Part shown: positions 1 to 64,000 of the stretch, piece after piece | Layout: every line of letters begins with the position of its first letter | How positions within the stretch are numbered: the first letter of the stretch is position 1 | Source of the DNA: Cyrtodaria siliqua | Lineage: Eukaryota; Mollusca; Bivalvia; Adapedonta; Hiatellidae | DNA: 64,000 bases | NCBI GenBank assembly: GCA_037043455.1 | Contig: JAWPHD010010971.1 | Location: 24,033 to 88,032, forward strand | Direction: 5' to 3' | Position numbers and translations under genes: made by a program | The notes under the pieces: generated by a model | Database searches by the model: none | Told to the model about the DNA's origin: nothing | What the model saw: only the letters and a program-made list of their open reading frames with translations

Positions 1-99
1 AATAAGTATATATAGTTTATTCAATCTGTCCTAATAAGATTATAACACAGATTGAGTACTTTATATATGTGCAGTTTTTATTGAAAATGATATTTCAAA

Positions 100-560
100 G
101 TACAGTAGTACCGTAAGACATGTCGGGTTGATACCGCATATAATGTCTTTTAATAAAAATGCAGCAATATTTATAGACACGACTGGGTTGATACCGTCTT
201 AAATGTGTCTTATGATAGCACGTATTCCGAGGAATACCGTATTTTTAATTTACTCGTCGGGTTGATACCGAAACAAAATTTGGAGTACCTCCAAATGTGA
301 GTAACTATGTTTTAAAGAAAGATAATATATATATATACTAGCCAACTATGACACGAATGTGTCATACAGTGTATATTCCGAGGAATATGCAGTTTACACG
401 TCGGGTTGATACCGAAACAAAATCTTGAGTAGCTCCAGATGTGTGTAAATCTTAAATGTGTCTTATGATAGCATGTATTCCGAGGAATACAGTATTTGTA
501 ATTACTCGTCGGGTTGATACCGAAACAAATTTTGGAGTACAGTGAATATAGTGTTGAATG
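100..560. repeat. Cluster of short palindromic motifs
   Basis: Three small inverted-repeat motifs recur here. The motif CGGGTTGATACCG (CGG...CCG ends) starts near 124, 184, 258, 402 and 510. The near-palindrome GTATTCCGAGGAATAC or a variant occurs near 223, 372 and 476. TTGGAGTACCTCCAA occurs near 280, with a variant near 424. The motifs alternate in roughly 100-140 bp irregular units, so this is a degenerate tandem array of dyad-symmetric sites. Similar GGGTTGATA sequence reappears near 63124 and 63977. No coding potential is supported; the 88-residue open frame on the minus strand is only the translation of the repeats. Confidence 0.7.
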
Positions 561-734
561 CCATATTGTAGCTAACAATGGAAATAATCTGCATTCCTTG
601 CTTATTATTTTGTTGACTTTCTGTGAAAATACATTTCATGTTCGACATTGTAAATATTTGAGTCGTAATGTAATCTTAGCTATGCTCAGATAGAGCAATT
701 GTATCTGGGCTTGTCAGAAATTAAACATGAGAAA

Positions 735-1622
735 AATGGTCAATAGAAACCACAACCCACACAACGCCACCGCAGGCCCTCACTGTACAGCAAACCTAGA
801 GCAAATCCAATATTCAATGAAAATGACAACACACAACACAGGACAATACACAACACAAGACAATACACAACACAAAGAGTTATGAACACTAGGCTACCGA
901 CTTGGAACGGTCATCCCAGCAAAATATCTAGCAATAAAGTGCACTGCAACAGAAATTAGCAAAATATACACTTAACTGTTGTTGTAAAGAGATATAAAAT
1001 ACATAATTAGGAACACCTCAGAATGTATCCAGAACTGTACTAAACAACCACAGCAGTTGCAGCCAAAGAGAAAACCAATCCAGGGTATTACCAATAAACC
1101 TAAAGGCCGAACGTTTATGTACCTACCTCTCCTTTCAGGGTTTTAAAAATTGCAATCGTAGAGTCCCACGAAAGGATCCATTCATCGCACAAGAGAAAAG
1201 TGAAGCGTATTGACTGACTAGAGGGGTCAATCACTAAACATGATGTGTGTTGCAATACTCAAGGGTCGTAACCTTTTTTGACGACTTTCCTGATTAATTG
1301 TGAACAGTCGTCAGGAAACCCGTCAGACTCTTTTAACTTCCAAAGTTTATAGATCATATTTCAATAAAACAAATGCTGTGATATTCCAAGTCGCAGAAAT
1401 GTGTTTAGAATGGTGTTATACTTCTCCAATAGATTTTCGTTGCGGCGATAAAACTTTCAGAAATATCTACGTAGTTTGTGATAACGAAAACCCTGCTGAA
1501 GAAGTTTACTTTAAATAAATAATTTCGATCACTGAATTCCTTAACGTCGTTGCAAGCCCTTGAGAAACGAATGAGCTGGTTGATATAAACCCCGCATGAT
1601 GTAGCACGAGGAACCAAGCTTA
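735..1622 (-). mobile_element. Degraded Naiad-type Penelope-like element, 3' part
   Basis: Read on the minus strand, this runs from the thumb region of a Penelope-like reverse transcriptase (1622 down to about 1150) into a 3' untranslated tail. The tail contains TTCCAAGTCGGTAGCC near 890-910, matching TTCCAAGGCGGTAGCC in the 3' UTR of the intact element at 7875-8383. It is 5'-truncated and broken by frameshifts. The intact element is on the opposite strand, so this is an independent older insertion. Confidence 0.75.
1150..1622 (-). pseudogene. Naiad reverse transcriptase C-terminal fragment
   Basis: The minus-strand translation begins VPRATSCGVYINQLIRFSRA, equivalent to VPRATSYGVYESQLICFSRA in the intact copy. 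After a frameshift it continues with stretches like YHKLR, NLLEKYNTILNTFL and KKGYDP, and ends with a YASLFSCAM segment equivalent to YAFLFNCTM. Two in-frame UGA codons (in the FYGD-like and GYDP-like segments) fall at positions that are not Cys in the intact copy, so here they look like ordinary decay. The Cys of SCLVIDP is still encoded by a Cys codon. The fragment covers only the thumb and C-terminal end; the catalytic core is missing. Confidence 0.75.
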
Positions 1623-1754
1623 TAAGAAATATGTCTTATATATCTCATTCTGTTTCCTTTCCGATGTTTAGTTTATAGACGATGTCTATCTGATAAATAT
1701 GTTTCCTTTCCGATTTAGCGCAACCGTGGACAAGGTAGTAAAAACGCTTCGTCT

Positions 1755-2025
1755 AAAACTGTCTCGCCTCTCACCGTTGCGTGCGAATTCCACTGTGAGC
1801 TAGATTGTGTAAAACCGTCTCGCCTCTCACCGCCGCGTGCGAATCCCACTGGGAGCTCGATTTGTCTAGTGAGAAAGTGTCGATTCTTACGGATGGCGGG
1901 AGATATACAGTACTGGGTCTACTCAGGAAAAATAGAGTGGTCTGCCTCTACCACAAAAGCAAACGGCGTCATATCTTGCCTACCATGTGCTAACAATGAC
2001 GTAAAACACAATTCAAACAAGCGAA
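1755..2025 (+). mobile_element. SINE type A (tRNA-derived), duplicated head
   Basis: The head carries CTCGCCTCTCACCG and a B-box-like GCGAATCCCACTGGGAG. A core follows with TACAGTACTGGGTCTACTC, and the tail is AATGACGTAAAACACA followed by CAAACAAG. The head is present twice (about 1764-1800 and 1818-1856), suggesting a dimeric or unequal-crossover copy. The same unit recurs at 3157-3335, 33104-33267, 46427-46500, 53545-53763 and 57349-57567. Assignment as a tRNA-derived SINE is from layout and B-box resemblance; the exact named family cannot be fixed without a library search. Confidence 0.7.
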
Positions 2026-3156
2026 CACATCCTTTCTGATTTATAGACGATTTCACTCATGGACCAGTATGTAATATATATCAAGTAGACGTTGTAAACG
2101 GAGTATGCATAATATACGTCAATTGTTAAATCGTATTGTCGACTTATGCTACCGCTTGCACTTTTATCGAATCGAGACAGGGATATGGGGAAATTTTAGC
2201 AAGTGAACGTGTATGTCGCTATTTGTGTACATAAGAGTAAGCGAACGCAGCTTAAACCAACTATTTGATTAATTTTGGGTCTCGGAAAGTTAATTTGTCG
2301 TCATAAAAAAAATGGCTACCCTTGTTTAACGCATAAAACAACTATCGAACTGTATGAATAAGTTACTTAATTAAGATAATTATATCTGTTTTAAACGAAG
2401 ACGCGATTTATGAGTCACTAAAACTATATATTGTAATTATTGTTCGTCTAATGTGCAAATATCATGTTGCAAACCGAAAAAAAAGAAGAAAAAACAAAGA
2501 ATGCAAATAAAATATGGCTAATTAAACGAAAACTAAAGAAGTGAGAAGAAGTGAGCGCGTATTTATAACATTAGTATACCTAGTAACCGAATGAATGTTA
2601 TTGCAGTTCAACAAACTGGTCAAAAGAGGTCACACCAAATCAAATAAAATACAAAATATTACATAAACTCATGTCATTTTACATGCATTTAGTGATACAG
2701 GATCCGTGCATTAATGGACATAGCACATTCTGCCCCCACTGACTGATGGCGTGTATGTACTCATAATTACACGTAACCAGATGTCCATGTCGGGTTCGAC
2801 ACCATCGTATTTATTACTTGTGCTTTTTAGTGTGTGTTTGTCTACATCGCGTTTACAAGTAATAATATATTTTATTACACATTCTTAGTACCTAAATTGT
2901 AACAAGAGCATCTGATTTTCATTTAAAAAGATTAAGTTTCATTTTATTAACCCGTCAATTGTGCTTTCATATGTTATTCCAAACAATTTAGAGTTTATTA
3001 ACAACCTTTTTATTACTAAATTGTACAATGAATTGCTCTGCAGTAGCTTTATTACCATATTGCACACGATGCTCTTATCTATAAATGTACCATGCTTACC
3101 TAGGAGAGTGCATTGTTGCAGATTTCTGAAAGTTTCGTTATTTCTTTCGTTCGGGT
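2026..3156. other. AT-rich intergenic DNA, nothing recognised
   Basis: AT-rich sequence with short A runs. No long open frame, no protein similarity I can recognise and no clear repeat structure. The 69-residue frame at 2961-3170 has no recognisable motif. Confidence 0.5.
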
Positions 3157-3335
3157 TGATGGTTGGTTGAATGTTGTTTTACGTCATTTTCAGCAAAATT
3201 TAGGTATATATGATGGTCGATTTATTCGTGGTGACGGCAGACCATCCACTTTTTTCTGAACCAATTTTGTATACCTCCCGATATCCGTAAGAATTGAAAC
3301 ACGCTCACTTACAAGTCGAACTCCCCTTACAAGAC
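3157..3335 (-). mobile_element. SINE type A copy
   Basis: Reverse orientation of the type A SINE. It shows TTGTTTTACGTCATTTTCAG at its tail side, GGCAGACCATCCAC in the core, and CACTTACAAGTCGAACTCCC at the head side, where the tRNA-like head is truncated. It is diverged: the usual CCTGGGTAGAACCAGTACTG core has become TTCTGAACCAATTTTG. Confidence 0.7.
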
Positions 3336-3839
3336 AAGCTTCCAGAGGTATTTGAAGATGCAGCGGACGAAAGAAGAAATAACGAAACATATTTGCGTGT
3401 TTTTTGTACACATATTTACGTAGTTCGAAAAAACAAAACGTTACCCCAAAATATCGAAACATGAATGTTTATTTCGACCCAGAAACTACGCAGATACATT
3501 ATATGTTTCGTGTTTTCGTTATTTATTTATTTCGCCTCTAAAGAATGAAATAGGAAACTGGCAAAAATCAGCCACAATATACTATTGAATACGAACTTAC
3601 AGAGAGCGGGGCCTTACAACAGTAATCAGGGTCAAACGAGATAGCCTTTCAGTTGTAACGTTCTGGTGTATTGTAACAATGTATTACCAGTAATATCATT
3701 TACATCAAAGTACTGCGTACTGAATGGCGAAAACATTAGTAAGCAAATTGTTTTGAGATGTTCCTATGGTTAAGATTAAAGATTGTATGATTTTTTATGA
3801 TTCTTATTGGCAAAATGATTCGTGTTATATGTTACTCAC
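3336..3839. other. Intergenic DNA, nothing recognised
   Basis: No supported gene or repeat. Short frames only. Confidence 0.4.
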
Positions 3840-4240
3840 TTTTCTAAATATATCTCAAGTCCAATAGTCTCAACAAACTATTGAAGTTCTCAAATATTGT
3901 CAAGTTCTTAAATAAAGCTCATAAATAGTTCTCAGATAGTTCAAACTAACTATACAGTATGATACCATAATGGTCATGTTCTCAATTTTTTGAATACTTG
4001 TTCTAACATTTCGAAACTCAAGTTCAATAGCCTCAGCAAACTATTACAGTTCTCCAATAAAGTTTTCCAATAGTTCTCAAATGTAAGATTCTCATAAAAC
4101 ATGTTACAATATATTACAGTTCTCAAATAAAGTTCTCAAATAATTCTCAAGTTGAAGATTCTCACAAAACGTCCTCAAATATATATTGGTATTCTCAATA
4201 TCAGATATTCACAGAATCTGCAAAATATTCTATATTCTCA
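3840..4240. repeat. Degenerate tandem repeat of TTCTCAAATA-like units
   Basis: AGTTCTCAAATA, AGTTCTCAGATA, ATTCTCAAG and similar units recur irregularly for 400 bases with interspersed CAATAGTCTCAACAAACTAT blocks. This is an old, decayed simple-sequence array lying directly upstream of the MITE at 4245. Confidence 0.6.
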
Positions 4241-4244
4241 CTAA

Positions 4245-4797
4245 TTAAAGGGAATGTAGCGACACAGCCAAACAAGCTCTGTTATTGACAGTTCTGAAAA
4301 ACTTGGAAAAAGGTGAAAGAATTATCAAAATCGGATGATAAACAAAAAAGATATGACCATTTAAAGGTTGTTCTAAAACAAATACGGGAGCCGCCATTTT
4401 TTTAGAACTATGACATCATAGTTTCATATTACCATATATGGATTATTGATAAATATCATTTAAAACGAAGAAAATCACTGCAAATGAATGAATTTTTTTT
4501 AATGGTCATATAAAGCATTACTGCCATTAAGTATTACATATTTTCATACAGTTATTGTCATTTTTTCCCTATAAATCAGTAAATTTCATATTTATAAATA
4601 TTCCATATATGGTCATTTAGAACCGTGATGTCATAGCTCTCAAAAGTACCGCTTCCATATCCGTTTCAACAGAAACTTCAAATGATCATATCTTCTTTGT
4701 TTATCATCCGATTTTGATAATTCTTTCACCCTTATTCAAGTATTTCAGAACTCTCAATAATACAGATGGTTTGGCTGTGTCGCTACATTCTCTTTAA
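4245..4797. mobile_element. TTAA-flanked MITE with long inverted repeats
   Basis: The left end TTAAAGGGAATGTAGCGACA is mirrored at the right end by TGTCGCTACATTCTCTTTAA. The inverted repetition extends inward, for example ATTATCAAAATCGGATGATA against TATCATCCGATTTTGATAAT. TTAA at both outer edges suggests a piggyBac-type target duplication, which is family knowledge rather than proof. There is no transposase, so it is non-autonomous. An internally deleted relative sits at 50023-50185. Its right end abuts the open frame of the Naiad element, so it may have inserted into or next to the element's 5' region. Confidence 0.8.
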
Positions 4798-4850
4798 TAG
4801 AAATTAATATAATAATAATATCAATTCTGTACTATTATTCAATCAGCTTT

Positions 4851-7800
4851 AAAACTTCACACATTGAGTTAGAGAAACCCACCCCTGTCACAACAAAATG
4901 TCAAAATTCTATTATATTACGCTATTTCGTCAACAATACAAAAGAATTCCCCGTTTGGCAACAAACTACTAAGAGGTGCAGTTGTTGCAATTATTTATCT
5001 TGCAAGTCCACCATTAAATCAGCTGTTAATGGTAGATTGTTTAATGTTTGTCTAGCTTCTAATGTTGATTGACGTACTTCTCACGTAATTTATGTTCTGA
5101 CTTGACATGCACCAAGTTGCGGTATACAATATGTTGGACAAACAGGTCGATCCTTAAAAGTTCGATTTCGTGAACACAAATATAATGCAAGTAATCCTAA
5201 AAAGTTAAATAATTACTTGTACCAACACTTTCGTCAGTCAGGTCATAATTTTAATAACGTAACTGTTCAACCGGTTGAATATATATTTTTCGATAATGAT
5301 GCTACTAAAAGCTTTAAAATAAAAGCTAGACAGATTGCAGAACTTCAGTGGATGAAAAACTTACAGACACCTTATCCACTCGGCCTTAATGACAATATTT
5401 ATCAAGAAGGAAATATTTCTAAAGATCCTAATATTGACATTTTTTCTATATTTTCTATCCGAAAGCGTAAAGCTAGGTCTCATGGTCTCAGGCGTAATGG
5501 TAACATCAAACGTAAACCGCGTGTAATTATTTCTGTCGCTGATTTACATACCATTTTTAAACAGTCTGGAAAGCACTCTATGCTTTCGCGGCTTACCTCT
5601 TTGTCCATTTCATCACTAAAGTTGATCGACGAGGAAGCCGACGAAATTTTCATTCGTACAGATCCCTTGTATAACACTGCTTCCATAGTTCAAAGTTATA
5701 CACAACATGTTCTCCGACCCCATATTGACAAGGAGTCTGATCACGTCAGGCATTTTCTAAAACTACTATATATTAACAAAGGTATTGATTTCATTGACAT
5801 GCCTAGTATTTTTCGTGATACTCATGTAGTTGATTCTATCCCAAAATATTTCAAAAATTCTGAAAGTCCTGTAATTTGTTATAAGTATAAAAAGCCTATT
5901 AGAAATATTATTTTCAACTACAACAAAGTAGTTTCTGACCTTGATATAGTACATAATACTCCTAAGGAATGTGAATGCAACACATCAAAATTTTGCTATG
6001 CTCCAGCAGGTCATGTTATCACTGGTAATTTTGATATTATTGATAAACGTATTCGGCATTTGTTTTCGAAGGGTCCTAAATATAGATTACCTTCAACTAT
6101 TGATTTTAATGCCTGTCGTGCCCAGATCGCCCACTCCATTGAAGATTTTAGTATCAAATGGTGTCGTAGAGAACATGCGGACCCAAACTCACTTTCTACT
6201 TGGAAAAAGTCAATTCTGAAAATTATAGATACACGTATTAACTTTTATAATGCTAACCCCTCTTTACTTCCTCCGAGACCTAGGTTTTCCTTTCGTAATT
6301 TAAAATCGGGAATTCAGGAATTTCATAATAAATTTGTTTTAGTTCCTGCAGATAAAGCAGCTAATAATGTAATTATTGTTTGACGCCTACATTACGTCAA
6401 TGTTTTATCTCTGGAACTCGGCAGCACCAATTCGTATACTCCAGTTAATTCTACCGAGGATGATGTTGTTTCCGCACATATCACTCGGTGCACTACTTTC
6501 AAGGCTGGTGTAAACGATAAGCAAAATAAACTGCCTACTATGTACTGGATTCCTAAATTACATTAAAATCCATATAAGGCTCGCTTTATTTCGAATTCTA
6601 GTGCCTGAACCACAACAAACATCTCCAAACTTTTAACTTCTTGTCTTACTGCCGTTAAAGATCACGTTAAACTATATTGTGATAAAACTTATGAAAACTC
6701 TGGGATTAATTTATTTTGGTCTATAAAAAATTCAGGAGACGTTCTTGATAAAATGTTCAAGAAAGGTCAAGTTTCATCAATAAGCACTTATGACTTCTCT
6801 ACACTATATACAACTTTACCACATCACCTTATTAAAGACAAGCTAATTTCTCTTATTCAAAAAATATTTGCTAGAGAAAATACTACATTTTTGGCATGTA
6901 ATAATATAAAAGCGTTTTTTACTAACGGCAATTTTGACAATTATACTATGTGGACTTGCTATGAAGTTTGTGAAGCACTCATCTTCCTATTAGATAATAT
7001 TTTCGTCAGGTATGGAACCACCGTTTATAGACAAATTGTTGGTATCCCTATGGGTACGAACTGTGCACCACTTGTCGCAGATTTGTTCTTATTTTGCTAT
7101 GAAAGGGATTTCATGTTGAGTCTTTCACCAGATACCCAGGCAGATGTTATTGAAGCCTTTAATGATACCTCTCGGTATCTGGATGACATATTGAACATTG
7201 ACAACCCTTTATTTCCAACTATGGTTAATTATATTTATCCTAAACAACTTCAGCTTAACAAAGCTAATATATCTGATAATAACGCTTCTTTTCTTGATCT
7301 AGATCTCTCGATTGAAAATGGTAAAATAATTAGCAAAATCTATGACAAGAGAGATGATTTTAATTTTGACATTGTTAATTACCCCCACTTGGATGGGGAT
7401 GTTCCCCGAGCAACTTCTTATGGGGTATATGAGTCTCAACTTATTTGTTTTTCTAGAGCTTGTACTCGAGTTGAGGACTTTAATATTCGTAATCTTTGTA
7501 TAACTAAAAAGTTACTCAGTCAGGGTTACTGTTACCATAAACTTCGTAAAACCTTTGCAAAATATTATTATCGTAACCCTGATCTTCTTTCCAAATATAA
7601 AAGTAATTTAAGGACTCTTCTGCAACAAGGACTATCACAACCTGACTTCTATGGTGATGTGATTTATAAACTTCGTAAGATTCTAGGTCATGATCACTTT
7701 CGTACTATCTTTGTTAAACTTGTTAAAAAGTTTATCAAAAGAGGTTATGACCCTATCATTTTGCAACGTACTGAATGCTTGGTGGTGGACCCTTTTACAG

Positions 7801-7874
7801 TTCGCCACTATGCTTTCCTCTTTAATTGTACGATGACCGGACAGGCTGTGGACCCTATGATGACGCCTACCTAA
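4851..7874 (+). CDS. Naiad GIY-YIG endonuclease/reverse transcriptase, probable selenoprotein
   Basis: This ORF would encode the polyprotein that nicks target DNA and reverse-transcribes the element's RNA in the nucleus. Order: Cys-rich N-terminal segment (RCSCCNYLSCKS near 4974-5009), GIY-YIG domain (VIYVL, QYVGQTGRS, RFREH, 5085-5180), linker region containing CECNTSKFC (about 5970-5996), a fingers region (VPADKA, PTMYWIPKLH), then RT motifs: YDFSTLYTTLP (6786-6818), GIPMGTNCAPLVADLF (7041-7088), YLDD (7176-7187) and a thumb with DGDVPRATSYGVY. The frame is unbroken by indels over about 1,000 codons. Interruptions are UGA at 5070, 5103, 6381 and 6606, and UAA at 6564. UGA is most simply read as selenocysteine; the UAA is a one-base change from the expected Lys codon and would inactivate this copy. 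There is no in-frame ATG near the left end, so the start given is only where similarity seems to begin. The alternative is a decayed copy whose stops happen to be UGA. Confidence 0.8.
5070..5105 (+). other. Two in-frame UGA codons in the GIY-YIG domain
   Basis: UGA codons at 5070-5072 and 5103-5105 are 11 codons apart and flank the VIY strand (U-RTSHVIYVLT-U). In Penelope-like endonucleases, Cys occupies both places, seven residues before the Tyr of VIY and four after it, as half of a CCHH zinc-binding motif. The frame is otherwise open on both sides. Selenocysteine insertion would therefore restore both zinc-ligand positions. The alignment to the family pattern is from memory. Confidence 0.7.
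6381..6383 (+). other. In-frame UGA codon upstream of RT core
   Basis: It sits in the context NNVIIV-UGA-RLHYV. Related elements carry a Cys or Trp here; I cannot tell which is ancestral, and UGA is one base from either. Similarity continues straight through, with LHYVNVLSLEL following in the same frame. Confidence 0.6.
6564..6566 (+). other. In-frame UAA, probable inactivating mutation
   Basis: The UAA follows PTMYWIPKLH and precedes NPYKARFISNSS. Relatives have Lys at this position (LHK-x-PYKARF), so AAA to TAA explains it in one step. It is the only non-UGA stop in the whole frame. Confidence 0.75.
6606..6608 (+). other. In-frame UGA codon at the SSA-C-TTT position
   Basis: The context is FISNSSA-UGA-TTTNISKLLTS. 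Relatives have Cys (NSSSCTTTELSKLLTS, recalled from the family). Other Cys codons in this ORF, such as those of GTNCAP and TECLVV, remain TGY, so only some Cys positions are replaced. Confidence 0.7.
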
Positions 7875-7900
7875 AGCCCATTGGGACGGTGGCGTTTGAT
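7860..7900 (+). promoter_or_regulatory. Candidate SECIS hairpin overlapping the terminator
   Basis: ATGA (7860-7863) is followed by CGCCTACCT, AAA (7873-7875), a mini-helix CCCA-TT-GGG, then GGTGGCG, TT and TGA (7897-7899). CGCC (7864-7867) pairs with GGCG (7891-7894) and ACC (7869-7871) with GGT (7888-7890), leaving one bulged T. Spacing is ATGA-N9-AA-N22-TGA, which fits the classical eukaryotic SECIS pattern; the AAA before a mini-helix resembles form 2. The AA lies within the UAA stop codon at 7872-7874. The helix is short and the two T residues before the 3' TGA are not ideal, so this needs a folding check. I did not find it in the degraded relatives. Confidence 0.5.
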
Positions 7901-8383
7901 GTTTGTCCATGGTCTTTCTTGTCGTGCCCTTAATGGTTTATTCTCTTACTGCTCTGGCTTCTGCAAAGTCATTGAGTACCTTCATTGTGGCTTTCTAGGC
8001 TATTGTTTTTTTGTATTATATTTACACGAGCATATTTGTGTTTTACTTATATTGCCTATTGATGCTGCCTTGTTGGTTAGAGATTAGATCATGGCGGGGA
8101 TTTCTTTATTTACACTGTCCTGTTTTAATGGGATGACAGTAGGGTAAGTGTGAGGTTTGGTGCACCCTAGAACCGGTTTAAACCCCCAGTGGCCTACCTT
8201 ACCACTGACCGTTCCAAGGCGGTAGCCCTATTGTCAACCCTTTTTGTGTTTGTGATGTCGTTTGCATTTATTATTGCTTTTGTCTTCTTGTTTGTCTGTT
8301 TGCGTGTTTGTTTCTGTGTTTTGTGGTTTACTGTCCTCCTTGAATGCTACTTTCCCTGTCCGATCTTTTTATATTTCTCTTAA
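7875..8383 (+). other. 3' UTR of the Naiad element
   Basis: This non-coding tail contains TTTATTTACACTGTCCTG, GGGATGACAGTAGGG, GGTTTGGTGCACC, GGTTTAAACCCC, CCAGTGGCCTACCTTACC, GTTCCAAGGCGGTAGCCC and a T/G-rich stretch ending TGTCCGATCTTTTTATA. GGTAAG near 8137 and CTTACC near 8200 can pair, so part of it may fold. These blocks are the ones conserved in the solo 3' copies elsewhere in the window, which suggests the reverse transcriptase recognises them. The small open frames inside are not credible genes. Confidence 0.7.
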
Positions 8384-9260
8384 TAATGATATTATGTGAT
8401 GCGTCTGCACAAATCATACTACATTCATACGTTAGTGTCTACTCGAAAGAGTTGAACTCAGTATTCAATGTTGTGAATTGAGCAAAATTAAATTCCATGT
8501 TCCTTCTTTCCTTAAGAAAAACACGAAGAGCCAGACAGAAAAATAACTGATTCTCTGCCATATTACTGACGATTTCTAGAAGCACCGCATTTTACTAATC
8601 AAAGGCGCCGCATTATCAAATATCAAAAAACCGGAAATGATTGACGTTTCAAATTATAACGCGAAAAATGATGTAAATTGTATGATGATGTGTAAAATAA
8701 ACAATACCATGTATGTTTTAATGTTGATTTTATTCCAGAAAAGTGTTTCTTGTCCTCATGGGCATCCGATTCCACATTATCATTCGAAGCGCAAAGGACC
8801 GTAACACAAAGTTTAGTTGGAAACCGTACATCGCAATATCTCGAAAAGGTACTTGTACTAATAGTAAATAAAAGAAATCCCCGCCATGAACTATTAAGAC
8901 AGGAATGGGGATGACAAATAATAAGGTATGTTTGAACTGTTTGGAAACTTTGGCACTATGATCTTCAGAGTCAATTGCAAATGGAAGCCCGGCGTACATG
9001 TTTTTTTACAACGCAGACCTTATTGTTAGAGATTTTCTTTTGATGGAATATACTTTTATTTACACTGTGTTTTCAATTTGGGCGCTAAAGACACGATAAT
9101 AGCGAGGTTGTGTACACATGAAATCGACTTAAAGACATCACACCAGAATCGAAAGATCACGGACATTTTACAGCTAGAGACGATCACAAACTTTTTAATC
9201 CTCTACTGTGGAAAATATTTATTGACGCCCTGACATACTTTTATATACGACTACAATGTG
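8384..9260. other. Intergenic DNA, nothing recognised
   Basis: No supported gene. The 89-residue minus-strand frame (8730-8999) has no recognisable motif or start context. Confidence 0.4.
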
Positions 9261-9262
9261 CA

Positions 9263-9631
9263 ATGTTTCTTACAATTGCTGAGAACATCCATGACAAGTG
9301 TGAACCAGCATCCAGATGTAAAACAGATAAAACAGATAAAAATTATGAGCCAAGTCGTATTATCATAACAGACCCTTTTGCAAAACAGCTTTTATTATCG
9401 ACAATCAAAAGTTTTGACGTTTTTAATAACACACTAAACATTTTTCACGACAAAAAGATAGGTTCTTGTGGTGATATACAGTACATTTTAAAAACAAACT
9501 TAGCTGTATGTCATTGGAATGAAAACATTAGTTTGGACAACGCACGTCGATCATCATATGGATACCGAAATCGAATTTGGTTAAGATGGGTCAGTTTATT
9601 GTTCAAAGACTGTATTTGGAGACCGTTTTAG
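9263..9631 (+). CDS. Unrecognised 122-residue open frame
   Basis: The frame opens with an ATG and encodes a polar, fairly balanced sequence with a charged stretch (CKTDKTDKN) and segments such as DPFAKQLLLSTIKSFDV. I do not recognise a domain. It could be an exon, a decayed transposon ORF or chance. It ends 70 bases before a MITE. Its length is above the background for this AT-rich window, but there is no other support. Confidence 0.2.
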   Translation: MFLTIAENIHDKCEPASRCKTDKTDKNYEPSRIIITDPFAKQLLLSTIKSFDVFNNTLNIFHDKKIGSCGDIQYILKTNLAVCHWNENISLDNARRSSYGYRNRIWLRWVSLLFKDCIWRPF

Positions 9632-9701
9632 AAGACCCAATTAATGTAAGTTTACACATAATTATTATTAAATTAACAATATAATATATGCTGTCGTAAA
9701 C

Positions 9702-10153
9702 TTAAGGGCTATTGGTCAGCCATCTTTGAAAAAGAAATCCAAAATGGATGGGATATGGTTAATTGAAATTTTCATCCAAATGCATATTATAGTCAATGAT
9801 ATAATAGATGACATTAATGCAACACTATTGATGTGAACATAATATCAGAAACAATAATTATTTGTGCCATTTTTAGATAAATGGACAATTATATGGACAA
9901 ATTTATTTAACATAAAAAACAAAACATCTTAGAGTAAAATTGCACTAAATTTTTCGAATATAAAGGGCACTATTTCTGGCAAATAAATATTGTTTCTGAT
10001 ATTATGTTCACATCAATAGTGTTGCATTAATGTCATCTATTATATCATCGACAATGTTCATGCCTATAATATGCATTTGGATGAAAATTTCAATTAATCA
10101 TACCCCATCCATTTTGCATTTTTTTCCAAAGATGGCTGACCAATAGTCCTTAA
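9702..10153. mobile_element. TTAA-flanked inverted-repeat MITE, second family
   Basis: The left end TTAAGGGCTATTGGTCAGCC is mirrored by GGCTGACCAATAGTCCTTAA. Inner arms also match, for example GACATTAATGCAACACTATT against AATAGTGTTGCATTAATGTC. The element is about 450 bp with no ORF. TTAA at each edge points to the same target preference as the MITE at 4245, but the terminal sequences differ, so these are separate families. Confidence 0.85.
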
Positions 10154-10344
10154 CCAAAATCAATACTGGTACTGTTACACATAAAATTTAGAAATAATTA
10201 AATCGGATTTAAAATTGTTTGTCGGGGCCTCATAATATAACAGTACATATTAATCTCCAATTTTGCATGAAATTCTCGTACTTGTCACAATGCATGAAAA
10301 AAACAATCATAATTATGCCCCCACTATTTCTATAGGATGGATTA

Positions 10345-10465
10345 GGCTGGTGTGATGTCTTTAAGATAACCAGTGGGCCACATTGTCTACTGCTGTTCCA
10401 AGTCTGTAACCCTGTCTTCACCCCTCTTAGTGCTGTGCCATTGCGTTTTTTTTTGTGCTGTGGTT
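10345..10465 (+). mobile_element. Solo Naiad 3' UTR remnant
   Basis: AACCAGTGGGCC, GTTCCAAGTCTGTAACCC and TGTCTTCACCCCT align in order with CCCCAGTGGCC, GTTCCAAGGCGGTAGCCC and TTGTCAACCC of the intact element's 3' UTR. The copy is diverged, and its left flank is not Naiad-like. Confidence 0.55.
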
Positions 10466-10742
10466 TCTATAGCACCAATTTTCTCATTTTAGCATTATAG
10501 TGAAAAATCCTCCAAAAGTTCATGACAATCCAGGGGGAAAAGTACAAGATAAGCATGCACTACTACTATGTTCTTGACGAACGGAAAGACAAGCCTAATG
10601 CAATATGCACTATTCGGTTTTTGGGGTATACAAATGAACTTCGACTAGCTTCTGATAGTGATAAGCGCCCCAAATATCTAACTAATGTACACTTGAAAGT
10701 CTCCTAATATGATACTAAATGTTTCTTTAAACATATATGTAT

Positions 10743-11168
10743 GTACACTTCTCAAAACTGCTAACTACACCGCTACGTTTTGGGTTATATATATCGATGG
10801 GTTGAATGTTTTTCAATAAAATAAAAAGGAAATACCAATTCAAACATTTTTACATCATTTCATTTTATTTTTTTCATGGGCAATGCTAGAACTAAACCAC
10901 AATAAGCAATTACAAACGACCCATGTAAACACTAAAGTCACACTTTTCATTTCTTGTTCATAAAAGTGTGACTTTAGTGTTTACATGGGTCGTTTGTAAT
11001 TGCTTATTGTGGTTTAGTTCTAGCATTGCCCATGAAAAAAATAAAATGAAATGATGTAAAAATGATTGAATTGGTATTTCCTTTTTATTTTATTGAAAAA
11101 CATTCAACCCATCGATATATATAACCCAAAACGTGAGCGGTGTAGTTAGCAGTTTTGAGAAGTGTATA
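10743..11168. mobile_element. Near-perfect 425-bp palindromic fold-back element
   Basis: The arm from ACACTTCTCAAAACTGCTAA to TGTAAACACTAAAGTCACAC is repeated in inverted order after a small centre near 10950 (CTTTTCATTTCTTGTTCAT), ending GTTTTGAGAAGTGTA. I see only a few mismatches across about 200-bp arms. TA at both edges could be a mariner-type target duplication. Such near-identity implies a recent origin or gene conversion between arms, and transcripts would form a long hairpin. Confidence 0.85.
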
Positions 11169-12015
11169 TTATGCAGTTTGTACTATTTAGGTAGCAGTTG
11201 CTCGTGTGCAGTATGTATGTGTTTGTAAATTGTATTTTTTTCAAAATATGTGTTTTATGGACATTTTATATGGATGTTTATGTAAAATATACGACACATA
11301 CTGATATAAGAATATATATGTATGTAATAATTAGTACAGTTTAAGCATAATTATATGTAAACATTATATATAACAAGAAAAGTCATAGTATACAATCTAT
11401 ACTATGACAACGAGCGGCAATAAGGATAAATATTGTAGTATATATAGTATATACTGTACATGTTTTTATTTTAATGCATATTGTTGGTTTTTTTTGTGTA
11501 AAATTAATAGTGAGTTCAATTTGGTGTAGCAAAAGCAGAGAACTAATTGGAAAAGTAAAATAAAGATGAAATGTTTTTATTTGAAACCAAACGTGCAATT
11601 TAAGTGCTTCGCTATAACCAAGAAAGCGCTATATCCGCTATTTTATATAAAGCAAAGACTTGAGGAGCTGGACGGCGAACTGCAAAAAGAACTTCGTTAA
11701 AACCGATAATTCGCTATAGCTGAGTTTCAGCTACATGTATTTACAGTCAAAGTCTGTTTAAGAATACATGTATGTTTCATTGCGAACTTATATAAAACAA
11801 AATACACTCTGAAAATGTACATGTATGAATAATTACAATTTACATATGGTAATAATATGATCAAATGTATATATTTTTAAATTCATGCTGTACAAAAAAC
11901 GACATAATTGATGTTCAAAAATAAAAACTGTATGTACAACTCTGTAAGTATACGGTCCCTGCCAAGACTTGAACATGCATGTTTTTTCTCGAAAGAAAAG
12001 CGTGTTTCTATACAC
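11169..12015. other. AT-rich intergenic DNA
   Basis: AT-rich with many TATATA-like stretches. No gene is supported. Confidence 0.4.
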
Positions 12016-12021
12016 TACAGA

Positions 12022-13112
12022 GATCGCCCAGCCATATAGTGTATATAGTGACCAGTGAAGCGTATATGAATATAGTTAATTGTAAATTCCATTTCCTGTA
12101 TACGTTTTGAAATCGAGGTGAAACATGTTTTTTTCTAATAAAATTCCAAGGATATTTTGTATACGTGTATGAGTTTGTTATAATGTGTGTGAATGTGATT
12201 TAGATCTCACTTCTCAAAACGCAAATAATCGGGAGGTGTTTCATTAAAGTAATGTTTTAGCGTAAGAACGTGACGTCATAGCTTCTTTCTTTTTGTGTGT
12301 GTGTGTAGAAGCGCCACTTTTACTTCACAGTTCAAAGAGAGAGAGAGAGACGTTGGCATTTTGGAGTTGTGCAAGTAATTGTAAGAAGAAAATGTGTTTT
12401 AATGTGCATAAAATTTACAGTGACTTCTATTGGACGTGTCATTGAGTTTAGATTGTTTGCCAATTTTATATAAAGACTAAACTCAATGTTTCTATCGCAA
12501 TATTGAATTATAGTATAACTATTACGGCCGTGATAACCGCCAGCGTCCTACTCTTACGGTTGTTCTAATTTTACCTGCGTGTCTATTAATAGACACTCCG
12601 CTTATTTTATTTAGGTCAGTCCGTGACAACACCAACTGCAAATGTCTGCAAGCCTATGTTTAATTTGACACGTCCAATAGAAGACAATGTAAATTGTATG
12701 CACATTAAAACACAGTTTCTACTTACGATTACTTGTATTTGCCAAACTCCAAAATGTCAACGTCTCTGTCTCTTCGAACATGTGAAGTAAAAATTTAATG
12801 GCCGCATCTGCGCACACAAAATAGGAAGAAGCTATGACGTCACGCTCTTCCACTAATACATTACTTTAATGAAACGTCTCCGATTATTTGCGTTTTTTTC
12901 CAGTGAGGTCTAAATTACATTTACACACATTATAACTAACTCATACACATATACAAAACTTCCTTGGAATTTTATTAGAACGAAACATATTTCACCTCGA
13001 TTCCAAAACGTATACAGAAAATGGAATTCACGATTAACTATATTCATACACGAGGGGTACAGCAAATTTACGCTTCACTGGTCACTATATACGCTATATG
13101 GAATCGCCAATT
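12022..13112. mobile_element. 1.1-kb element with long imperfect inverted repeats
   Basis: The left arm begins near GATCGCCCAGCCATATAGTG and continues TAGTGACCAGTGAAGCG; the right arm ends CGCTTCACTGGTCACTATAT ... GGAATCGCC. Further matched blocks include TCATTAAAGTAATG, ACGTGACGTCATAGCTTCTT and GACACGTCCAATAGAAG. Arms are about 450 bp each around a central unique stretch (about 12490-12640) containing TACGGCCGTGATAACCGCC. There is no transposase ORF. The left arm holds GT and GA runs (12296-12344). Divergence between arms is higher than in the neighbouring palindrome, so it is older. Confidence 0.75.
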
Positions 13113-13305
13113 GAGTCAAACCTAATCTCAGTAATAGAGCGTTCTAATGATTTCCATACACAGTAATAGTTAACTGAATTTACATATTCATGAATAATAA
13201 CGCTCTATGAAAAATAAGGACATTTTATGGGGAGTTTCAACAATAAACGGTTATATGGGTGCCGTGTATTAAACGTGAAAATCGATCAGGCGGGGAACCA
13301 AGCGT

Positions 13306-13722
13306 ATGGCCCAGCGTATACAAATTGTATATGGGAACCGTCTTGATCTGAATGGCAATGGTATGTACATCACACGTGCGCACATGTTAGGATCGCGTAA
13401 GCGTGAACACCAGCATTCGAAAAGGCATATTATTCTCAAGTTTATAGACTTTGGGGACGTTGATAGGATCACGGGCAATGCTAATAAACATAAGTGGACG
13501 CTTTTGAACGCTGCGAAGATAAAGCTGCTATTTGCTATTTTAACAGTCAATGTGTAATTACAAAGAGAACGAATAAACAGAACAGTGTTAAACTAGATGA
13601 AATCGAGCGATATCGTGTTTGGACGGATGGATTTTTCAAAATTGAGGGTCAAAGATTATCATTTAGTAATGATTTATATGTTTGTCTAAACTATGTATTT
13701 CTCGATGATAGTAACCGCTAGC
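13306..13722 (+). pseudogene. LINE ORF1-like fragment
   Basis: The first frame (13306-13557) contains YITRAHMLGSRK and RHIILKFIDFGDVDRI. These resemble the RAHRLG ... RPIIVKF-D-x-D segment of LINE ORF1 RNA-binding proteins. A one-base frame change near 13490 continues with AFERCEDKAAICYFNSQCV. Both halves are short and no reverse transcriptase follows, so this is likely a truncated retrotransposon remnant. Similarity is by eye only. Confidence 0.4.
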
Positions 13723-15115
13723 TAATGGTTGAAACCAGCAGTTGTCGATCGTTTATTGGAATACATTGAATCTATTGAAAATAAAAGTATAAAAATAAGT
13801 AAATAGTGCCTCGTTGGTCAACATAATTTTACACAATACCTGATTTTAAGTGAACAGTATAATACAATTATAGTACAATTTATGAATCGAAAATGAACAA
13901 TATTGAAACACATTAAACCAAGTATGCGTATGCACGCGAGCATTGCGTTGTGACATCTCAGATCAACTGACGTTTGTTGTTTGTAAAACCTACATTGTTG
14001 CCACGTTTTGTGAAGTTGTATGTTGTATCCTCTAAGGCTTTGTAGCCTATTAGAATTTGGAAATACAATTATTCTATGAAACGTGAGAATCTGTGTCTAT
14101 AAACGACTTTTCCCCGCACACTAAGAGGTATTTATTAATATGACCAAGATAATATAGCCTTAATTTATTATGAAAGAGATGAAAGGTGTGGATTAAAAAA
14201 AATATTCACCATAATAGAAATACTCATTAAAGCATAAGACTGGTATATGCATGTAAAAGCACATCCTCTTTGTGTTTATTCCTAAAGCTTAGAGCCTTGT
14301 TTTATTACACACGATATGAAACGCACGAAACACTATTGAACTGAGATAATAACTAGTAAAATGATCAACATGTTGCTTTGTTATAGATAATCATGAAACG
14401 TTTTGTCATTATTTTTGTTTAATCTAGACTAGATACCCGGAAGGATGGTCGCCAAACAAGTAATTAGAACACGTATAAAAATAAAATGAGATATACTGGG
14501 AAAAAAAAGAAACGCAGAATCAAAACAATTGCCTATACTACACTGTTATACACACATAATTCCACGTAATATTCGAGATATATGTCAAGGTGTTTTGTAC
14601 AAAAAGGGGCTACAACTAATTACAGAAAGGACAACGATGTCTAGTCTATTAATATTCTTTTTCCGACTTCAGTTGTCTCACGGAACCCACAGATATATTA
14701 ATGTTAATTTGCTGCTTTACATTTACCAAATGAATGAAAAGAAACAGGATGCTAGTTAAAAAGGTATCGCAAATGTCAGAAAATTTTGACAAAAGAGAGA
14801 GAAAATCCATGTTTTCCATCAGAAGATCGACATAAATACGTTTTAAGAAAGTCCACGCCCTGTATATATTCAAAATCTCATAATACTTGCGTTTAGAACA
14901 AATTATGAGTCAGCTACATGAATAAAAATGAATTTATTGGTATTTTTTTTAGATTATCGCATCCTTTACAATATAGACACGACATCCTTGTTACGCATTT
15001 TTTAACGTTATGTCTATACGCTTTTTTACCCATGAATATATGCTATGTCCCATCTTCAACATTAAATGACTACCAGTACTGAGCTGTTACCTGTCACGAT
15101 ACTATAAAACAGTGT
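13723..15115. other. Intergenic DNA, nothing recognised
   Basis: Unique-looking AT-rich sequence. The 75-residue frames at 14529-14873 have no recognisable features. Confidence 0.4.
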
Positions 15116-15117
15116 TG

Positions 15118-15200
15118 GCGCACCCCCCCCCCCCCCCCCCCCCCCCCACCACACGCACCCTCTCAACACACACACGCACGCATGCACGCACACACACAAA
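15118..15200. repeat. Poly-C tract and CA/CG-rich microsatellite
   Basis: A run of more than 25 C at 15122-15147 is followed by CACACACGCACGCATGCACG simple sequence. The exact length of such a tract is unreliable in assemblies. Confidence 0.9.
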
Positions 15201-15734
15201 GTGCACAATGGTCAGATCTTATATCATGGTAGAGAATTTAAAATATTTGAATGTTGTTTTACGGCTCATAAACATAGTATACATGTAGTATTTTTACAGA
15301 ACAGTTGGAAGGACACAAAGGAATACCCGGGAACTTACTTGCGAATAGATTCATATGCATCTTTAACGTGCTCGGAGAATCTCGGTTTACGTCCACATGC
15401 GATCATTTTATCAGTTCTATTTAAATTTCTTCGTGAATTCTAAATGCAGAGTACACATACCTCTACTAAGTAGCCAATTTCCTCCGCCGCTAATGACAAA
15501 GTGATTATTCGAGCACATATGAGATAACCGCAATCGAAATTTCCAAATTACCTGATATATATTTTTGGTCAGTTTGGACTTTGTTTTGGGTGCTCTAATG
15601 TGCAGGAAAAATCATCGCTTACCTGTGTCATGTGTACATAAATCAAAGTCCGTTCAGTATTCACGAACAAATGACAATTTCCTATAACCTTTCGTTATAA
15701 ATGAATAATTTGCTCATTTTTTTATGAATATATA
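15201..15734. other. Intergenic DNA, nothing recognised
   Basis: The 80-residue plus-strand frame at 15201 starts inside simple sequence and has no recognisable motif. Confidence 0.35.
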
Positions 15735-15845
15735 TAAGGGCGGATCCAGGGGGTGGGAGTGGTGACGGAGCCGCCCTCACCCCCACCCACCCGCATAAAA
15801 CCTGCCAAAGAAAACACCCAAAACACCCACCCAAAAGAAATGAAA
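15735..15845 (+). repeat. Dispersed GGGCGGATCCAGGGGGTGGG repeat
   Basis: This begins with GGGCGGATCCAGGGGG, a motif widespread in invertebrate genomic repeats, followed by C/A-rich simple sequence. A weaker relative (GGCGGGTCCAGGATTGG) lies near 48197. Confidence 0.4.
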
Positions 15846-15968
15846 TGGCAAAAAACGTTAGTTGTTTTTCTTGCTTTTTGCTTGGGTTTGTGTAGACATA
15901 AAGATGACTTTTGCTTCCTATTGCGTTTGGTTCGGAAATAAAATGAATAGACTAACTTGAAAGTATAA

Positions 15969-15976
15969 ATCTCTCT

Positions 15977-16008
<32 letters not shown>

Positions 16009-16031
16009 AGACTAGAGAGACTCTTTCTTCT

Positions 16032-16072
<41 letters not shown>
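15969..16072. repeat. GA/CT microsatellite pair
   Basis: A (GA)n run from 15975 is followed by a (CT)n run ending near 16072. The two complementary tracts can fold on each other into a hairpin. Confidence 0.9.
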
Positions 16073-16073
<1 letters not shown>

Positions 16074-17229
16074 TATATTTGACATAATATATGAAGGATG
16101 CGCTCTCTTCTTACTCAGTATAAGGTGCCGGTCTTAAAGCGCAAAAAATAAATGAAAATTAATTCGGGATATGTTGCCCTACACGATTCACCTTCTCATT
16201 TGGTTCCATTAAAATACAAATTAAAACCATGTTTGTCATTCAATGCATGTCTAATGTAGCTTGGGAACGACAAACTCGAAATTACGTGTAAAGCTTTTGG
16301 CCAAGTGAAGAGATTTCACATCAACAATGTTATTGATTGATTTTCAGCTCCTTGAAAGAAGACACAGTCTTTTTGTTTTCTCTATTTCTAAAAGTCCTTT
16401 CAAAATTGTCGCATATTTATTGCATATAATTATAATTAACTAAGATGTATAGGTGTTCCGTGAACGTATCGTTCTTTTACTTACGCCTGTAATTCTTCAT
16501 TTTTGTCGTTTTTATCGAGTAAATCCATGGGTATGATCCCATTAGGATGCGATGTTGATTCGGCCAGGTTAAAATCAAGCGCCGCAAGGATCCTGTTACC
16601 CTTGTTACCGTGGTATTGTGTTTAATGTTAATAGATTGCAACGTTTAAAGCCTATGTTTGCTCACCTGCTTGAGTCAAATGCGCATTCTCTCAATAATGA
16701 AACTTTAAAGGCGTAACCATTCGTGTGTTCGGTGCTGTTTAAACCTTCTTTCCGAAAGGACAGACCTAATGTCGCCCTGTACCATTCGATTATCTGTATC
16801 ATATTAAACATACAATATATCGAAAATATCAGTATATATACATTACGTGGTCCGAGTATTAACTTTCATACCCCATCCAACCCCTCCTCCAAGAAGCGAA
16901 AACGGGGTTGGCTGGGTTATGAAATAAAACCTTAATTCGGGCTTTAAAAGTTTGCATATTGTAAAATTACATTATTTAATAGGTGTTTTTAAACAGGTTG
17001 TCGCATTTTTTTCTGTAACATATGCTTTTAAACGTTTTGCATTATTTTCTATTTCATTTTGATACGATAGTATAACGTTTTAAAATTACGCGTTAAGCAA
17101 TTGCGTACAATAAACGAACAGTAATGTTCAATAATAAAAATGTATGTCAAGTCACTGGCATTTTTCAACAGAAAACAGAAGGTAAATATAGGAAATCTTA
17201 AAAAGGTAAAATGATAGGAAGTTTCGTTT
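16073..17229. other. Intergenic DNA, nothing recognised
   Basis: No supported gene. The 70-residue frame at 16723-16935 has no family resemblance I can name. Confidence 0.4.
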
Positions 17230-17230
17230 T

Positions 17231-20123
17231 TAGCTCACCTGCGCCGAAGGCGTAAAGTGAGCTATTGTGGCCGCTTTTCACATGAATAATACCGAGGTCA
17301 AATTATTCCAAAAATTATTCCAAAATTTTACAAATTAGGTCAATGCAACATCCAAGATGGCCGCCATTACCATATATAATCAAAACCTTAAAACATCTTG
17401 TCCTCAAGAACCGCTGAACATATTTTAAAAGTTTTTCTTGATAAATGATCACCGACTCCGAAACTGCAAAAGATATACAAAAGAAGTTCCTCGGATCAAA
17501 AATGGCTTTGCCCCGGGGTTCCAAAGTTTGTTACTATGGAGGTTATATATGTTTTATATATGTTTTACATAGACTTATATAGTGCATTTGTAAACGACAT
17601 CTCAGAAACTGCTTGACCAATTTTGATCAAATATCACGTGGATGATACTGAGGTGAATGCCTTCCCACTTTATACAAATTAGATCAATGCGACATCCAAG
17701 ATGGCCATCATTACCATATATGATCAAAACCTTAACATATCTTCTGCACAAGAACCGCTGAACAGATTTTGACAGTTTTTGTTTGTAAATGATCGCCTAC
17801 TCCTAGACAACAAAAGTTGTACAAACGAAGTTCCTAGTTTTTAAAGTGGTTGTGCCCCGGGTTTCTTCTTCTCTAAAAGCGCTAGATGTTTATCTCTCAT
17901 ATATTGCATGTAGCGTTAGCTTATGGTCCTCTACAAATTTTGTTCAAATGGTGACCCTGGTGTCAAATCTTGTCCAGCCCCGGGGGTCACAGTTTTACAA
18001 AGAATAGTATAGGGAAAAAAAAAATCAAAAAAATTCTCCAAAACTGCTTGGTCACTTTTGACTAAACTTCCGATGGATGATCCTTAGGTCAATGATTTTC
18101 AAATTGGTTAAAATTAGGGCAACTCCACATTTAAGATGGCCGCAGTTGAGGGTGGGTGGGGGATGGTAAATAACATCTCAGAAACTGCACGCGGATGATT
18201 CTGAGGTCAGTGCCTTTCAAAACTATACAAATTAGATCAAGAATTATCCAAGATGGCTGCCATTACCATATATGGTCAGAACCTTAAAAAATCTTCTTAT
18301 GAACCACTGAATCGATTTCGAAAGTTTTTGTGGATGGCGAGTTGTCCGTCGTCCGTAGTACGTCCGTCGTCCGTCATTAACTTTTGCCTCGTTAAGTCGA
18401 TAGAGCCATCCTTTTCCATCAAATATTTACCAACCTTTACCAGAATGTTAATATCAATGAAAGCTCGGATAAGTTCGCAAACCAGCCAGATCGGACCAGT
18501 AACACCGGAGTTTTGGCCCTTGATTTAGTTAAAACACTGTATTTTGCCTCGTTAAGACAATAGGGCCTTCAGTGTTCATCCGATCTTTACCAAACTTTAA
18601 ACGATTGTTAATATTAATGAAAGCTCGAAAAAGTTCGAAAACCAGCTATATCGAACTAAAAGCACCAGAGTTATATGCCCTTGAATTATTGAAAAATGCC
18701 ATTTTCAGCCTTGTGAACCTTCTAGCGCCTTTATTGTGTATTCGATCTTTCCCAAACTTGGCCAGATTGTTGATATAGGAGTTTGAAAACCAGCCGGATC
18801 GAACCAGTAACATCGGAGTTATGGCCCTTTTTCAATATTTGGTAATGTACACTGGAAACCACAGAGGTCGTTGGTTCAAATCTCACTGGAGGCATTTATT
18901 TTTTCATAAAAAAACAACTTGGTTCATGGGTTGAGTTTTATTTTATTATTTATTGATTTTTTATTGATTTTTTTTGTTATTTTTGTTATTTTTTTATTTT
19001 TTATTCTTTTTTTATTTTTTATTGTTGTTTCTCATAAGAAAGCATGGTTCATTTTACTTTATTTGGGAGCTTAGGGGCCCTTGTTGAATCAGTTTTACAT
19101 AGAGTTATAGGGAAGAACTTTAAAAATCTTCTTCTCTGAAACTACAAGAGATAAAAGTTTAATATTTTTCATTATCAGCTTATGGATCCTCTACCAAATT
19201 TGTTCAATTGGTGACCTTGGGATCAAATTTGGCCCTGCCCCAGGGGTCACAGTTTTACACAGACTTATGTAGGGAAAAACTTCAAAAATCTTCTTCTCTG
19301 AAACTGAAAGAACCATTGGTTTAATATTTTGTATTTACCATCAGTTTATGGTCCTCTACCAAGTTTGTTCAAATGGCGAACTTGGAGTCAAATTTGTGCC
19401 TATCCCCGGGGTCACACGTTTTACATAGAATTATATAGGGACCAACTTAAAAAATCTTCTTCTCTAAAATAACAAGAGCCAGCGATTTAATATTTTGTAT
19501 TTAGACTCAGCCTATGGTCCTCTACCAAGTTTGTTCAAATGGTGACCCTGGGGTCAAATTTGGCCCCGCCCCTGGGTCACATGTCAAACTTGGGTTGAGT
19601 GTTAACATTAACGAAAGTATGATTTGTTTTAAAGCTAGCCAAATTTGAGCCAAATACGTCCCTCGCCCTTAATCTTGGTAATTGAAGACACTTTATAAAA
19701 AACTAGTTTGAAACTGCCATATCTGACACACAATCTCTATCCTCTCTACCCCACACCACCCAACACCCATCCCCAACCCCACCTCACCCCAACCCATCCC
19801 ACCCCACCATGGACACCATATAGCAAGTAGAGCGATATAGGCCCTCTTGGGCCTCTTGTTGTTTATATATGATCGACAGCGGTTATACTATAACATTTGT
19901 ACAATGAAGTTCCTAGGGTAAAAATTGGCTGTGCCCCGGGTTTTTCTATCCGTCCATTTCCATACAAACATTCTCTGTAAATACGAAGAACCAAGTTTTG
20001 CAACTTTACCTTATGTCGTACAAAGTTTTCAATCTAATAATGAATTGCACTTGTTCACTTCTTTTACCTCCTTGCAAAAAAACTCAGGTGAGCGAATCAG
20101 GGCTATTTGGACCTCTTGTTTAA
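17231..20123 (+). mobile_element. 2.9-kb TAGCTCACCTG...CTCTTGTT mollusc-type repeat
   Basis: The start TAGCTCACCTGCGCCGAAGG is matched near the end by TCAGGTGAGCGAATCAGGGC, and the element finishes GGACCTCTTGTTT. An internal end GGCCTCTTGTTG at 19845-19861 suggests two nested or tandem copies. The interior is built of diverged units of a few hundred bases carrying AAGATGGCC, GGTCCTCTACCAAGTTTGTT, CAAATGGTGACC and GGGGTCACA, plus a CGTCCGTCGTCCGT run at 18340-18382. No transposase is seen. Repeats of this form are common in bivalve sequence; their transposition class is not clear to me. Confidence 0.7.
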
Positions 20124-20343
20124 TTATGTGACGAGTACTTATTAAAGAAACTGGATGATAAATCGGCACATAGGGAGATATTTGCACAGCTGAGTGCGTG
20201 ATCTGTTATAACCGTCCTGCACATCTGAGTTTACTTAGTAGATGGACATCAATCGGGAAATTTGGTGATTATGCATCGAGTGCCCGTATTTTCATTAAAA
20301 TTAGAATCTGAGGTTATTATAGCTTTAGAAGGAAGTATACATT

Positions 20344-20440
20344 TCAATAAATACTGAAAATGTGATCCCTTGGAAGCAACAAACACAAAAAAGAGAGAAA
20401 AGTCGCAGACTCGGTTTTATTGAGTCTGTTTATGAGAGGT
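20344..20440 (+). repeat. Dispersed 90-bp repeat with GCAGACTCG dyad, copy 1
   Basis: TTGGAAGCAACAAACACA, then AGAGAGAAAAGTCGCAGAC and GACTCGGTTTTATTGAGTC. Other copies are at 35018-35085 and 46277-46370. The 3' part forms a small dyad (GACTC...GAGTC). Confidence 0.6.
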
Positions 20441-20618
20441 AATTATAAGATGAAACACCTCTCACGCCTCCTAGCACAGGCTTAAGCGATATTCTACTTT
20501 AAAGCAACCCATAATGGGCTTGATGATCCCAAAGGACCAGTAAATAATAACACTACTGATTTGTAGTCGGGGCGACTTTTTACGGCCGCCACACAGCACT
20601 AAAGACATTGAAGGTAAC

Positions 20619-21010
20619 ATGTCCACCAAAGCTGATGTGTTGTCACAAGTGCCACAACGGTCTGTCTGGGGCCTACTACATGTTCTTGCTTCATTAATGA
20701 CCTCCCAGAAGTACCCTCTTCATCTGACTCGCGACTCTTTGCAGACGATTGTCTGCTTTACTGACACATCCAAAACCAAACCGACTCTGACCTTCTTCCG
20801 AGAGAACTGTCAACCCTGGAGATGTGGTAAGAGGACTGGCAGATGGAGTTTCACGCCCCGGCTCCAACCACAAGAAGTGCAGAGACATCAGAGTAACAGC
20901 AAACAAACGACATGCTGCACACCAATTACAGCCTTTATGGGCACACTCTTGATGTTGTTGGTGAAAGAAAAAGAATGTGAAAATATTTTCACAACTCTCC
21001 ACTGTCATTT
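20619..21010 (+). pseudogene. LINE (jockey/CR1-like) reverse transcriptase fragment
   Basis: Across shifting frames the DNA encodes VPQRSVWGLL (degraded VPQGTVLGPL), then INDLPE-like sequence, then LFADDCLLY near 20735-20763 (the FADD catalytic motif), then NQTDSDLL and an EDWQMEFHAP-type segment, and finally YSLYGHTLDVVG. These occur in the correct order for a non-LTR reverse transcriptase palm, but at least two frameshifts separate them. The 148-residue frame that spans the region is a composite of the wrong frames and not a real protein. There is no endonuclease or 3' tail. Confidence 0.7.
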
Positions 21011-21420
21011 AATACAATATGACCATTGTAGACTGGAAGAGGGTCCTGACCAACAGCAAGCATAAAAGCATAAAGGTGAAATAACAAAGGTGTAGGAACA
21101 AATATATGACGACTAAGAATGGCATGAATTGCACAGAACTGATTTAGTACTGTTAGTCTCTGCTGGAATTGAACAGAGGGCTCGAACGATATCCAATTAT
21201 TACGTGGCATTTGCCGACGCTCTCAAGTATAATCATGAAAAAGCTAACAGTAGGATGTATTCTCTTTGATCTTACACATATGGTTTCCTTTGCGATGTAT
21301 TTGTCCTACTTGTTATTTGTCCTACTTGTTCAAAACTCATCATGGAAAGTTTGTACTTTAAAACTGGTAGGAAGGCATGCATTCCGATTACATAAGATTC
21401 ATCCCAGTTCATTTGGTGTG
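21011..21420. other. Intergenic DNA, nothing recognised
   Basis: No supported gene; overlapping short frames only. Confidence 0.35.
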
Positions 21421-21423
21421 TAA

Positions 21424-21665
21424 TAAATCCGTGGCCGAGAGGTTCGAGTTTCTGACTTGAAATCACCTGGCCTTCAAGGGCAATGTATCTTTATGTGAGG
21501 AAGCTATCCAGCTGGCTTGCGGAACGTCTGTGAATTCTACCCAGATGTCCGCCCGTGCACGAAAAATGCCCGGAGGCAAACCTGGGGTCTTACTCCATCA
21601 ATTTAAGCTGGAAAGTCGCCATTTTACCTTAGCTGTTGGTGCGACTATAAACTTCGATTTAATTT
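21424..21665 (+). mobile_element. SINE type B (tRNA-derived, bivalve central domain)
   Basis: After a decayed tRNA-like head (CGTGGCCGAGAGGTTCGAG) comes a conserved body: TTATGTGAGGAAGCTATCC, AGCTGGCTTGCGGAACGTC, TTCTACCCAGATGTCCGC, GGGGTCTTACTCCATCAA, AGCTGGAAAGTCGCCA and TTGGTGCGACTATAAA. This body matches the SINE type known in molluscs with a Meta-like domain (RUDI-like), recalled from the literature. A second copy lies at 41205-41470. Confidence 0.75.
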
Positions 21666-22084
21666 AGTTAAATAAATCTCACTATATTGCAATATAGGGT
21701 GTGACACTTGCTTATCATTCTATGGAATAGTAAAGAAAAATGCCCTTCAAATAATGTCTAGAAATGCCAAAAAACAAACAAATCTTGCCGAATCTTGTTA
21801 CAGACGCGGGGTTGTCAACTCAGGTAAAAGCTCTTGCTACCGCCTTTGCTGGTTTGCTTTATAAATGGTCATCGCCAGTGCACATCATTGAATTCGTTTC
21901 GGACGAATATTATACTGGGAAAGGCTCGGGTCATGCCCTCTTACTTCGAAGATGATTGTTTCTTAAAGCATTTGTATTCCCTCAACCCTCCCCCTCACAA
22001 TCCATTAGATTTTGGTTAATATATGGTTTAAAGACATATTCATTTTACATCGATTGCGAAACAAGTTATTGCAACAGATTAATC
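21666..22084. other. Intergenic DNA, nothing recognised
   Basis: Short overlapping frames only, none with recognisable content. Confidence 0.35.
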
Positions 22085-22245
22085 ACTCTTGATGGCTTCC
22101 TGGGTAGAACCAGTACTAAGCAATGTGGATTAGTTATCTTGCTCAAGGATAAATAACGTGGCCGCGGCGAGGATCGAACCCACGACCTCTTCGATCTGGA
22201 GTTTGGCGCTCTACCACTGGACCACGCACTCCACACTGGACCACG
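22085..22245 (-). mobile_element. SINE type C with complete tRNA-like head
   Basis: On the minus strand the head reads GTCCAGTGGTAGAGCGCCAA (A box) and GTCGTGGGTTCGATCCTCGC (B box). A body follows that contains GCTTAGTACTGGTTCTACCC and AGGAAGCCATCAAGAGTGA. A second copy is at 62462-62635. It is not a functional tRNA because the arms do not close over a normal acceptor stem. Confidence 0.7.
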
Positions 22246-22764
22246 CATATGGCTGACCCTCGAAATGGTTTGTATTCTCACGAATGGTAACCCAGGTTGT
22301 AAATTGAACGAAGATGACTGCAGCGTTGGCTGTTTGTTCCTGTAATGAGCAACTGTGTACTCAAGCTTGAGAAATTAAAGGTTCCTTAGATGATGCAGAT
22401 ACATGTATCTGTCAGAACGTGTTTATCATGTGAGCAAATGTATGTACTGATGACACACTTACTCCGAAGATTATTGTTTCTTGAAGCTTCATTTATAGAA
22501 ACAATAAACAACTATCACAAACCATTAAATCAAGTACTCATTTGTATATAAAATGTAAAACGATTGTCTGAGAATTGTAAGGTCTTTCCTGTAAACAGAT
22601 AACATATTTTGATGAGTTTTGATTTGAAGGAGGCGTGTACATACTGTTTCCATCAGTGATCACCATTATGAATTGCATGCACATAAAAATGTACCTGTTT
22701 TAGAATGTTTTATATTTGATAAAAAATATGAAGGTTAACAGTTCTAATTTTGTTTTTCATTGAC
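22246..22764. other. Intergenic DNA, nothing recognised
   Basis: No supported gene or repeat before the minisatellite begins. Confidence 0.4.
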
Positions 22765-22769
22765 GATAT

Positions 22770-24931
22770 AAGTCTTCACATGTTATGCATCTAATTGGTA
22801 AGTCTTCACATGTTTTTCATCTTATTTGCAAGTCTTCACATGTTATGCATCTAATTGGTAAGTCTTCACATGTTTTGCATCTTATTTGTAAGTCTTCACA
22901 TGTTATGCATCTTATTTGTAAGTCTTCACATGTTTTGCATCTTATTTGTATGTCTTCACATGTTATGCATCTAATTGGTAAGTCTTCACATGTTTTGCAT
23001 CTTATTTGTAAGTCTTCACATGTTATGCATCTTATTTGTAAGTCTTCACATGTTTTGCATCTTATTTGTATGTCTTCACATGTTATGCATCTAATTGGTA
23101 AGTCTTCACATGTTTTGCATCTTATTTGTAAGTCTTCACATGTTATGCATCTTATTTGTAAGTCTTCACATGTTTTGCATCTTATTTGTATGTCTTCACA
23201 TGTTATGCATCTTATTTGTAAGTCGTCACATGTTTTGCATCTTATTTGTATGTCTTCACATGTTATGCATCTTATTTGTAAGTCTTCACATGTTTTGCAT
23301 CTTATTTGTATGTCTTCACATGTTATGCATCTTATTTGTTAGTCTTCACATGTTATGCATCTTATTTGTATGTCTTCACATGTTATGCATCTTATTTGTA
23401 AGTCTTCACATGTTTTGCATCTTATTTGTATGTCTTCACATGTTATGCATCTTATTTGTAAGTCTTCACATGTTTTGCATCTTATTTGTAAGTCTTCACA
23501 TGTTTTGCATCTTATTTGTATGTCTTCACATGTTATGCATCTTATTTGTATGTCTTCACATGTTATGCATCTTATTTGTAAGTCTTCACATGTTTTGCAT
23601 CTTATTTGTATGTCTTCACATGTTATGCATCTTATTTGTTAGTCTTCACATGTTATGCATCTTATTTGTATGTCTTCACATGTTATGCATCTTATTTGTA
23701 AGTCTTCACATGTTTTGCATCTTATTTGTATGTCTTCACATGTTATGCATTTTATTTGTAAGTCTTCACATGTTTTGCATCTTATGTGTATGTCTTCACA
23801 TGTTATGCATCTTATTTGTAAGTCTTCACATGTTTTGCATCTTATTTGTAAGTCTTCACATGTTTTGCATCTTATTTGTATGTCTTCACATGTTATGCAT
23901 CTTATTTGTAAGTCTTCACATGTTTTGCATCTTATTTGTATGTCTTCACATGTTATGCATCTTATTTGTAAGTCTTCACATGTTTTGCATCTTATTTGTA
24001 AGTCTTCACATGTTTTGCATCTTATTTGTATGTCTTCACATGTTATGCATCTTATTTGTAAGTCTTCACATGTTTTGCATCTTATTTGTATGTCTTCACA
24101 TGTTATGCATCTTATTTGTAAGTCTTCACATGTTTTGCATCTTATTTGTAAGTCTTCACATGTTTTGCATCTTATTTGTATGTCTTCACATGTTATGCAT
24201 CTTATTTGTAAGTCTTCACATGTTTTGCATCTTATTTGTATGTCTTCACATGTTATGCATCTTATTTGTAAGTCTTCACATGTTTTGCATCTTATTTGTA
24301 AGTCTTCACATGTTTTGCATCTTATTTATATGTCTTCACATGTTATGCATCTTATTTGTAAGTCTTCACATGTTTTGCATCTTATTTGTATGTCTTCACA
24401 TGTTATGCATCTTATTTGTAAGTCTTCACATGTTTTGCATCTTATTTGTAAGTCTTCACATGTTTTGCATCTTATTTGTATGTCTTCACATGTTATGCAT
24501 CTTATTTGTAAGTCTTCACATGTTTTGCATCTTATTTGTATGTCTTCACATGTTATGCATCTTATTTGTAAGTCTTCACATGTTTTGCATCTTATTTGTA
24601 AGTCTTCACATGTTTTGCATCTTATTTGTATGTCTTCACATGTTATGCATCTTATTTGTAAGTCTTCACATGTTTTGCATCTTATTTGTATGTCTTCACA
24701 TGTTTTGCATCTTATTTGTAAGTCTTCACATGTTTTGCATCTTATTTGTAAGTCTTCACATGTTTTGCATCTTATTTGTATGTCTTCACATGTTATGCAT
24801 CTTATTTGTAAGTCTTCACATGTTTTGCATCTTATTTGTATGTCTTCACATGTTATGCATCTTATTTGTAAGTCTTCACATGTTTTGCATCTTATTTGTA
24901 AGTCTTCACATGTTTTGCATCTTATTTGTAC
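22770..24931. repeat. 30-bp minisatellite, about 72 units
   Basis: Unit TCTTCACATGTTTTGCATCT plus TATTTGTAAG, repeated in exact 30-bp register for 2.16 kb. Units vary at two linked sites, TTTTGCAT or TTATGCAT, and TTTGTAAG or TTTGTATG, and early units have CTAATTGG instead of CTTATTTG. The variants alternate in a higher-order pattern that settles to a 120-150 bp super-unit from about 23820 on. Each unit contains ACATGT and ATGCAT dyads. Because 30 is divisible by three, all-open frames of 624, 428 and 185 residues arise; they have no amino-acid-level constraint and I do not regard them as genes. Confidence 0.95.
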
Positions 24932-25061
24932 TGGTGAATAATCTTGAAGTCAATCACCCTATAATGTAATGTTGCTAAAACAGCATATTTTAAAAGTTGT
25001 TTCCATCCCCCCATACTAATTAGTCAGTGGTGTTTTATTTATTTATTATCATTATGAAGTA

Positions 25062-25492
25062 GCTGAAGTATTGTTGTGTTCACCCGTGAAGTATGGATGG
25101 ACAGAAGTATTGTTGTGTTCACCCGTGAAGTATGGATGGACAGAAGTATTGTTGTGTTCACCCGTGAAGTATGGATGGACAGAAGTATTGTTGTGTTCAC
25201 CCGTGAAGTATGGATGGACAGAAGTATTGTTGTGTTCACCCGTGAAGTATGGATGGACAGAAGTATTGTTGTGTTCACCCGTGAAGTATGGATGGACAGA
25301 AGTATTGTTGTGTTCACCCGTGAAGTATGGATGGACAAAAGAATTGATGTCTGTATGTTCACCCGTGAAGTATGGATGGAGAGAAGAATTGATGTCTGTA
25401 TGTTCACCCGTGAAGTATGGATGGAGAGAAGAATTGATGTCTGTATGTTCACCCGTGAAGTATGGATGGACAGAAGAATTGATGTCTGTATG
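25062..25492. repeat. 39/45-bp minisatellite
   Basis: Seven to eight units of 39 bp containing TTCACCCGTGAAGTATGGAT and GGACAGAAGTATTGTTG are followed by three or four units of 45 bp in which ATTGATGTCTGTATG replaces the spacer. TTCACCCGTGAA is itself a near-palindrome. Both periods are multiples of three, which explains the long open frames on both strands. Confidence 0.95.
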
Positions 25493-25725
25493 CATACCGT
25501 TATGAATATTACTTATCAACATTACTGCGTGTTTTAATAGGGGTATAAACTATATATGTTAGTGTAGCAATTTAATTTATATAAACTCCCATGTCTTTAT
25601 TCGACAATTTCTTTTAATAAAATTATTTTATTTGTGTGTTTTTTTCACACTAGTATACTGTTTTATCAAGCTACCAAACGAAATATGATGTGTTTGGTAA
25701 TGCTTGTTTTTTCCATTTCAAAATA

Positions 25726-26142
25726 CTATGGTTATATCTGTCATATATGATTATATCTGTCATATATGGTTATATCTGTCATATATGGTTATATCTGTCA
25801 TATATGGTTATATCTGTCATATATGGTTATATCTGTTATATATGGTTATATCTGTCATATATGGTAATATCTGTCATATATGGTTATATCTGTTATATAT
25901 GGTTATATCTGTCATATATGGTTATATCTGTCATATATGGTTATATTTGTCATATATGGTTATATCTGTCATATATGGTTATATCATATTATATCTGTCA
26001 TATATGGTTATATCTGTCATATATGGTTATATCTGTCATATATGGTTATATCTGTCATATATATGGTTATATCTGTCATATATGGTTATATCTGTCATAT
26101 ATGGTTATATCTGTCATATATGGTTATATCTGTCATATTGTT
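25726..26142. repeat. 19-bp minisatellite, about 22 units
   Basis: Unit GTTATATCTGTCATATATG, with occasional TTATATATG or GTAATATC variants and one truncated unit near 25980. It is unrelated in sequence to the two arrays just upstream. Confidence 0.95.
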
Positions 26143-26806
26143 TACATGTTGCCTTTGAACGAAACTATTAGATGAAAAAAACTAAATTTACATTAGCATT
26201 AGTTCAGCCTTGTGAATTATTATTAAGGTATTTCGTTCTATGTTAAGGTCATTAGAAAAGGTTCCCACTGCAATCTCACTAACACGCCGTCACATGAAGA
26301 GGGGTAGCCTTCGCCCCATGCCCCCCCCCCCCCCCCACCCACCCACTCCCACGCCCCCGGAACACACCACCCATATTCATATTCATTCTGTCATTTTTTA
26401 TCATGCTCATTCAAGATCTTTATATCATGACACCGCGAATGCAAATGTGCAAACGTTGCTCCATCGTAAATGGAGTGTGTACTATAGAATGTGCAACAAC
26501 TCTGCAGTTCTGCAGATAAGAAGGTTCTAGACCCATTCTACATATTTTATCTTGATGTAAATGGAAGATGAGTCTGGCATGTTCACTCCTGTTACGCGCT
26601 ATATAACCTTTCGTGTGTTGGTGCGGCTTAAAACTCAATTCATTCAATTCATTAGAGAAGGTATTGTCCTTTCTATATACATGACTGTATACATTTGGAC
26701 AACTCTTTAAAATTGATGTATTAAATAAGATACATTCATGTACATAATCATTTTATAAATATAATTCATCAATTTAAAAGAAATAGTTTATGAAATCAAC
26801 CTTAAA
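26143..26806. other. Intergenic DNA with a poly-C tract
   Basis: C-rich simple sequence lies at 26316-26358. No gene is supported around it. Confidence 0.4.
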
Positions 26807-27028
26807 ATGTTTAATATAAAAATATTAGAAAAAGTTTATACGAAAAATTTCATAATACTGGGGCGTCCGGGTTACTCCTCTAAAGAGTTCACATATGACC
26901 CCAGAGTCACCCTACCAAACAACATGCAAGTATATCCTGACGCAAAAAAGACAATGTTTCAATCATATGCCTTTTTAGCAAGCCTTGAAAATGTCGGCGC
27001 TATAGCTCAGATTGGCGTCAGTCCTTGA
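26807..27028 (+). CDS. Unrecognised 73-residue open frame
   Basis: The frame has a more protein-like composition than most here (FTYDPRVTLPNNMQVYPDAK and FQSYAFLASLENVGAIAQIG). I recognise no domain. It might be an exon or a decayed ORF; the evidence is composition only. Confidence 0.15.
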   Translation: MFNIKILEKVYTKNFIILGRPGYSSKEFTYDPRVTLPNNMQVYPDAKKTMFQSYAFLASLENVGAIAQIGVSP

Positions 27029-27214
27029 ATTTATGAATGCATCATAGACGCATGATTTTCTTTTTCAACCACTAAACGATCTATCATTCGTATACCATAT
27101 GTATTTAAATAGACAATTATACTGGCTAATTCAATAGTAAAACAATGTATCATTCGTATAACGGAATGATTTGTATGTATTTCGAGAATTAATCCAAATT
27201 CGGTTCTGACTGGA

Positions 27215-27290
27215 ATAGAATGCACGATCCCTGGATAACTAAACCGAGGTGCTAACTATTACACCACGGCCTCACTTGTCACCTTCGGTT
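27215..27290 (-). repeat. tRNA-like sequence, probable SINE head
   Basis: On the minus strand, GTGAGGCCGTGGTGTAATAG and TTAGCACCTCGGTTTAG give an A-box-like half. The B-box half is poor and the acceptor arms do not pair, so a functional tRNA is unlikely. Confidence 0.4.
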
Positions 27291-27329
27291 TGACTGGACG
27301 GACGCTATTTAAACATAAAACAAAAAATA

Positions 27330-27655
27330 TCACTAGTAAGTGACAAATATTTCCGAAGTTCAGTTGACCCTTGACCTCCAAGTGTAACCTTAACCTTTGA
27401 TGTGAGGACCTGATTCTTGCATGCGACAAACATCTTCACTGGTATTAACACTTGTGTGATGTTTCATGGAAATCACGTCAGTATGCTTGACTCATTTGAC
27501 CTTTGACGTCAAAGTATGACCTTGACCTTTGAGGTACGCATTCGATTCTTGCAAGCAACACACCTTCTCATTGTGATTGATAATGGTAGTGTAAGTTTCA
27601 TGTGGTGTAAGTTTCATGTGGTATAAGTTTCATGGCTGTTCTATCCGAGAAAGGA
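27330..27655. repeat. Dispersed TGACCTTGACCTTTGA repeat
   Basis: Repeated blocks GTTGACCCTTGACCTCCAAG, TATGACCTTGACCTTTGAGG and TGATTCTTGCATGCGACAAA come in two tandem, diverged units of about 130-150 bp. This is a repeat form common in mollusc DNA. GTAAGTTTCATGTGG is triplicated at its end. Confidence 0.6.
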
Positions 27656-28185
27656 TCAATCACCATCTGTTGTATAATAGATAGGACCAAACGATATTAT
27701 TGAGTGAAAAAAGAAGTGTATTGGATAGGTATGCTATAAATAAACGTGACAGATTGTCAATTAAATACTCTAATAGATGTTAACTGAATTGCTTTCGGCG
27801 GTAACAGCTGTGCCACGTTTCAACCGCATTTGACGTATTGCGTTTTAAAATTACTTGCGAATCAATCCCAGGATCATTATAACATTAATACCGTCTCATG
27901 CTAGAAATTGGTCCATTTAACACGGAAACCTGTCCCAGTTGCATTGCAATTCAGTGATCACGTGATATTGGCATCCTACTGAACTATCCTGTCAAATGTC
28001 GCTATAATTCGTGGGAAACCGTGGGAGGAATTAAAGTCTAATCTGAAAGACTGGCCAGGTGTGAATTTTTTTAAAATGTTTAGCTTATATACATTTGATA
28101 TTTAAGGCCGAACTTGAATAGTTCTGATAATATTGCATTAAAAACCCTAACCACTATTTTCGTGACATTCATTACCTTTAGGTAT
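27656..28185. other. Intergenic DNA, nothing recognised
   Basis: No supported gene. Confidence 0.35.
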
Positions 28186-28189
28186 ATGT

Positions 28190-28295
28190 TGTCGGGCCCG
28201 GTAGCGCACTTGGTAGCGCAGTTGGTAGCGCGTTGGATTGTGGATCCGGAGGTCGCGGGTTCGATCTCTTGCCCGGCAACGGTCACTGTGATGAT
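28190..28295 (+). mobile_element. tRNA-derived SINE head
   Basis: GGTAGCGCAGTTGGTAGCGC (A-box region, with the GGTAGCGCA block duplicated) is followed by GAGGTCGCGGGTTCGATCTC (B box) and GCCCGGCAAC. The 36-nt box spacing suits a tRNA promoter. The downstream body (CCTACCGCTGTTTCAAGTGG) is unlike SINE types A-C. Confidence 0.6.
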
Positions 28296-28884
28296 TGACC
28301 TAGGATTTTTTTCGATGGCCTTTCGTCTCCTACCGCTGTTTCAAGTGGGAAATGTGTAACCGCTTGCGGTGAACCGAGATCCGGACAGGCAGGCTACATG
28401 ACCATGATGTTAACGACTGGCCCAACAATAAATAATCAAAGTACTGAAAGTACTGAGCGGCGTAGGTTGGTCGAAGAGGATTTAGGATCCTTTGTCCTGT
28501 TGAAGGGGCGTGAAAGAAGCAGAATCCGTTGCATTTGTTTGTTATATTTTTATTGAAACAATGTTACGCCATTGATGTGAAGAACACTACCAACATTTTT
28601 TATTATGACAATACTATCAACTGTGGACTGCACGTATTCCTTGTTGGTGCAGATGCTCGACTTTCAATGTCTAGTCGCTTTATTGGTGAACTAAATTAGT
28701 CTGCGAGGTAAGGAAAGTGGAAAAGCATTTACCCTATTGTCAGCGGAAATGTAAACCTTTGGCCGTATTGTAAACATACCTTTTTTTAAGAACTTAAGTG
28801 GTTAATAGCTCTGGCTAGAAAGGGGTAAATCGCTAACAATCAGGCCACATTGCAGCATGTATAACACTCTATAAACAAAAGATG
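28296..28884. other. Intergenic DNA, possible SINE body
   Basis: The first 200 bases may be the body of the preceding SINE. No gene is supported. Confidence 0.3.
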
Positions 28885-29185
28885 TTCTAAAGGGATGGCG
28901 ATGTGCATGCAACGATGTTAATTCGTTCTATCGCCGCAACGAAACCCTACTGGACAAGTACAACACCAGCCTAAAAACATTTCTACATCTAGGAATATCA
29001 CAACCTTTATTCTGTGGAGATGTGATCTGTAAACTTCTAACGAATTTCCTGACCACTTCACAAAATTAATCAGGAAATTCGTGAGAACAGGATACCACCC
29101 TTTAGTATACCAACACACTTCATGCTTGGTGATTGACCACTCTTGTTCGATGACCGGACAACCTCAGAATTTCTGATGGGAAAAT
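28885..29185 (+). pseudogene. Naiad reverse transcriptase C-terminal fragment
   Basis: FYRRNETLLDKYNTSLKTFL, then LGISQPLFCGDVICKL, and after a frameshift LIRKFVRTGYHPLVYQHTSC, LVIDH and a CSMTGQ-like end. These match KYKSNLRTLLQQGLSQPDFY, LVKKFIKRGYDPIILQRTEC and CTMTGQ of the intact element in order. It is 5'-truncated and more diverged than the antisense copy at 1150-1622. No SECIS-like hairpin follows. Confidence 0.7.
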
Positions 29186-30475
29186 GTTAATAGCTTTGAC
29201 TAGAAAGGATTAACTGAGTTCACATTACAAAATGTAGAACTTTCTCTTAACATATGTTCAGCTGCGCAATGTAAGTCTATCAATCATGGAACTATTTCGG
29301 ATCTTCCATAGCTAGACGTCAATGCTGCTTTACACTTAATTCCATTATCTGCATTTAATGTAAACTGGAGCAGAGGTATGATGTCAAGCGATTATTCCAA
29401 CGCAAGACATATGGATGGCGGTAGGAGGTAGAGACTCAACAAACACTTATCTATATTCTAACAACACGGATTATGGCCAGCTGAGCATGCATCCGAGTAC
29501 ATTTTGTAATAAGTCTTCTTTTGAGGCAGAACCAACACAGTTATATACAGGAACTCGGATTTACAGGAAAATCGAAAAGAGTAAAGCACACAAAACTACA
29601 TTAAACATGTGCTAAAGCAGAAATTAAACTATGCAAGACCATTGACAAATTATTACGTGAACTACCACAGTAAAACAATTTCCATTTAAATTTGTTCTGG
29701 TGTTAAACCCAACTATAATTATTTAAACCCAAATGCAAATTCATCAATACAAATATGCTGGTCCTATTCTTTGCAACAACTATTCAAATAAGCCATTAGT
29801 TGATCCCAGGTAGCATAGAAATGAAGAGACAACAATTGTTTAAAATCTGCAACCGAACAATCTCAATTCACAACAATGGATTGTCCTGTTGTCTTTGCGA
29901 TTATTGGTATTAATTTGAAGAAGAACATCGCTAAGTCAGCACTTTTTCTTTAAACTAGATACTAGGCCCAACAGTGTCATTGTACATGTACAAACAACAA
30001 TGCATACTGCATATTTAGGTTGACCTGTGCATTAACAGTGCACATATGTAAAATATGATCTACGTGTACATGAATGCATTATACAAGTGCTGTTCAAATA
30101 ATACCTGGACATTTTTCGATATCACACTCATTGTTTCACGCCAACAAGATGCATGTATGTTGGAATAAGAAATCAAATGATTTAAACAAAAAGTCGATCC
30201 TATGTCTTGTTATGTTGAATTGAATGATGAATTCTATTTACGGAGCAGTCCAACATGTGAAGTCGTTATTTCTAGATTTGACAGTAGCTATCATTATAAT
30301 ATGTTTTTATCATTACGCATAATTTCGATGTGAAAAGAATCATATATCAATTGTTAATAGATCAAAGAATCTTATTAAATCAAATACTGAACGAAACCGC
30401 TAGATTTATCTATTTTTTTATTGTTTGGTACTCGGCTTTACTTTAGTGATTCATTACAAGAAAAATGATGATCAT
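29186..30475. other. Intergenic DNA, nothing recognised
   Basis: Unique-looking DNA. The 66-residue frame at 29415-29615 has no recognisable features. Confidence 0.4.
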
Positions 30476-30680
30476 CATCAAGAAATATAAAAAGATCGGA
30501 CAGGGAAAGTAGCATTCAAGGAGGACAGTCAACCACAAAACACAGAAACAAACACGCAAACAGACAAACAAGAAGGCAAAAGTAATAATAAATGCAAACG
30601 ACATCACAAACACAAAAGGGTTGACAATACGGCCACCGCCTTGGAACGGTCAGTGGCAAAGTAGGCCGCAGAAAAGTTTG
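30476..30680 (-). mobile_element. Solo Naiad 3' UTR, well conserved
   Basis: AAATATAAAAAGATCGGACA, GGGAAAGTAGCATTCAAGGA, GGACAGTCAACCACAAAACA and GGTTGACAATACGGCCACCG are close reverse complements of the tail of the intact Naiad (8170-8383). ATGATGATCATCATC microsatellite abuts its 3' end, and no RT sequence lies on its 5' side. The high similarity suggests a recent severely 5'-truncated insertion. Confidence 0.8.
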
Positions 30681-31242
30681 AATTTAAAAGAATTAACCAA
30701 ACAGTACAGAGAAAAAGCAGAATGCAGCAAATACTTCTAGTAGTGCACATTATGATACACGTGTTCCGTATTACTGAAATAGAAAGGCCAGACTGCCTAT
30801 ACCATTAGGGTATCATTTTGGTTTAATTGGTGGAGGGATTATAAACCTTAATGTAAAGGAAGTTATTTAATGAAAACAACGAGAGATTCTGCTTAACACT
30901 TAACAAACAACCAAGAAAATGTGATTTACAGTATTTTTTTAAATTATATCGTACATATCTATTAACATTACAAGTCCAAAGCTCTATTCACTAAGCCACG
31001 CCAGCGCTTGTAAAGAGAAAAGAAAATCTTAATAATTTGAGAAACGTGGAAACATATACAAGATTAATGTTCGACATGGTGAGCTCCACTCACACACACA
31101 AACACTTCCCAGACCCAAAACTGTTTATTGCGAGAACAACGTTTTGTTCATTTATATGAAAGTTCTTTTAATATGAACAAACCCACTTTAATTTTATTGA
31201 TTTATTGATTTATTATATAATGAATATAACAAGTAATATGTG
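30681..31242. other. Intergenic DNA, nothing recognised
   Basis: No supported gene. Confidence 0.35.
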
Positions 31243-31335
31243 TTCGATTGCACCGGTAATCGAACCCTTGATATCGTGCATTGAAATCAAAACGTGCACT
31301 TAGGGCAGCTAGTCTAATCACTAGACCACCGCGAA
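31243..31335 (-). repeat. tRNA-like sequence, probable SINE head
   Basis: The minus strand has CGCGGTGGTCTAGTGATTAG (A-box region) and CAAGGGTTCGATTACCGGTG (B box), separated by about 45 nt. The extended spacing and lack of a matching acceptor stem argue for a SINE head or pseudo-tRNA. Confidence 0.5.
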
Positions 31336-31960
31336 ATGTTATTTCAGTATGTCAAATTCATGTGATTATATCAAAGACCAGCAACTGATTGGTTGTCTTA
31401 TAAGATACGCTGCTTTATGCCGATTATGTATTGCGGGAAACCAGCATAGAAATAATCGAGCCTGTACTGTACAAGACTTGATCATCGTCGACTCTTGCTT
31501 GTAGATACAAACGTTTGTCTTGAAAACAAGCAAGCGTCGCAGATGCTCTAGACTAGTACTGCACAGCACTATCTCAAACGTGTCGCTAGATGGGCTCAAC
31601 TATAATGGTATGTCGCCATTTTAAAAATGACGACGATAGCAATAGGCACAGGTAGAACCTACACCTAAAAATCGTCCATGTATGACAGTTTTGCGTATGC
31701 AAATTATATAAGAAACTTTGCTATACTACCATACACTGTGGCCTTGAGCGCAAGGGAGAGAAATATAATGTGTCGAAAGAACTACAGTGTTTGTATTGTT
31801 TTCATATTTGCCAGTTATCCTCCAGTGTATAACAAAGCCATGTACACACGGTCGGTCGGACTCGATGAATGACTTTTACGTTTGTTCATAAATACGCAAA
31901 CAAACGCCTTTGCTATCATGTCTTGCTATCATGTCTAACAACAGTATTACCCCCCTCCAC
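31336..31960. other. Intergenic DNA, nothing recognised
   Basis: No supported gene. Confidence 0.35.
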
Positions 31961-31963
31961 GTG

Positions 31964-32042
31964 CCGACACGGTAGCTCAGTTGCTAAGGCTCTCTGACCT
32001 GTCACTCCGGAGGTAGCGGGTTCCATCCCCGCCTCCGCCTAG
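31964..32042 (+). repeat. tRNA-like sequence, probable SINE head
   Basis: CACGGTAGCTCAGTTGCTAA (A box) and AGGTAGCGGGTTCCATCCCC (B box) lie at tRNA-like spacing, followed by GCCTCCGCCTAGCAACG. The 5' and 3' ends do not form an acceptor stem, so a SINE is more likely than a tRNA gene. Confidence 0.55.
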
Positions 32043-32915
32043 CAACGCAAATAACGGTCTAAAATTGTCTTTACACAAGTGTGAAAAATGCGTTTCTGTT
32101 AAAAATTGCAAAAAAAACAAAAACGAACGCATTTGCAAAATGTGAAGAACGCGACCGTATTCTTCATACATGTGTGAAGGATGCCTTCTGTGAAAAATGA
32201 GGTCCAACACGTGCTAACCGTTACGCTAAGGCCCCAGCCGTAATCTTTTATTCTACGTACGTGAAATTCAGCATCTTTAGTATTAATAAACCATGTATTT
32301 GTGCCATCGTTCGTACTGTATCCATCCTATTTTTCAATGACTGCTCCTATTAAACTCCGATGTACTAAACAAGATATTCCAGAATAATGCAGGTAATAAA
32401 GTGCGTTAATGTACTATTTAAGATATGTATTAATTGTGATGCCGAGTATCTCACTGTAAACGAAACATCTTATTAAATATTAACCTAAATTTTAACTTCT
32501 GCAACACTATCTACACTAACCTGTTCTTGCTACGAACAGATTGCCCAGGAGTGTTATTACTTCATGAAGGCTTGTTTCGGCTTACTACCAGGAATGCAGA
32601 AAACTAATTATTTAAGCTTTATTTTATTATCTCTATTGTTGACGATGTTCAGACAAATTACTCGTCAATTATAACATAGATTTGGTTATTTCTCTCGGAA
32701 TGAAGCAACGTCTCAAATGATTAACATAATGTACATTAGATGAATCTTAAACTAAATAACTCCATTATACTATCATACAGTCGTTCTGTTTAATTAGCGT
32801 GAGTCATTTACATTAAGTTTTCTTCCGAAATAATTATAAAAAATCCAATTTCGTTTTCTGTTGGCAAATAAACAACATTGTCAACAGTCGTAGTTCAACC
32901 TATAAGAAAACCAAC
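32043..32915. other. Intergenic DNA, nothing recognised
   Basis: The 77-residue minus frame over 31977-32210 is a shadow of the tRNA-like sequence. No gene is supported. Confidence 0.35.
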
Positions 32916-32917
32916 CT

Positions 32918-32942
32918 AAGTAAGTAAGTAAGTATGTAAGTA

Positions 32943-32982
<40 letters not shown>

Positions 32983-33022
32983 TGTAAGTAAGTAAGTAAG
33001 AGAAGTAAAGTAAGTACGTAAA
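32918..33022. repeat. (GTAA)n microsatellite
   Basis: About 22 tetranucleotide GTAA/AAGT units with a few GTAT variants and a 3' decayed end. Confidence 0.9.
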
Positions 33023-33103
33023 GCAATTTCATATACTGAGATTAACGTAGACAAAAAGTTATTACTTGTTAAACTTCATATATGACAAATGATTTGTTTT
33101 TGT

Positions 33104-33267
33104 TTGTTTGTATGGTGTTTTACGTCATTTTCAACACATGTTAGGTTATATATGACGGTCGATCTTTTGTGGTCTAGGCAGACCACACAATTTTCCTGGG
33201 TAGAACCAGTACTGTACACTTCCCGCCATCCGTAAGAATCGACACTTCCTCACTTACAAGTCGCGTT
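33104..33267 (-). mobile_element. SINE type A copy
   Basis: GTGTTTTACGTCATTTTCAA, ATATATGACGGTCGATC, CAGACCACACAATTTTCCTG, GGTAGAACCAGTACTG and GAATCGACACTTCCTCACTT appear in the order of the type A body. The tRNA-like head is missing at the right end. Confidence 0.75.
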
Positions 33268-33636
33268 AACGATTTTTCAAATCATAGTTTTATCTGACAA
33301 CAGAATTGTTTAATTTTTTGCATTCTAGTAGATATGAATATAATGTAGGATTTAAAATGGAAACATATAAAATTGTAAGCAAAATTATTTTTTTCATATT
33401 TTTTCCGTCATTTGTTAAAATATTTTGTTGTATTGGTAGCTCGGAGTAGAATTTATCCTTTTGCTATAGAAAAAATAAGATGTTTGTTTTTCAATAGTGG
33501 AATACATATATGAAAGTAGATACTGAGCTAATTTTATGTTCGATCTCTATGTCAAAATTGTGGGTACAGTATTTTACAGTGAAAATGTCAAAATAACTCC
33601 AAAATGTGTGTAGTGTAATTTAAAGAATTTTTAAAA

Positions 33637-34528
33637 AAAAATCCTTAGAAGCCGGTGACCTATATTTTTTTTTACTTGTTTTGAAAGAAATATCATAGGA
33701 CCTTGTCATATACAAGTTTTAAAGAAAGTTGAGCATAAGAACATACGTATTTTATCTTGAATTATTTTTTTATTAAAAAAAATAATTAAAAAATAATTGG
33801 TGGGGTACGGTCTATATATGTTTGCTTTTCAAAGTAAAAAGACGAATGAGGTTTACAATTGTTTATGTATGTTTTGAAAGAATTGTATATATGTAGTCGA
33901 AAATTAATCGTTGTTTTTCAATAAATGTAATGTCATGAAAAAAAAAAGTGAAAAGGTTCAATGACTTTATTTTTCCTCTTTTTAGTGAAATCTTGAAATT
34001 GGATATATGCGACTTCTTCAAAGACGTCTAGTGGAAAAAAAAGTGTGGTGACCTAGACATTTTTGATAATTTTGTATCTAAAAAAAATCCTTAGAAGCCG
34101 GTGACCTATATTTTTTTTTACTTGTTTTGAAAGAAATATCATAGGACCTTGTCATATACAAGTTTTAAAGAAAGTTGAGCATAAGAACATACGTATTTTA
34201 TCTTGAATTATTTTTTTATTAAAAAAAATAATTAAAAAATAATTGGTGGGGTACGGTCTATATATGTTTGCTTTTCAAAGTAAAAAGACGAATGAGGTTT
34301 ACAATTGTTTATGTATGTTTTGAAAGAATTGTATATATGTAGTCGAAAATTAATCGTTGTTTTTCAATAAATGTAATGTCATGAAAAAAAAAAGTGAAAA
34401 GGTTCAATGACTTTATTTTTCCTCTTTTTAGTGAAATCTTGAAATTGGATATATGCGACTTCTTCAAAGACGTCTAGTGGAAAAAAAAGTGTGGTGACCT
34501 AGACATTTTTGATAATTTTGTATCTAAA
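33637..34528. repeat. 446-bp direct tandem duplication, apparently identical
   Basis: TCCTTAGAAGCCGGTGACCT occurs at 33642 and 34088, and the following sequence through GATAATTTTGTATCTAAA repeats with no difference I could find. Copies are 33637-34082 and 34083-34528. An A-run sits at the junction. Either a very recent duplication or a false duplication introduced in assembly. Confidence 0.9.
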
Positions 34529-35204
34529 TGATACCAAAGAAGCTTTAAATATCAATTTAAAAAACATCTCAGCATTACGTCCTTTCCCAGCCAACCTCCT
34601 TAAACAGAACCATAATACTGCTATAAGATAATCGTACAAAACGCGATGGGTATAAGTGGTCTTGTGAAATACTTTCGGACAACCAAATGTCATTATTATA
34701 ATACAATTTCTTCAACATTGCACTTTACTTAGTGTTGGCGGCAACCCATCACCAGTCCTAATTTAGTGTAAGACAGCAGCACTTTATACTGGCTTACACA
34801 TATTATCCAAATATTAAATTTGAGTTAGGTCGAAATAAGTATATATTTTATTGCTGTTTGTTTATAAACGCCTTTGTAATACTTCCTGGTGGAATAAACA
34901 TACCGGTTGATCTACTGAGCTGTCATGCAATAATGCTTTTTAATACGAATTTAGTATTCTAAGATAACTTACAGAACTCTATTTTATGTTATCTAGCCCA
35001 GCAGACGCAACAGACAATAAATACGGAAAATGATATCCACTGGAAGCACCAAAAACAAACAAGAGAGAAAAGTAGCAGACTTTGTTAGCTGATCTACTGA
35101 ACCGTAAATATTGAAATTGTTTTTATTTGTGATATTTTATTATACTTTTGCAAAATATTATTGACTGACGTATTCAGACCATATCACATCAACAACAAAA
35201 CATA
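34529..35204. other. Intergenic DNA with dispersed repeat copy
   Basis: Contains a copy of the 90-bp dispersed repeat at 35018-35085 (CTGGAAGCACCAAAAACAAA, GAGAGAAAAGTAGCAGACTT), truncated before the dyad. Otherwise nothing recognised. Confidence 0.5.
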
Positions 35205-35312
35205 CCATCTTGCTGCACGTATAACTCTAATACTGCACCTGTAACGTTCTTGCTTCACGTGTATTTCACTTTCTGCACGTGTAATTCACTTGCTGCACGT
35301 GTAACTCGCAAA
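35205..35312. repeat. Degenerate TGCACGTGTAACTC repeat
   Basis: Five or so units of about 20-22 bp around TTGCTGCACGTGTAACTC, several carrying the CACGTG palindrome. Simple tandem repeat; regulatory use is not shown. Confidence 0.6.
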
Positions 35313-36150
35313 GCGCACGCTACTTATGAGAAAGCATATCATAAATGGCTGCTTTAAAATAAAGAAGTATGATAATGATTGATTTCGATGGCTTTCAACA
35401 ATAATTTCAATTTTGTATTGCTGTCATTGATGTACTCATACTCCAACAATAGGCATACATGAGTCGGTAGCAATGTTTACATGGACATCAATCAGTGCTA
35501 TGAACGCGTATATTTAGTGTAACAAGAGCATTTATATAATTATGATCGTATTAATTACGGGATCATATGGATCAGTGTGACCCCTTAGTAGAACCGAATT
35601 CAAACCCAGGCACTTTATTTAGGCGAACGTTATTCTCCAAGTCAGTCCCTTTGTTATAAGATTATTTAAGTTGTTACTGTATCGTGTATGAAGCCAACAT
35701 GATTAAGTTATTGACCCCTGCTATTTATTTTTCTTTCCAACCGATAAGTACTACTCCGTTCATTACAATATTGCATTAGACATAGTGGTTGTTAATAAGT
35801 GTTGTCTATACAATTAACTTATGCTAAAAGGACATAAAGCGATCTGGAAGAAATAGGTCAATCCAACTATACGAAAATGCGAATGGAACCATCATAGAAG
35901 AAAAAAGAAGAAGAAGTGGAAGAAGAAGAAGTGGAAGAAGAAGAAGAAGAAACTATGTTTGCCTCGTCATAGGCCTATGGTGGTTCGAGGCCATCCTCCG
36001 TAAACCTTAAAAAAGTGCATATAACAATATAGCAATAAGTCTAAGAAGACCCTTGAGCAAATCAATCAAATACATAAACATTACACTTTTTTCGTTTTTC
36101 GATCATAGTGGATAGTGTGAATATGTGTACTTATATCTAAAATACATCAC
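35313..36150. other. Intergenic DNA with GAA-rich run
   Basis: A GAA/GAAGTG simple repeat occupies about 35902-35951. Nothing else recognised. Confidence 0.5.
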
Positions 36151-36153
36151 TCG

Positions 36154-36609
36154 TATACGGTGTCCTGTTAGGACCATGTTACTATCGCATCTTACCATCG
36201 AGATCGACCTAGGTCGATGGTCAATGGTAAGATGCGATGGTCGATGGTAAGAAGCGATGGACCATCGATCATCGTATCTTACCATCGATCATTTCATCTT
36301 ACCATCGCATCTTACCATCGACCATCGCATCTTACCATCGACCATTTCATTATCGACTTATCAATTCTCATGCTGATCAATATCTCACGATTACCGTAGA
36401 AAAATGTCTAGGTCGATGGTCGATGGTAAGATCGATGGTCGATGGTAAGATGCGATGGTCCATCGCATCTTACCATCGACCATCGCATCTTACCATCGCA
36501 TCTTACCATCGACCATCGCATTTTACAATCGCATTACCATCGACCATCGCATCTTACCATCGACTAGGTAAGATGCGATGGTAACATGGCCCTAACAGTA
36601 CACCGTACT
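36154..36609. mobile_element. TIR element filled with CATCTTACCATCGAC repeats
   Basis: Terminal inverted repeats: ACGGTGTCCTGTTAGGACCA at the left, and the reverse complement of the right end reads ACGGTGTACTGTTAGGGCCA. Between them almost everything is a short tandem unit such as ACCATCGCATCTTACCATCG, in both orientations, so much of the interior can also fold. ACTCGTAT to the left and ACTCGTCC to the right of the TIRs may be an imperfect 8-bp target duplication (hAT-like). No transposase; open frames here are only repeat translations. Confidence 0.75.
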
Positions 36610-37165
36610 CGTCCTACCACAGAATACTACTACTATAACCCTGCAATCATGAGTGTGAATTCGGGGACCAGTAGACTATACTGCGTACCGGGTACCAGTG
36701 GTCCTGCCGAATAAGGTATTAGGTTGACCTGAAAAATAAATTGGAAACGGATTACCGAAGGAGGGTTGCTGGACTACTACTACTACTACTAAATCAGGCC
36801 TCATGAGGCACAACCATACTGCGTGTATGTAACTGTTGTTAATAAAATAGTGGAAAACTCGGCTAGTTGTTGTTGTTGTCTAAATCATTAATATTAATTC
36901 AATTGATCCTTAAAGGCTCTTATAAATTATTGTTTTCTGATAAAATCCCACTTTATTCAAATTATGTGTGCAGCTGTTTGAAATGCAAACCCTATTTAAA
37001 TTAATAATTTTGATTTAGGAACAAAAAACATCCAAATCATCGAAAAATGGAGAACCAAGTATTTCATAAACAATAATTAGCGGATGAATTTAAAGCAAAT
37101 GCATATTTCATATTAGATTGAATCACATTATCAGGGTTGTCATTTGTATTTAGATTGCACCAAGG
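36610..37165. other. Intergenic DNA with short (TAC)n run
   Basis: A TAC trinucleotide run lies at 36773-36791. No gene is supported. Confidence 0.4.
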
Positions 37166-37167
37166 AA

Positions 37168-37260
37168 TCTCTCTCTCTCTCTTCTCTTTCTCTCTCTCTC
37201 TTGCTCTCTCTCTCTTTATATATATATATTCTCTCTCTGTCTCTCTCTCTCTCTCTTGCA
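37168..37260. repeat. (CT)n microsatellite with central TATATA
   Basis: Two CT-rich tracts flank TTTATATATATATATT. Open frames on both strands here are repeat artefacts. Confidence 0.9.
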
Positions 37261-38440
37261 TTATTCCCGACTTTTATTGTTCTGTTTAAACTGATTGTTT
37301 TCCCTTTAGAGCCACGTTTTACCAAATGTATTTCGAAAGAGACTGTTAGAAATGCATGCTTTACAAAACAAAAGAGCACGAAAAAGTGTTCTGTTTACAA
37401 AATTTAGAAAATGGCTTTTTTGATAGGAAAATGCCGCAAAAATGCGATAATACCCTATTATATATTGATCTACCAGTATTCCCCATTTTTACATTACTAT
37501 CCAATGCTTTTAGTGGCCGGATATATTTCACTATTTATTATTATAAGATCGTATCTGTGATCTTCGTCTATGGTGTTTTGAGATACGTACACAGATTTAC
37601 ACGGCACATGACTTTATCGGCCGAATATCTCATTGGTTGCATTTGTAGGTAGTAAATCTCTTCGCAGACCCAGATTAAGTTTGAATGGCAATTTCATCAG
37701 CGTCAATCCGGCACCAACGAAGGCGTATGCTGGCTTTTGTCATGAAATAAATCAACCTCGTTACAAATACTACGTTGTAATTATAAAGTAATGAATTATA
37801 TGCCGAATGAAACAATAAGATATTTTAAAGTATTACCGCGTGCAATTAATTTACAGATGTCACACAAATATCAGCTTGGCTTGTTCTGTGTCTTCAACTT
37901 TAGCAAGTCTGTTTATCATCATTAATGCAATATCTTAGGCGCTGATTCCATTAACATTGACATTTAATAAGTGTGTTTAGTTAGTTAATATGAACAAATG
38001 ATTATTTAAGACTTCGAATTTTAAAATATTCTATTATAATGTCACATAATTATAAGAGTTACAGGCAGATACAAATGTTACACAAACTCGTATAACAGTT
38101 TGAACAGTTTATTGTCAAAATTCCATTAGGCAAAAAGCCCATGAGGATATAAATATGCCTGAAAGACAAGTTTAAAGTAATAAGCAAATTATGTTATTTG
38201 ACTACCGCGTGCCATTAATCCATTCAATGAACAGTTGTCACCCTATATCGGAATAAACTTGTCAATCTGGATTCGAGTGTCTCGCCATTTAAACGATAAT
38301 TCCAATCAACAGTTGCATTAAATAAGTTTGCTAGAAGCACTTTAAATTGTGTTTATTACAAATAATTCTAATACACCCGCGCTATATAGCCTAGTTTAAA
38401 ATATCTCGTTATATTGAACGATATATCACTGTAACGTTTG
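37261..38440. other. AT-rich intergenic DNA
   Basis: No supported gene. The 98-residue frame at 37356-37652 has no recognisable domain. Confidence 0.35.
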
Positions 38441-38525
38441 CAACGTTAGGAGAATAAGCATTGCGCATTGCGCATTCCGCATTGTAACGTATGCAACGTT
38501 AGGAGAGCAAGCAAAGCAATGCGAA
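38430..38525. repeat. GTAACGTTTGCAACGTTAGGAG short repeats
   Basis: TGCAACGTTAGGAGAATAAG and TGCAACGTTAGGAGAGCAAG flank GCATTGCGCATTGCGCATTC simple sequence. Related AGCAACGTTAGTTATTATTG is duplicated near 49740-49800. Confidence 0.5.
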
Positions 38526-38572
38526 AGATTTCAGATGTGTGCGTTATTTTCACATTTTAGGGGTATTAGAAT

Positions 38573-38743
38573 AGAAATAGAACATCGTTTACTGTGAATT
38601 ATCGTTTAATATATCACGGTTTGTCGTTCAATTGTAAACAATAATTTCACTCGCCCTTCGGGCTCGTGAAATTATTGTTTACAATTGAACTCCAAACCGT
38701 GATATATTAAACGATTATTCACAGTAAACGATGTTCTATTTCT
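38573..38743. mobile_element. 170-bp fold-back element
   Basis: AGAAATAGAACATCGTTTAC ... TGTAAACAATAATTTCAC is mirrored by GTGAAATTATTGTTTACA ... CATCGTT-complement and TGTTCTATTTCT. The tip is CTCGCCCTTCGGGCTCG, itself a GCCC-TTCG-GGGC hairpin. Arms are about 75 bp with few mismatches. Confidence 0.85.
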
Positions 38744-38828
38744 TAAATATATTTAACTATAAAAAGAATGATAAGGAAATTATAAAGTGCTATTTGATTA
38801 CCAGGTGTCAACTAACTAGAAATATTAT

Positions 38829-38960
38829 AGGTTATTGAATTTGTATGGCTAAATATTACTTGGAACGAGTTGTTTTGGCAAAGGACGACGAGCTTGCGAG
38901 TCGTCCTGCGCCAAAACAACGAGTTCCAAGTAATATTTAGCCATACAAATTCAATAACCT
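38829..38960. mobile_element. 132-bp fold-back element
   Basis: AGGTTATTGAATTTGTATGG ... GGAACGAGTTGTTTTGGC is mirrored by GCCAAAACAACGAGTTCC ... AATTCAATAACCT. The tip GACGACGAGCTTGCGAGTCG is again a small secondary hairpin. It lies 86 bp from the previous fold-back but shares no arm sequence. Confidence 0.85.
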
Positions 38961-39835
38961 TTTTCTTGTATACTTTCATATTGTTTTCGATCAATGTTAA
39001 TTGTATGACTATTACTTTTCATTGTATTTGTGTTATTTTTATAGCTTTTGATGGAATTCCTATCTTGCCATTCAGTTTCATTTTGTGTGGATGATTATTT
39101 TGCGCGAAAACGACGTCGACGTCGGATGACGTCATTAAAAACAACAAGCCATTTTCTAAAGTTTGTTTACCATTCGATAACGTTAAAAACAGTGGGTGAG
39201 TGACCATTTCAGTTATTTTATCAATTTTTGCCATAAAAGGTTGAAAAAAAAACACGTATTTTTTTGTTGACACTATAGGAAGGATTCCGTTATTTTTATT
39301 TGAAAGTAGTTCCTTATTTCTATTTCGCGGCTCTTAGCAAGCACGAGCAAAAGTTCCCGTGCAATATGAATGCGTGCAATATCGTAGAATATTGCACGCT
39401 TAGCTCAATGCAAACTAAACGGGACAATATGAAAGTATACAATAATTAGTGATATCGAAGTGTATGTCATGTGTAAAAAATCATTCTGAAGCATTTTGGA
39501 ATACCTTTACATTTATATTCATTGACTGTATCCGATGAACAGCATGAACAATGCATATACTACAGGAAGAATTTACCCAATTGAAGTATTAAACGACACA
39601 TTTCAAACATGTTAATACAGCTGACATTATAATTCCAAAGGCTTTATTAATAAAGACGCTTAGGGTTTTCAGTGTCTTTTTCTTATCGCATTTAAAACGT
39701 TCTCAAAATTTGACCATGTTAGGTATTTTCCAAAATATATTTATTTATGTACAGATTTCTTATTTCAGTAATTGTTCACATTCAATAAAAGGCTAAGAGT
39801 TATTCGTCTGCAAGTTTATTATTTATTCGTCCGCT
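38961..39835. other. Intergenic DNA, nothing firm
   Basis: Contains ACGACGTCGACGTCGGATGA (39108-39127), a short GACGTC-rich stretch, and GTGCAATATCGTAGAATATTGCAC-type dyad near 39381. No gene is supported. Confidence 0.35.
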
Positions 39836-41170
39836 CATGAACATTCTCAATTAAACCGAGATTGCAATATTTCGTATGTGCCGTGCTCGGCCGTTTCCAA
39901 AGGTTCATTATCATACTCATTTTTATAGCACAGTGGCGTTGCTTGTGCAGTGCGGCGGCAGTAAAACGTCTCCCCGCGCTTGCAATCAGTTTTGTTATTC
40001 ATTTGATCTTTGGAGATCGCTGAGCCCGATACTTATATTTAGTGATCGGTGGTACATTTTCAATTTCTTTTGTTTTCTTACTTAATTTTCGATTCGGTGG
40101 TTCCACTACTCCGCCCGATAAAAGGCTCTATGTATTGTTTAACCACTCATAGGATATGTTGTCTGCTTTTAAATTTAATCTTTTGTCTGTTACTTGTGAT
40201 ACGCAGGCTTCCTAACCGCTGCTCCCAACTAAATTCCATTTTGTTTATTTCGCTCTTCGGGGCATACATTTTTATTAGATCCTGGGACCATACGCCGCTG
40301 GATATAGGGGATGAAATAAAGATACAAATATTGCTATATCCACCGCCATATGCCCATCTTCGGGATTGTTAAAATTCTGTACTGTTGATTTTTATGAATA
40401 CCGAGTTCTGCTCAACCCGGGGCTAGAGGGCGTGAGCGGTAGCTAGCATATTTCACTACCGCTCATTAACAGTCTCAACTCAAACCGAGACTGCAATATT
40501 TCGTAAGTGTCGTGCTAGGCCGTTTTCAAAGGTCCATAAGCATGCTCTTTTTTTATAGCACTGTGGCGTTGCTTGTGCAGTATGGCGGCAGTAAAACGTA
40601 TCCCCGCGCTTGCTATCAGTTTTGCTATTCATTCGATCTTTGGAGATCGCTGAGCCCGATACTTATATTTAGTGATCGGTGGTACATTTTAAATTTCTAT
40701 TGTTTTCTTACTTAATTTTCGATTCGGTGGTTCCACTACTCCGGCCGAAAAAAGGTTCTGTGTATTGTTTAACCACTCATAGAATATGTTGTCTGCTTTT
40801 TAAGTTAGTCTTTTGGCTGTTACTTATGATGCGCAGGCTTCATAACCGCTGCTCCAAACTAAATTCCTTTTTGTTTATTTCGCTCTTCGGGGCATACCAT
40901 TTTATTAGATCCTGGGACCATACGCCGTTTGATATAGGGGGTGAAATAAAGATACATATATTGCTATATCCATCGCCATATGCTTGCCATCTTCGGGATG
41001 GTTAAAAGTCTGTACTGTTGATTTTTATGAATATTGAGTTCTGCTTAACCCGGGGCTAGAGGGCGTGAGGGGTAGCTAGCATATTTTACTACCGCTCATG
41101 AACAATCAAACCGAGACTGCAATATTTCGAATGTGTAATGCTCGGCCGTTTCCAAAGGTCCATTATCATA
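39836..41170. repeat. 630-bp tandem repeat, two copies plus a partial third
   Basis: GGCGTTGCTTGTGCAGT occurs at 39935 and 40565, and TTTGGAGATCGCTGAGCCCG, GATTCGGTGGTTCCACTACT and AACCCGGGGCTAGAGGGCGT repeat at the same 630-bp spacing. The partial third unit (about 41092-41170) breaks off after CTCGGCCGTTTCCAAAGG. Divergence is a few percent. Pairs of similar open frames (67-69 and 107-108 residues) recur in both units, but start context and motifs are lacking. A dispersed relative lies at 50195-50500. Confidence 0.85.
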
Positions 41171-41204
41171 CTCTTTTTATTGCATACGAAACATATTTGT
41201 TCAT

Positions 41205-41470
41205 GTATTGTTTTATTAACGTCTCTGACTTGAATCACTTTCCCCTCACCGCTGTAGGTTCGATCCCTCAGGGGCCTATGGATCTTTATGTGAGGAAGCT
41301 ATCCAGCTGGCTTTCGGAACGTCGGTGGTTCTACCCAGGTGCCCGCCCGTGCACGAAAATTGCCCGGAGGGGCAACTAGGGTCTTCCTCCACCAATGAAA
41401 GCTGGAAAGTCGCCATATGACCTCAGCTGTTGGTGCGACTATAAAATCCAATTCAATCAATCAATCAATG
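41205..41470 (+). mobile_element. SINE type B copy, well preserved
   Basis: The head has GTAGGTTCGATCCCTCAGGG (B box), and the body TTATGTGAGGAAGCTATCC, GTGGTTCTACCCAGGTGCCC, GGGTCTTCCTCCACCAATGA, AGCTGGAAAGTCGCCATATG and GTTGGTGCGACTATAAAATC. It ends in an (AATC)n-type tail. It begins where the partial 630-bp unit stops. Confidence 0.8.
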
Positions 41471-42039
41471 TTTTATTAACTGGTGTTTGCCATCTTCCGT
41501 CGTCTATTTCAAGAGTATGCGAGGACACAATAAACGTTGACATTGCCTGTCTCTAAACTTTGGTATGTTTTCGTGCTTTAGATATGACTTAAGGTCAGAA
41601 TTATAATCAACAATCTGTTTGTAAAATATTGCCCTACTAGAATTCTCTATCCTTGAATGCCAATTATGTATAAAATTATCATTTATTCTTTATTTGTTTA
41701 ACTCAACATAAAAACAAGCATTACTGCCATCCCCTTGATATAACCAAGCATGATAAAAACCAACTGATTCTAGCACGCTTTGCTAACAAAGTTATCAAAT
41801 TCGTGTTATTAGAATAAGGATCTGCATCAACTATCATCAAACTGCAATCATGTCTTGCATATTCTTTTTTATTAACGTTTAATATTTTCGACCAAAACAT
41901 AATTATTTCAATATTATATCTTTGCGTTACAGAACTCGTTTTTCCTAATTCGCCATCAATACAATCGCTTTACAGCTGTTGATCATGTTACCTGTAGTAC
42001 TCGTTTGCAAAAGTATGTATGCACTCGTTCTATATTTAA
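41471..42039. other. Intergenic DNA, nothing recognised
   Basis: No supported gene; the right end may be the diverged continuation of the LINE remnant that follows. Confidence 0.35.
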
Positions 42040-42765
42040 TGCGGTTATAACTGCGTAAAAGCAATCTTCAGATATGAGAAAAAATTGACAATTTCTATTC
42101 CACTATCATCATAAGTAAATCAAAACTCTCCAGCTAATGGATCACCCTTCCTGAAAACTATAACTTTTGTTTTCAATACATTGTCTTTCGATTTCCAACG
42201 CTAACAATAATCAGAAAGAATGACAAATCCTGTCTGTTAACCCTGTGAAGTTTCTGAAAAGTCATAATATCATCAGCATATAACACACTAAATAATTGGA
42301 TCATATCTACGTCTATGCCATCAAACACGTTCAAGATAAAGTTTTCTTCTATGTCATTTATAAACATTGAATAAAGGAAGAGAGGGTGGGGCAAACATTC
42401 ATCTTGAGGTACTCCTAAAACACATATAATCTATTCACTGGGCTTATTTGATAGCTTCACTGATTTTATATATTTTTACTTATATACTTGATAATATAAC
42501 TCTTACCGCTAATATCTAGTTTGATTAATTCCATCCGTACATTTTCTCTTACTACATGGTAAAAAGCCTTTGTAAATTCAATACAATCACACTTTTTGCC
42601 TAAATTTTATATATGAGTTATAAGCCCATATACAACAAAAGCATTGTCTACAGTGGTCATATTTTTCCTAAAACCGGCCTGTGCTTACTGTCCGACCAAT
42701 CCATTTCCCTAAATTACCCAACGATGTAATATCTCTATAATTATCCGGAATATTAAGACTATCTT
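42040..42765 (-). pseudogene. LINE reverse transcriptase remnant
   Basis: On the minus strand, in order: IPDNYRDITSLGNLGK, AQAGFRKNMTTVDNAFVVYG, CDCIEFTKAFYHVVRENV (degraded FDFTKAFD), LIKLDISGK, MFINDIEENFI, GIDVDMIQLFSVLYADDIMTF (YADD catalytic motif) and VFRKGDPLAGEF with FSYLKIAFTQL. This is a nearly full set of non-LTR RT palm and thumb landmarks, broken by stops and frameshifts. A CCGGAATATTAAGAC tandem unit (42743-42832) interrupts or follows its 5' side. No endonuclease or tail is recognised. Confidence 0.75.
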
Positions 42766-42832
42766 TTTTGTGTCCGGAATATTAAGACCGCCTTTTTTGT
42801 GTCCGAATATTAAGACTGCCTTTTTTGTGCAG
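42743..42832. repeat. 32-bp triplicated unit
   Basis: GTCCGGAATATTAAGACCGC with CTTTTTTGTG occurs three times with small differences, at the edge of the LINE remnant. Confidence 0.75.
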
Positions 42833-43154
42833 TGGTATTATGTAACCGTGTGACCATATTTCCGGGTATAAAATGTATAGTTGGTAAGTGTTGATCAATG
42901 TTTCTGCAGTAACTGTATTAGCTGTACGTTCAGTACCGCAACGTTATATATACAGTAGCGTCCAAATTCCATGTAATTGTACTAGTATACCAGTTGTATT
43001 GTTGTACATAGGGTGAGTATGGTATTTGAGTTTACAGGGTATGCACGTGGCGTATATGCACGAGCTATTAACCCGACAAAAACTAACCAACCAGTTTCAA
43101 TTGTCAGGCTCGTATGAATCCCAAACAGTTGTAAACAAACGAGGCCAACTCAGA
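42833..43154. other. Intergenic DNA, nothing recognised
   Basis: No supported gene. Confidence 0.3.
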
Positions 43155-43240
43155 GCATTTAGCGGGGTTTGAACTCGGGACCCGTTGCAGGTGAAGCGAA
43201 CTTTCTACCATTTGACCACTAAAACTAAATCTGTGACCAG
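43155..43240 (-). repeat. tRNA-like sequence, probable SINE head
   Basis: The minus strand reads TTAGTGGTCAAATGGTAGAA (A-box region) and CCCGAGTTCAAACCCCGCTA (B box). A tRNA-length spacing is present but the acceptor arms do not close. Confidence 0.5.
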
Positions 43241-43835
43241 AAAGAAATAACGCGTTCCTAAACATATCTAACTACATACACCCCAACTATCGAGTTCTAC
43301 TACACAGACGAGGTCTTTATTCTAGAGTACAGGAATGTTATACTTTGTCAAGAGTATCTACGCTTAATTATTGGTTATCTGACACGAGAATCATTACAGG
43401 GCCTACTGGCGTTGGTATTTAATTCGCTCCCGTCACGGCAGCGACTCTTATATGGTTTTTATAATTGCACATGGTAAGGTAGCAATGAACAGTTTCCTTG
43501 AGTTTTTCACTTTGATAACGCAATCTTATAATTACACATGGTAGCAGTGAACAGTTTATCTGTATTGTAATGCACGCTAACGCGTACGCATCACTTTCAT
43601 GTGAACAATTGTATTTCTGTGCTGATATGTACTTCTAGCATGTCGTGCTACAAAGGTGAATATGTAATCAATATGTAACACATGTCTAGGATTTGACCGG
43701 AAAGAAGCGAGGTCGTCCACCTCGATTCAAAATGTTTGAAAGAACTGATGGTAAAAAATGGGGAAAAAGTGTCTGGTAGGAAAATACGATCGTGGCATGT
43801 TTACTTCTTCGTGAAAACATTGTTTCTTTTGTTTT
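43241..43835. other. Intergenic DNA, nothing recognised
   Basis: No supported gene; the 73-residue minus frame at 43686-43907 overlaps a repeat edge. Confidence 0.3.
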
Positions 43836-43837
43836 TA

Positions 43838-46073
43838 GCTCGACTATTCGAAGAATAAGAGAGCTTATGTAATCATCCCGGGGTCGGCGTCGGCGTCGGC
43901 GTCCCACATCAAGGTTTGCGTGTAAGCTGTGTTTACAAGTCTATATCTCTTACATTTCTTATCCTACCACAACCAAATTTGTTCCTGTGCTTCCTTGTAG
44001 CATTATCTTAAGGGCTGCATAAGCAATGTTGGTTCCTGTAACCTATGGGCTCCCATGGAACCCAAATTATGATAGCCCATAAAATAATCCCCATTTCACC
44101 TCAAATTTTGCGTGTGAGCTGTGTTTACAAGTCTATATCTCTTACAATTCTTACCCTAGCACAACCAAATTTGGCCATTAGCTTCCTTATAGCATTATCG
44201 TAAGGGCTGCTTAAGTAATTTTGGTTCCTGTAACCCCTTGGCTCCCATGGAACCCAAATTCTGATAGCCCTTAAAATATGTCTGTTTCACATCAAATTTT
44301 GCGTGTAAGCTGTGTTTACAGGCCTATATCTCTTACATTTTTTGTCCTAGCTGAACTAAATTTTGGAATTGGTTTCCTTCTAGTTTATTGTAAAAGGCTG
44401 GATAAGTAATTTTGTCTTCTGCAAATAATGAGCTCCCATGGAACCCGAATTGTGATGGCCCATAAAATGTGCAATAAAGGCAGATCTAGGTTTGCATGTA
44501 AGCATGTATATATCTATAATTTTGGATTTGGGATTTGTTATAGCATTATGCATCTTATTACTTCATGGGCTCCCTACTCCCCCCCCCCCCCCCCCCACTC
44601 TAACCCCGCCCCCACTCCCCTCCACACCTTTATTTTTTTATTATTTTTTACATATTTCTGTGTTGTTTTAGTCAATTCTTACACATATATGTTGCAACCC
44701 TCCCCATCCCCCCCCGCCCCCACCCCCCCCCCCTCACGCCTCTCACCCCATCAGCCCACCGCCTCACCCCACACCCCGCCCCATACTTGAAACATTTTTT
44801 TTTTTTACATATTTCTGTGAGCTTTTGTCAATTCTTACACATATATGTTGCCCCCCCCCCCACCACACCCAAACCCCAACGCATTCCCGCCTGTCACCCA
44901 ATCACACCCACCCCCACCCCGCCCAGACTTGAAACTTTTTTTTATTTTTATTTTTTACATATTTCTTTGTTGTTTTAGATAATTTTTACACATATATGTT
45001 GCCCCATCCACCCCCCACCCACTCAACCCACTCCTGCCTCACACCCTCACCCCCACTTCAACACCCCCCCCCCCCCACCGCCCCCACTTGAAACTATTAT
45101 ATATTTGTTTTACATATTTCTGTGTTGCTTTTGTCAATTCTTACACATATATGTTGTACCACCCCCCCCACCCCCCCCCCCCCCCTCCTAAACCCCTCCC
45201 CCCCCCCACCACTCTCATCCCATCAACCCCGCCCCACACTTGGAACTTTTTTTTTTACATATTTATTGTTTTAGTCAATTCTTACACACATATGTTGCCC
45301 CCTCCCCCCCCCCCCCCACTCCCGCCTCTCACCCCCGCTCCCCCCCCCACCCAACCCCCACTTGAAAATCTAATTTTGTTGGTATTTTTACATATTTCTG
45401 GGTTGTTTTAGTCATTTCTTACACATATATGTTGCAAACTTCCCGTCTCCCAACCCCCCCCCCCCCTCCACACCGACCGCCCCAACCCACTCCCGCCTCT
45501 CCCCCCGCTCTCCCCCACACCCCACACCCACTTGAAACTTTTTTTTATACATATTTCTGTGTTGCTTTTGTCAATTCTTACACATATATGTTACCCCCAC
45601 CACCCCCGCCTCTCACCACGCCCCACTTGATTTTTTTTACATATTTCTTGTTGTTTTAGTCAATACCACATGATGCCCTCCCCACCCCACGCCTCTACCC
45701 CATCCCCACTCAAACTCGATTTTTTAATTATTATTTTTCTTCTTATTTTTATGTTGTTTTGGTGAATTATAACATAGCTTCTTACACATATATGTTGCCC
45801 TCACCACCCCCATTCCCCCACCATCCACCCCCTCCTCTCTCCCACCCCCACCACGCACCCCACTCAAAACTCGATTTTTTATTTATTTATTTTTTATTTA
45901 TTTTTTACATATTTCTGTGTAGTTTTGGTCATTTCTTACACATAGTTATGTTGTGCTCCCAACCCCACCCCACATTGTTGTAGCCTTGTTTTCTGATGGT
46001 ATATACTATCTTTAAATTTATTATTCTCCGAAAAATCGAATAGTCGAGCTGCGCTGTTCTCCGACAGCTCTTG
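43838..46073 (+). mobile_element. 2.2-kb TAGCTCGACTATTCG...CTCTTGTT repeat element
   Basis: The left end TAGCTCGACTATTCGAAGAA is mirrored by AAAATCGAATAGTCGAGCTG near the right end. The element then finishes CGACAGCTCTTGTTT. The left part has GGGGTCGGCGTCGGCGTCGG and three diverged units of about 180 bp around GTGAGCTGTGTTTACAAGTC and AACCAAATTT. The right two thirds is a C-rich minisatellite. There is no ORF with recognisable function. Its 5' TAGCTC and 3' CTCTTGTT match the ends of the element at 17231-20123. Confidence 0.75.
44575..45975. repeat. C-rich minisatellite, about 10 irregular units
   Basis: Each unit has ACATATTTCTGTGTTGTTTT, AGTCAATTCTTACACATATA, TGTTGC and then a long, variable C-rich stretch, ending ACTTGAAACTTTTTTT. 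Unit lengths vary (about 90-180 bp) because the C-rich part expands. The proline-rich open frames on the plus strand are translations of the C tracts and are not credible proteins. Confidence 0.85.
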
Positions 46074-46276
46074 TTTGATATTGTTTTAACATACGTGACT
46101 TGATCTGTTATTATGTTAAACTTTGTTCCCAGTTCCTACCCGGATATAATGCTATTTTCTCTCGGCAGCTATTTTACGCTTGCGTAAAACCTTGCTTGTG
46201 TTCTTTGATATTCTTTATTTCAAGTCGCGTCAGGCTGGGAGTTGATTCTTTGTAGGAGTGTTATGTACTTGTATTA

Positions 46277-46370
46277 ATATTTACTGAAAAGGGGATCCAT
46301 TGGAAGCAATAAACACAAACAAGAGATAAAAGTAGCAGACTCGATTTTATTGAGTCTTTTCTTGTGCGTC
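46277..46370 (+). repeat. Dispersed 90-bp repeat, copy 3
   Basis: TTGGAAGCAATAAACACA, AGAGATAAAAGTAGCAGAC and GACTCGATTTTATTGAGTC, the same order as at 20344-20440. Confidence 0.6.
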
Positions 46371-46426
46371 TTCATCTGCAATATAACAACATTATATGTT
46401 TTTACCCACGGGAACGTTCGTAGTTT

Positions 46427-46500
46427 GTTTGAATGGTGTTTTACGTCATTTTAGCACATGTTAGGCCATATATGACGATCATTATTTTGTGGTAGTAGAG
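46427..46500 (-). mobile_element. Truncated SINE type A
   Basis: GGTGTTTTACGTCATTTTAG and GTTAGGCCATATATGACGAT match the tail of the type A SINE. The match ends at TTGTGGTAG, just before the 31-bp minisatellite begins, so the array may have arisen at or interrupted the SINE. Confidence 0.65.
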
Positions 46501-46501
46501 C

Positions 46502-47525
46502 CAGTTATTACAACAATCCCTATTTACATAAGCAGTTATTACAACAATCCCTATTTGCATAAGCAGTTATTACAACAATCCCTATTTGCATAAGCAGTTA
46601 TTACAACAATCCCTATTTGCATAAGCAGTTATTACAACAATCCCTATTTGCATAAGCAGTTATTACAACAATCCCTATTTGCATAAGCAGTTATTACAAC
46701 AATCCCTATTTGCATAAGCAGTTATTACAACAATCCCTATTTACATAAGCAGTTATTACAACAATCTCTATTTGCATAAGCAGTTTTTACAACAATCCCT
46801 ATTTGCATAAGCAGTTATTACAACAATCCCTATTTGCATAAGCAGTTATTACAACAATCCCTATTTACATAAGCAGTTATTACAACAATCCCTATTTGCA
46901 TAAGCAGTTATTACAACAATCCCTATTTGCATAAGCAGTTATAACAACAATCCCTATTTGCATAAGCAGTTATTACAACAATCCCTATTTACATAAGCAG
47001 TTATTACAACAATCCCTATTTGCATAAGCAGTTATTACAACAATCCCTATTTGCATAAGCAGTTATTACAACAATCCCTCTTTGCATAAGCAGTTATTAC
47101 AACAATCCCTATTTGCATAAGCAGTTATTACAACAATCCCTATTTGCATAAGCAGTTATTACAACAATCCCTATTTGCATAAGCAGTTATTACAACAATC
47201 CCTATTTGCATAAGCAGTTATTACAACAATCCCTATTTGCATAAGCAGTTATTACAACAATCCCTATTTACATAAGCAGTTATTACAACAATCCCTATTT
47301 GCATAAGCAGTTATTACAACAATCCCTATTTGCATAAGCAGTTATTACAACAATCCCTATTTACATAAGCAGTTATTACAACAATCCCTATTTGCATAAG
47401 CAGTTATTACAACAATCCCTATTTGCATAAGCAGTTATTACAACAATCCCTATTTACATAAGCAGTTATTACAACAATCCCTATTTACATAAGCAGTTAT
47501 TACAACAATCCCTATTTACATAAGC
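46502..47525. repeat. 31-bp minisatellite, about 33 units
   Basis: Unit CAGTTATTACAACAATCCCT plus ATTTGCATAAG, repeated with very low divergence. The main variant is ATTTACATAAG, at irregular intervals. ATTTGCAT is an octamer-like sequence present in most units. The 31-bp period prevents a long open frame. Confidence 0.95.
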
Positions 47526-47860
47526 AAGAAGGATGTGCCCATCTAGTTGTCAAGAAGGAAACATGTAGATCCATAAAGTATATAATTACGTCACATGTGT
47601 GTCCATATTATAGGCAAACATGTGGCTCGATTTAATCTAGTGTTAAATATTGCTATTTATTATAAACCTTCCCGTGAAATAGTGGATTTTATGATTAAAA
47701 TAAAACCTTAAATTTTCATTGTTTATATTTCACATGTGAAATTTTCACTAAAAATTACGTCATACAACTGTTGACGTTGTTTACGTTATTGACGTCATTG
47801 TTTTGGCGCATTGTAATTTTCCTGCATAAATTTCCAAGTTGTGAGTATATAATAAATAGA
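47526..47860. other. Intergenic DNA, nothing recognised
   Basis: No supported gene. Confidence 0.35.
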
Positions 47861-48013
47861 ATATTTGTTGGTTTGTCGTGAATATAGGGTTTATTTTCGT
47901 CTCGAAGTGAGAAAACTCAAATATTTTCACTCATTCTTAAGAACTCGTGAAAATATTAGTTTTCTCACTTATCGATGAAAATAAATCCTAAATTCACTCA
48001 AAACAAACAAATA
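47861..48013. mobile_element. 150-bp fold-back element, GTGAGAAAACT family
   Basis: ATATTTGTTGGTTTGTCGTG and TCTCGAAGTGAGAAAACTCA with ATATTTTCAC are mirrored by GTGAAAATATTAGTTTTCTC, ATGAAAATAAATCC and AACAAACAAATAT. The core (GTGAGAAAACT...ATTTTCAC) is shared with the fold-back at 63317-63468. Confidence 0.8.
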
Positions 48014-49145
48014 TCCTCTATATATTTATACAGTAGTTATGTCATTAGCATTAAACAGTTACATCCATATTGTACGTAAGCATGAACCACGTGAATCCAT
48101 ATCACTAAAATTACATAAAATTGTATCAACCTGAAGATGTTTAATAGTTGAAAGTTATGAAAGACAATTCCCGTAGACTCGTCCGTCAGTCATCAGTGGC
48201 GGGTCCAGGATTGGACATGAAATGAGTTGCAGGGAGATCGAAACTAACAGTCCAATGCATACGTCTTTCAATGCGTTTTAACAAGGGTAGCAACGAATTT
48301 TACAGAAGGGGCCCCACATCGTTTCTTCATTGTATCAACGTCAAGTGGCGGTCTTGAATGCGTGTCGCCCCCTCTTGAATGCTTGTCTTGCCCTCCACTT
48401 CCCCACACCCCACCCCGACACACACCCCTCGCACGTTAAATACACGACTACTGGATCGGGACGCAAATCGTTAAACTTACAAAATCGGTCAAAATCGGTT
48501 CATCAAAATACTTTTTGTAATAGAGCATTTTCCAGGTAAGTTCTGTTGCTATACAAATTTGATAGTTTTAGAAAGTTTTCAAAAGTATAATGCTAAGTTT
48601 AACTGAAGTAATGTGATTGTTTTAATCGTCTGCAGAAAATCTCTATCAAAAAGGGAGAACCAGACCAGAAATTATACTGCACTTCCGTTGCGGATAAATT
48701 GTCTTCTGTCCTCTGTTATAAAATGTAGTAATCAAAGACGAGATGTCCGATATTGATTAGGAGACAGCTCAGAATGTTTCAGGTAGTTTTACTTTTAGCT
48801 TTTGAATCTATTCAGCTAATAGAGCCTTTCTTGGCGGACGTCGGGAAATAGCGCTGGCAACATGGCTGCTATGATACATGTTATGGAGGTGGTTCATAAG
48901 CTTATGTAATTTGCGTTCTGATTTTTTTTAGAATTTGTGAATTTGAAAGAACCATGGTGATCAGCATGATCAAAATATCAAGTTAATGATACTTATGTTG
49001 CAGGTTAAGATTAATGTATTTATTTGTGTGTTTTCAAATTTGTTTGAATATAAAATGGCGTCCATATTACTGTGTACACGTGTTGCCTTCATTATTAAAT
49101 ATATTCAACCTCTTATTTCATGTATACATTCATTCATTTCGTTCA
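48014..49145. other. Intergenic DNA with weak dispersed-repeat traces
   Basis: GGCGGGTCCAGGATTGG near 48197 and C-rich sequence at 48385-48435 resemble dispersed repeat pieces. No gene is supported. Confidence 0.35.
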
Positions 49146-49149
49146 CTCA

Positions 49150-49280
49150 TTATATCTAGGAAATAGTAGTTGGTCCTTTACTCTTTTTGACCTACATTAA
49201 TGATCTGACATAATCTGCAGCATCAACCAACGTTACATTCTTCGATGACGACTCCCTACTCAACCATTACAAACAAAAAA
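49150..49280 (+). pseudogene. Short LINE reverse transcriptase fragment
   Basis: IVVGPLLFLTYINDLT is followed after a stop codon by SAASTNVTFFDDDSLLNHYK. It resembles VLGPLLFLxYINDLP ... FADDTLL of jockey-like RTs, with the FADD motif changed to FDDD. Only about 45 codons remain. Confidence 0.6.
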
Positions 49281-49354
49281 AGCAAGGTTCTACGCAAGCG
49301 TAAAATGGCTGCTAGTCTCGGCCTGCCAAGACCGTGACATGCATTTACCGTTCC

Positions 49355-49500
49355 TACCTCACGTTATTTCAGTAAGACAACGACGTTATTTTAGCAAGAT
49401 AACGATGTTATTTCAGCAAGATATTTCAGCGAGATAACGACGTTATTTCAGCAAGATAACGACGTTATTTCCACAGGATATTTCAGCAAGATATAAAGAT
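49355..49500. repeat. ACGTTATTTCAGCAAGATA minisatellite
   Basis: Six or so units of about 21 bp (GACGTTATTTCAGCAAGATA), with ATATTTCAGC variants. More units of the same repeat lie at 49883-49930, so later sequence including a fold-back element seems to split the array. Confidence 0.75.
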
Positions 49501-49635
49501 TATTTAACTGCTGGAATCGATTATAGGGAAATCCTTCACGAGTGATAGACGTGTGGTTCTTTTCACGAACGAACAAAGCACGTCTACCATCAAGTGAAGG
49601 ATTACCCAATAATCGATACCAGCAGCTAAATAACC
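49498..49635. mobile_element. 138-bp fold-back element
   Basis: GATTATTTAACTGCTGGAAT and AATCCTTCACGAGTGATAGA are mirrored by GTGAAGGATTACCCAATAAT and ACCAGCAGCTAAATAACC. The apical part has a secondary dyad around AGACGTG...CACGTCT. It lies inside or beside the ACGTTATTTCAGC array. Confidence 0.75.
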
Positions 49636-50022
49636 TATTTATTACATTTTAAATTCCGTTTTTGCAAACAAATTTTCGCTTTATTGAACGTTATCGGCGG
49701 ATGACGTCGACGTCAGCAACACTGTTGACGTCACGACTCAATGTCGCAACGTTAGTTATTATTGTGTTCTAAGTTAGCAACGTTAGTTATTATTGTGTTC
49801 TGGGTTAGTTATTAATATTTAGCGATTATGAATATTCTTGCACTGAGAAATCCCAATCTTTCACGCATAGAAATGTAATAAAACGATGTTATTTCAGCAA
49901 GATAACGACGTTATTTCAGCACGATAACATCACTTGTAACTCTGCCTGTATAAATCAGTGTTTGCAATTGTTAGTTTATATTCTTCAATTTCAAAATATG
50001 GGAATACTTTATTACAAAGTAT
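49636..50022. other. Intergenic DNA with short direct repeats
   Basis: GCAACGTTAGTTATTATTGT is present twice (49745-49800), and the ATTTCAGCAAGATAACGACG array resumes at 49883-49930. Confidence 0.5.
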
Positions 50023-50185
50023 TTAAAGGAAATATCCGGCTTCCATATCCGTTTCAACAGAACCTTCAAATGATCATATCTTCTTTGTTTATCATCCAAT
50101 TTTGATAATTATTTCACCGTTATACATTTTTTTCAGAACTCTTAATAATAAAGATGGTTTGGCTGTGTCGCTACATTCCCTTTAA
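50023..50185. mobile_element. Internally deleted TTAA-type MITE
   Basis: CTTCCATATCCGTTTCAACA, AATGATCATATCTTCTTTGT and GGCTGTGTCGCTACATTCCC with TTTAA match the right half of the MITE at 4245-4797. The left end is reduced to TTAAAGGAAAT. TTAA lies at both edges. Confidence 0.75.
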
Positions 50186-50194
50186 GAAATATAA

Positions 50195-50500
50195 TCAAAG
50201 AAGCGTTGCCTGTGCAGTATGGCGGCGGTAAAACGTATCCCCGTGCTTGCAATCAGAACTGATATTCATTCCGATCTTTGGAGATCGCTGAGCCAGATAT
50301 TTACAGATATCGGTGGTACATTCTCGAATGCTACTGGTTTCTTACTTGAATTTCGAATAGGTGGTTCACTATTCCAGCCTTTAAAGTATTGTTCTGAGTA
50401 TTGTTTTTATCATCCTTAAGATATTTTCCCTACCGTTCATAAACAAACCGAGACTGCAATATATTTTGTATTTACTTTGCTCGACGATTTCCAAATTTGT
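50195..50500 (+). repeat. Dispersed relative of the 630-bp repeat
   Basis: GTTGCCTGTGCAGTATGGCG, GGTAAAACGTATCCCCGTGC, TTTGGAGATCGCTGAGCC and AAACCGAGACTGCAATAT follow the order of the 630-bp unit at 39836-41170. It is diverged and shorter, and it begins 10 bases after a MITE. Confidence 0.7.
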
Positions 50501-51294
50501 CCTTTCATACTTTTATATATATATATATATATATATAATCTACTGGTGCGTTTTCATTGACCGTCACTTTATTTGATTTGCATGTCAGAATATTTTTGTG
50601 CCGATGCACAAATATGGTTATTTTTCAATTTAAAATAATTAATAAACTAATACATGTTAGATTGATTTCTTTCTCTATATATGCTTTCTGTTAAATAAGG
50701 ATGAAAGTACTTGAGTTAATCCCCTATCTTAAGCTTAAAATCCATATTGCTTCAAAACTATTCCCATTGTTACAGGTTGGCATATCACCAATTCAAATCA
50801 CTCAGGTACATTAAACAAGGTATTGACATTGTAGGGCTTTACGTAATAACGTCTAACATGAGTACTCTAGTCTCTCAAAGTATTTTCCTTTCACCAGAAC
50901 AAACCTTTATAATAAGTGAAACCATCTTGAAAATGCATTTTTGATGGCGTCATTTGGGATGCACTCTCGAAAGAAAGACGTTCTCCGGCCATGTTTTGTT
51001 TCATGAACATGTTTATGTTTATTTAAATCGAAATGAATACACAACAATAGATATTTACAATTCACTCATTGCAATATCTGTGAAAATCGAGAATAAGATT
51101 TTATTTGCTGACGTAGAAAACTTTGAACAGGTAAATTAATCCACAGGTAAATGTATTTATTAATTATCTGGATATAGTTGTGCAGCTATACAATTCAGAT
51201 TTACCTCATTTCCCCTTGCAGTCACGCAGTGGTAAAAATGCAAATAATACTTATTTTTACATACAACTTAGTAGAGGGTTTAAATATATGTTTG
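50501..51294. other. Intergenic DNA with (AT)n
   Basis: An AT dinucleotide run occupies 50514-50537. The open frames at 50747-51139 have no recognisable domain. Confidence 0.4.
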
Positions 51295-51725
51295 TAGCTG
51301 TGGCAGCCATCTTGAATTTCTGGCGGGCCTGTTTTTTGCTAGGACCAACGAGACAGCAAGAGCAAAACTCTTGTAAAGTTTCATAGAAATCCATGAAGTT
51401 GTTTCAGAGGAGTAGTCGCCACAAGTTTTTCCTATATATTAACTTTATATAAACAAAGATGGGCACCGGCTGCCATGTTTGACATCGAATCGAAATGAAT
51501 TTTGGTCAGGAACAGCTACATGGCATGCCAGTAATTTTTGTTTAAGGTTCCAAATCAATAACACTTATGGTTTATGGGAAGTGGCCGGCAAGAAATTGTA
51601 TTTGTCAAATCGGTTTTTAGCCGTGGTGACCATCTTGAATTTCCGGCTGAAAAGTATTGCTAGACATCAAGTGAAGTTTTATGAAAAATCAGTCAAGTAG
51701 TTTCAGAGGAGTCGTCGCCACAACA
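51295..51725. repeat. Two diverged direct-repeat units, 323-bp period
   Basis: TGGCAGCCATCTTGAATTTC (51301) and TGGTGACCATCTTGAATTTC (51624), each followed by a CAAGTGAAGTTTTATGAAAA-like block and TTTCAGAGGAGTAGTCGCCA. The style resembles the units inside the TAGCTC-type elements, but no ends are present. Confidence 0.6.
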
Positions 51726-52110
51726 GTGCTCCAAGAAAATTAAAATTTGGGAACAATCCAGGGCGAGTCCACTTGCCCTTACTGAAAAGTCACTTGTCCT
51801 GATTTGTTTTAACTCGCCCCGAAATTGTTATTACCAATGATTGGCAATGAATATTTGCCAATACACAATTTTTGTCGATATTGAATATTTCGCTTGTTTA
51901 CTTTGTTTTATTTATAATTAATTAATACTACACATGTGATTAGAATCAAACAATAATGTTCTATTTTCGTTTATTTTCCTTTTATTTATCGATTGCATCA
52001 TAAAGCAAACCTTCTTTTACATTTTTTAGGATTGCGCCGCAAATCACGTCAAAAACCGTTTTGGGTCCTGCAAATTAAACCATCCAAAACAGGTGCGCGT
52101 TCCCGGTGTT
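51726..52110. other. Intergenic DNA, nothing recognised
   Basis: No supported gene. Confidence 0.35.
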
Positions 52111-52112
52111 AT

Positions 52113-52205
52113 TTTGCTGGCCTGGTTCCCTGGCCTCCCACAGAGCATTGTGGGAGCTGGCCTCCCACAAAGCACATTGTGGGAGAACAGGGAACCAGGC
52201 TATGG
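52113..52205. repeat. Short inverted repeat with nested CTCCCACA dyads
   Basis: GCCTGGTTCCCTGGCCTCCC is mirrored by GGGAACCAGGC. Within it CTCCCACAGAGCATTGTGGG and CTCCCACAAAGCACATTGTG form two side-by-side hairpins. Confidence 0.75.
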
Positions 52206-52794
52206 CGCAAACACCCGGTTATTTGGAATGATTCTGAGTAATAGTCTTGATCATCTGCGACGCTAACAGTACAAGCGTCGCAAAAATCTGCGTTGAGTAA
52301 AATATGTCTTGAAAAATATGATAACATCCGCGTGGTGCGCTAAAACGATGTATCCGGACTATGAGCGATAGCATATGGCTGAAAACGGTAATACAGTTTT
52401 CGCCAAAAGATACTTTAGAAGATGTGAACCATAGAATAGACGTTAGTTAACTTTAAAGACGTCGTACCACCCTCCAACGTTCACAAACGTATATTGTATC
52501 GAAGTTTGTGACTTTATATACCCGACCCCCATGTTAGATAAAGTGATAAAATGACGTGATAAATCAATTATTTGATAACATTTGTATCATGTTGTCTGAT
52601 AATAAATGAATTTAACGATAAGTTGTCTTTCGTTGTTTTAATTTAGTAAATGGTTTGCTTGTTTACACAATCTAAAAGTAGTGACTAAAGTTGTTTCCAA
52701 TCAGTAAAAGTAAACTACATAGAAGACGCCTAGAAGAAATAAATGATAGAATAAATAGGAAAAATACAATTATGTTCTTGTAACATACCATTTA
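52206..52794. other. Intergenic DNA, nothing recognised
   Basis: No supported gene. Confidence 0.35.
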
Positions 52795-52989
52795 TACGCA
52801 CGCCAAGATGGCGACAGCTGGGATATTTTTCAAATCTCGGAAGGATTTATTTTTGAAAACGTGTGTTAATGATTTAAAATGTGATCTTAAGATATATCTG
52901 TGATTGGCCAATGACACAATAGTTGATTTGATGTTCTCAGTCTGACTATAAATGACCTGCTTAGTGCTCTTTTGTATAAACCAGATTTT

Positions 52990-53345
52990 GTAATGTTTGA
53001 CTCAAGCGAATCTATCGAAATTCTGCTTGATGAATATTCCATAGATAGTTTTAGTCCGAGATATACCCAAGATAAAGGCCATATAAATAACAATCGTACT
53101 TACTGCCTTTTCAGATTTCTGTAAACAGACTGGTTTACGAATATTAAACGGTCGTATCGGTAAGTCGCGGGTATAGGTAAATATAAGTTTGTGGGACACA
53201 GAAGGTGTAGTCTTGTTGATTATGCTGTGGTATCGGAATCTATTTATAATAATTTCACAACTTTTCATGTTCATGATCCCAAAACTTTATCTGAACTTTG
53301 TGTTCTGAATGTTCTTTTGAAAACACCATGAACATGCAGTTTTGA
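52990..53345 (+). pseudogene. Endonuclease/exonuclease-domain fragment, copy 1
   Basis: Across frames: PRYTQDKGHINN, LDFCKQTGLRILNGRIGK-like, GKYKFVG, RCSLVDYAVVSESIYNNFTT and VHDPKTLSELC. This resembles the C-terminal half of an endonuclease/exonuclease/phosphatase domain, the part with NGRIG, VDYV and the normally SDHC-containing strand, as found in LINE endonucleases and related invertebrate ORFs. The usual SDHC is replaced by SELC. Stops and frameshifts are present. Confidence 0.55.
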
Positions 53346-53544
53346 ATGGTAATATTGTTGATGAAGTTGATCATATAGCTATAGATTGCAAATATATATG
53401 GAAATTGTAAATGGAAATTCTTACGTGTTCATGTTTTTGTTTCTATTTTTGTTTTCTGTTTTTGTTCTGTAAAACATTTGTAAAAGGAAGTAAACAATAT
53501 AACAGTTTATTTTTTGCTGATATTCGTTAATACATGTATGTACG

Positions 53545-53763
53545 AATCTGGTTCGCCTCTCACCGCTTCGGGTCCGAATCCCACTGGGAGTTCGACTTGT
53601 AAGTGAGGAAGTGACGATTCTTACGAATGACTTGAGGTGTACAGTACTGGTTCTACCCAGGAAAAGTGGGTGGTCTGCCTTCACAACAAAAAATCGACCG
53701 TCATATATAACCTTACATGTGTTTGAAAATGACGTAAAACACATACAAACAAACAAACAAACG
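53545..53763 (+). mobile_element. SINE type A copy in duplication copy 1
   Basis: GTTCGCCTCTCACCGCTTCG, GGTCCGAATCCCACTGGGAG (B-box region), ACAGTACTGGTTCTACCCAG, GGTGGTCTGCC and AATGACGTAAAACACATACA with a (CAAA)n tail. The best-preserved type A copy with its head. Confidence 0.8.
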
Positions 53764-53971
53764 AATCTTGCTACGTCTGTTAAAATGTATATGTATATAT
53801 TTGTATGATCACATGGGCCTATGGTTTACTGATTTTGAAATAAAGTGCTTCTATAAATCACATTTTACTCTCACTGTAATGTTAGTACCATGTTTGTGTA
53901 TTTTTAATAGCTGTTGCTTAGATATCTAACTGGCTGTTTCTTACCTTCGTTACAAGGAGATATAACAAGCA

Positions 53972-54078
53972 GATATATAAAAGTCGAACAGGAAATGTAG
54001 CATTCAAGGACCACAGTCAACCAAAACACATACATGCATAGAAACAGAGATTAATTACAAAGATCAATAAAAGGCAAG
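53972..54078 (-). mobile_element. Solo Naiad 3' end in duplication copy 1
   Basis: AAAGTCGAACAGGAAATGTA and GCATTCAAGGACCACAGTCA reverse-match GACTGTCCTCCTTGAATGC and CCTGTCCGATCTTTTTATA at the Naiad 3' terminus. Only the outer 100 bases are recognisable. Confidence 0.65.
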
Positions 54079-54109
54079 ATAGGACATCAGATTAAACTGC
54101 AGATCATCA

Positions 54110-54320
54110 TAACTATATTCCGTCGAAGTAGTTGTGGATTAATCTTTGAATATTAGTAATTAGTAGAACATAGAAATGCTTTAGGGCAACCCAGATCAGC
54201 GTGTATGGAATAGAACGATATGCATTTGCAACATCTAAACCATACCACCTTCAGATTGCTGTAGTTAAACTCTGCTTCTTAGTCTTGGTGGTTATTATAC
54301 GATCAAAGATTTTAAGGAAA
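54110..54320 (-). pseudogene. Reverse transcriptase fragment, copy 1
   Basis: On the minus strand, FDRIITTKTKKQSLTTAI is followed by WYGLDVANAYRSIPYTLIW and VALKHF, then RLIHNYFDGI. This matches the LDLANAYGSIPHxLIW ... HYxVPxxI...YYDGI pattern of a retroelement RT widespread in bivalves and cnidarians. The Asp of LDVANAY is the first catalytic Asp. Only motif A and its neighbourhood survive. Confidence 0.6.
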
Positions 54321-54971
54321 ATATGCAAACAAACTCGTAAAAGCTTTCGAATAATAAATCACTAGGATTTGATAGTGGTTCAAATGCAAAACCCAGTTTA
54401 ATGATGGATCCTAGCTACCATTTCTTCTTACATTGAATGCTGTTAATAAACTCATTAGCTATCATTATGAGAAAAGTCCCCAGTTATGAATTAAACAAGG
54501 GGCAGGGGAGGGGCGGATAAATCTGAAATAACAGATTAGTACTAAATCACCATGGTAATGACGTGCGTTTTTGTGTTTGTCACCAGGAAAGAGAAAATTC
54601 AAAAGTACTGCAACTTAAATAAATTATTGAGCTAACATTGTTCTGCATCAATTGTATTAGATATTTAACTGCATTTGAAGAATAATGATTTTAATAAAAT
54701 GTCCGTCTCACTGTTTGACTCTTGGGTGCTCTCATCTTTTATTGTGAACTGTTCTGTAAAATAAAATGTGTGTATTCATTGCATAACGCATCTTATTTGT
54801 AACAATCCTATTTTAGTTGCTCATGAGAAAAGATTAACATGTTTCTTCCCTTAATGTGGTTCTCGACAACGGTAATGGTGAATCTACGCGGACGAACACG
54901 TTATAAGGCAGTAGCAGTAATCTTTATAATATATACTCTATCTGCGGCGGATATTTTATCCATGTGTTATC

Positions 54972-55250
54972 AAAAAGTAGATATAAAAGTCGAACGTAGC
55001 ACTGTAGCATTCAAGGACCACAGTCAACCAAATCACGCATCGACAGAAACAAGAATCACAAGGATAAATACGCGGCAAGTTATGTGAACTCACAAACGCA
55101 AATGGTTTGACAATGCGGCTACTGCCTTGATCCTTAAACCGGGTTATATGGTGAAACAAACCTCACCATAAGCCTATTGTTATTCAAAAAATAAACAGGA
55201 CAGTGTAAAAAAAGAAATCCCGCCAGGCTATATCCTCTAACTAGGCATCA
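54972..55250 (-). mobile_element. Longer solo Naiad 3' UTR in duplication copy 1
   Basis: GATATAAAAGTCGAACGTAG, GCATTCAAGGACCACAGTCA, TTTGACAATGCGGCTACTGC, TTAAACCGGGTTATATGGTG and AAACAGGACAGTGTAAA follow the reverse order of the intact Naiad 3' UTR back to its TTTACACTGTCCTG block (about 8110). It is a 5'-truncated insertion without RT. Confidence 0.7.
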
Positions 55251-56398
55251 TTAATAGGTATTCTAATAAGAATAACTCAAAGATGATCATGTGTATATGA
55301 ATAAAAAAATAAGACTAGAAAGTCAAACACTTAAGCAATGATTCTAGAGCAACAAGAGAATAAAACACTTAAAGGCGCGACTAGACAAGATTGGAGACAT
55401 ATATGTTTTTATCCCCTATGGCTGACACCGAAGTGCGTTTTAGTTGTGTTGTGTGGAAGTCCGAAATAAAATCGATTTGTTTGAACGTTAAGATGTGGCC
55501 TGAGTTCACAATGCAATATTCATAGAAATCAGGCATTGAAATTCACCAGTAAAATATGATTAGTATTACTTATATTACATTGTTGTTTTTTTGCTGTTGT
55601 TGTTTTTGTTTATTCCTGTATTCTCGCATGTACGCAGTGTTATATTCTCTTATAAGCGCGTGTATATATTCTACTATTCGCGCGTTTATATTCCCATGAT
55701 AAACAGAGCACTCTTTATTCTCCGAGCATTGTCATTAATACTAAGAACAGTATGATTTAGTAGTTCATTAGTTTAGTGTCAAACACACTTTCTTTAATGT
55801 GTATTGGTATATGTTGCCCTGTTCACATTTCTACAACTCCGCTAGGGTAATATAGAGATTACTACATGGATGTCGTTGCCTTTTGCTATCAGTCCTAGAG
55901 CTACCTTGTATATACTGAACGTCAGGCTGTGGAGCTACTGGTATCCTTGGTATGACGTCTTTGGTATGACTAGGCCGGGAATAATATTAACACATCTCTC
56001 ATGCATTGCTGATGCTCTTCCGCTACCAACTGTACACGCTTCAGAATAATAAAGAACTCGGATTATTAGTGGTTCAAACGCGAAACCAAGTTTATGGATG
56101 GTTCCCGGCAATCCGTGTTTTGTTTCGTTGAATGCTGTTAACTGCGAACATAAAAAAATCTTCCGTTTGCAATTTCCGATCAACATTACAAGCCAACAAT
56201 GTTGTTGTTTGCACATGACAACATCGCTTATGAAATATTGTTAGACAAATAGGTTCTTAGTGAACATTATTTATACAAATTCAATATTAAGACATCAATT
56301 CGATTAAATCCAATTTAATCACAAGAAAATGTGTATGCAACACATCAATTCGTAGCATTTAGAGAATCGTCCAATATCGTTTTAATTCTATTATAACA
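55251..56398. other. Rest of duplication copy 1, repeat-like
   Basis: A GGTTCAAACGCGAAACCAAG/TTTATGGATGGTTCCCGGCA block near 56068-56110 has relatives near 54370-54420 and 56530-56570, so it is part of another dispersed sequence. The 93-residue minus frame at 55935-56216 covers it; no domain recognised. Confidence 0.4.
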
Positions 56399-56601
56399 GC
56401 TTACGAACGCTAAGTATACAATACTTCTTTATTAAGTTATCAAAGGCATCCAGGCCCACAACAAGAATGCTAAACACCAAGTGAATGCATAGTTGGTTCA
56501 AATAACATAACATTCTTGATCGAAACAAAATACGGATTATCGGGAGCCATCCATAAACGCGATTTTGCGTTTGAAACACTATTAATTCCGAGCTTAATTA
56601 T
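56399..56601. other. Spacer between the two 3.6-kb copies
   Basis: About 200 bases present only once, containing a partial GGAGCCATCCATAAACGCGA block similar to sequence within the duplication. Confidence 0.6.
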
Positions 56602-56794
56602 TCTAAAAATGGCGACAGCTGGGCTATTTTTCCAAATCTCGGAAGGATTTATTTTTGAAAACGTGTGTTAATGATTTAAAATGTGATCTTAAGTGATAAC
56701 TGTAATTGGCAAATGACACAATATTTGATTTTATGTTCTCAGTCTGATTATAAATGACCTGCTTAGTGCTCTTTTGAATAAGCCAGAATTTGTA

Positions 56795-57220
56795 ATGTTT
56801 GACTCAAGCGAATCTTTCGAAATTCGGCCAGATGAATATTCCATAGATAGTTTTTAGTCCGAGATATACCCAAGATAAAGGCCATATAAATAACTATGGT
56901 ACTGCCTTTTTAGATTTCTGTAACCAGACTGGGTTACGAATATTAAACGGTCGTATCGGTAAGTCGCGGGTATAGGTAAATATAAGTTTGTGGGACACAG
57001 AAGGTGTAGTCTTGTTGATTATGTTGTTGTATCGGAATATATTTATAATAATTGCACAACTTTTGATGTTCATAATCCCAAAACTTTATCTGAGCTTTGT
57101 GTTATTGAATGTTCTTTTGAAAAAAAACACATTAGTAATGAACATGCAGTTTTGAATGGTAATATTGTTGATGAAGTTGATCATATACCTACAGATTGCA
57201 AATATATATGGAAATTTTAA
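56795..57220 (+). pseudogene. Endonuclease/exonuclease-domain fragment, copy 2
   Basis: Better preserved than copy 1: NNYGTAFLDFCNQTGLRILN, GRIGKSRG, stop, GKYKFVGHRRCSLVDYVVVS, EYIYNNCTTFDVHNPKTLSE, LCVIECSFEKK. The frame is open from about 56990 to 57220 and stops once before it. Confidence 0.6.
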
Positions 57221-57348
57221 ATGGAAATTCTTACGTGTTCATGTGTTTTGTTTCTATTTTTGTTTCCTGTTTTTGTTCTCTAAAAAGAAGTAAACAGTAT
57301 AACTGTGTTTATTGTTGCCTCTGATATTCGTTAATACATGTATGTACG

Positions 57349-57567
57349 AATCTTGTTCGCCTCTCGCCGCTTCGGGTTCAAATCCAACTTGGAGCTCGAC
57401 TTGTAAGTGAGGAAGTGTCGATTCTTACGAATGACGGGAGATGTACAGTACTGGTTCTACCCAGGAAAAGTGGGTGGTCTGCTTTCACCACAAAAAATCG
57501 ACCGTCATATATAACCTTACATGTGTTTGAAAATGACGTAAAACACATACAAACAAACAAACAAACG
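57349..57567 (+). mobile_element. SINE type A copy in duplication copy 2
   Basis: GTTCGCCTCTCGCCGCTTCG, AAGTGAGGAAGTGTCGATTC, ACAGTACTGGTTCTACCCAG and GACGTAAAACACATACAAAC. Orthologous by duplication to 53545-53763. Confidence 0.8.
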
Positions 57568-57775
57568 AATATTGTTACGTCTGTTAAAATGTATATGTAT
57601 ATATTTGAATGATCACATGGGCCTATGGTTAACTGATTTTGAAATATAGTGCTTCTATAAATCACATTTTACTCTCACTGTAATGTTAGTACCATGTTTG
57701 TGTATTTTTAATAGCTGTTGCTTAGATATCTAACTGGCTGTTTCTTACCTTCGTTACAAGGAGATATAACAAGCA

Positions 57776-57882
57776 GATATATAAAAGTCGAACAGGAAAT
57801 GTAGCATTCAAGGACCACAGTCAACCAAAACACATACACGCATAGAAACAGAGATTAATTACAAAGATTAATAAAAGGCAAG
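57776..57882 (-). mobile_element. Solo Naiad 3' end in duplication copy 2
   Basis: Duplicate of 53972-54078 with one or two differences (ACACATACACGCATAG here). Confidence 0.65.
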
Positions 57883-57913
57883 ATAGGACATCAGATTAAA
57901 CTGCAGATCATCA

Positions 57914-58124
57914 TAACTATATTCCGTCGAAGTAGTTGTGGATTAATCTTTGACTATTAGTAATTAGTAGAACATAGTAATGCTTTAGGGCCACCCAAAT
58001 CAGAGTGTATGGAATAGAACGATATGCATTTGCAACATCTAAACCATACCACCTTCAGATTGCTGTAGTTAAACTCTGCTTCTTAGTCTTGGTGGTTATT
58101 ATACGATCAAAGATTTTAAGGAAA
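57914..58124 (-). pseudogene. Reverse transcriptase fragment, copy 2
   Basis: Duplicate of 54110-54320; the ANAYRSIPYTLIW-equivalent segment is altered to an S/T-bearing variant by a few substitutions. Confidence 0.55.
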
Positions 58125-58773
58125 ATATGCAAACAAACTCGTAAAAGCTTTCGAATAATAAATCACTAGGATTTGATAGTGGTTCAAATGCAAAACCCAG
58201 TTTAATGATGGATCCTAGCTACCATTTCTTCTTACATTGAATGCTGTTAATAAACTCATTAGCTATCATTATGAGAAAAGTTCCCAATTATGAATTAAAC
58301 AAGGGGCAGGGGAGGGGCGGATAAATCGGAAATAACAGTTTAGTACTAAATCACCATGGTAATGACGTGCATTTTTGTGTTTGTTACCAGGAAAGAGAAA
58401 ATTCAAAAGTACTGCAACTTAAATAAATTATTGTGCTAACCTTATTCTGCATCAATTGTATTAGTTATTTAACTGCATTTGAAGAATAATGATTTTAATA
58501 AAATGTCCGTCTCACTGTTTGACTCTTGGGTGCTCCCATCTTTTATTGTGAACTGTTCTGTAAAATAAAATGTGTGTATTCATTGCATAACGCATCTTAT
58601 TTGTAACAATCCTATTTTAGTTGCTCATGAGAAAAGATTAACATGTTTCTTCCCTTAATGTGGTTCTCGACAACAGTAAAAGTGTTTCAACGCGGACGAA
58701 CACGTTATAGGTAGAAACAGTAATCTTTATAATATATACACTATCCGCGGCGGATATTTTATCAATATGTCAA

Positions 58774-59050
58774 AAAGTAGATATAAAAGCCGAACGTAGC
58801 ATTGTAGCATTCAAGGATCACAGTCAACCAAATCACGCACCGACAGAAACAAGAATCACAAGGCTAAATACGCGGCAAGTTATGTGACATCACAATCGCA
58901 AATAGTTTGACAATGGGGCTACTGCCTTGGCGCTTAAACCGGAGTTATATGGTGAAACAAACCTCACCCTAAGCCTATTGTCATTCAAAAAATAAACAGG
59001 ACAGTGTAAAACAGAAATCCCGCCAGGCTATATCCTCTAACTAGGCATCA
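58774..59050 (-). mobile_element. Longer solo Naiad 3' UTR in duplication copy 2
   Basis: Duplicate of 54972-55250 (GATATAAAAGCCGAACGTAG, GACAATGGGGCTACTGCCTT, TTAAACCGGAGTTATATGGT). Confidence 0.7.
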
Positions 59051-60204
59051 TTAATAGGTATTCTAATAAGAATAACACAGATGATCATGTGTATATGAAT
59101 AAAAAAACAATAAGACTAGAAAGCCAAAAACTTACGCAATGATTCTAGAGCAACAAGAGACTAAAACACTTAAAGGCGCGACTAGACAAGATTGGAGACA
59201 TATATGTTCTTATCCCCTATGGCTGACACCGAAGTGCGTTTTAGTTGTGTTGTATGGAAGTCCGAAATAAAATCGATTTGTTTGAACGTTAAGATGTGGC
59301 CTGAGTTCACAATGCAATATTCATAGAAATCAAGCAAAACATGGCATTGAAATTCACCAGTAAAATATGATTAGTATTACTTATATTACATTGTTGTTTT
59401 TTTGCTGTTGTTGTTTTTATTTATTCCTGTATTCTCGCATGTACGCAGTGTTATATTCTCATATTAGCGCGTGTATATATTCTACTTTTCGCGCGTTTAT
59501 ATTCCCATGATAAACAGAGCACTCTTTATTCTCCGAGCATTGTCATCAATACTAGGAACAGTATGATTTAGTAGTTCATTAGTTTAGTGTCAAAAATACA
59601 CTTCCTTTATTGTGTATTGGTATATGTTGCCCTGTTCACATTTCTACAACTCTCCAACTCCGCTGGGGTAATATAGAGATTACTACATGGATGTCGTTGC
59701 CTTTTGCTATCAGTCCTAGAGCTACCTTGTATATACTGAGCTACTGGTATCCTTGGTATGACGTCTTTGGTATGACTAGGCCGGGAATAATATTAAGACA
59801 TCTCTCATGCATTGCTGATGCTCTTCCGCTACCAACTGTACACGCTTCAGAATAATAAAGAACTCGGATTATTAGTGGTTCAAACGCGAAACCCAGTTTA
59901 TGGATGGTTCCCGGCAATCCGTGTTTTGTTTCGTTGAATGCTGTTAACTGGGAATATTAAAAAAAATTCTTTCGTTTGCAATTTCCAATCAATATTACAA
60001 GCCAACAATGTTGTTGTTTGCACATGACAACATCGCTTATGAAATATTGTTAAAAAAATAGGTTCTTAGTGAACATTATTTATACAAATTCAATATTAAG
60101 ACATCAATTCGATTTAATCCAATTTAATCACAAGAAAATGTGTATGCAACACATCAATTCGCAGAGTATCGTCCAATATCGTTTTAATTATATTATAACA
60201 GCGT

Positions 60205-60577
60205 TTGTTTGTTACATCTCCGCATCACCATGTCCGATCTTCATCAAACTTTAATAGCATCTTACTCCCATTAACCACTGACCATAACCTGTAAACTAGG
60301 TCACTGTGACCTACTTTATCTAAAATATACATTTTTCTTTAAGTTTCGGCGGTGGGGGCAGGAAATAAAGTTTTTGTTATATCTCCGCATTACCATGTCC
60401 GTTCTTCATCAAACTTTAACAGCACCTTACTCCCATTAACCACTGACCGTACCATGAAAACTAGGTCACTGTGACCTATTAAAAGCTCTATTAAATAGTT
60501 TCACAAAACACACAGACACTTATCTTTCACATTTTCGAAAACCCGGCTTTAACGCCACCAGGCTTTTATCTCTTGTT
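60205..60577. repeat. Dispersed repeat with two 165-bp units, ends CTCTTGTT
   Basis: ATCTCCGCATCACCATGTCC (60216) and ATCTCCGCATTACCATGTCC (60381) start two units that share CTTCATCAAACTTTAA, CTTACTCCCATTAACCACTG and CTAGGTCACTGTGACCTA. The right end reads CCAGGCTTTTATCTCTTGTT. The element starts exactly where the 3.6-kb duplicate loses similarity. Confidence 0.7.
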
Positions 60578-61853
60578 AAATTCTAAAGCAATGAATACAT
60601 GTATACGACCAAAATTATAAATGTTTAGCGCATCTTATATGGTTATTTTGTGATTATGTAATTTGTTCTGGAAATAATACATCGATACTGTTTAATTTAA
60701 GCAAAATATTGCATGGATTTAGCCGAAATTAGTACAACTGTTTTCGAATTCGAAATCTGTTTTGCCATCAATTTATCGGTTAGTTAGATACGTCAGATAA
60801 TATATCGAAAGTAGATCCAGAAAGTAGCGCTTTGAAAACATAATCCCAATATGGATTATATAAAGACAGATCGTGGCTGGATGTCATTGAAAAAAATCCA
60901 AGCCTGGATTATAACATATAAAGACAGTTTATGGCTGGATGTCATGGCTGAATGTATTTTTTTTCTTTTTGACAGGATTGTTTTTGGGAGAATTATAGAG
61001 GAAAAAAATATACACCCCAGTCTATAACATTGTATTATCTAGGATATGTTTATTGACAGAAATGCATATCATTGGCTTGACAGTTAGTTTTCATTTGGTG
61101 ACAGCCCTTGTAAAATGAGACTTGTCCATAGTTTTCAATGAGACAAAATAATACCAGTCCGACCCTGTATGTACACTGGAAGGAGAAGCATCAATATCGG
61201 CTACATATAGAAAGCATTTTCACATCTATCTGATTGATAAAATAAACTCGTTTAATGATTAGTATATGGGGGTATATAAGAAGTAAATAGTTAGTAACTT
61301 AGAATTTTACCTGTATTTTGGCGAGGAGTGTAAGAAGATAATAAATGCGATCCTCTGGTGAGTATTTATCACTTTTTGATACGAGCTAAAATACAACTGA
61401 CATTCTAAGTTATTAAACATGTAAAAAAAAATAATAGTATTGTGCACACTGTTTTAAATAATATAATTTACCTGGAAACAAAGGAAACAACAGCTCACGT
61501 CTGCTGCGGTCAAAATACAAATGGAGGGTTTTTTGTCAAAGGAAGTATTAAAATCTGCAGTTTAATCTGAAGTAAATATTTCGGCCGTTAAGTACATTTA
61601 TATCGCTAATAACTACAAAATACTATCTTTTGATAATGCATTGCATTCCTAGATTGATAAATGTGTACATGTAATTCAAATGGTTGATTCATGACTCTTT
61701 AAGATGTCGAATAATAGCACATGTACCCAACTAGCAGAAAGCAGCAGTTGGGCGGAATACTACCGTTGACTTCCGGCTAACAAAATTTCAATATTTTACA
61801 TAGCTACGTACGAGGCATGATCTAGAAGATTAACGGGACTGGCCGTCTATTTA
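60578..61853. other. Intergenic DNA with a short direct repeat
   Basis: ATATAAAGACAGATCGTGGC and ATATAAAGACAGTTTATGGC with TGGATGTCATTG/TGGATGTCATGG (60860-60950) form a tandem pair of about 55 bp. No gene is supported. Confidence 0.4.
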
Positions 61854-62249
61854 TTGTTAACATCACCCATCATTTCAACAGATATCTCAATATCGGATGT
61901 CTTCAACACATCTAAACATGAGTTATCAAAGAATCTCTTAAATAACAGAGCAAATATTTTAATGTCGGTCTTCTACACTTACATCAAAACAACATCTGTA
62001 ACTTACCAAAACAAAAACATTCACTTATTGCAGTCGGTAATTAGTTTTATTGATGTAAGTAGTTTTATAACTGATGTAGCGAGTGAACCGTTGCTGTATT
62101 TCAATGTGTCTATCGTCTGCCATCATAAGACAAGAATTACATATATTAGAATAGTAGGAAGTAGCTGTAAAGTACAAACATTCAAATTGTATGCTTTCCT
62201 TGATTCTGCACGATCTATCGGAAAAAGAGCGACTGGATTTACAGATTGA
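61854..62249 (+). CDS. Unrecognised 131-residue open frame
   Basis: The frame is open from a TTG at 61854; the first ATG codon gives MSVFYTYIKTTSVTYQNKNI at about 61959. Composition is hydroxyl-rich with a moderately hydrophobic middle (HLLQSVISFIDVSSFITDVA). No domain, signal peptide or conserved Cys pattern is recognised. It is one of the longest non-repeat frames outside the Naiad and might be an exon, an ORF of an unknown element or chance. Confidence 0.2.
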   Translation: MLTSPIISTDISISDVFNTSKHELSKNLLNNRANILMSVFYTYIKTTSVTYQNKNIHLLQSVISFIDVSSFITDVASEPLLYFNVSIVCHHKTRITYIRIVGSSCKVQTFKLYAFLDSARSIGKRATGFTD

Positions 62250-62461
62250 CTAATGGATATTCAATAAGTCTTACAGGCTATTTCTGAGGATCGCCAAAGC
62301 CCAATGATCAATTAAACAAATGTGCAGAACTTTATGTTCCAATATTTATGTATATTTATATATCAAGACATATGTATTAGTTCTCCGTTGTATTTCCATT
62401 ATATTAGTTTGATTTAGTTTAAAACTATTTATTTTTACATAATATTGTAAGGAAAGCTCTT
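62250..62461. other. Intergenic DNA, nothing recognised
   Basis: No supported gene. Confidence 0.3.
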
Positions 62462-62635
62462 TGATATTATTTTAATCACTCCCGATGTCTTCCTGGGAAG
62501 AACCAGTACTAAGCAAACGCTGACAAATGGTCATGTTCAGAAACAACACATATGGTCATGGCAGTGATCGAACCCACTTTTCGATCATGGGTCCCATGCT
62601 CTACACTCCACTCCATGCGATTACAAGCATAAAGA
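62462..62635 (-). mobile_element. SINE type C copy, diverged
   Basis: CTTCCTGGGAAGAACCAGTA and CTAAGCA at its left match the body; GCAGTGATCGAACCCACTTT (B box, inverted) and CATGCTCTACACTCC (A box, inverted) lie to the right. The A/B spacing is slightly changed. Confidence 0.6.
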
Positions 62636-63316
62636 AACATCAAAGCAATGAATAGTCACCGACAATACATCTGTACTACCAGCCAATTGATGATTTGCAT
62701 TAACATGTTCTTGTCCCAATGACAATACAGTATTAGAGTGTATTTTAAGTTAGACCACCTTGATAAATACGATTGGTGTGGTTATATCTACCATTCTTGA
62801 TCTGCGCGAAATATATGAAAATAAATTGTCCTTTTAAAAGGAACGGCTTGCCTTGTTAGGTAACTATAATGAGGAGGTAGGGGCAAAGGGGAATCTCATA
62901 ATATAATTCGTTTCAGTACTGTTAAGATAACAACAGTTCGCTAATAATAAGCCTAGATCATCTTGTAATATCAATAACTTTGACACCAACGTGTCAAACC
63001 TATAAAATAGTGAACCCGTCCATGGTCGAATCCCTGTGCAAGTCCTGGTTCACTCATACAAGCCTTAGCCGTGGAGCAGTCTATTGTATTATGTAAACAC
63101 TCCATATAAAATCCCCATACCCTGCCGGGTTGATATTTCGCGCTATCATCCTCAACGCGTCATAGCGGGTGATAGCGCAACATATCATCCCGCTAGCTTT
63201 TTGAAAAGCTCAGTTCTAAAAATAGATTTTTTCAACAACAACAACAACAACAACAATTGTTTCTTCATTATCGAGTATATAAGTATATTAGGAGTATTTT
63301 TTCGGTATATAGAGGA
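62636..63316. other. Intergenic DNA with (CAA)n
   Basis: CAACAACAACAACAACAA lies at 63233-63254. GGGTTGATATTTCGCGCTAT (63126) and GCGGGTGATAGCGCAACATA (63166) form a loose dyad. No gene is supported. Confidence 0.4.
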
Positions 63317-63468
63317 TATTTGTTGTTTTGGAGTGAATAACATATTTTATTTCATCGAGAAGTGAGAAAACTTTATATTTTCACGAATGCGAAGCATGAG
63401 TGAAAATATAAACGTTTTCTCACTTCGAGATGAAACAAAACATGTTATTCACGACAAAACAACAAATT
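63317..63468. mobile_element. 152-bp fold-back element, GTGAGAAAACT family
   Basis: ATTTGTTGTTTTGGAGTGAA, TTTCATCGAGAAGTGAGAAA and CTTTATATTTTCAC are mirrored by GTGAAAATATAAACGTTTTC, CACTTCGAGATGAAACAAAA and ACAAAACAACAAAT. It shares its inner arm with the fold-back at 47861-48013. Confidence 0.85.
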
Positions 63469-64000
63469 TTCTTTTTATTTCATGATTTTACAAACAATGT
63501 TTTAGGGAAACTGCGGTAGAACAACACGGGAGGCAATTTCAATACTAAGCTGCTTTACACATTTTTTGCGCGACTACAATAAAATGTCCTAAGATATTTT
63601 ATTTATACCTAAATAGAACAATTTGTTTAATATATTTATATTGGCAATCATTTCCTTTTAACTTTAAAATCAATTTCAAATCATTGTTTGAATAGAATGT
63701 ACAATTCGCAGTGTTTTTCTCTCGGCATGTTTACATTTGCGTAGGAATATCTTGTGAACCATTTTACTGTGCATCTGTGTTCGGTGTACATTTAAAAGTA
63801 GTCCCGGCAGCTACTGTGGAATATAACTCTATATTCCACAGTGTGGAATAACACTTTTATTTCACTGATAAAATACAGTATTTCATTGCATATCATAAAA
63901 TAAAAATAAATATCACATCCTCTTGATGGTGCCAGTGAATAGTATCAACTATCGCCTCGGTCGACATTACATTCTCGGGTTGATAATATCCACTGGCATA
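63469..64000. other. Intergenic DNA with a terminal dyad
   Basis: TGTGGAATATAACTCTATATTCCACA-type dyad near 63820. TGCCAGTGAATAGTATCAAC (63931) is mirrored by GTTGATAATATCCACTGGCA at the very end, so an inverted-repeat element of about 70 bp ends at or crosses the window edge. Confidence 0.5.

What the first reader, a model, noticed from the sequence alone, without database searches (positions are those of the whole stretch)
4851..7874. Retroelement ORF with four in-frame UGA codons, three at Cys positions of relatives
Seen: one reading frame of about 1,000 codons with no indel, carrying UGA at 5070, 5103, 6381 and 6606 and a single UAA at 6564. From family knowledge, Cys is expected at 5070, 5103 and 6606, and Cys or Trp at 6381. 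Random decay would not give four UGA to one UAA/UAG while preserving frame and placing UGA at Cys sites. Published work on Naiad elements reports selenoprotein-encoding lineages in spiders and clams; this copy fits that description. Two of the UGAs would put Sec in the zinc-ligand positions of the GIY-YIG domain, which is biochemically unusual.
Basis: partly seen in the sequence, partly recalled or inferred. Interest (0 to 1): 0.88.

Follow-up and report, generated by a model that had tools for sequence, protein, structure and literature searches.

The report
Selenium-using jumping gene in a clam
A jumping gene, present mostly in pieces at more than two thousand places in a bivalve (clam-like) genome, has three in-frame UGA stop codons where its relatives nearly always have the amino acid cysteine, and its 3' end matches the RNA signal for reading UGA as selenocysteine, so it is predicted to make a selenium-containing copying enzyme.

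Summary
The frame is real, with two corrections. The copy is 5'-truncated (element starts at 4967; 4851-4966 is flank), and only three of the four UGAs are fixed: 5070 (38 of 40 copies), 5103 (41 of 41), 6381 (40 of 41). UGA 6606 and UAA 6564 are decay. The fixed UGAs lie on Cys columns of relatives (51/52; 56/56; 108 Cys + 9 Trp of 119). An Rfam SECIS_1 match (39.4 bits) covers 7849-7909, and the UAA stop (7872) lies inside it. A second family in the same genome, 63% identical in protein, keeps the three UGAs, adds two at Cys columns and has its own SECIS match; four SECIS pairs changed on both sides. tRNA-Sec and SepSecS genes are present. The protein models as GIY-YIG nuclease plus telomerase-like reverse transcriptase, the Naiad order (recalled). 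Sec-encoding Naiads of clams and spiders are published (recalled; paper not held), so this is a new member of a known kind. One feature I did not find described: the ORF ends inside its own SECIS. Sec insertion itself is predicted, not shown.

The parts
4967..8378 (+). Naiad-like element, 5'-truncated copy
   Evidence: Homology to 40 other copies starts at 4967 in most and ends at about 8378-8385 in those that reach the 3' end; about 710 bp of 5' sequence seen in other copies is missing here.
4968..7874 (+). reading frame of the GIY-YIG nuclease / reverse transcriptase, residues 117 to the end of a 1,084-residue protein
   Evidence: model with telomerase-like RT and I-TevI-like GIY-YIG.
5070..5072 (+). 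UGA 1 (site 151), predicted Sec
   Evidence: TGA in 38 of 40 copies; 99 of 100 listed genome places of 111, one TGT; Cys in 51 of 52 relatives.
5103..5105 (+). UGA 2 (site 162), predicted Sec, Cys just before GIY-YIG
   Evidence: TGA in 41 of 41 copies; 67 of 67 genome places; Cys in 56 of 56 relatives.
6381..6383 (+). UGA 3 (site 588), predicted Sec, RT fingers region
   Evidence: TGA in 40 of 41 copies; 100 of 100 listed of 2,559 genome places; Cys 108 and Trp 9 of 119 relatives.
6564..6566 (+). private UAA (decay)
   Evidence: AAA in 39 of 41 copies, TAA 1, ACA 1.
6606..6608 (+). UGA at a conserved Cys (site 663), not family-wide
   Evidence: TGC in 38 of 40, TGA in the window and L050 only; 0 of 100 listed genome places TGA.
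7849..7909 (+). SECIS-like hairpin overlapping the end of the frame
   Evidence: Rfam RF00031 39.4 bits, gathering 35; fold z-score -3.5; covariation with family B.
7872..7874 (+). UAA stop codon, in the unpaired UAAA of the SECIS apical part
   Evidence: TAA in 33 of 38 copies with letters there; position in the hairpin.

Best explanation
This is a 5'-truncated, decayed copy of a Naiad-like Penelope retroelement whose family in this bivalve genome carries three fixed in-frame UGA codons and a SECIS-like hairpin at the end of the frame, and which is therefore predicted to be translated as a selenoprotein with three selenocysteines. Likely mechanism: host tRNA-Sec and its factors, recruited by the 3' hairpin, would insert Sec at the three UGAs and give a protein of about 1,084 residues, a GIY-YIG endonuclease followed by a telomerase-like reverse transcriptase; without Sec insertion the frame would stop at the first UGA, after about 150 residues. 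Shown here: fixation of the UGAs, their place on Cys columns, the hairpin and its covariation between two families, purifying selection on the frame, and tRNA-Sec and SepSecS genes in the assembly. Inferred: Sec insertion itself, enzyme activity, and what Sec does in place of Cys.
For: UGAs fixed in copies and on Cys columns of relatives. SECIS_1 match in the window and in the main copy of 24 of 40 fetched loci (my count). Family B: five UGAs at the same places in three copies read, three of them shared with A, the other two at A-sites 451 and 675 where A has Cys; six of ten near-full-length B matches at 92% identity or more have exactly 5 TGA, two have 4, two have 6; SECIS_1 36.5 bits in L058. 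A versus B: dN 0.28, dS about 2.3. Four SECIS pairs change on both sides; 98.8% of cells pair against 36-49% when slid. Variants seen in five or more A copies: 53 synonymous, 30 nonsynonymous, 0 stop. tRNA-Sec: 7 of 17 matches over the cut-off, ARAGORN agrees in 5 of 7 loci; SepSecS 8 exon matches.
Against: No RNA or protein data. SBP2 and eEFSec genes were not searched. Only 2 copies (L051, L052) of 40 were found fully open from the recognised ATG motif to the stop with exactly three UGAs, and both have G at the first base of the AUGA quartet; L052 falls below the Rfam cut-off. The whole-genome search with the SECIS model found nothing, in controls either, so it is uninformative. In one search the number of pairs changed on both sides is reached by 89 of 500 shuffles (cells changed and score: 0 of 500), and the six rows are in effect two families. 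Site 588 has Trp in 9 of 119 relatives.
Confidence: 0.93

Rival explanations
1. The UGAs are ordinary nonsense decay in a dead element.
For: True for 6606 and for the UAA at 6564, and for the scattered stops of other copies (85 at 76 columns). Single-copy variants look neutral.
Against: The three UGAs are the majority codon in 41 copies, are shared by a family with near-saturated synonymous divergence, and all lie on Cys columns.
Confidence: 0.02
2. The UGAs are read through by a near-cognate tRNA (for example Trp or Cys) without selenium, and the hairpin does something else.
For: Nine relatives, all in the close group of 26, have Trp at site 588, though I infer that these are UGAs translated as Trp by a gene caller.
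Against: SECIS_1 matches in both families with compensatory changes; sites are Cys, not Trp, in distant relatives; tRNA-Sec genes present.
Confidence: 0.04
3. The host nucleus reads UGA as a sense codon everywhere.
For: None found; the TGAs in COX1 are read as Trp under the mitochondrial code.
Against: The A frame of L052 uses TGG 6, TGT 15 and TGC 12 times and TGA only 3 times, at the three fixed sites. Bivalves use the standard nuclear code (established knowledge). Host genes were not surveyed.
Confidence: 0.01

Closest known systems
Selenoprotein-encoding Naiad elements of spiders and clams (Craig, Yushenova, Rodriguez and Arkhipova 2021, Mol Biol Evol; recalled, paper not held)
   Same: N-terminal GIY-YIG, RT, several in-frame UGAs at Cys positions, bivalve host.
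   Different: Host is near Panopea and razor clams by COX1. Whether the published elements have the same UGA sites, a five-UGA family or a stop codon inside the SECIS could not be checked.
Cys-type Naiad-like proteins (for example P0017, P0043; one relative, P0070, is labelled Pinctada imbricata)
   Same: Same domain order and conserved Cys and His columns, 30-40% identity.
   Different: Cys instead of UGA at the three sites; two residues between site 162 and C167 in 55 of 55 relatives against four in A and B; none of 94 distant relatives aligns over the C-terminal 45 residues.
Fowlpox GPX4, with its SECIS inside the ORF (passages of PMC6769590)
   Same: SECIS overlaps coding sequence; reported to work in mammalian cells.
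   Different: Here the stop codon itself lies within the SECIS, the gene is a retroelement, and there are three or five UGAs.
Selenoprotein P (start of abstract of PMC8230778 in the listing)
   Same: Several Sec codons in one message.
   Different: Different protein; the Sec sites here are spread over a polymerase and a nuclease at ancestral Cys columns.

Membership tests
Naiad (Penelope-like elements with N-terminal endonuclease; definition recalled) | GIY-YIG domain N-terminal to the RT | tested here: met
Naiad (Penelope-like elements with N-terminal endonuclease; definition recalled) | CxC motif in the linker | tested here: met
   C451 and C453, Cys in 97 and 102 of 107 relatives; in family B the first is UGA.
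Naiad (Penelope-like elements with N-terminal endonuclease; definition recalled) | CCHH motif of the nuclease | tested here: met
   Sites 162 (UGA here), C167, H203, H209: Cys 56/56, Cys 56/57, His 62/64, His 51/64 in relatives. Met only if UGA is Sec or Cys.
Naiad (Penelope-like elements with N-terminal endonuclease; definition recalled) | groups with Naiads in an RT tree | not tested
   No reference sequence named Naiad was at hand.
Naiad (Penelope-like elements with N-terminal endonuclease; definition recalled) | no hammerhead ribozyme | tested here: inconclusive
   No Rfam hammerhead match at the gathering score in the window or in 40 loci; divergent motifs may be missed.
Naiad (Penelope-like elements with N-terminal endonuclease; definition recalled) | insertion-in-fingers domain of the RT | not tested
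   Not examined in the model.
Eukaryotic selenoprotein gene | in-frame UGA at a conserved Cys/Sec position | tested here: met
Eukaryotic selenoprotein gene | SECIS at the 3' end of the message | tested here: met
   It overlaps the last codons and the stop.
Eukaryotic selenoprotein gene | host Sec machinery | tested here: met
   tRNA-Sec and SepSecS; SBP2 and eEFSec not searched.
Eukaryotic selenoprotein gene | Sec present in the protein | not testable with these tools
   Needs reporter, mass spectrometry or 75Se labelling.

The most novel reading that the evidence does not exclude
A selenium-gated, self-limiting retrotransposon: the stop codon of the polymerase frame is built into its own SECIS (UAA in the apical A-motif in family A, the UGA of the AUGA core quartet in family B). 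Each ribosome that finishes the protein enters and opens the very hairpin that decodes the upstream UGAs, so completing one polymerase pauses Sec decoding for the next, and transposition depends on host selenium. In family B a single codon, UGA, means Sec five times and stop once in one message, decided by its position relative to the SECIS.
Probability: 0.2. Interest if true: 0.85.

Novelty: new member of a known kind. Interest (0 to 1): 0.62.

Why it matters
If true, a mobile element has tied its polymerase and nuclease to the host's selenium supply and needs three (family A) or five (family B) UGA recodings per protein. Two sister families in one genome allow stepwise Cys-to-Sec replacement to be followed. 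The overlap of stop codon and SECIS offers a natural test of how ribosome passage affects SECIS function. It also shows how annotation can cut such proteins: none of the 26 closest database relatives reaches the first two UGA sites, against 51 of 94 distant ones that reach the second.

Tried and rejected
A four-UGA subfamily through L050, which shares that UGA: L050 is not among the eight copies nearest to the window, not pursued. Enrichment of private UGAs at Cys codons: 4 of 21 private TGAs come from TGC, too few to claim. Constant UGAC context: fails at 5103 (20 UGAC, 20 UGAA, 1 UGAT). Ser at site 167 in family B: only in L058, Cys in L059 and L060. Pfam on the window's two frame pieces and on L052: no match, although some relatives carry PF01541 and PF00078. 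PDB sequence search: four rows, best E 0.032, none a reverse transcriptase or nuclease. Genome search with Rfam SECIS_1: no match, none in the controls either. Viral contigs: 34 pattern matches, none a relative. Papers (search listings only): no listed paper joins Penelope-like or Naiad elements with selenoproteins (0 papers each); one search lists one Orthoptera TE library; others (20 papers; 5 papers) show no such title, and none of these was opened. Searches were searches on SECIS in coding regions and on molluscan selenoproteins. Of PMC6769590 I saw passages. The library does not hold the 2021 Naiad paper or the 2007 paper on SECIS in coding regions, so absence from print is not claimed.

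Selection of rows: of 98 non-window places, the 40 best-scoring were fetched and 58 were not, which favours well-kept copies. Of 183 homologous proteins 120 were listed and aligned. One search used 3 of 41 A copies (window and the two fully open ones) and the 3 B copies fetched. My ten B matches are those at 92% identity or more starting at query residue 1-2 and ending at 655 or beyond; lower-identity B-like matches have up to 11 TGA and 6 TAA.

Full report
Observation. Translation of 4851-7874 shows the frame as described: UGA at 5070, 5103, 6381 and 6606, UAA at 6564, end at UAA 7872. The window lies in an assembly of 2.88 Gb and 26,948 contigs. Its COX1 is closest to Panopea (80%), then Novaculina (75%), Ensis and Solen (74%), so the host is a bivalve near geoducks and razor clams; the species was not identified.

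Copies. Forty further copies were fetched and aligned to the window. Homology starts at about 4967, so the window copy is 5'-truncated and 4851-4966 is flank. In 22 of 40 upstream pieces the ATG motif was recognised, and 20 of the 22 run in frame without a stop into the element, about 116 codons. Two copies, L051 and L052, are open from that ATG to the stop with exactly three UGAs, giving 1,084 residues. Over 41 copies: 5070 is TGA in 38 of 40, 5103 in 41 of 41, 6381 in 40 of 41; 6606 is TGC in 38 of 40 and TGA in 2; 6564 is AAA in 39 of 41; 7872 is TAA in 33 of 38 with letters. The only majority codons that are stops are the three UGAs. Exact matches across the genome agree: site 6381, 2,559 places, 100 of 100 listed TGA; site 5103, 67 of 67 TGA; site 5070, 111 places, 99 of 100 listed TGA and one TGT; site 6606, 2,322 places, 97 TGC, 3 TGT and 0 TGA of 100 listed. 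The copies look like separate insertions: no two 3' flanks matched, and the ten matching 5' flank pairs involve five loci in which a preceding copy lies upstream in tandem.

Selection. Variants seen in one copy match neutral expectation: of 996, 24.6% synonymous, 71.2% nonsynonymous, 4.2% stop, against 24.6, 71.8 and 3.6% expected at kappa 2. Variants in five or more copies are 53 synonymous, 30 nonsynonymous, 0 stop. So copies decay freely after insertion while the replicating lineages keep the protein.

Relatives. 183 homologous proteins were found and 120 listed. At the three sites they have Cys in 51 of 52, Cys in 56 of 56, and Cys 108 plus Trp 9 of 119. Fifteen of 1,084 positions have Cys in at least half of the relatives (my count), so three random positions would all fall there with a chance of about 3 in a million (own arithmetic). 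None of the 26 closest relatives (43% identity or more) reaches site 162, against 51 of 94 others, as expected if UGAs cut their predicted frames (inference). All nine Trp at site 588 are in this close group, and four of those rows also have Trp at 451, a UGA site of family B; I infer that a gene caller read UGA as Trp; not tested.

Second family. The genome holds family B, 63% identical to A over 1,069 aligned codons. Three copies read (L058, L059, L060) have UGA at A-sites 151, 162, 451, 588 and 675. Of ten near-full-length B matches six have exactly 5 TGA, two 4 and two 6. Between A and B dN is 0.28 and dS about 2.3, near saturation, and the three UGAs of A are UGA in B. With a Cys-type relative (P0017) as query, all 36 scored places in this genome carry two or more TGA: 26 have exactly three, six have four, two five, two two (my count). 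Both families have four residues between site 162 and C167, where 55 of 55 relatives have two.

SECIS. Rfam SECIS_1 matches 7849-7909 at 39.4 bits and reaches the gathering score in the main copy of 24 of 40 loci (my count); some of the others are truncated before it, others carry changes in it, L052 among them. L058 of family B matches at 36.5 bits with a different sequence. On six rows (three A, three B) 98.8% of cells pair, four pairs change on both sides, and sliding the structure by one to three columns lowers pairing to 36-49%; the count of such pairs is however reached by 89 of 500 shuffles, the covariation score by none. These are in effect two independent families.

Stop codon inside the SECIS. 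In A the UAA stop is the start of the unpaired UAAA of the apical part. In B the frame runs, in the two copies without frameshift (L058 and L059, each with one private UAA upstream), into the UGA of the AUGA core quartet; L060 has the same sequence there behind a frameshift. The tail 1071-1084 of A is modelled below pLDDT 50, yet 13 of the 26 close relatives end in MMAPT, MMVPT or MMAST, where A reads MMTPT; I infer that RNA structure rather than protein fold keeps it. That a SECIS can work inside an ORF is reported for fowlpox GPX4 (passages of PMC6769590).

Host machinery. Seven of 17 tRNA-Sec matches exceed the Rfam cut-off, and ARAGORN calls tRNA-Sec (anticodon tca) in 5 of those 7 loci. 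SepSecS has 8 exon matches, 7 on one contig.

Verdict. A new member of a known kind (Sec-encoding Naiads, recalled): three fixed UGAs in this family, five in its sister, and a frame that ends within the SECIS. Sec insertion, selenium dependence and any self-limiting effect are predictions.

Noticed in passing
window 22769-24930: Tandem array with periods of 60 and 90 bases, 95-96% alike, 36 copies of 60; it is open in several frames (up to 624 aa), which are likely not genes.
   Followed up: no
window 33634-34528: Perfect two-copy tandem duplication of 446 bases (100% matches): recent or an assembly effect.
   Followed up: no
window 46502-47526: 31-base tandem repeat, 33 copies, 97%.
   Followed up: no
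window 44001-46000: Strong GC skew of -0.54 with a C-rich tandem repeat of period 155 at 44637-45318.
   Followed up: no
window 28212-28274: tRNA-like Rfam match, 36.4 bits.
   Followed up: no
window 30481-30667, 58934-59126, 55134-55309 (all -) and 1151-1629 (-): Fragments of the element's 3' end (96, 76 and 75% identity) and a stretch related to its RT.
   Followed up: no
L058, L059, L060 (family B), after the SECIS: Beyond the UGA in the SECIS quartet the B frame stays open for dozens of codons, with a further UGA in all three copies read; probably 3' untranslated sequence.
   Followed up: no
window 6606 and L050: The same conserved Cys codon (TGC) became TGA in two copies that are not nearest neighbours.
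   Followed up: partly
genome places C593:405583-407424 and C501:310832-312700: Older B-like copies (80% identity) with 9-11 TGA and 4-6 TAA.
   Followed up: no
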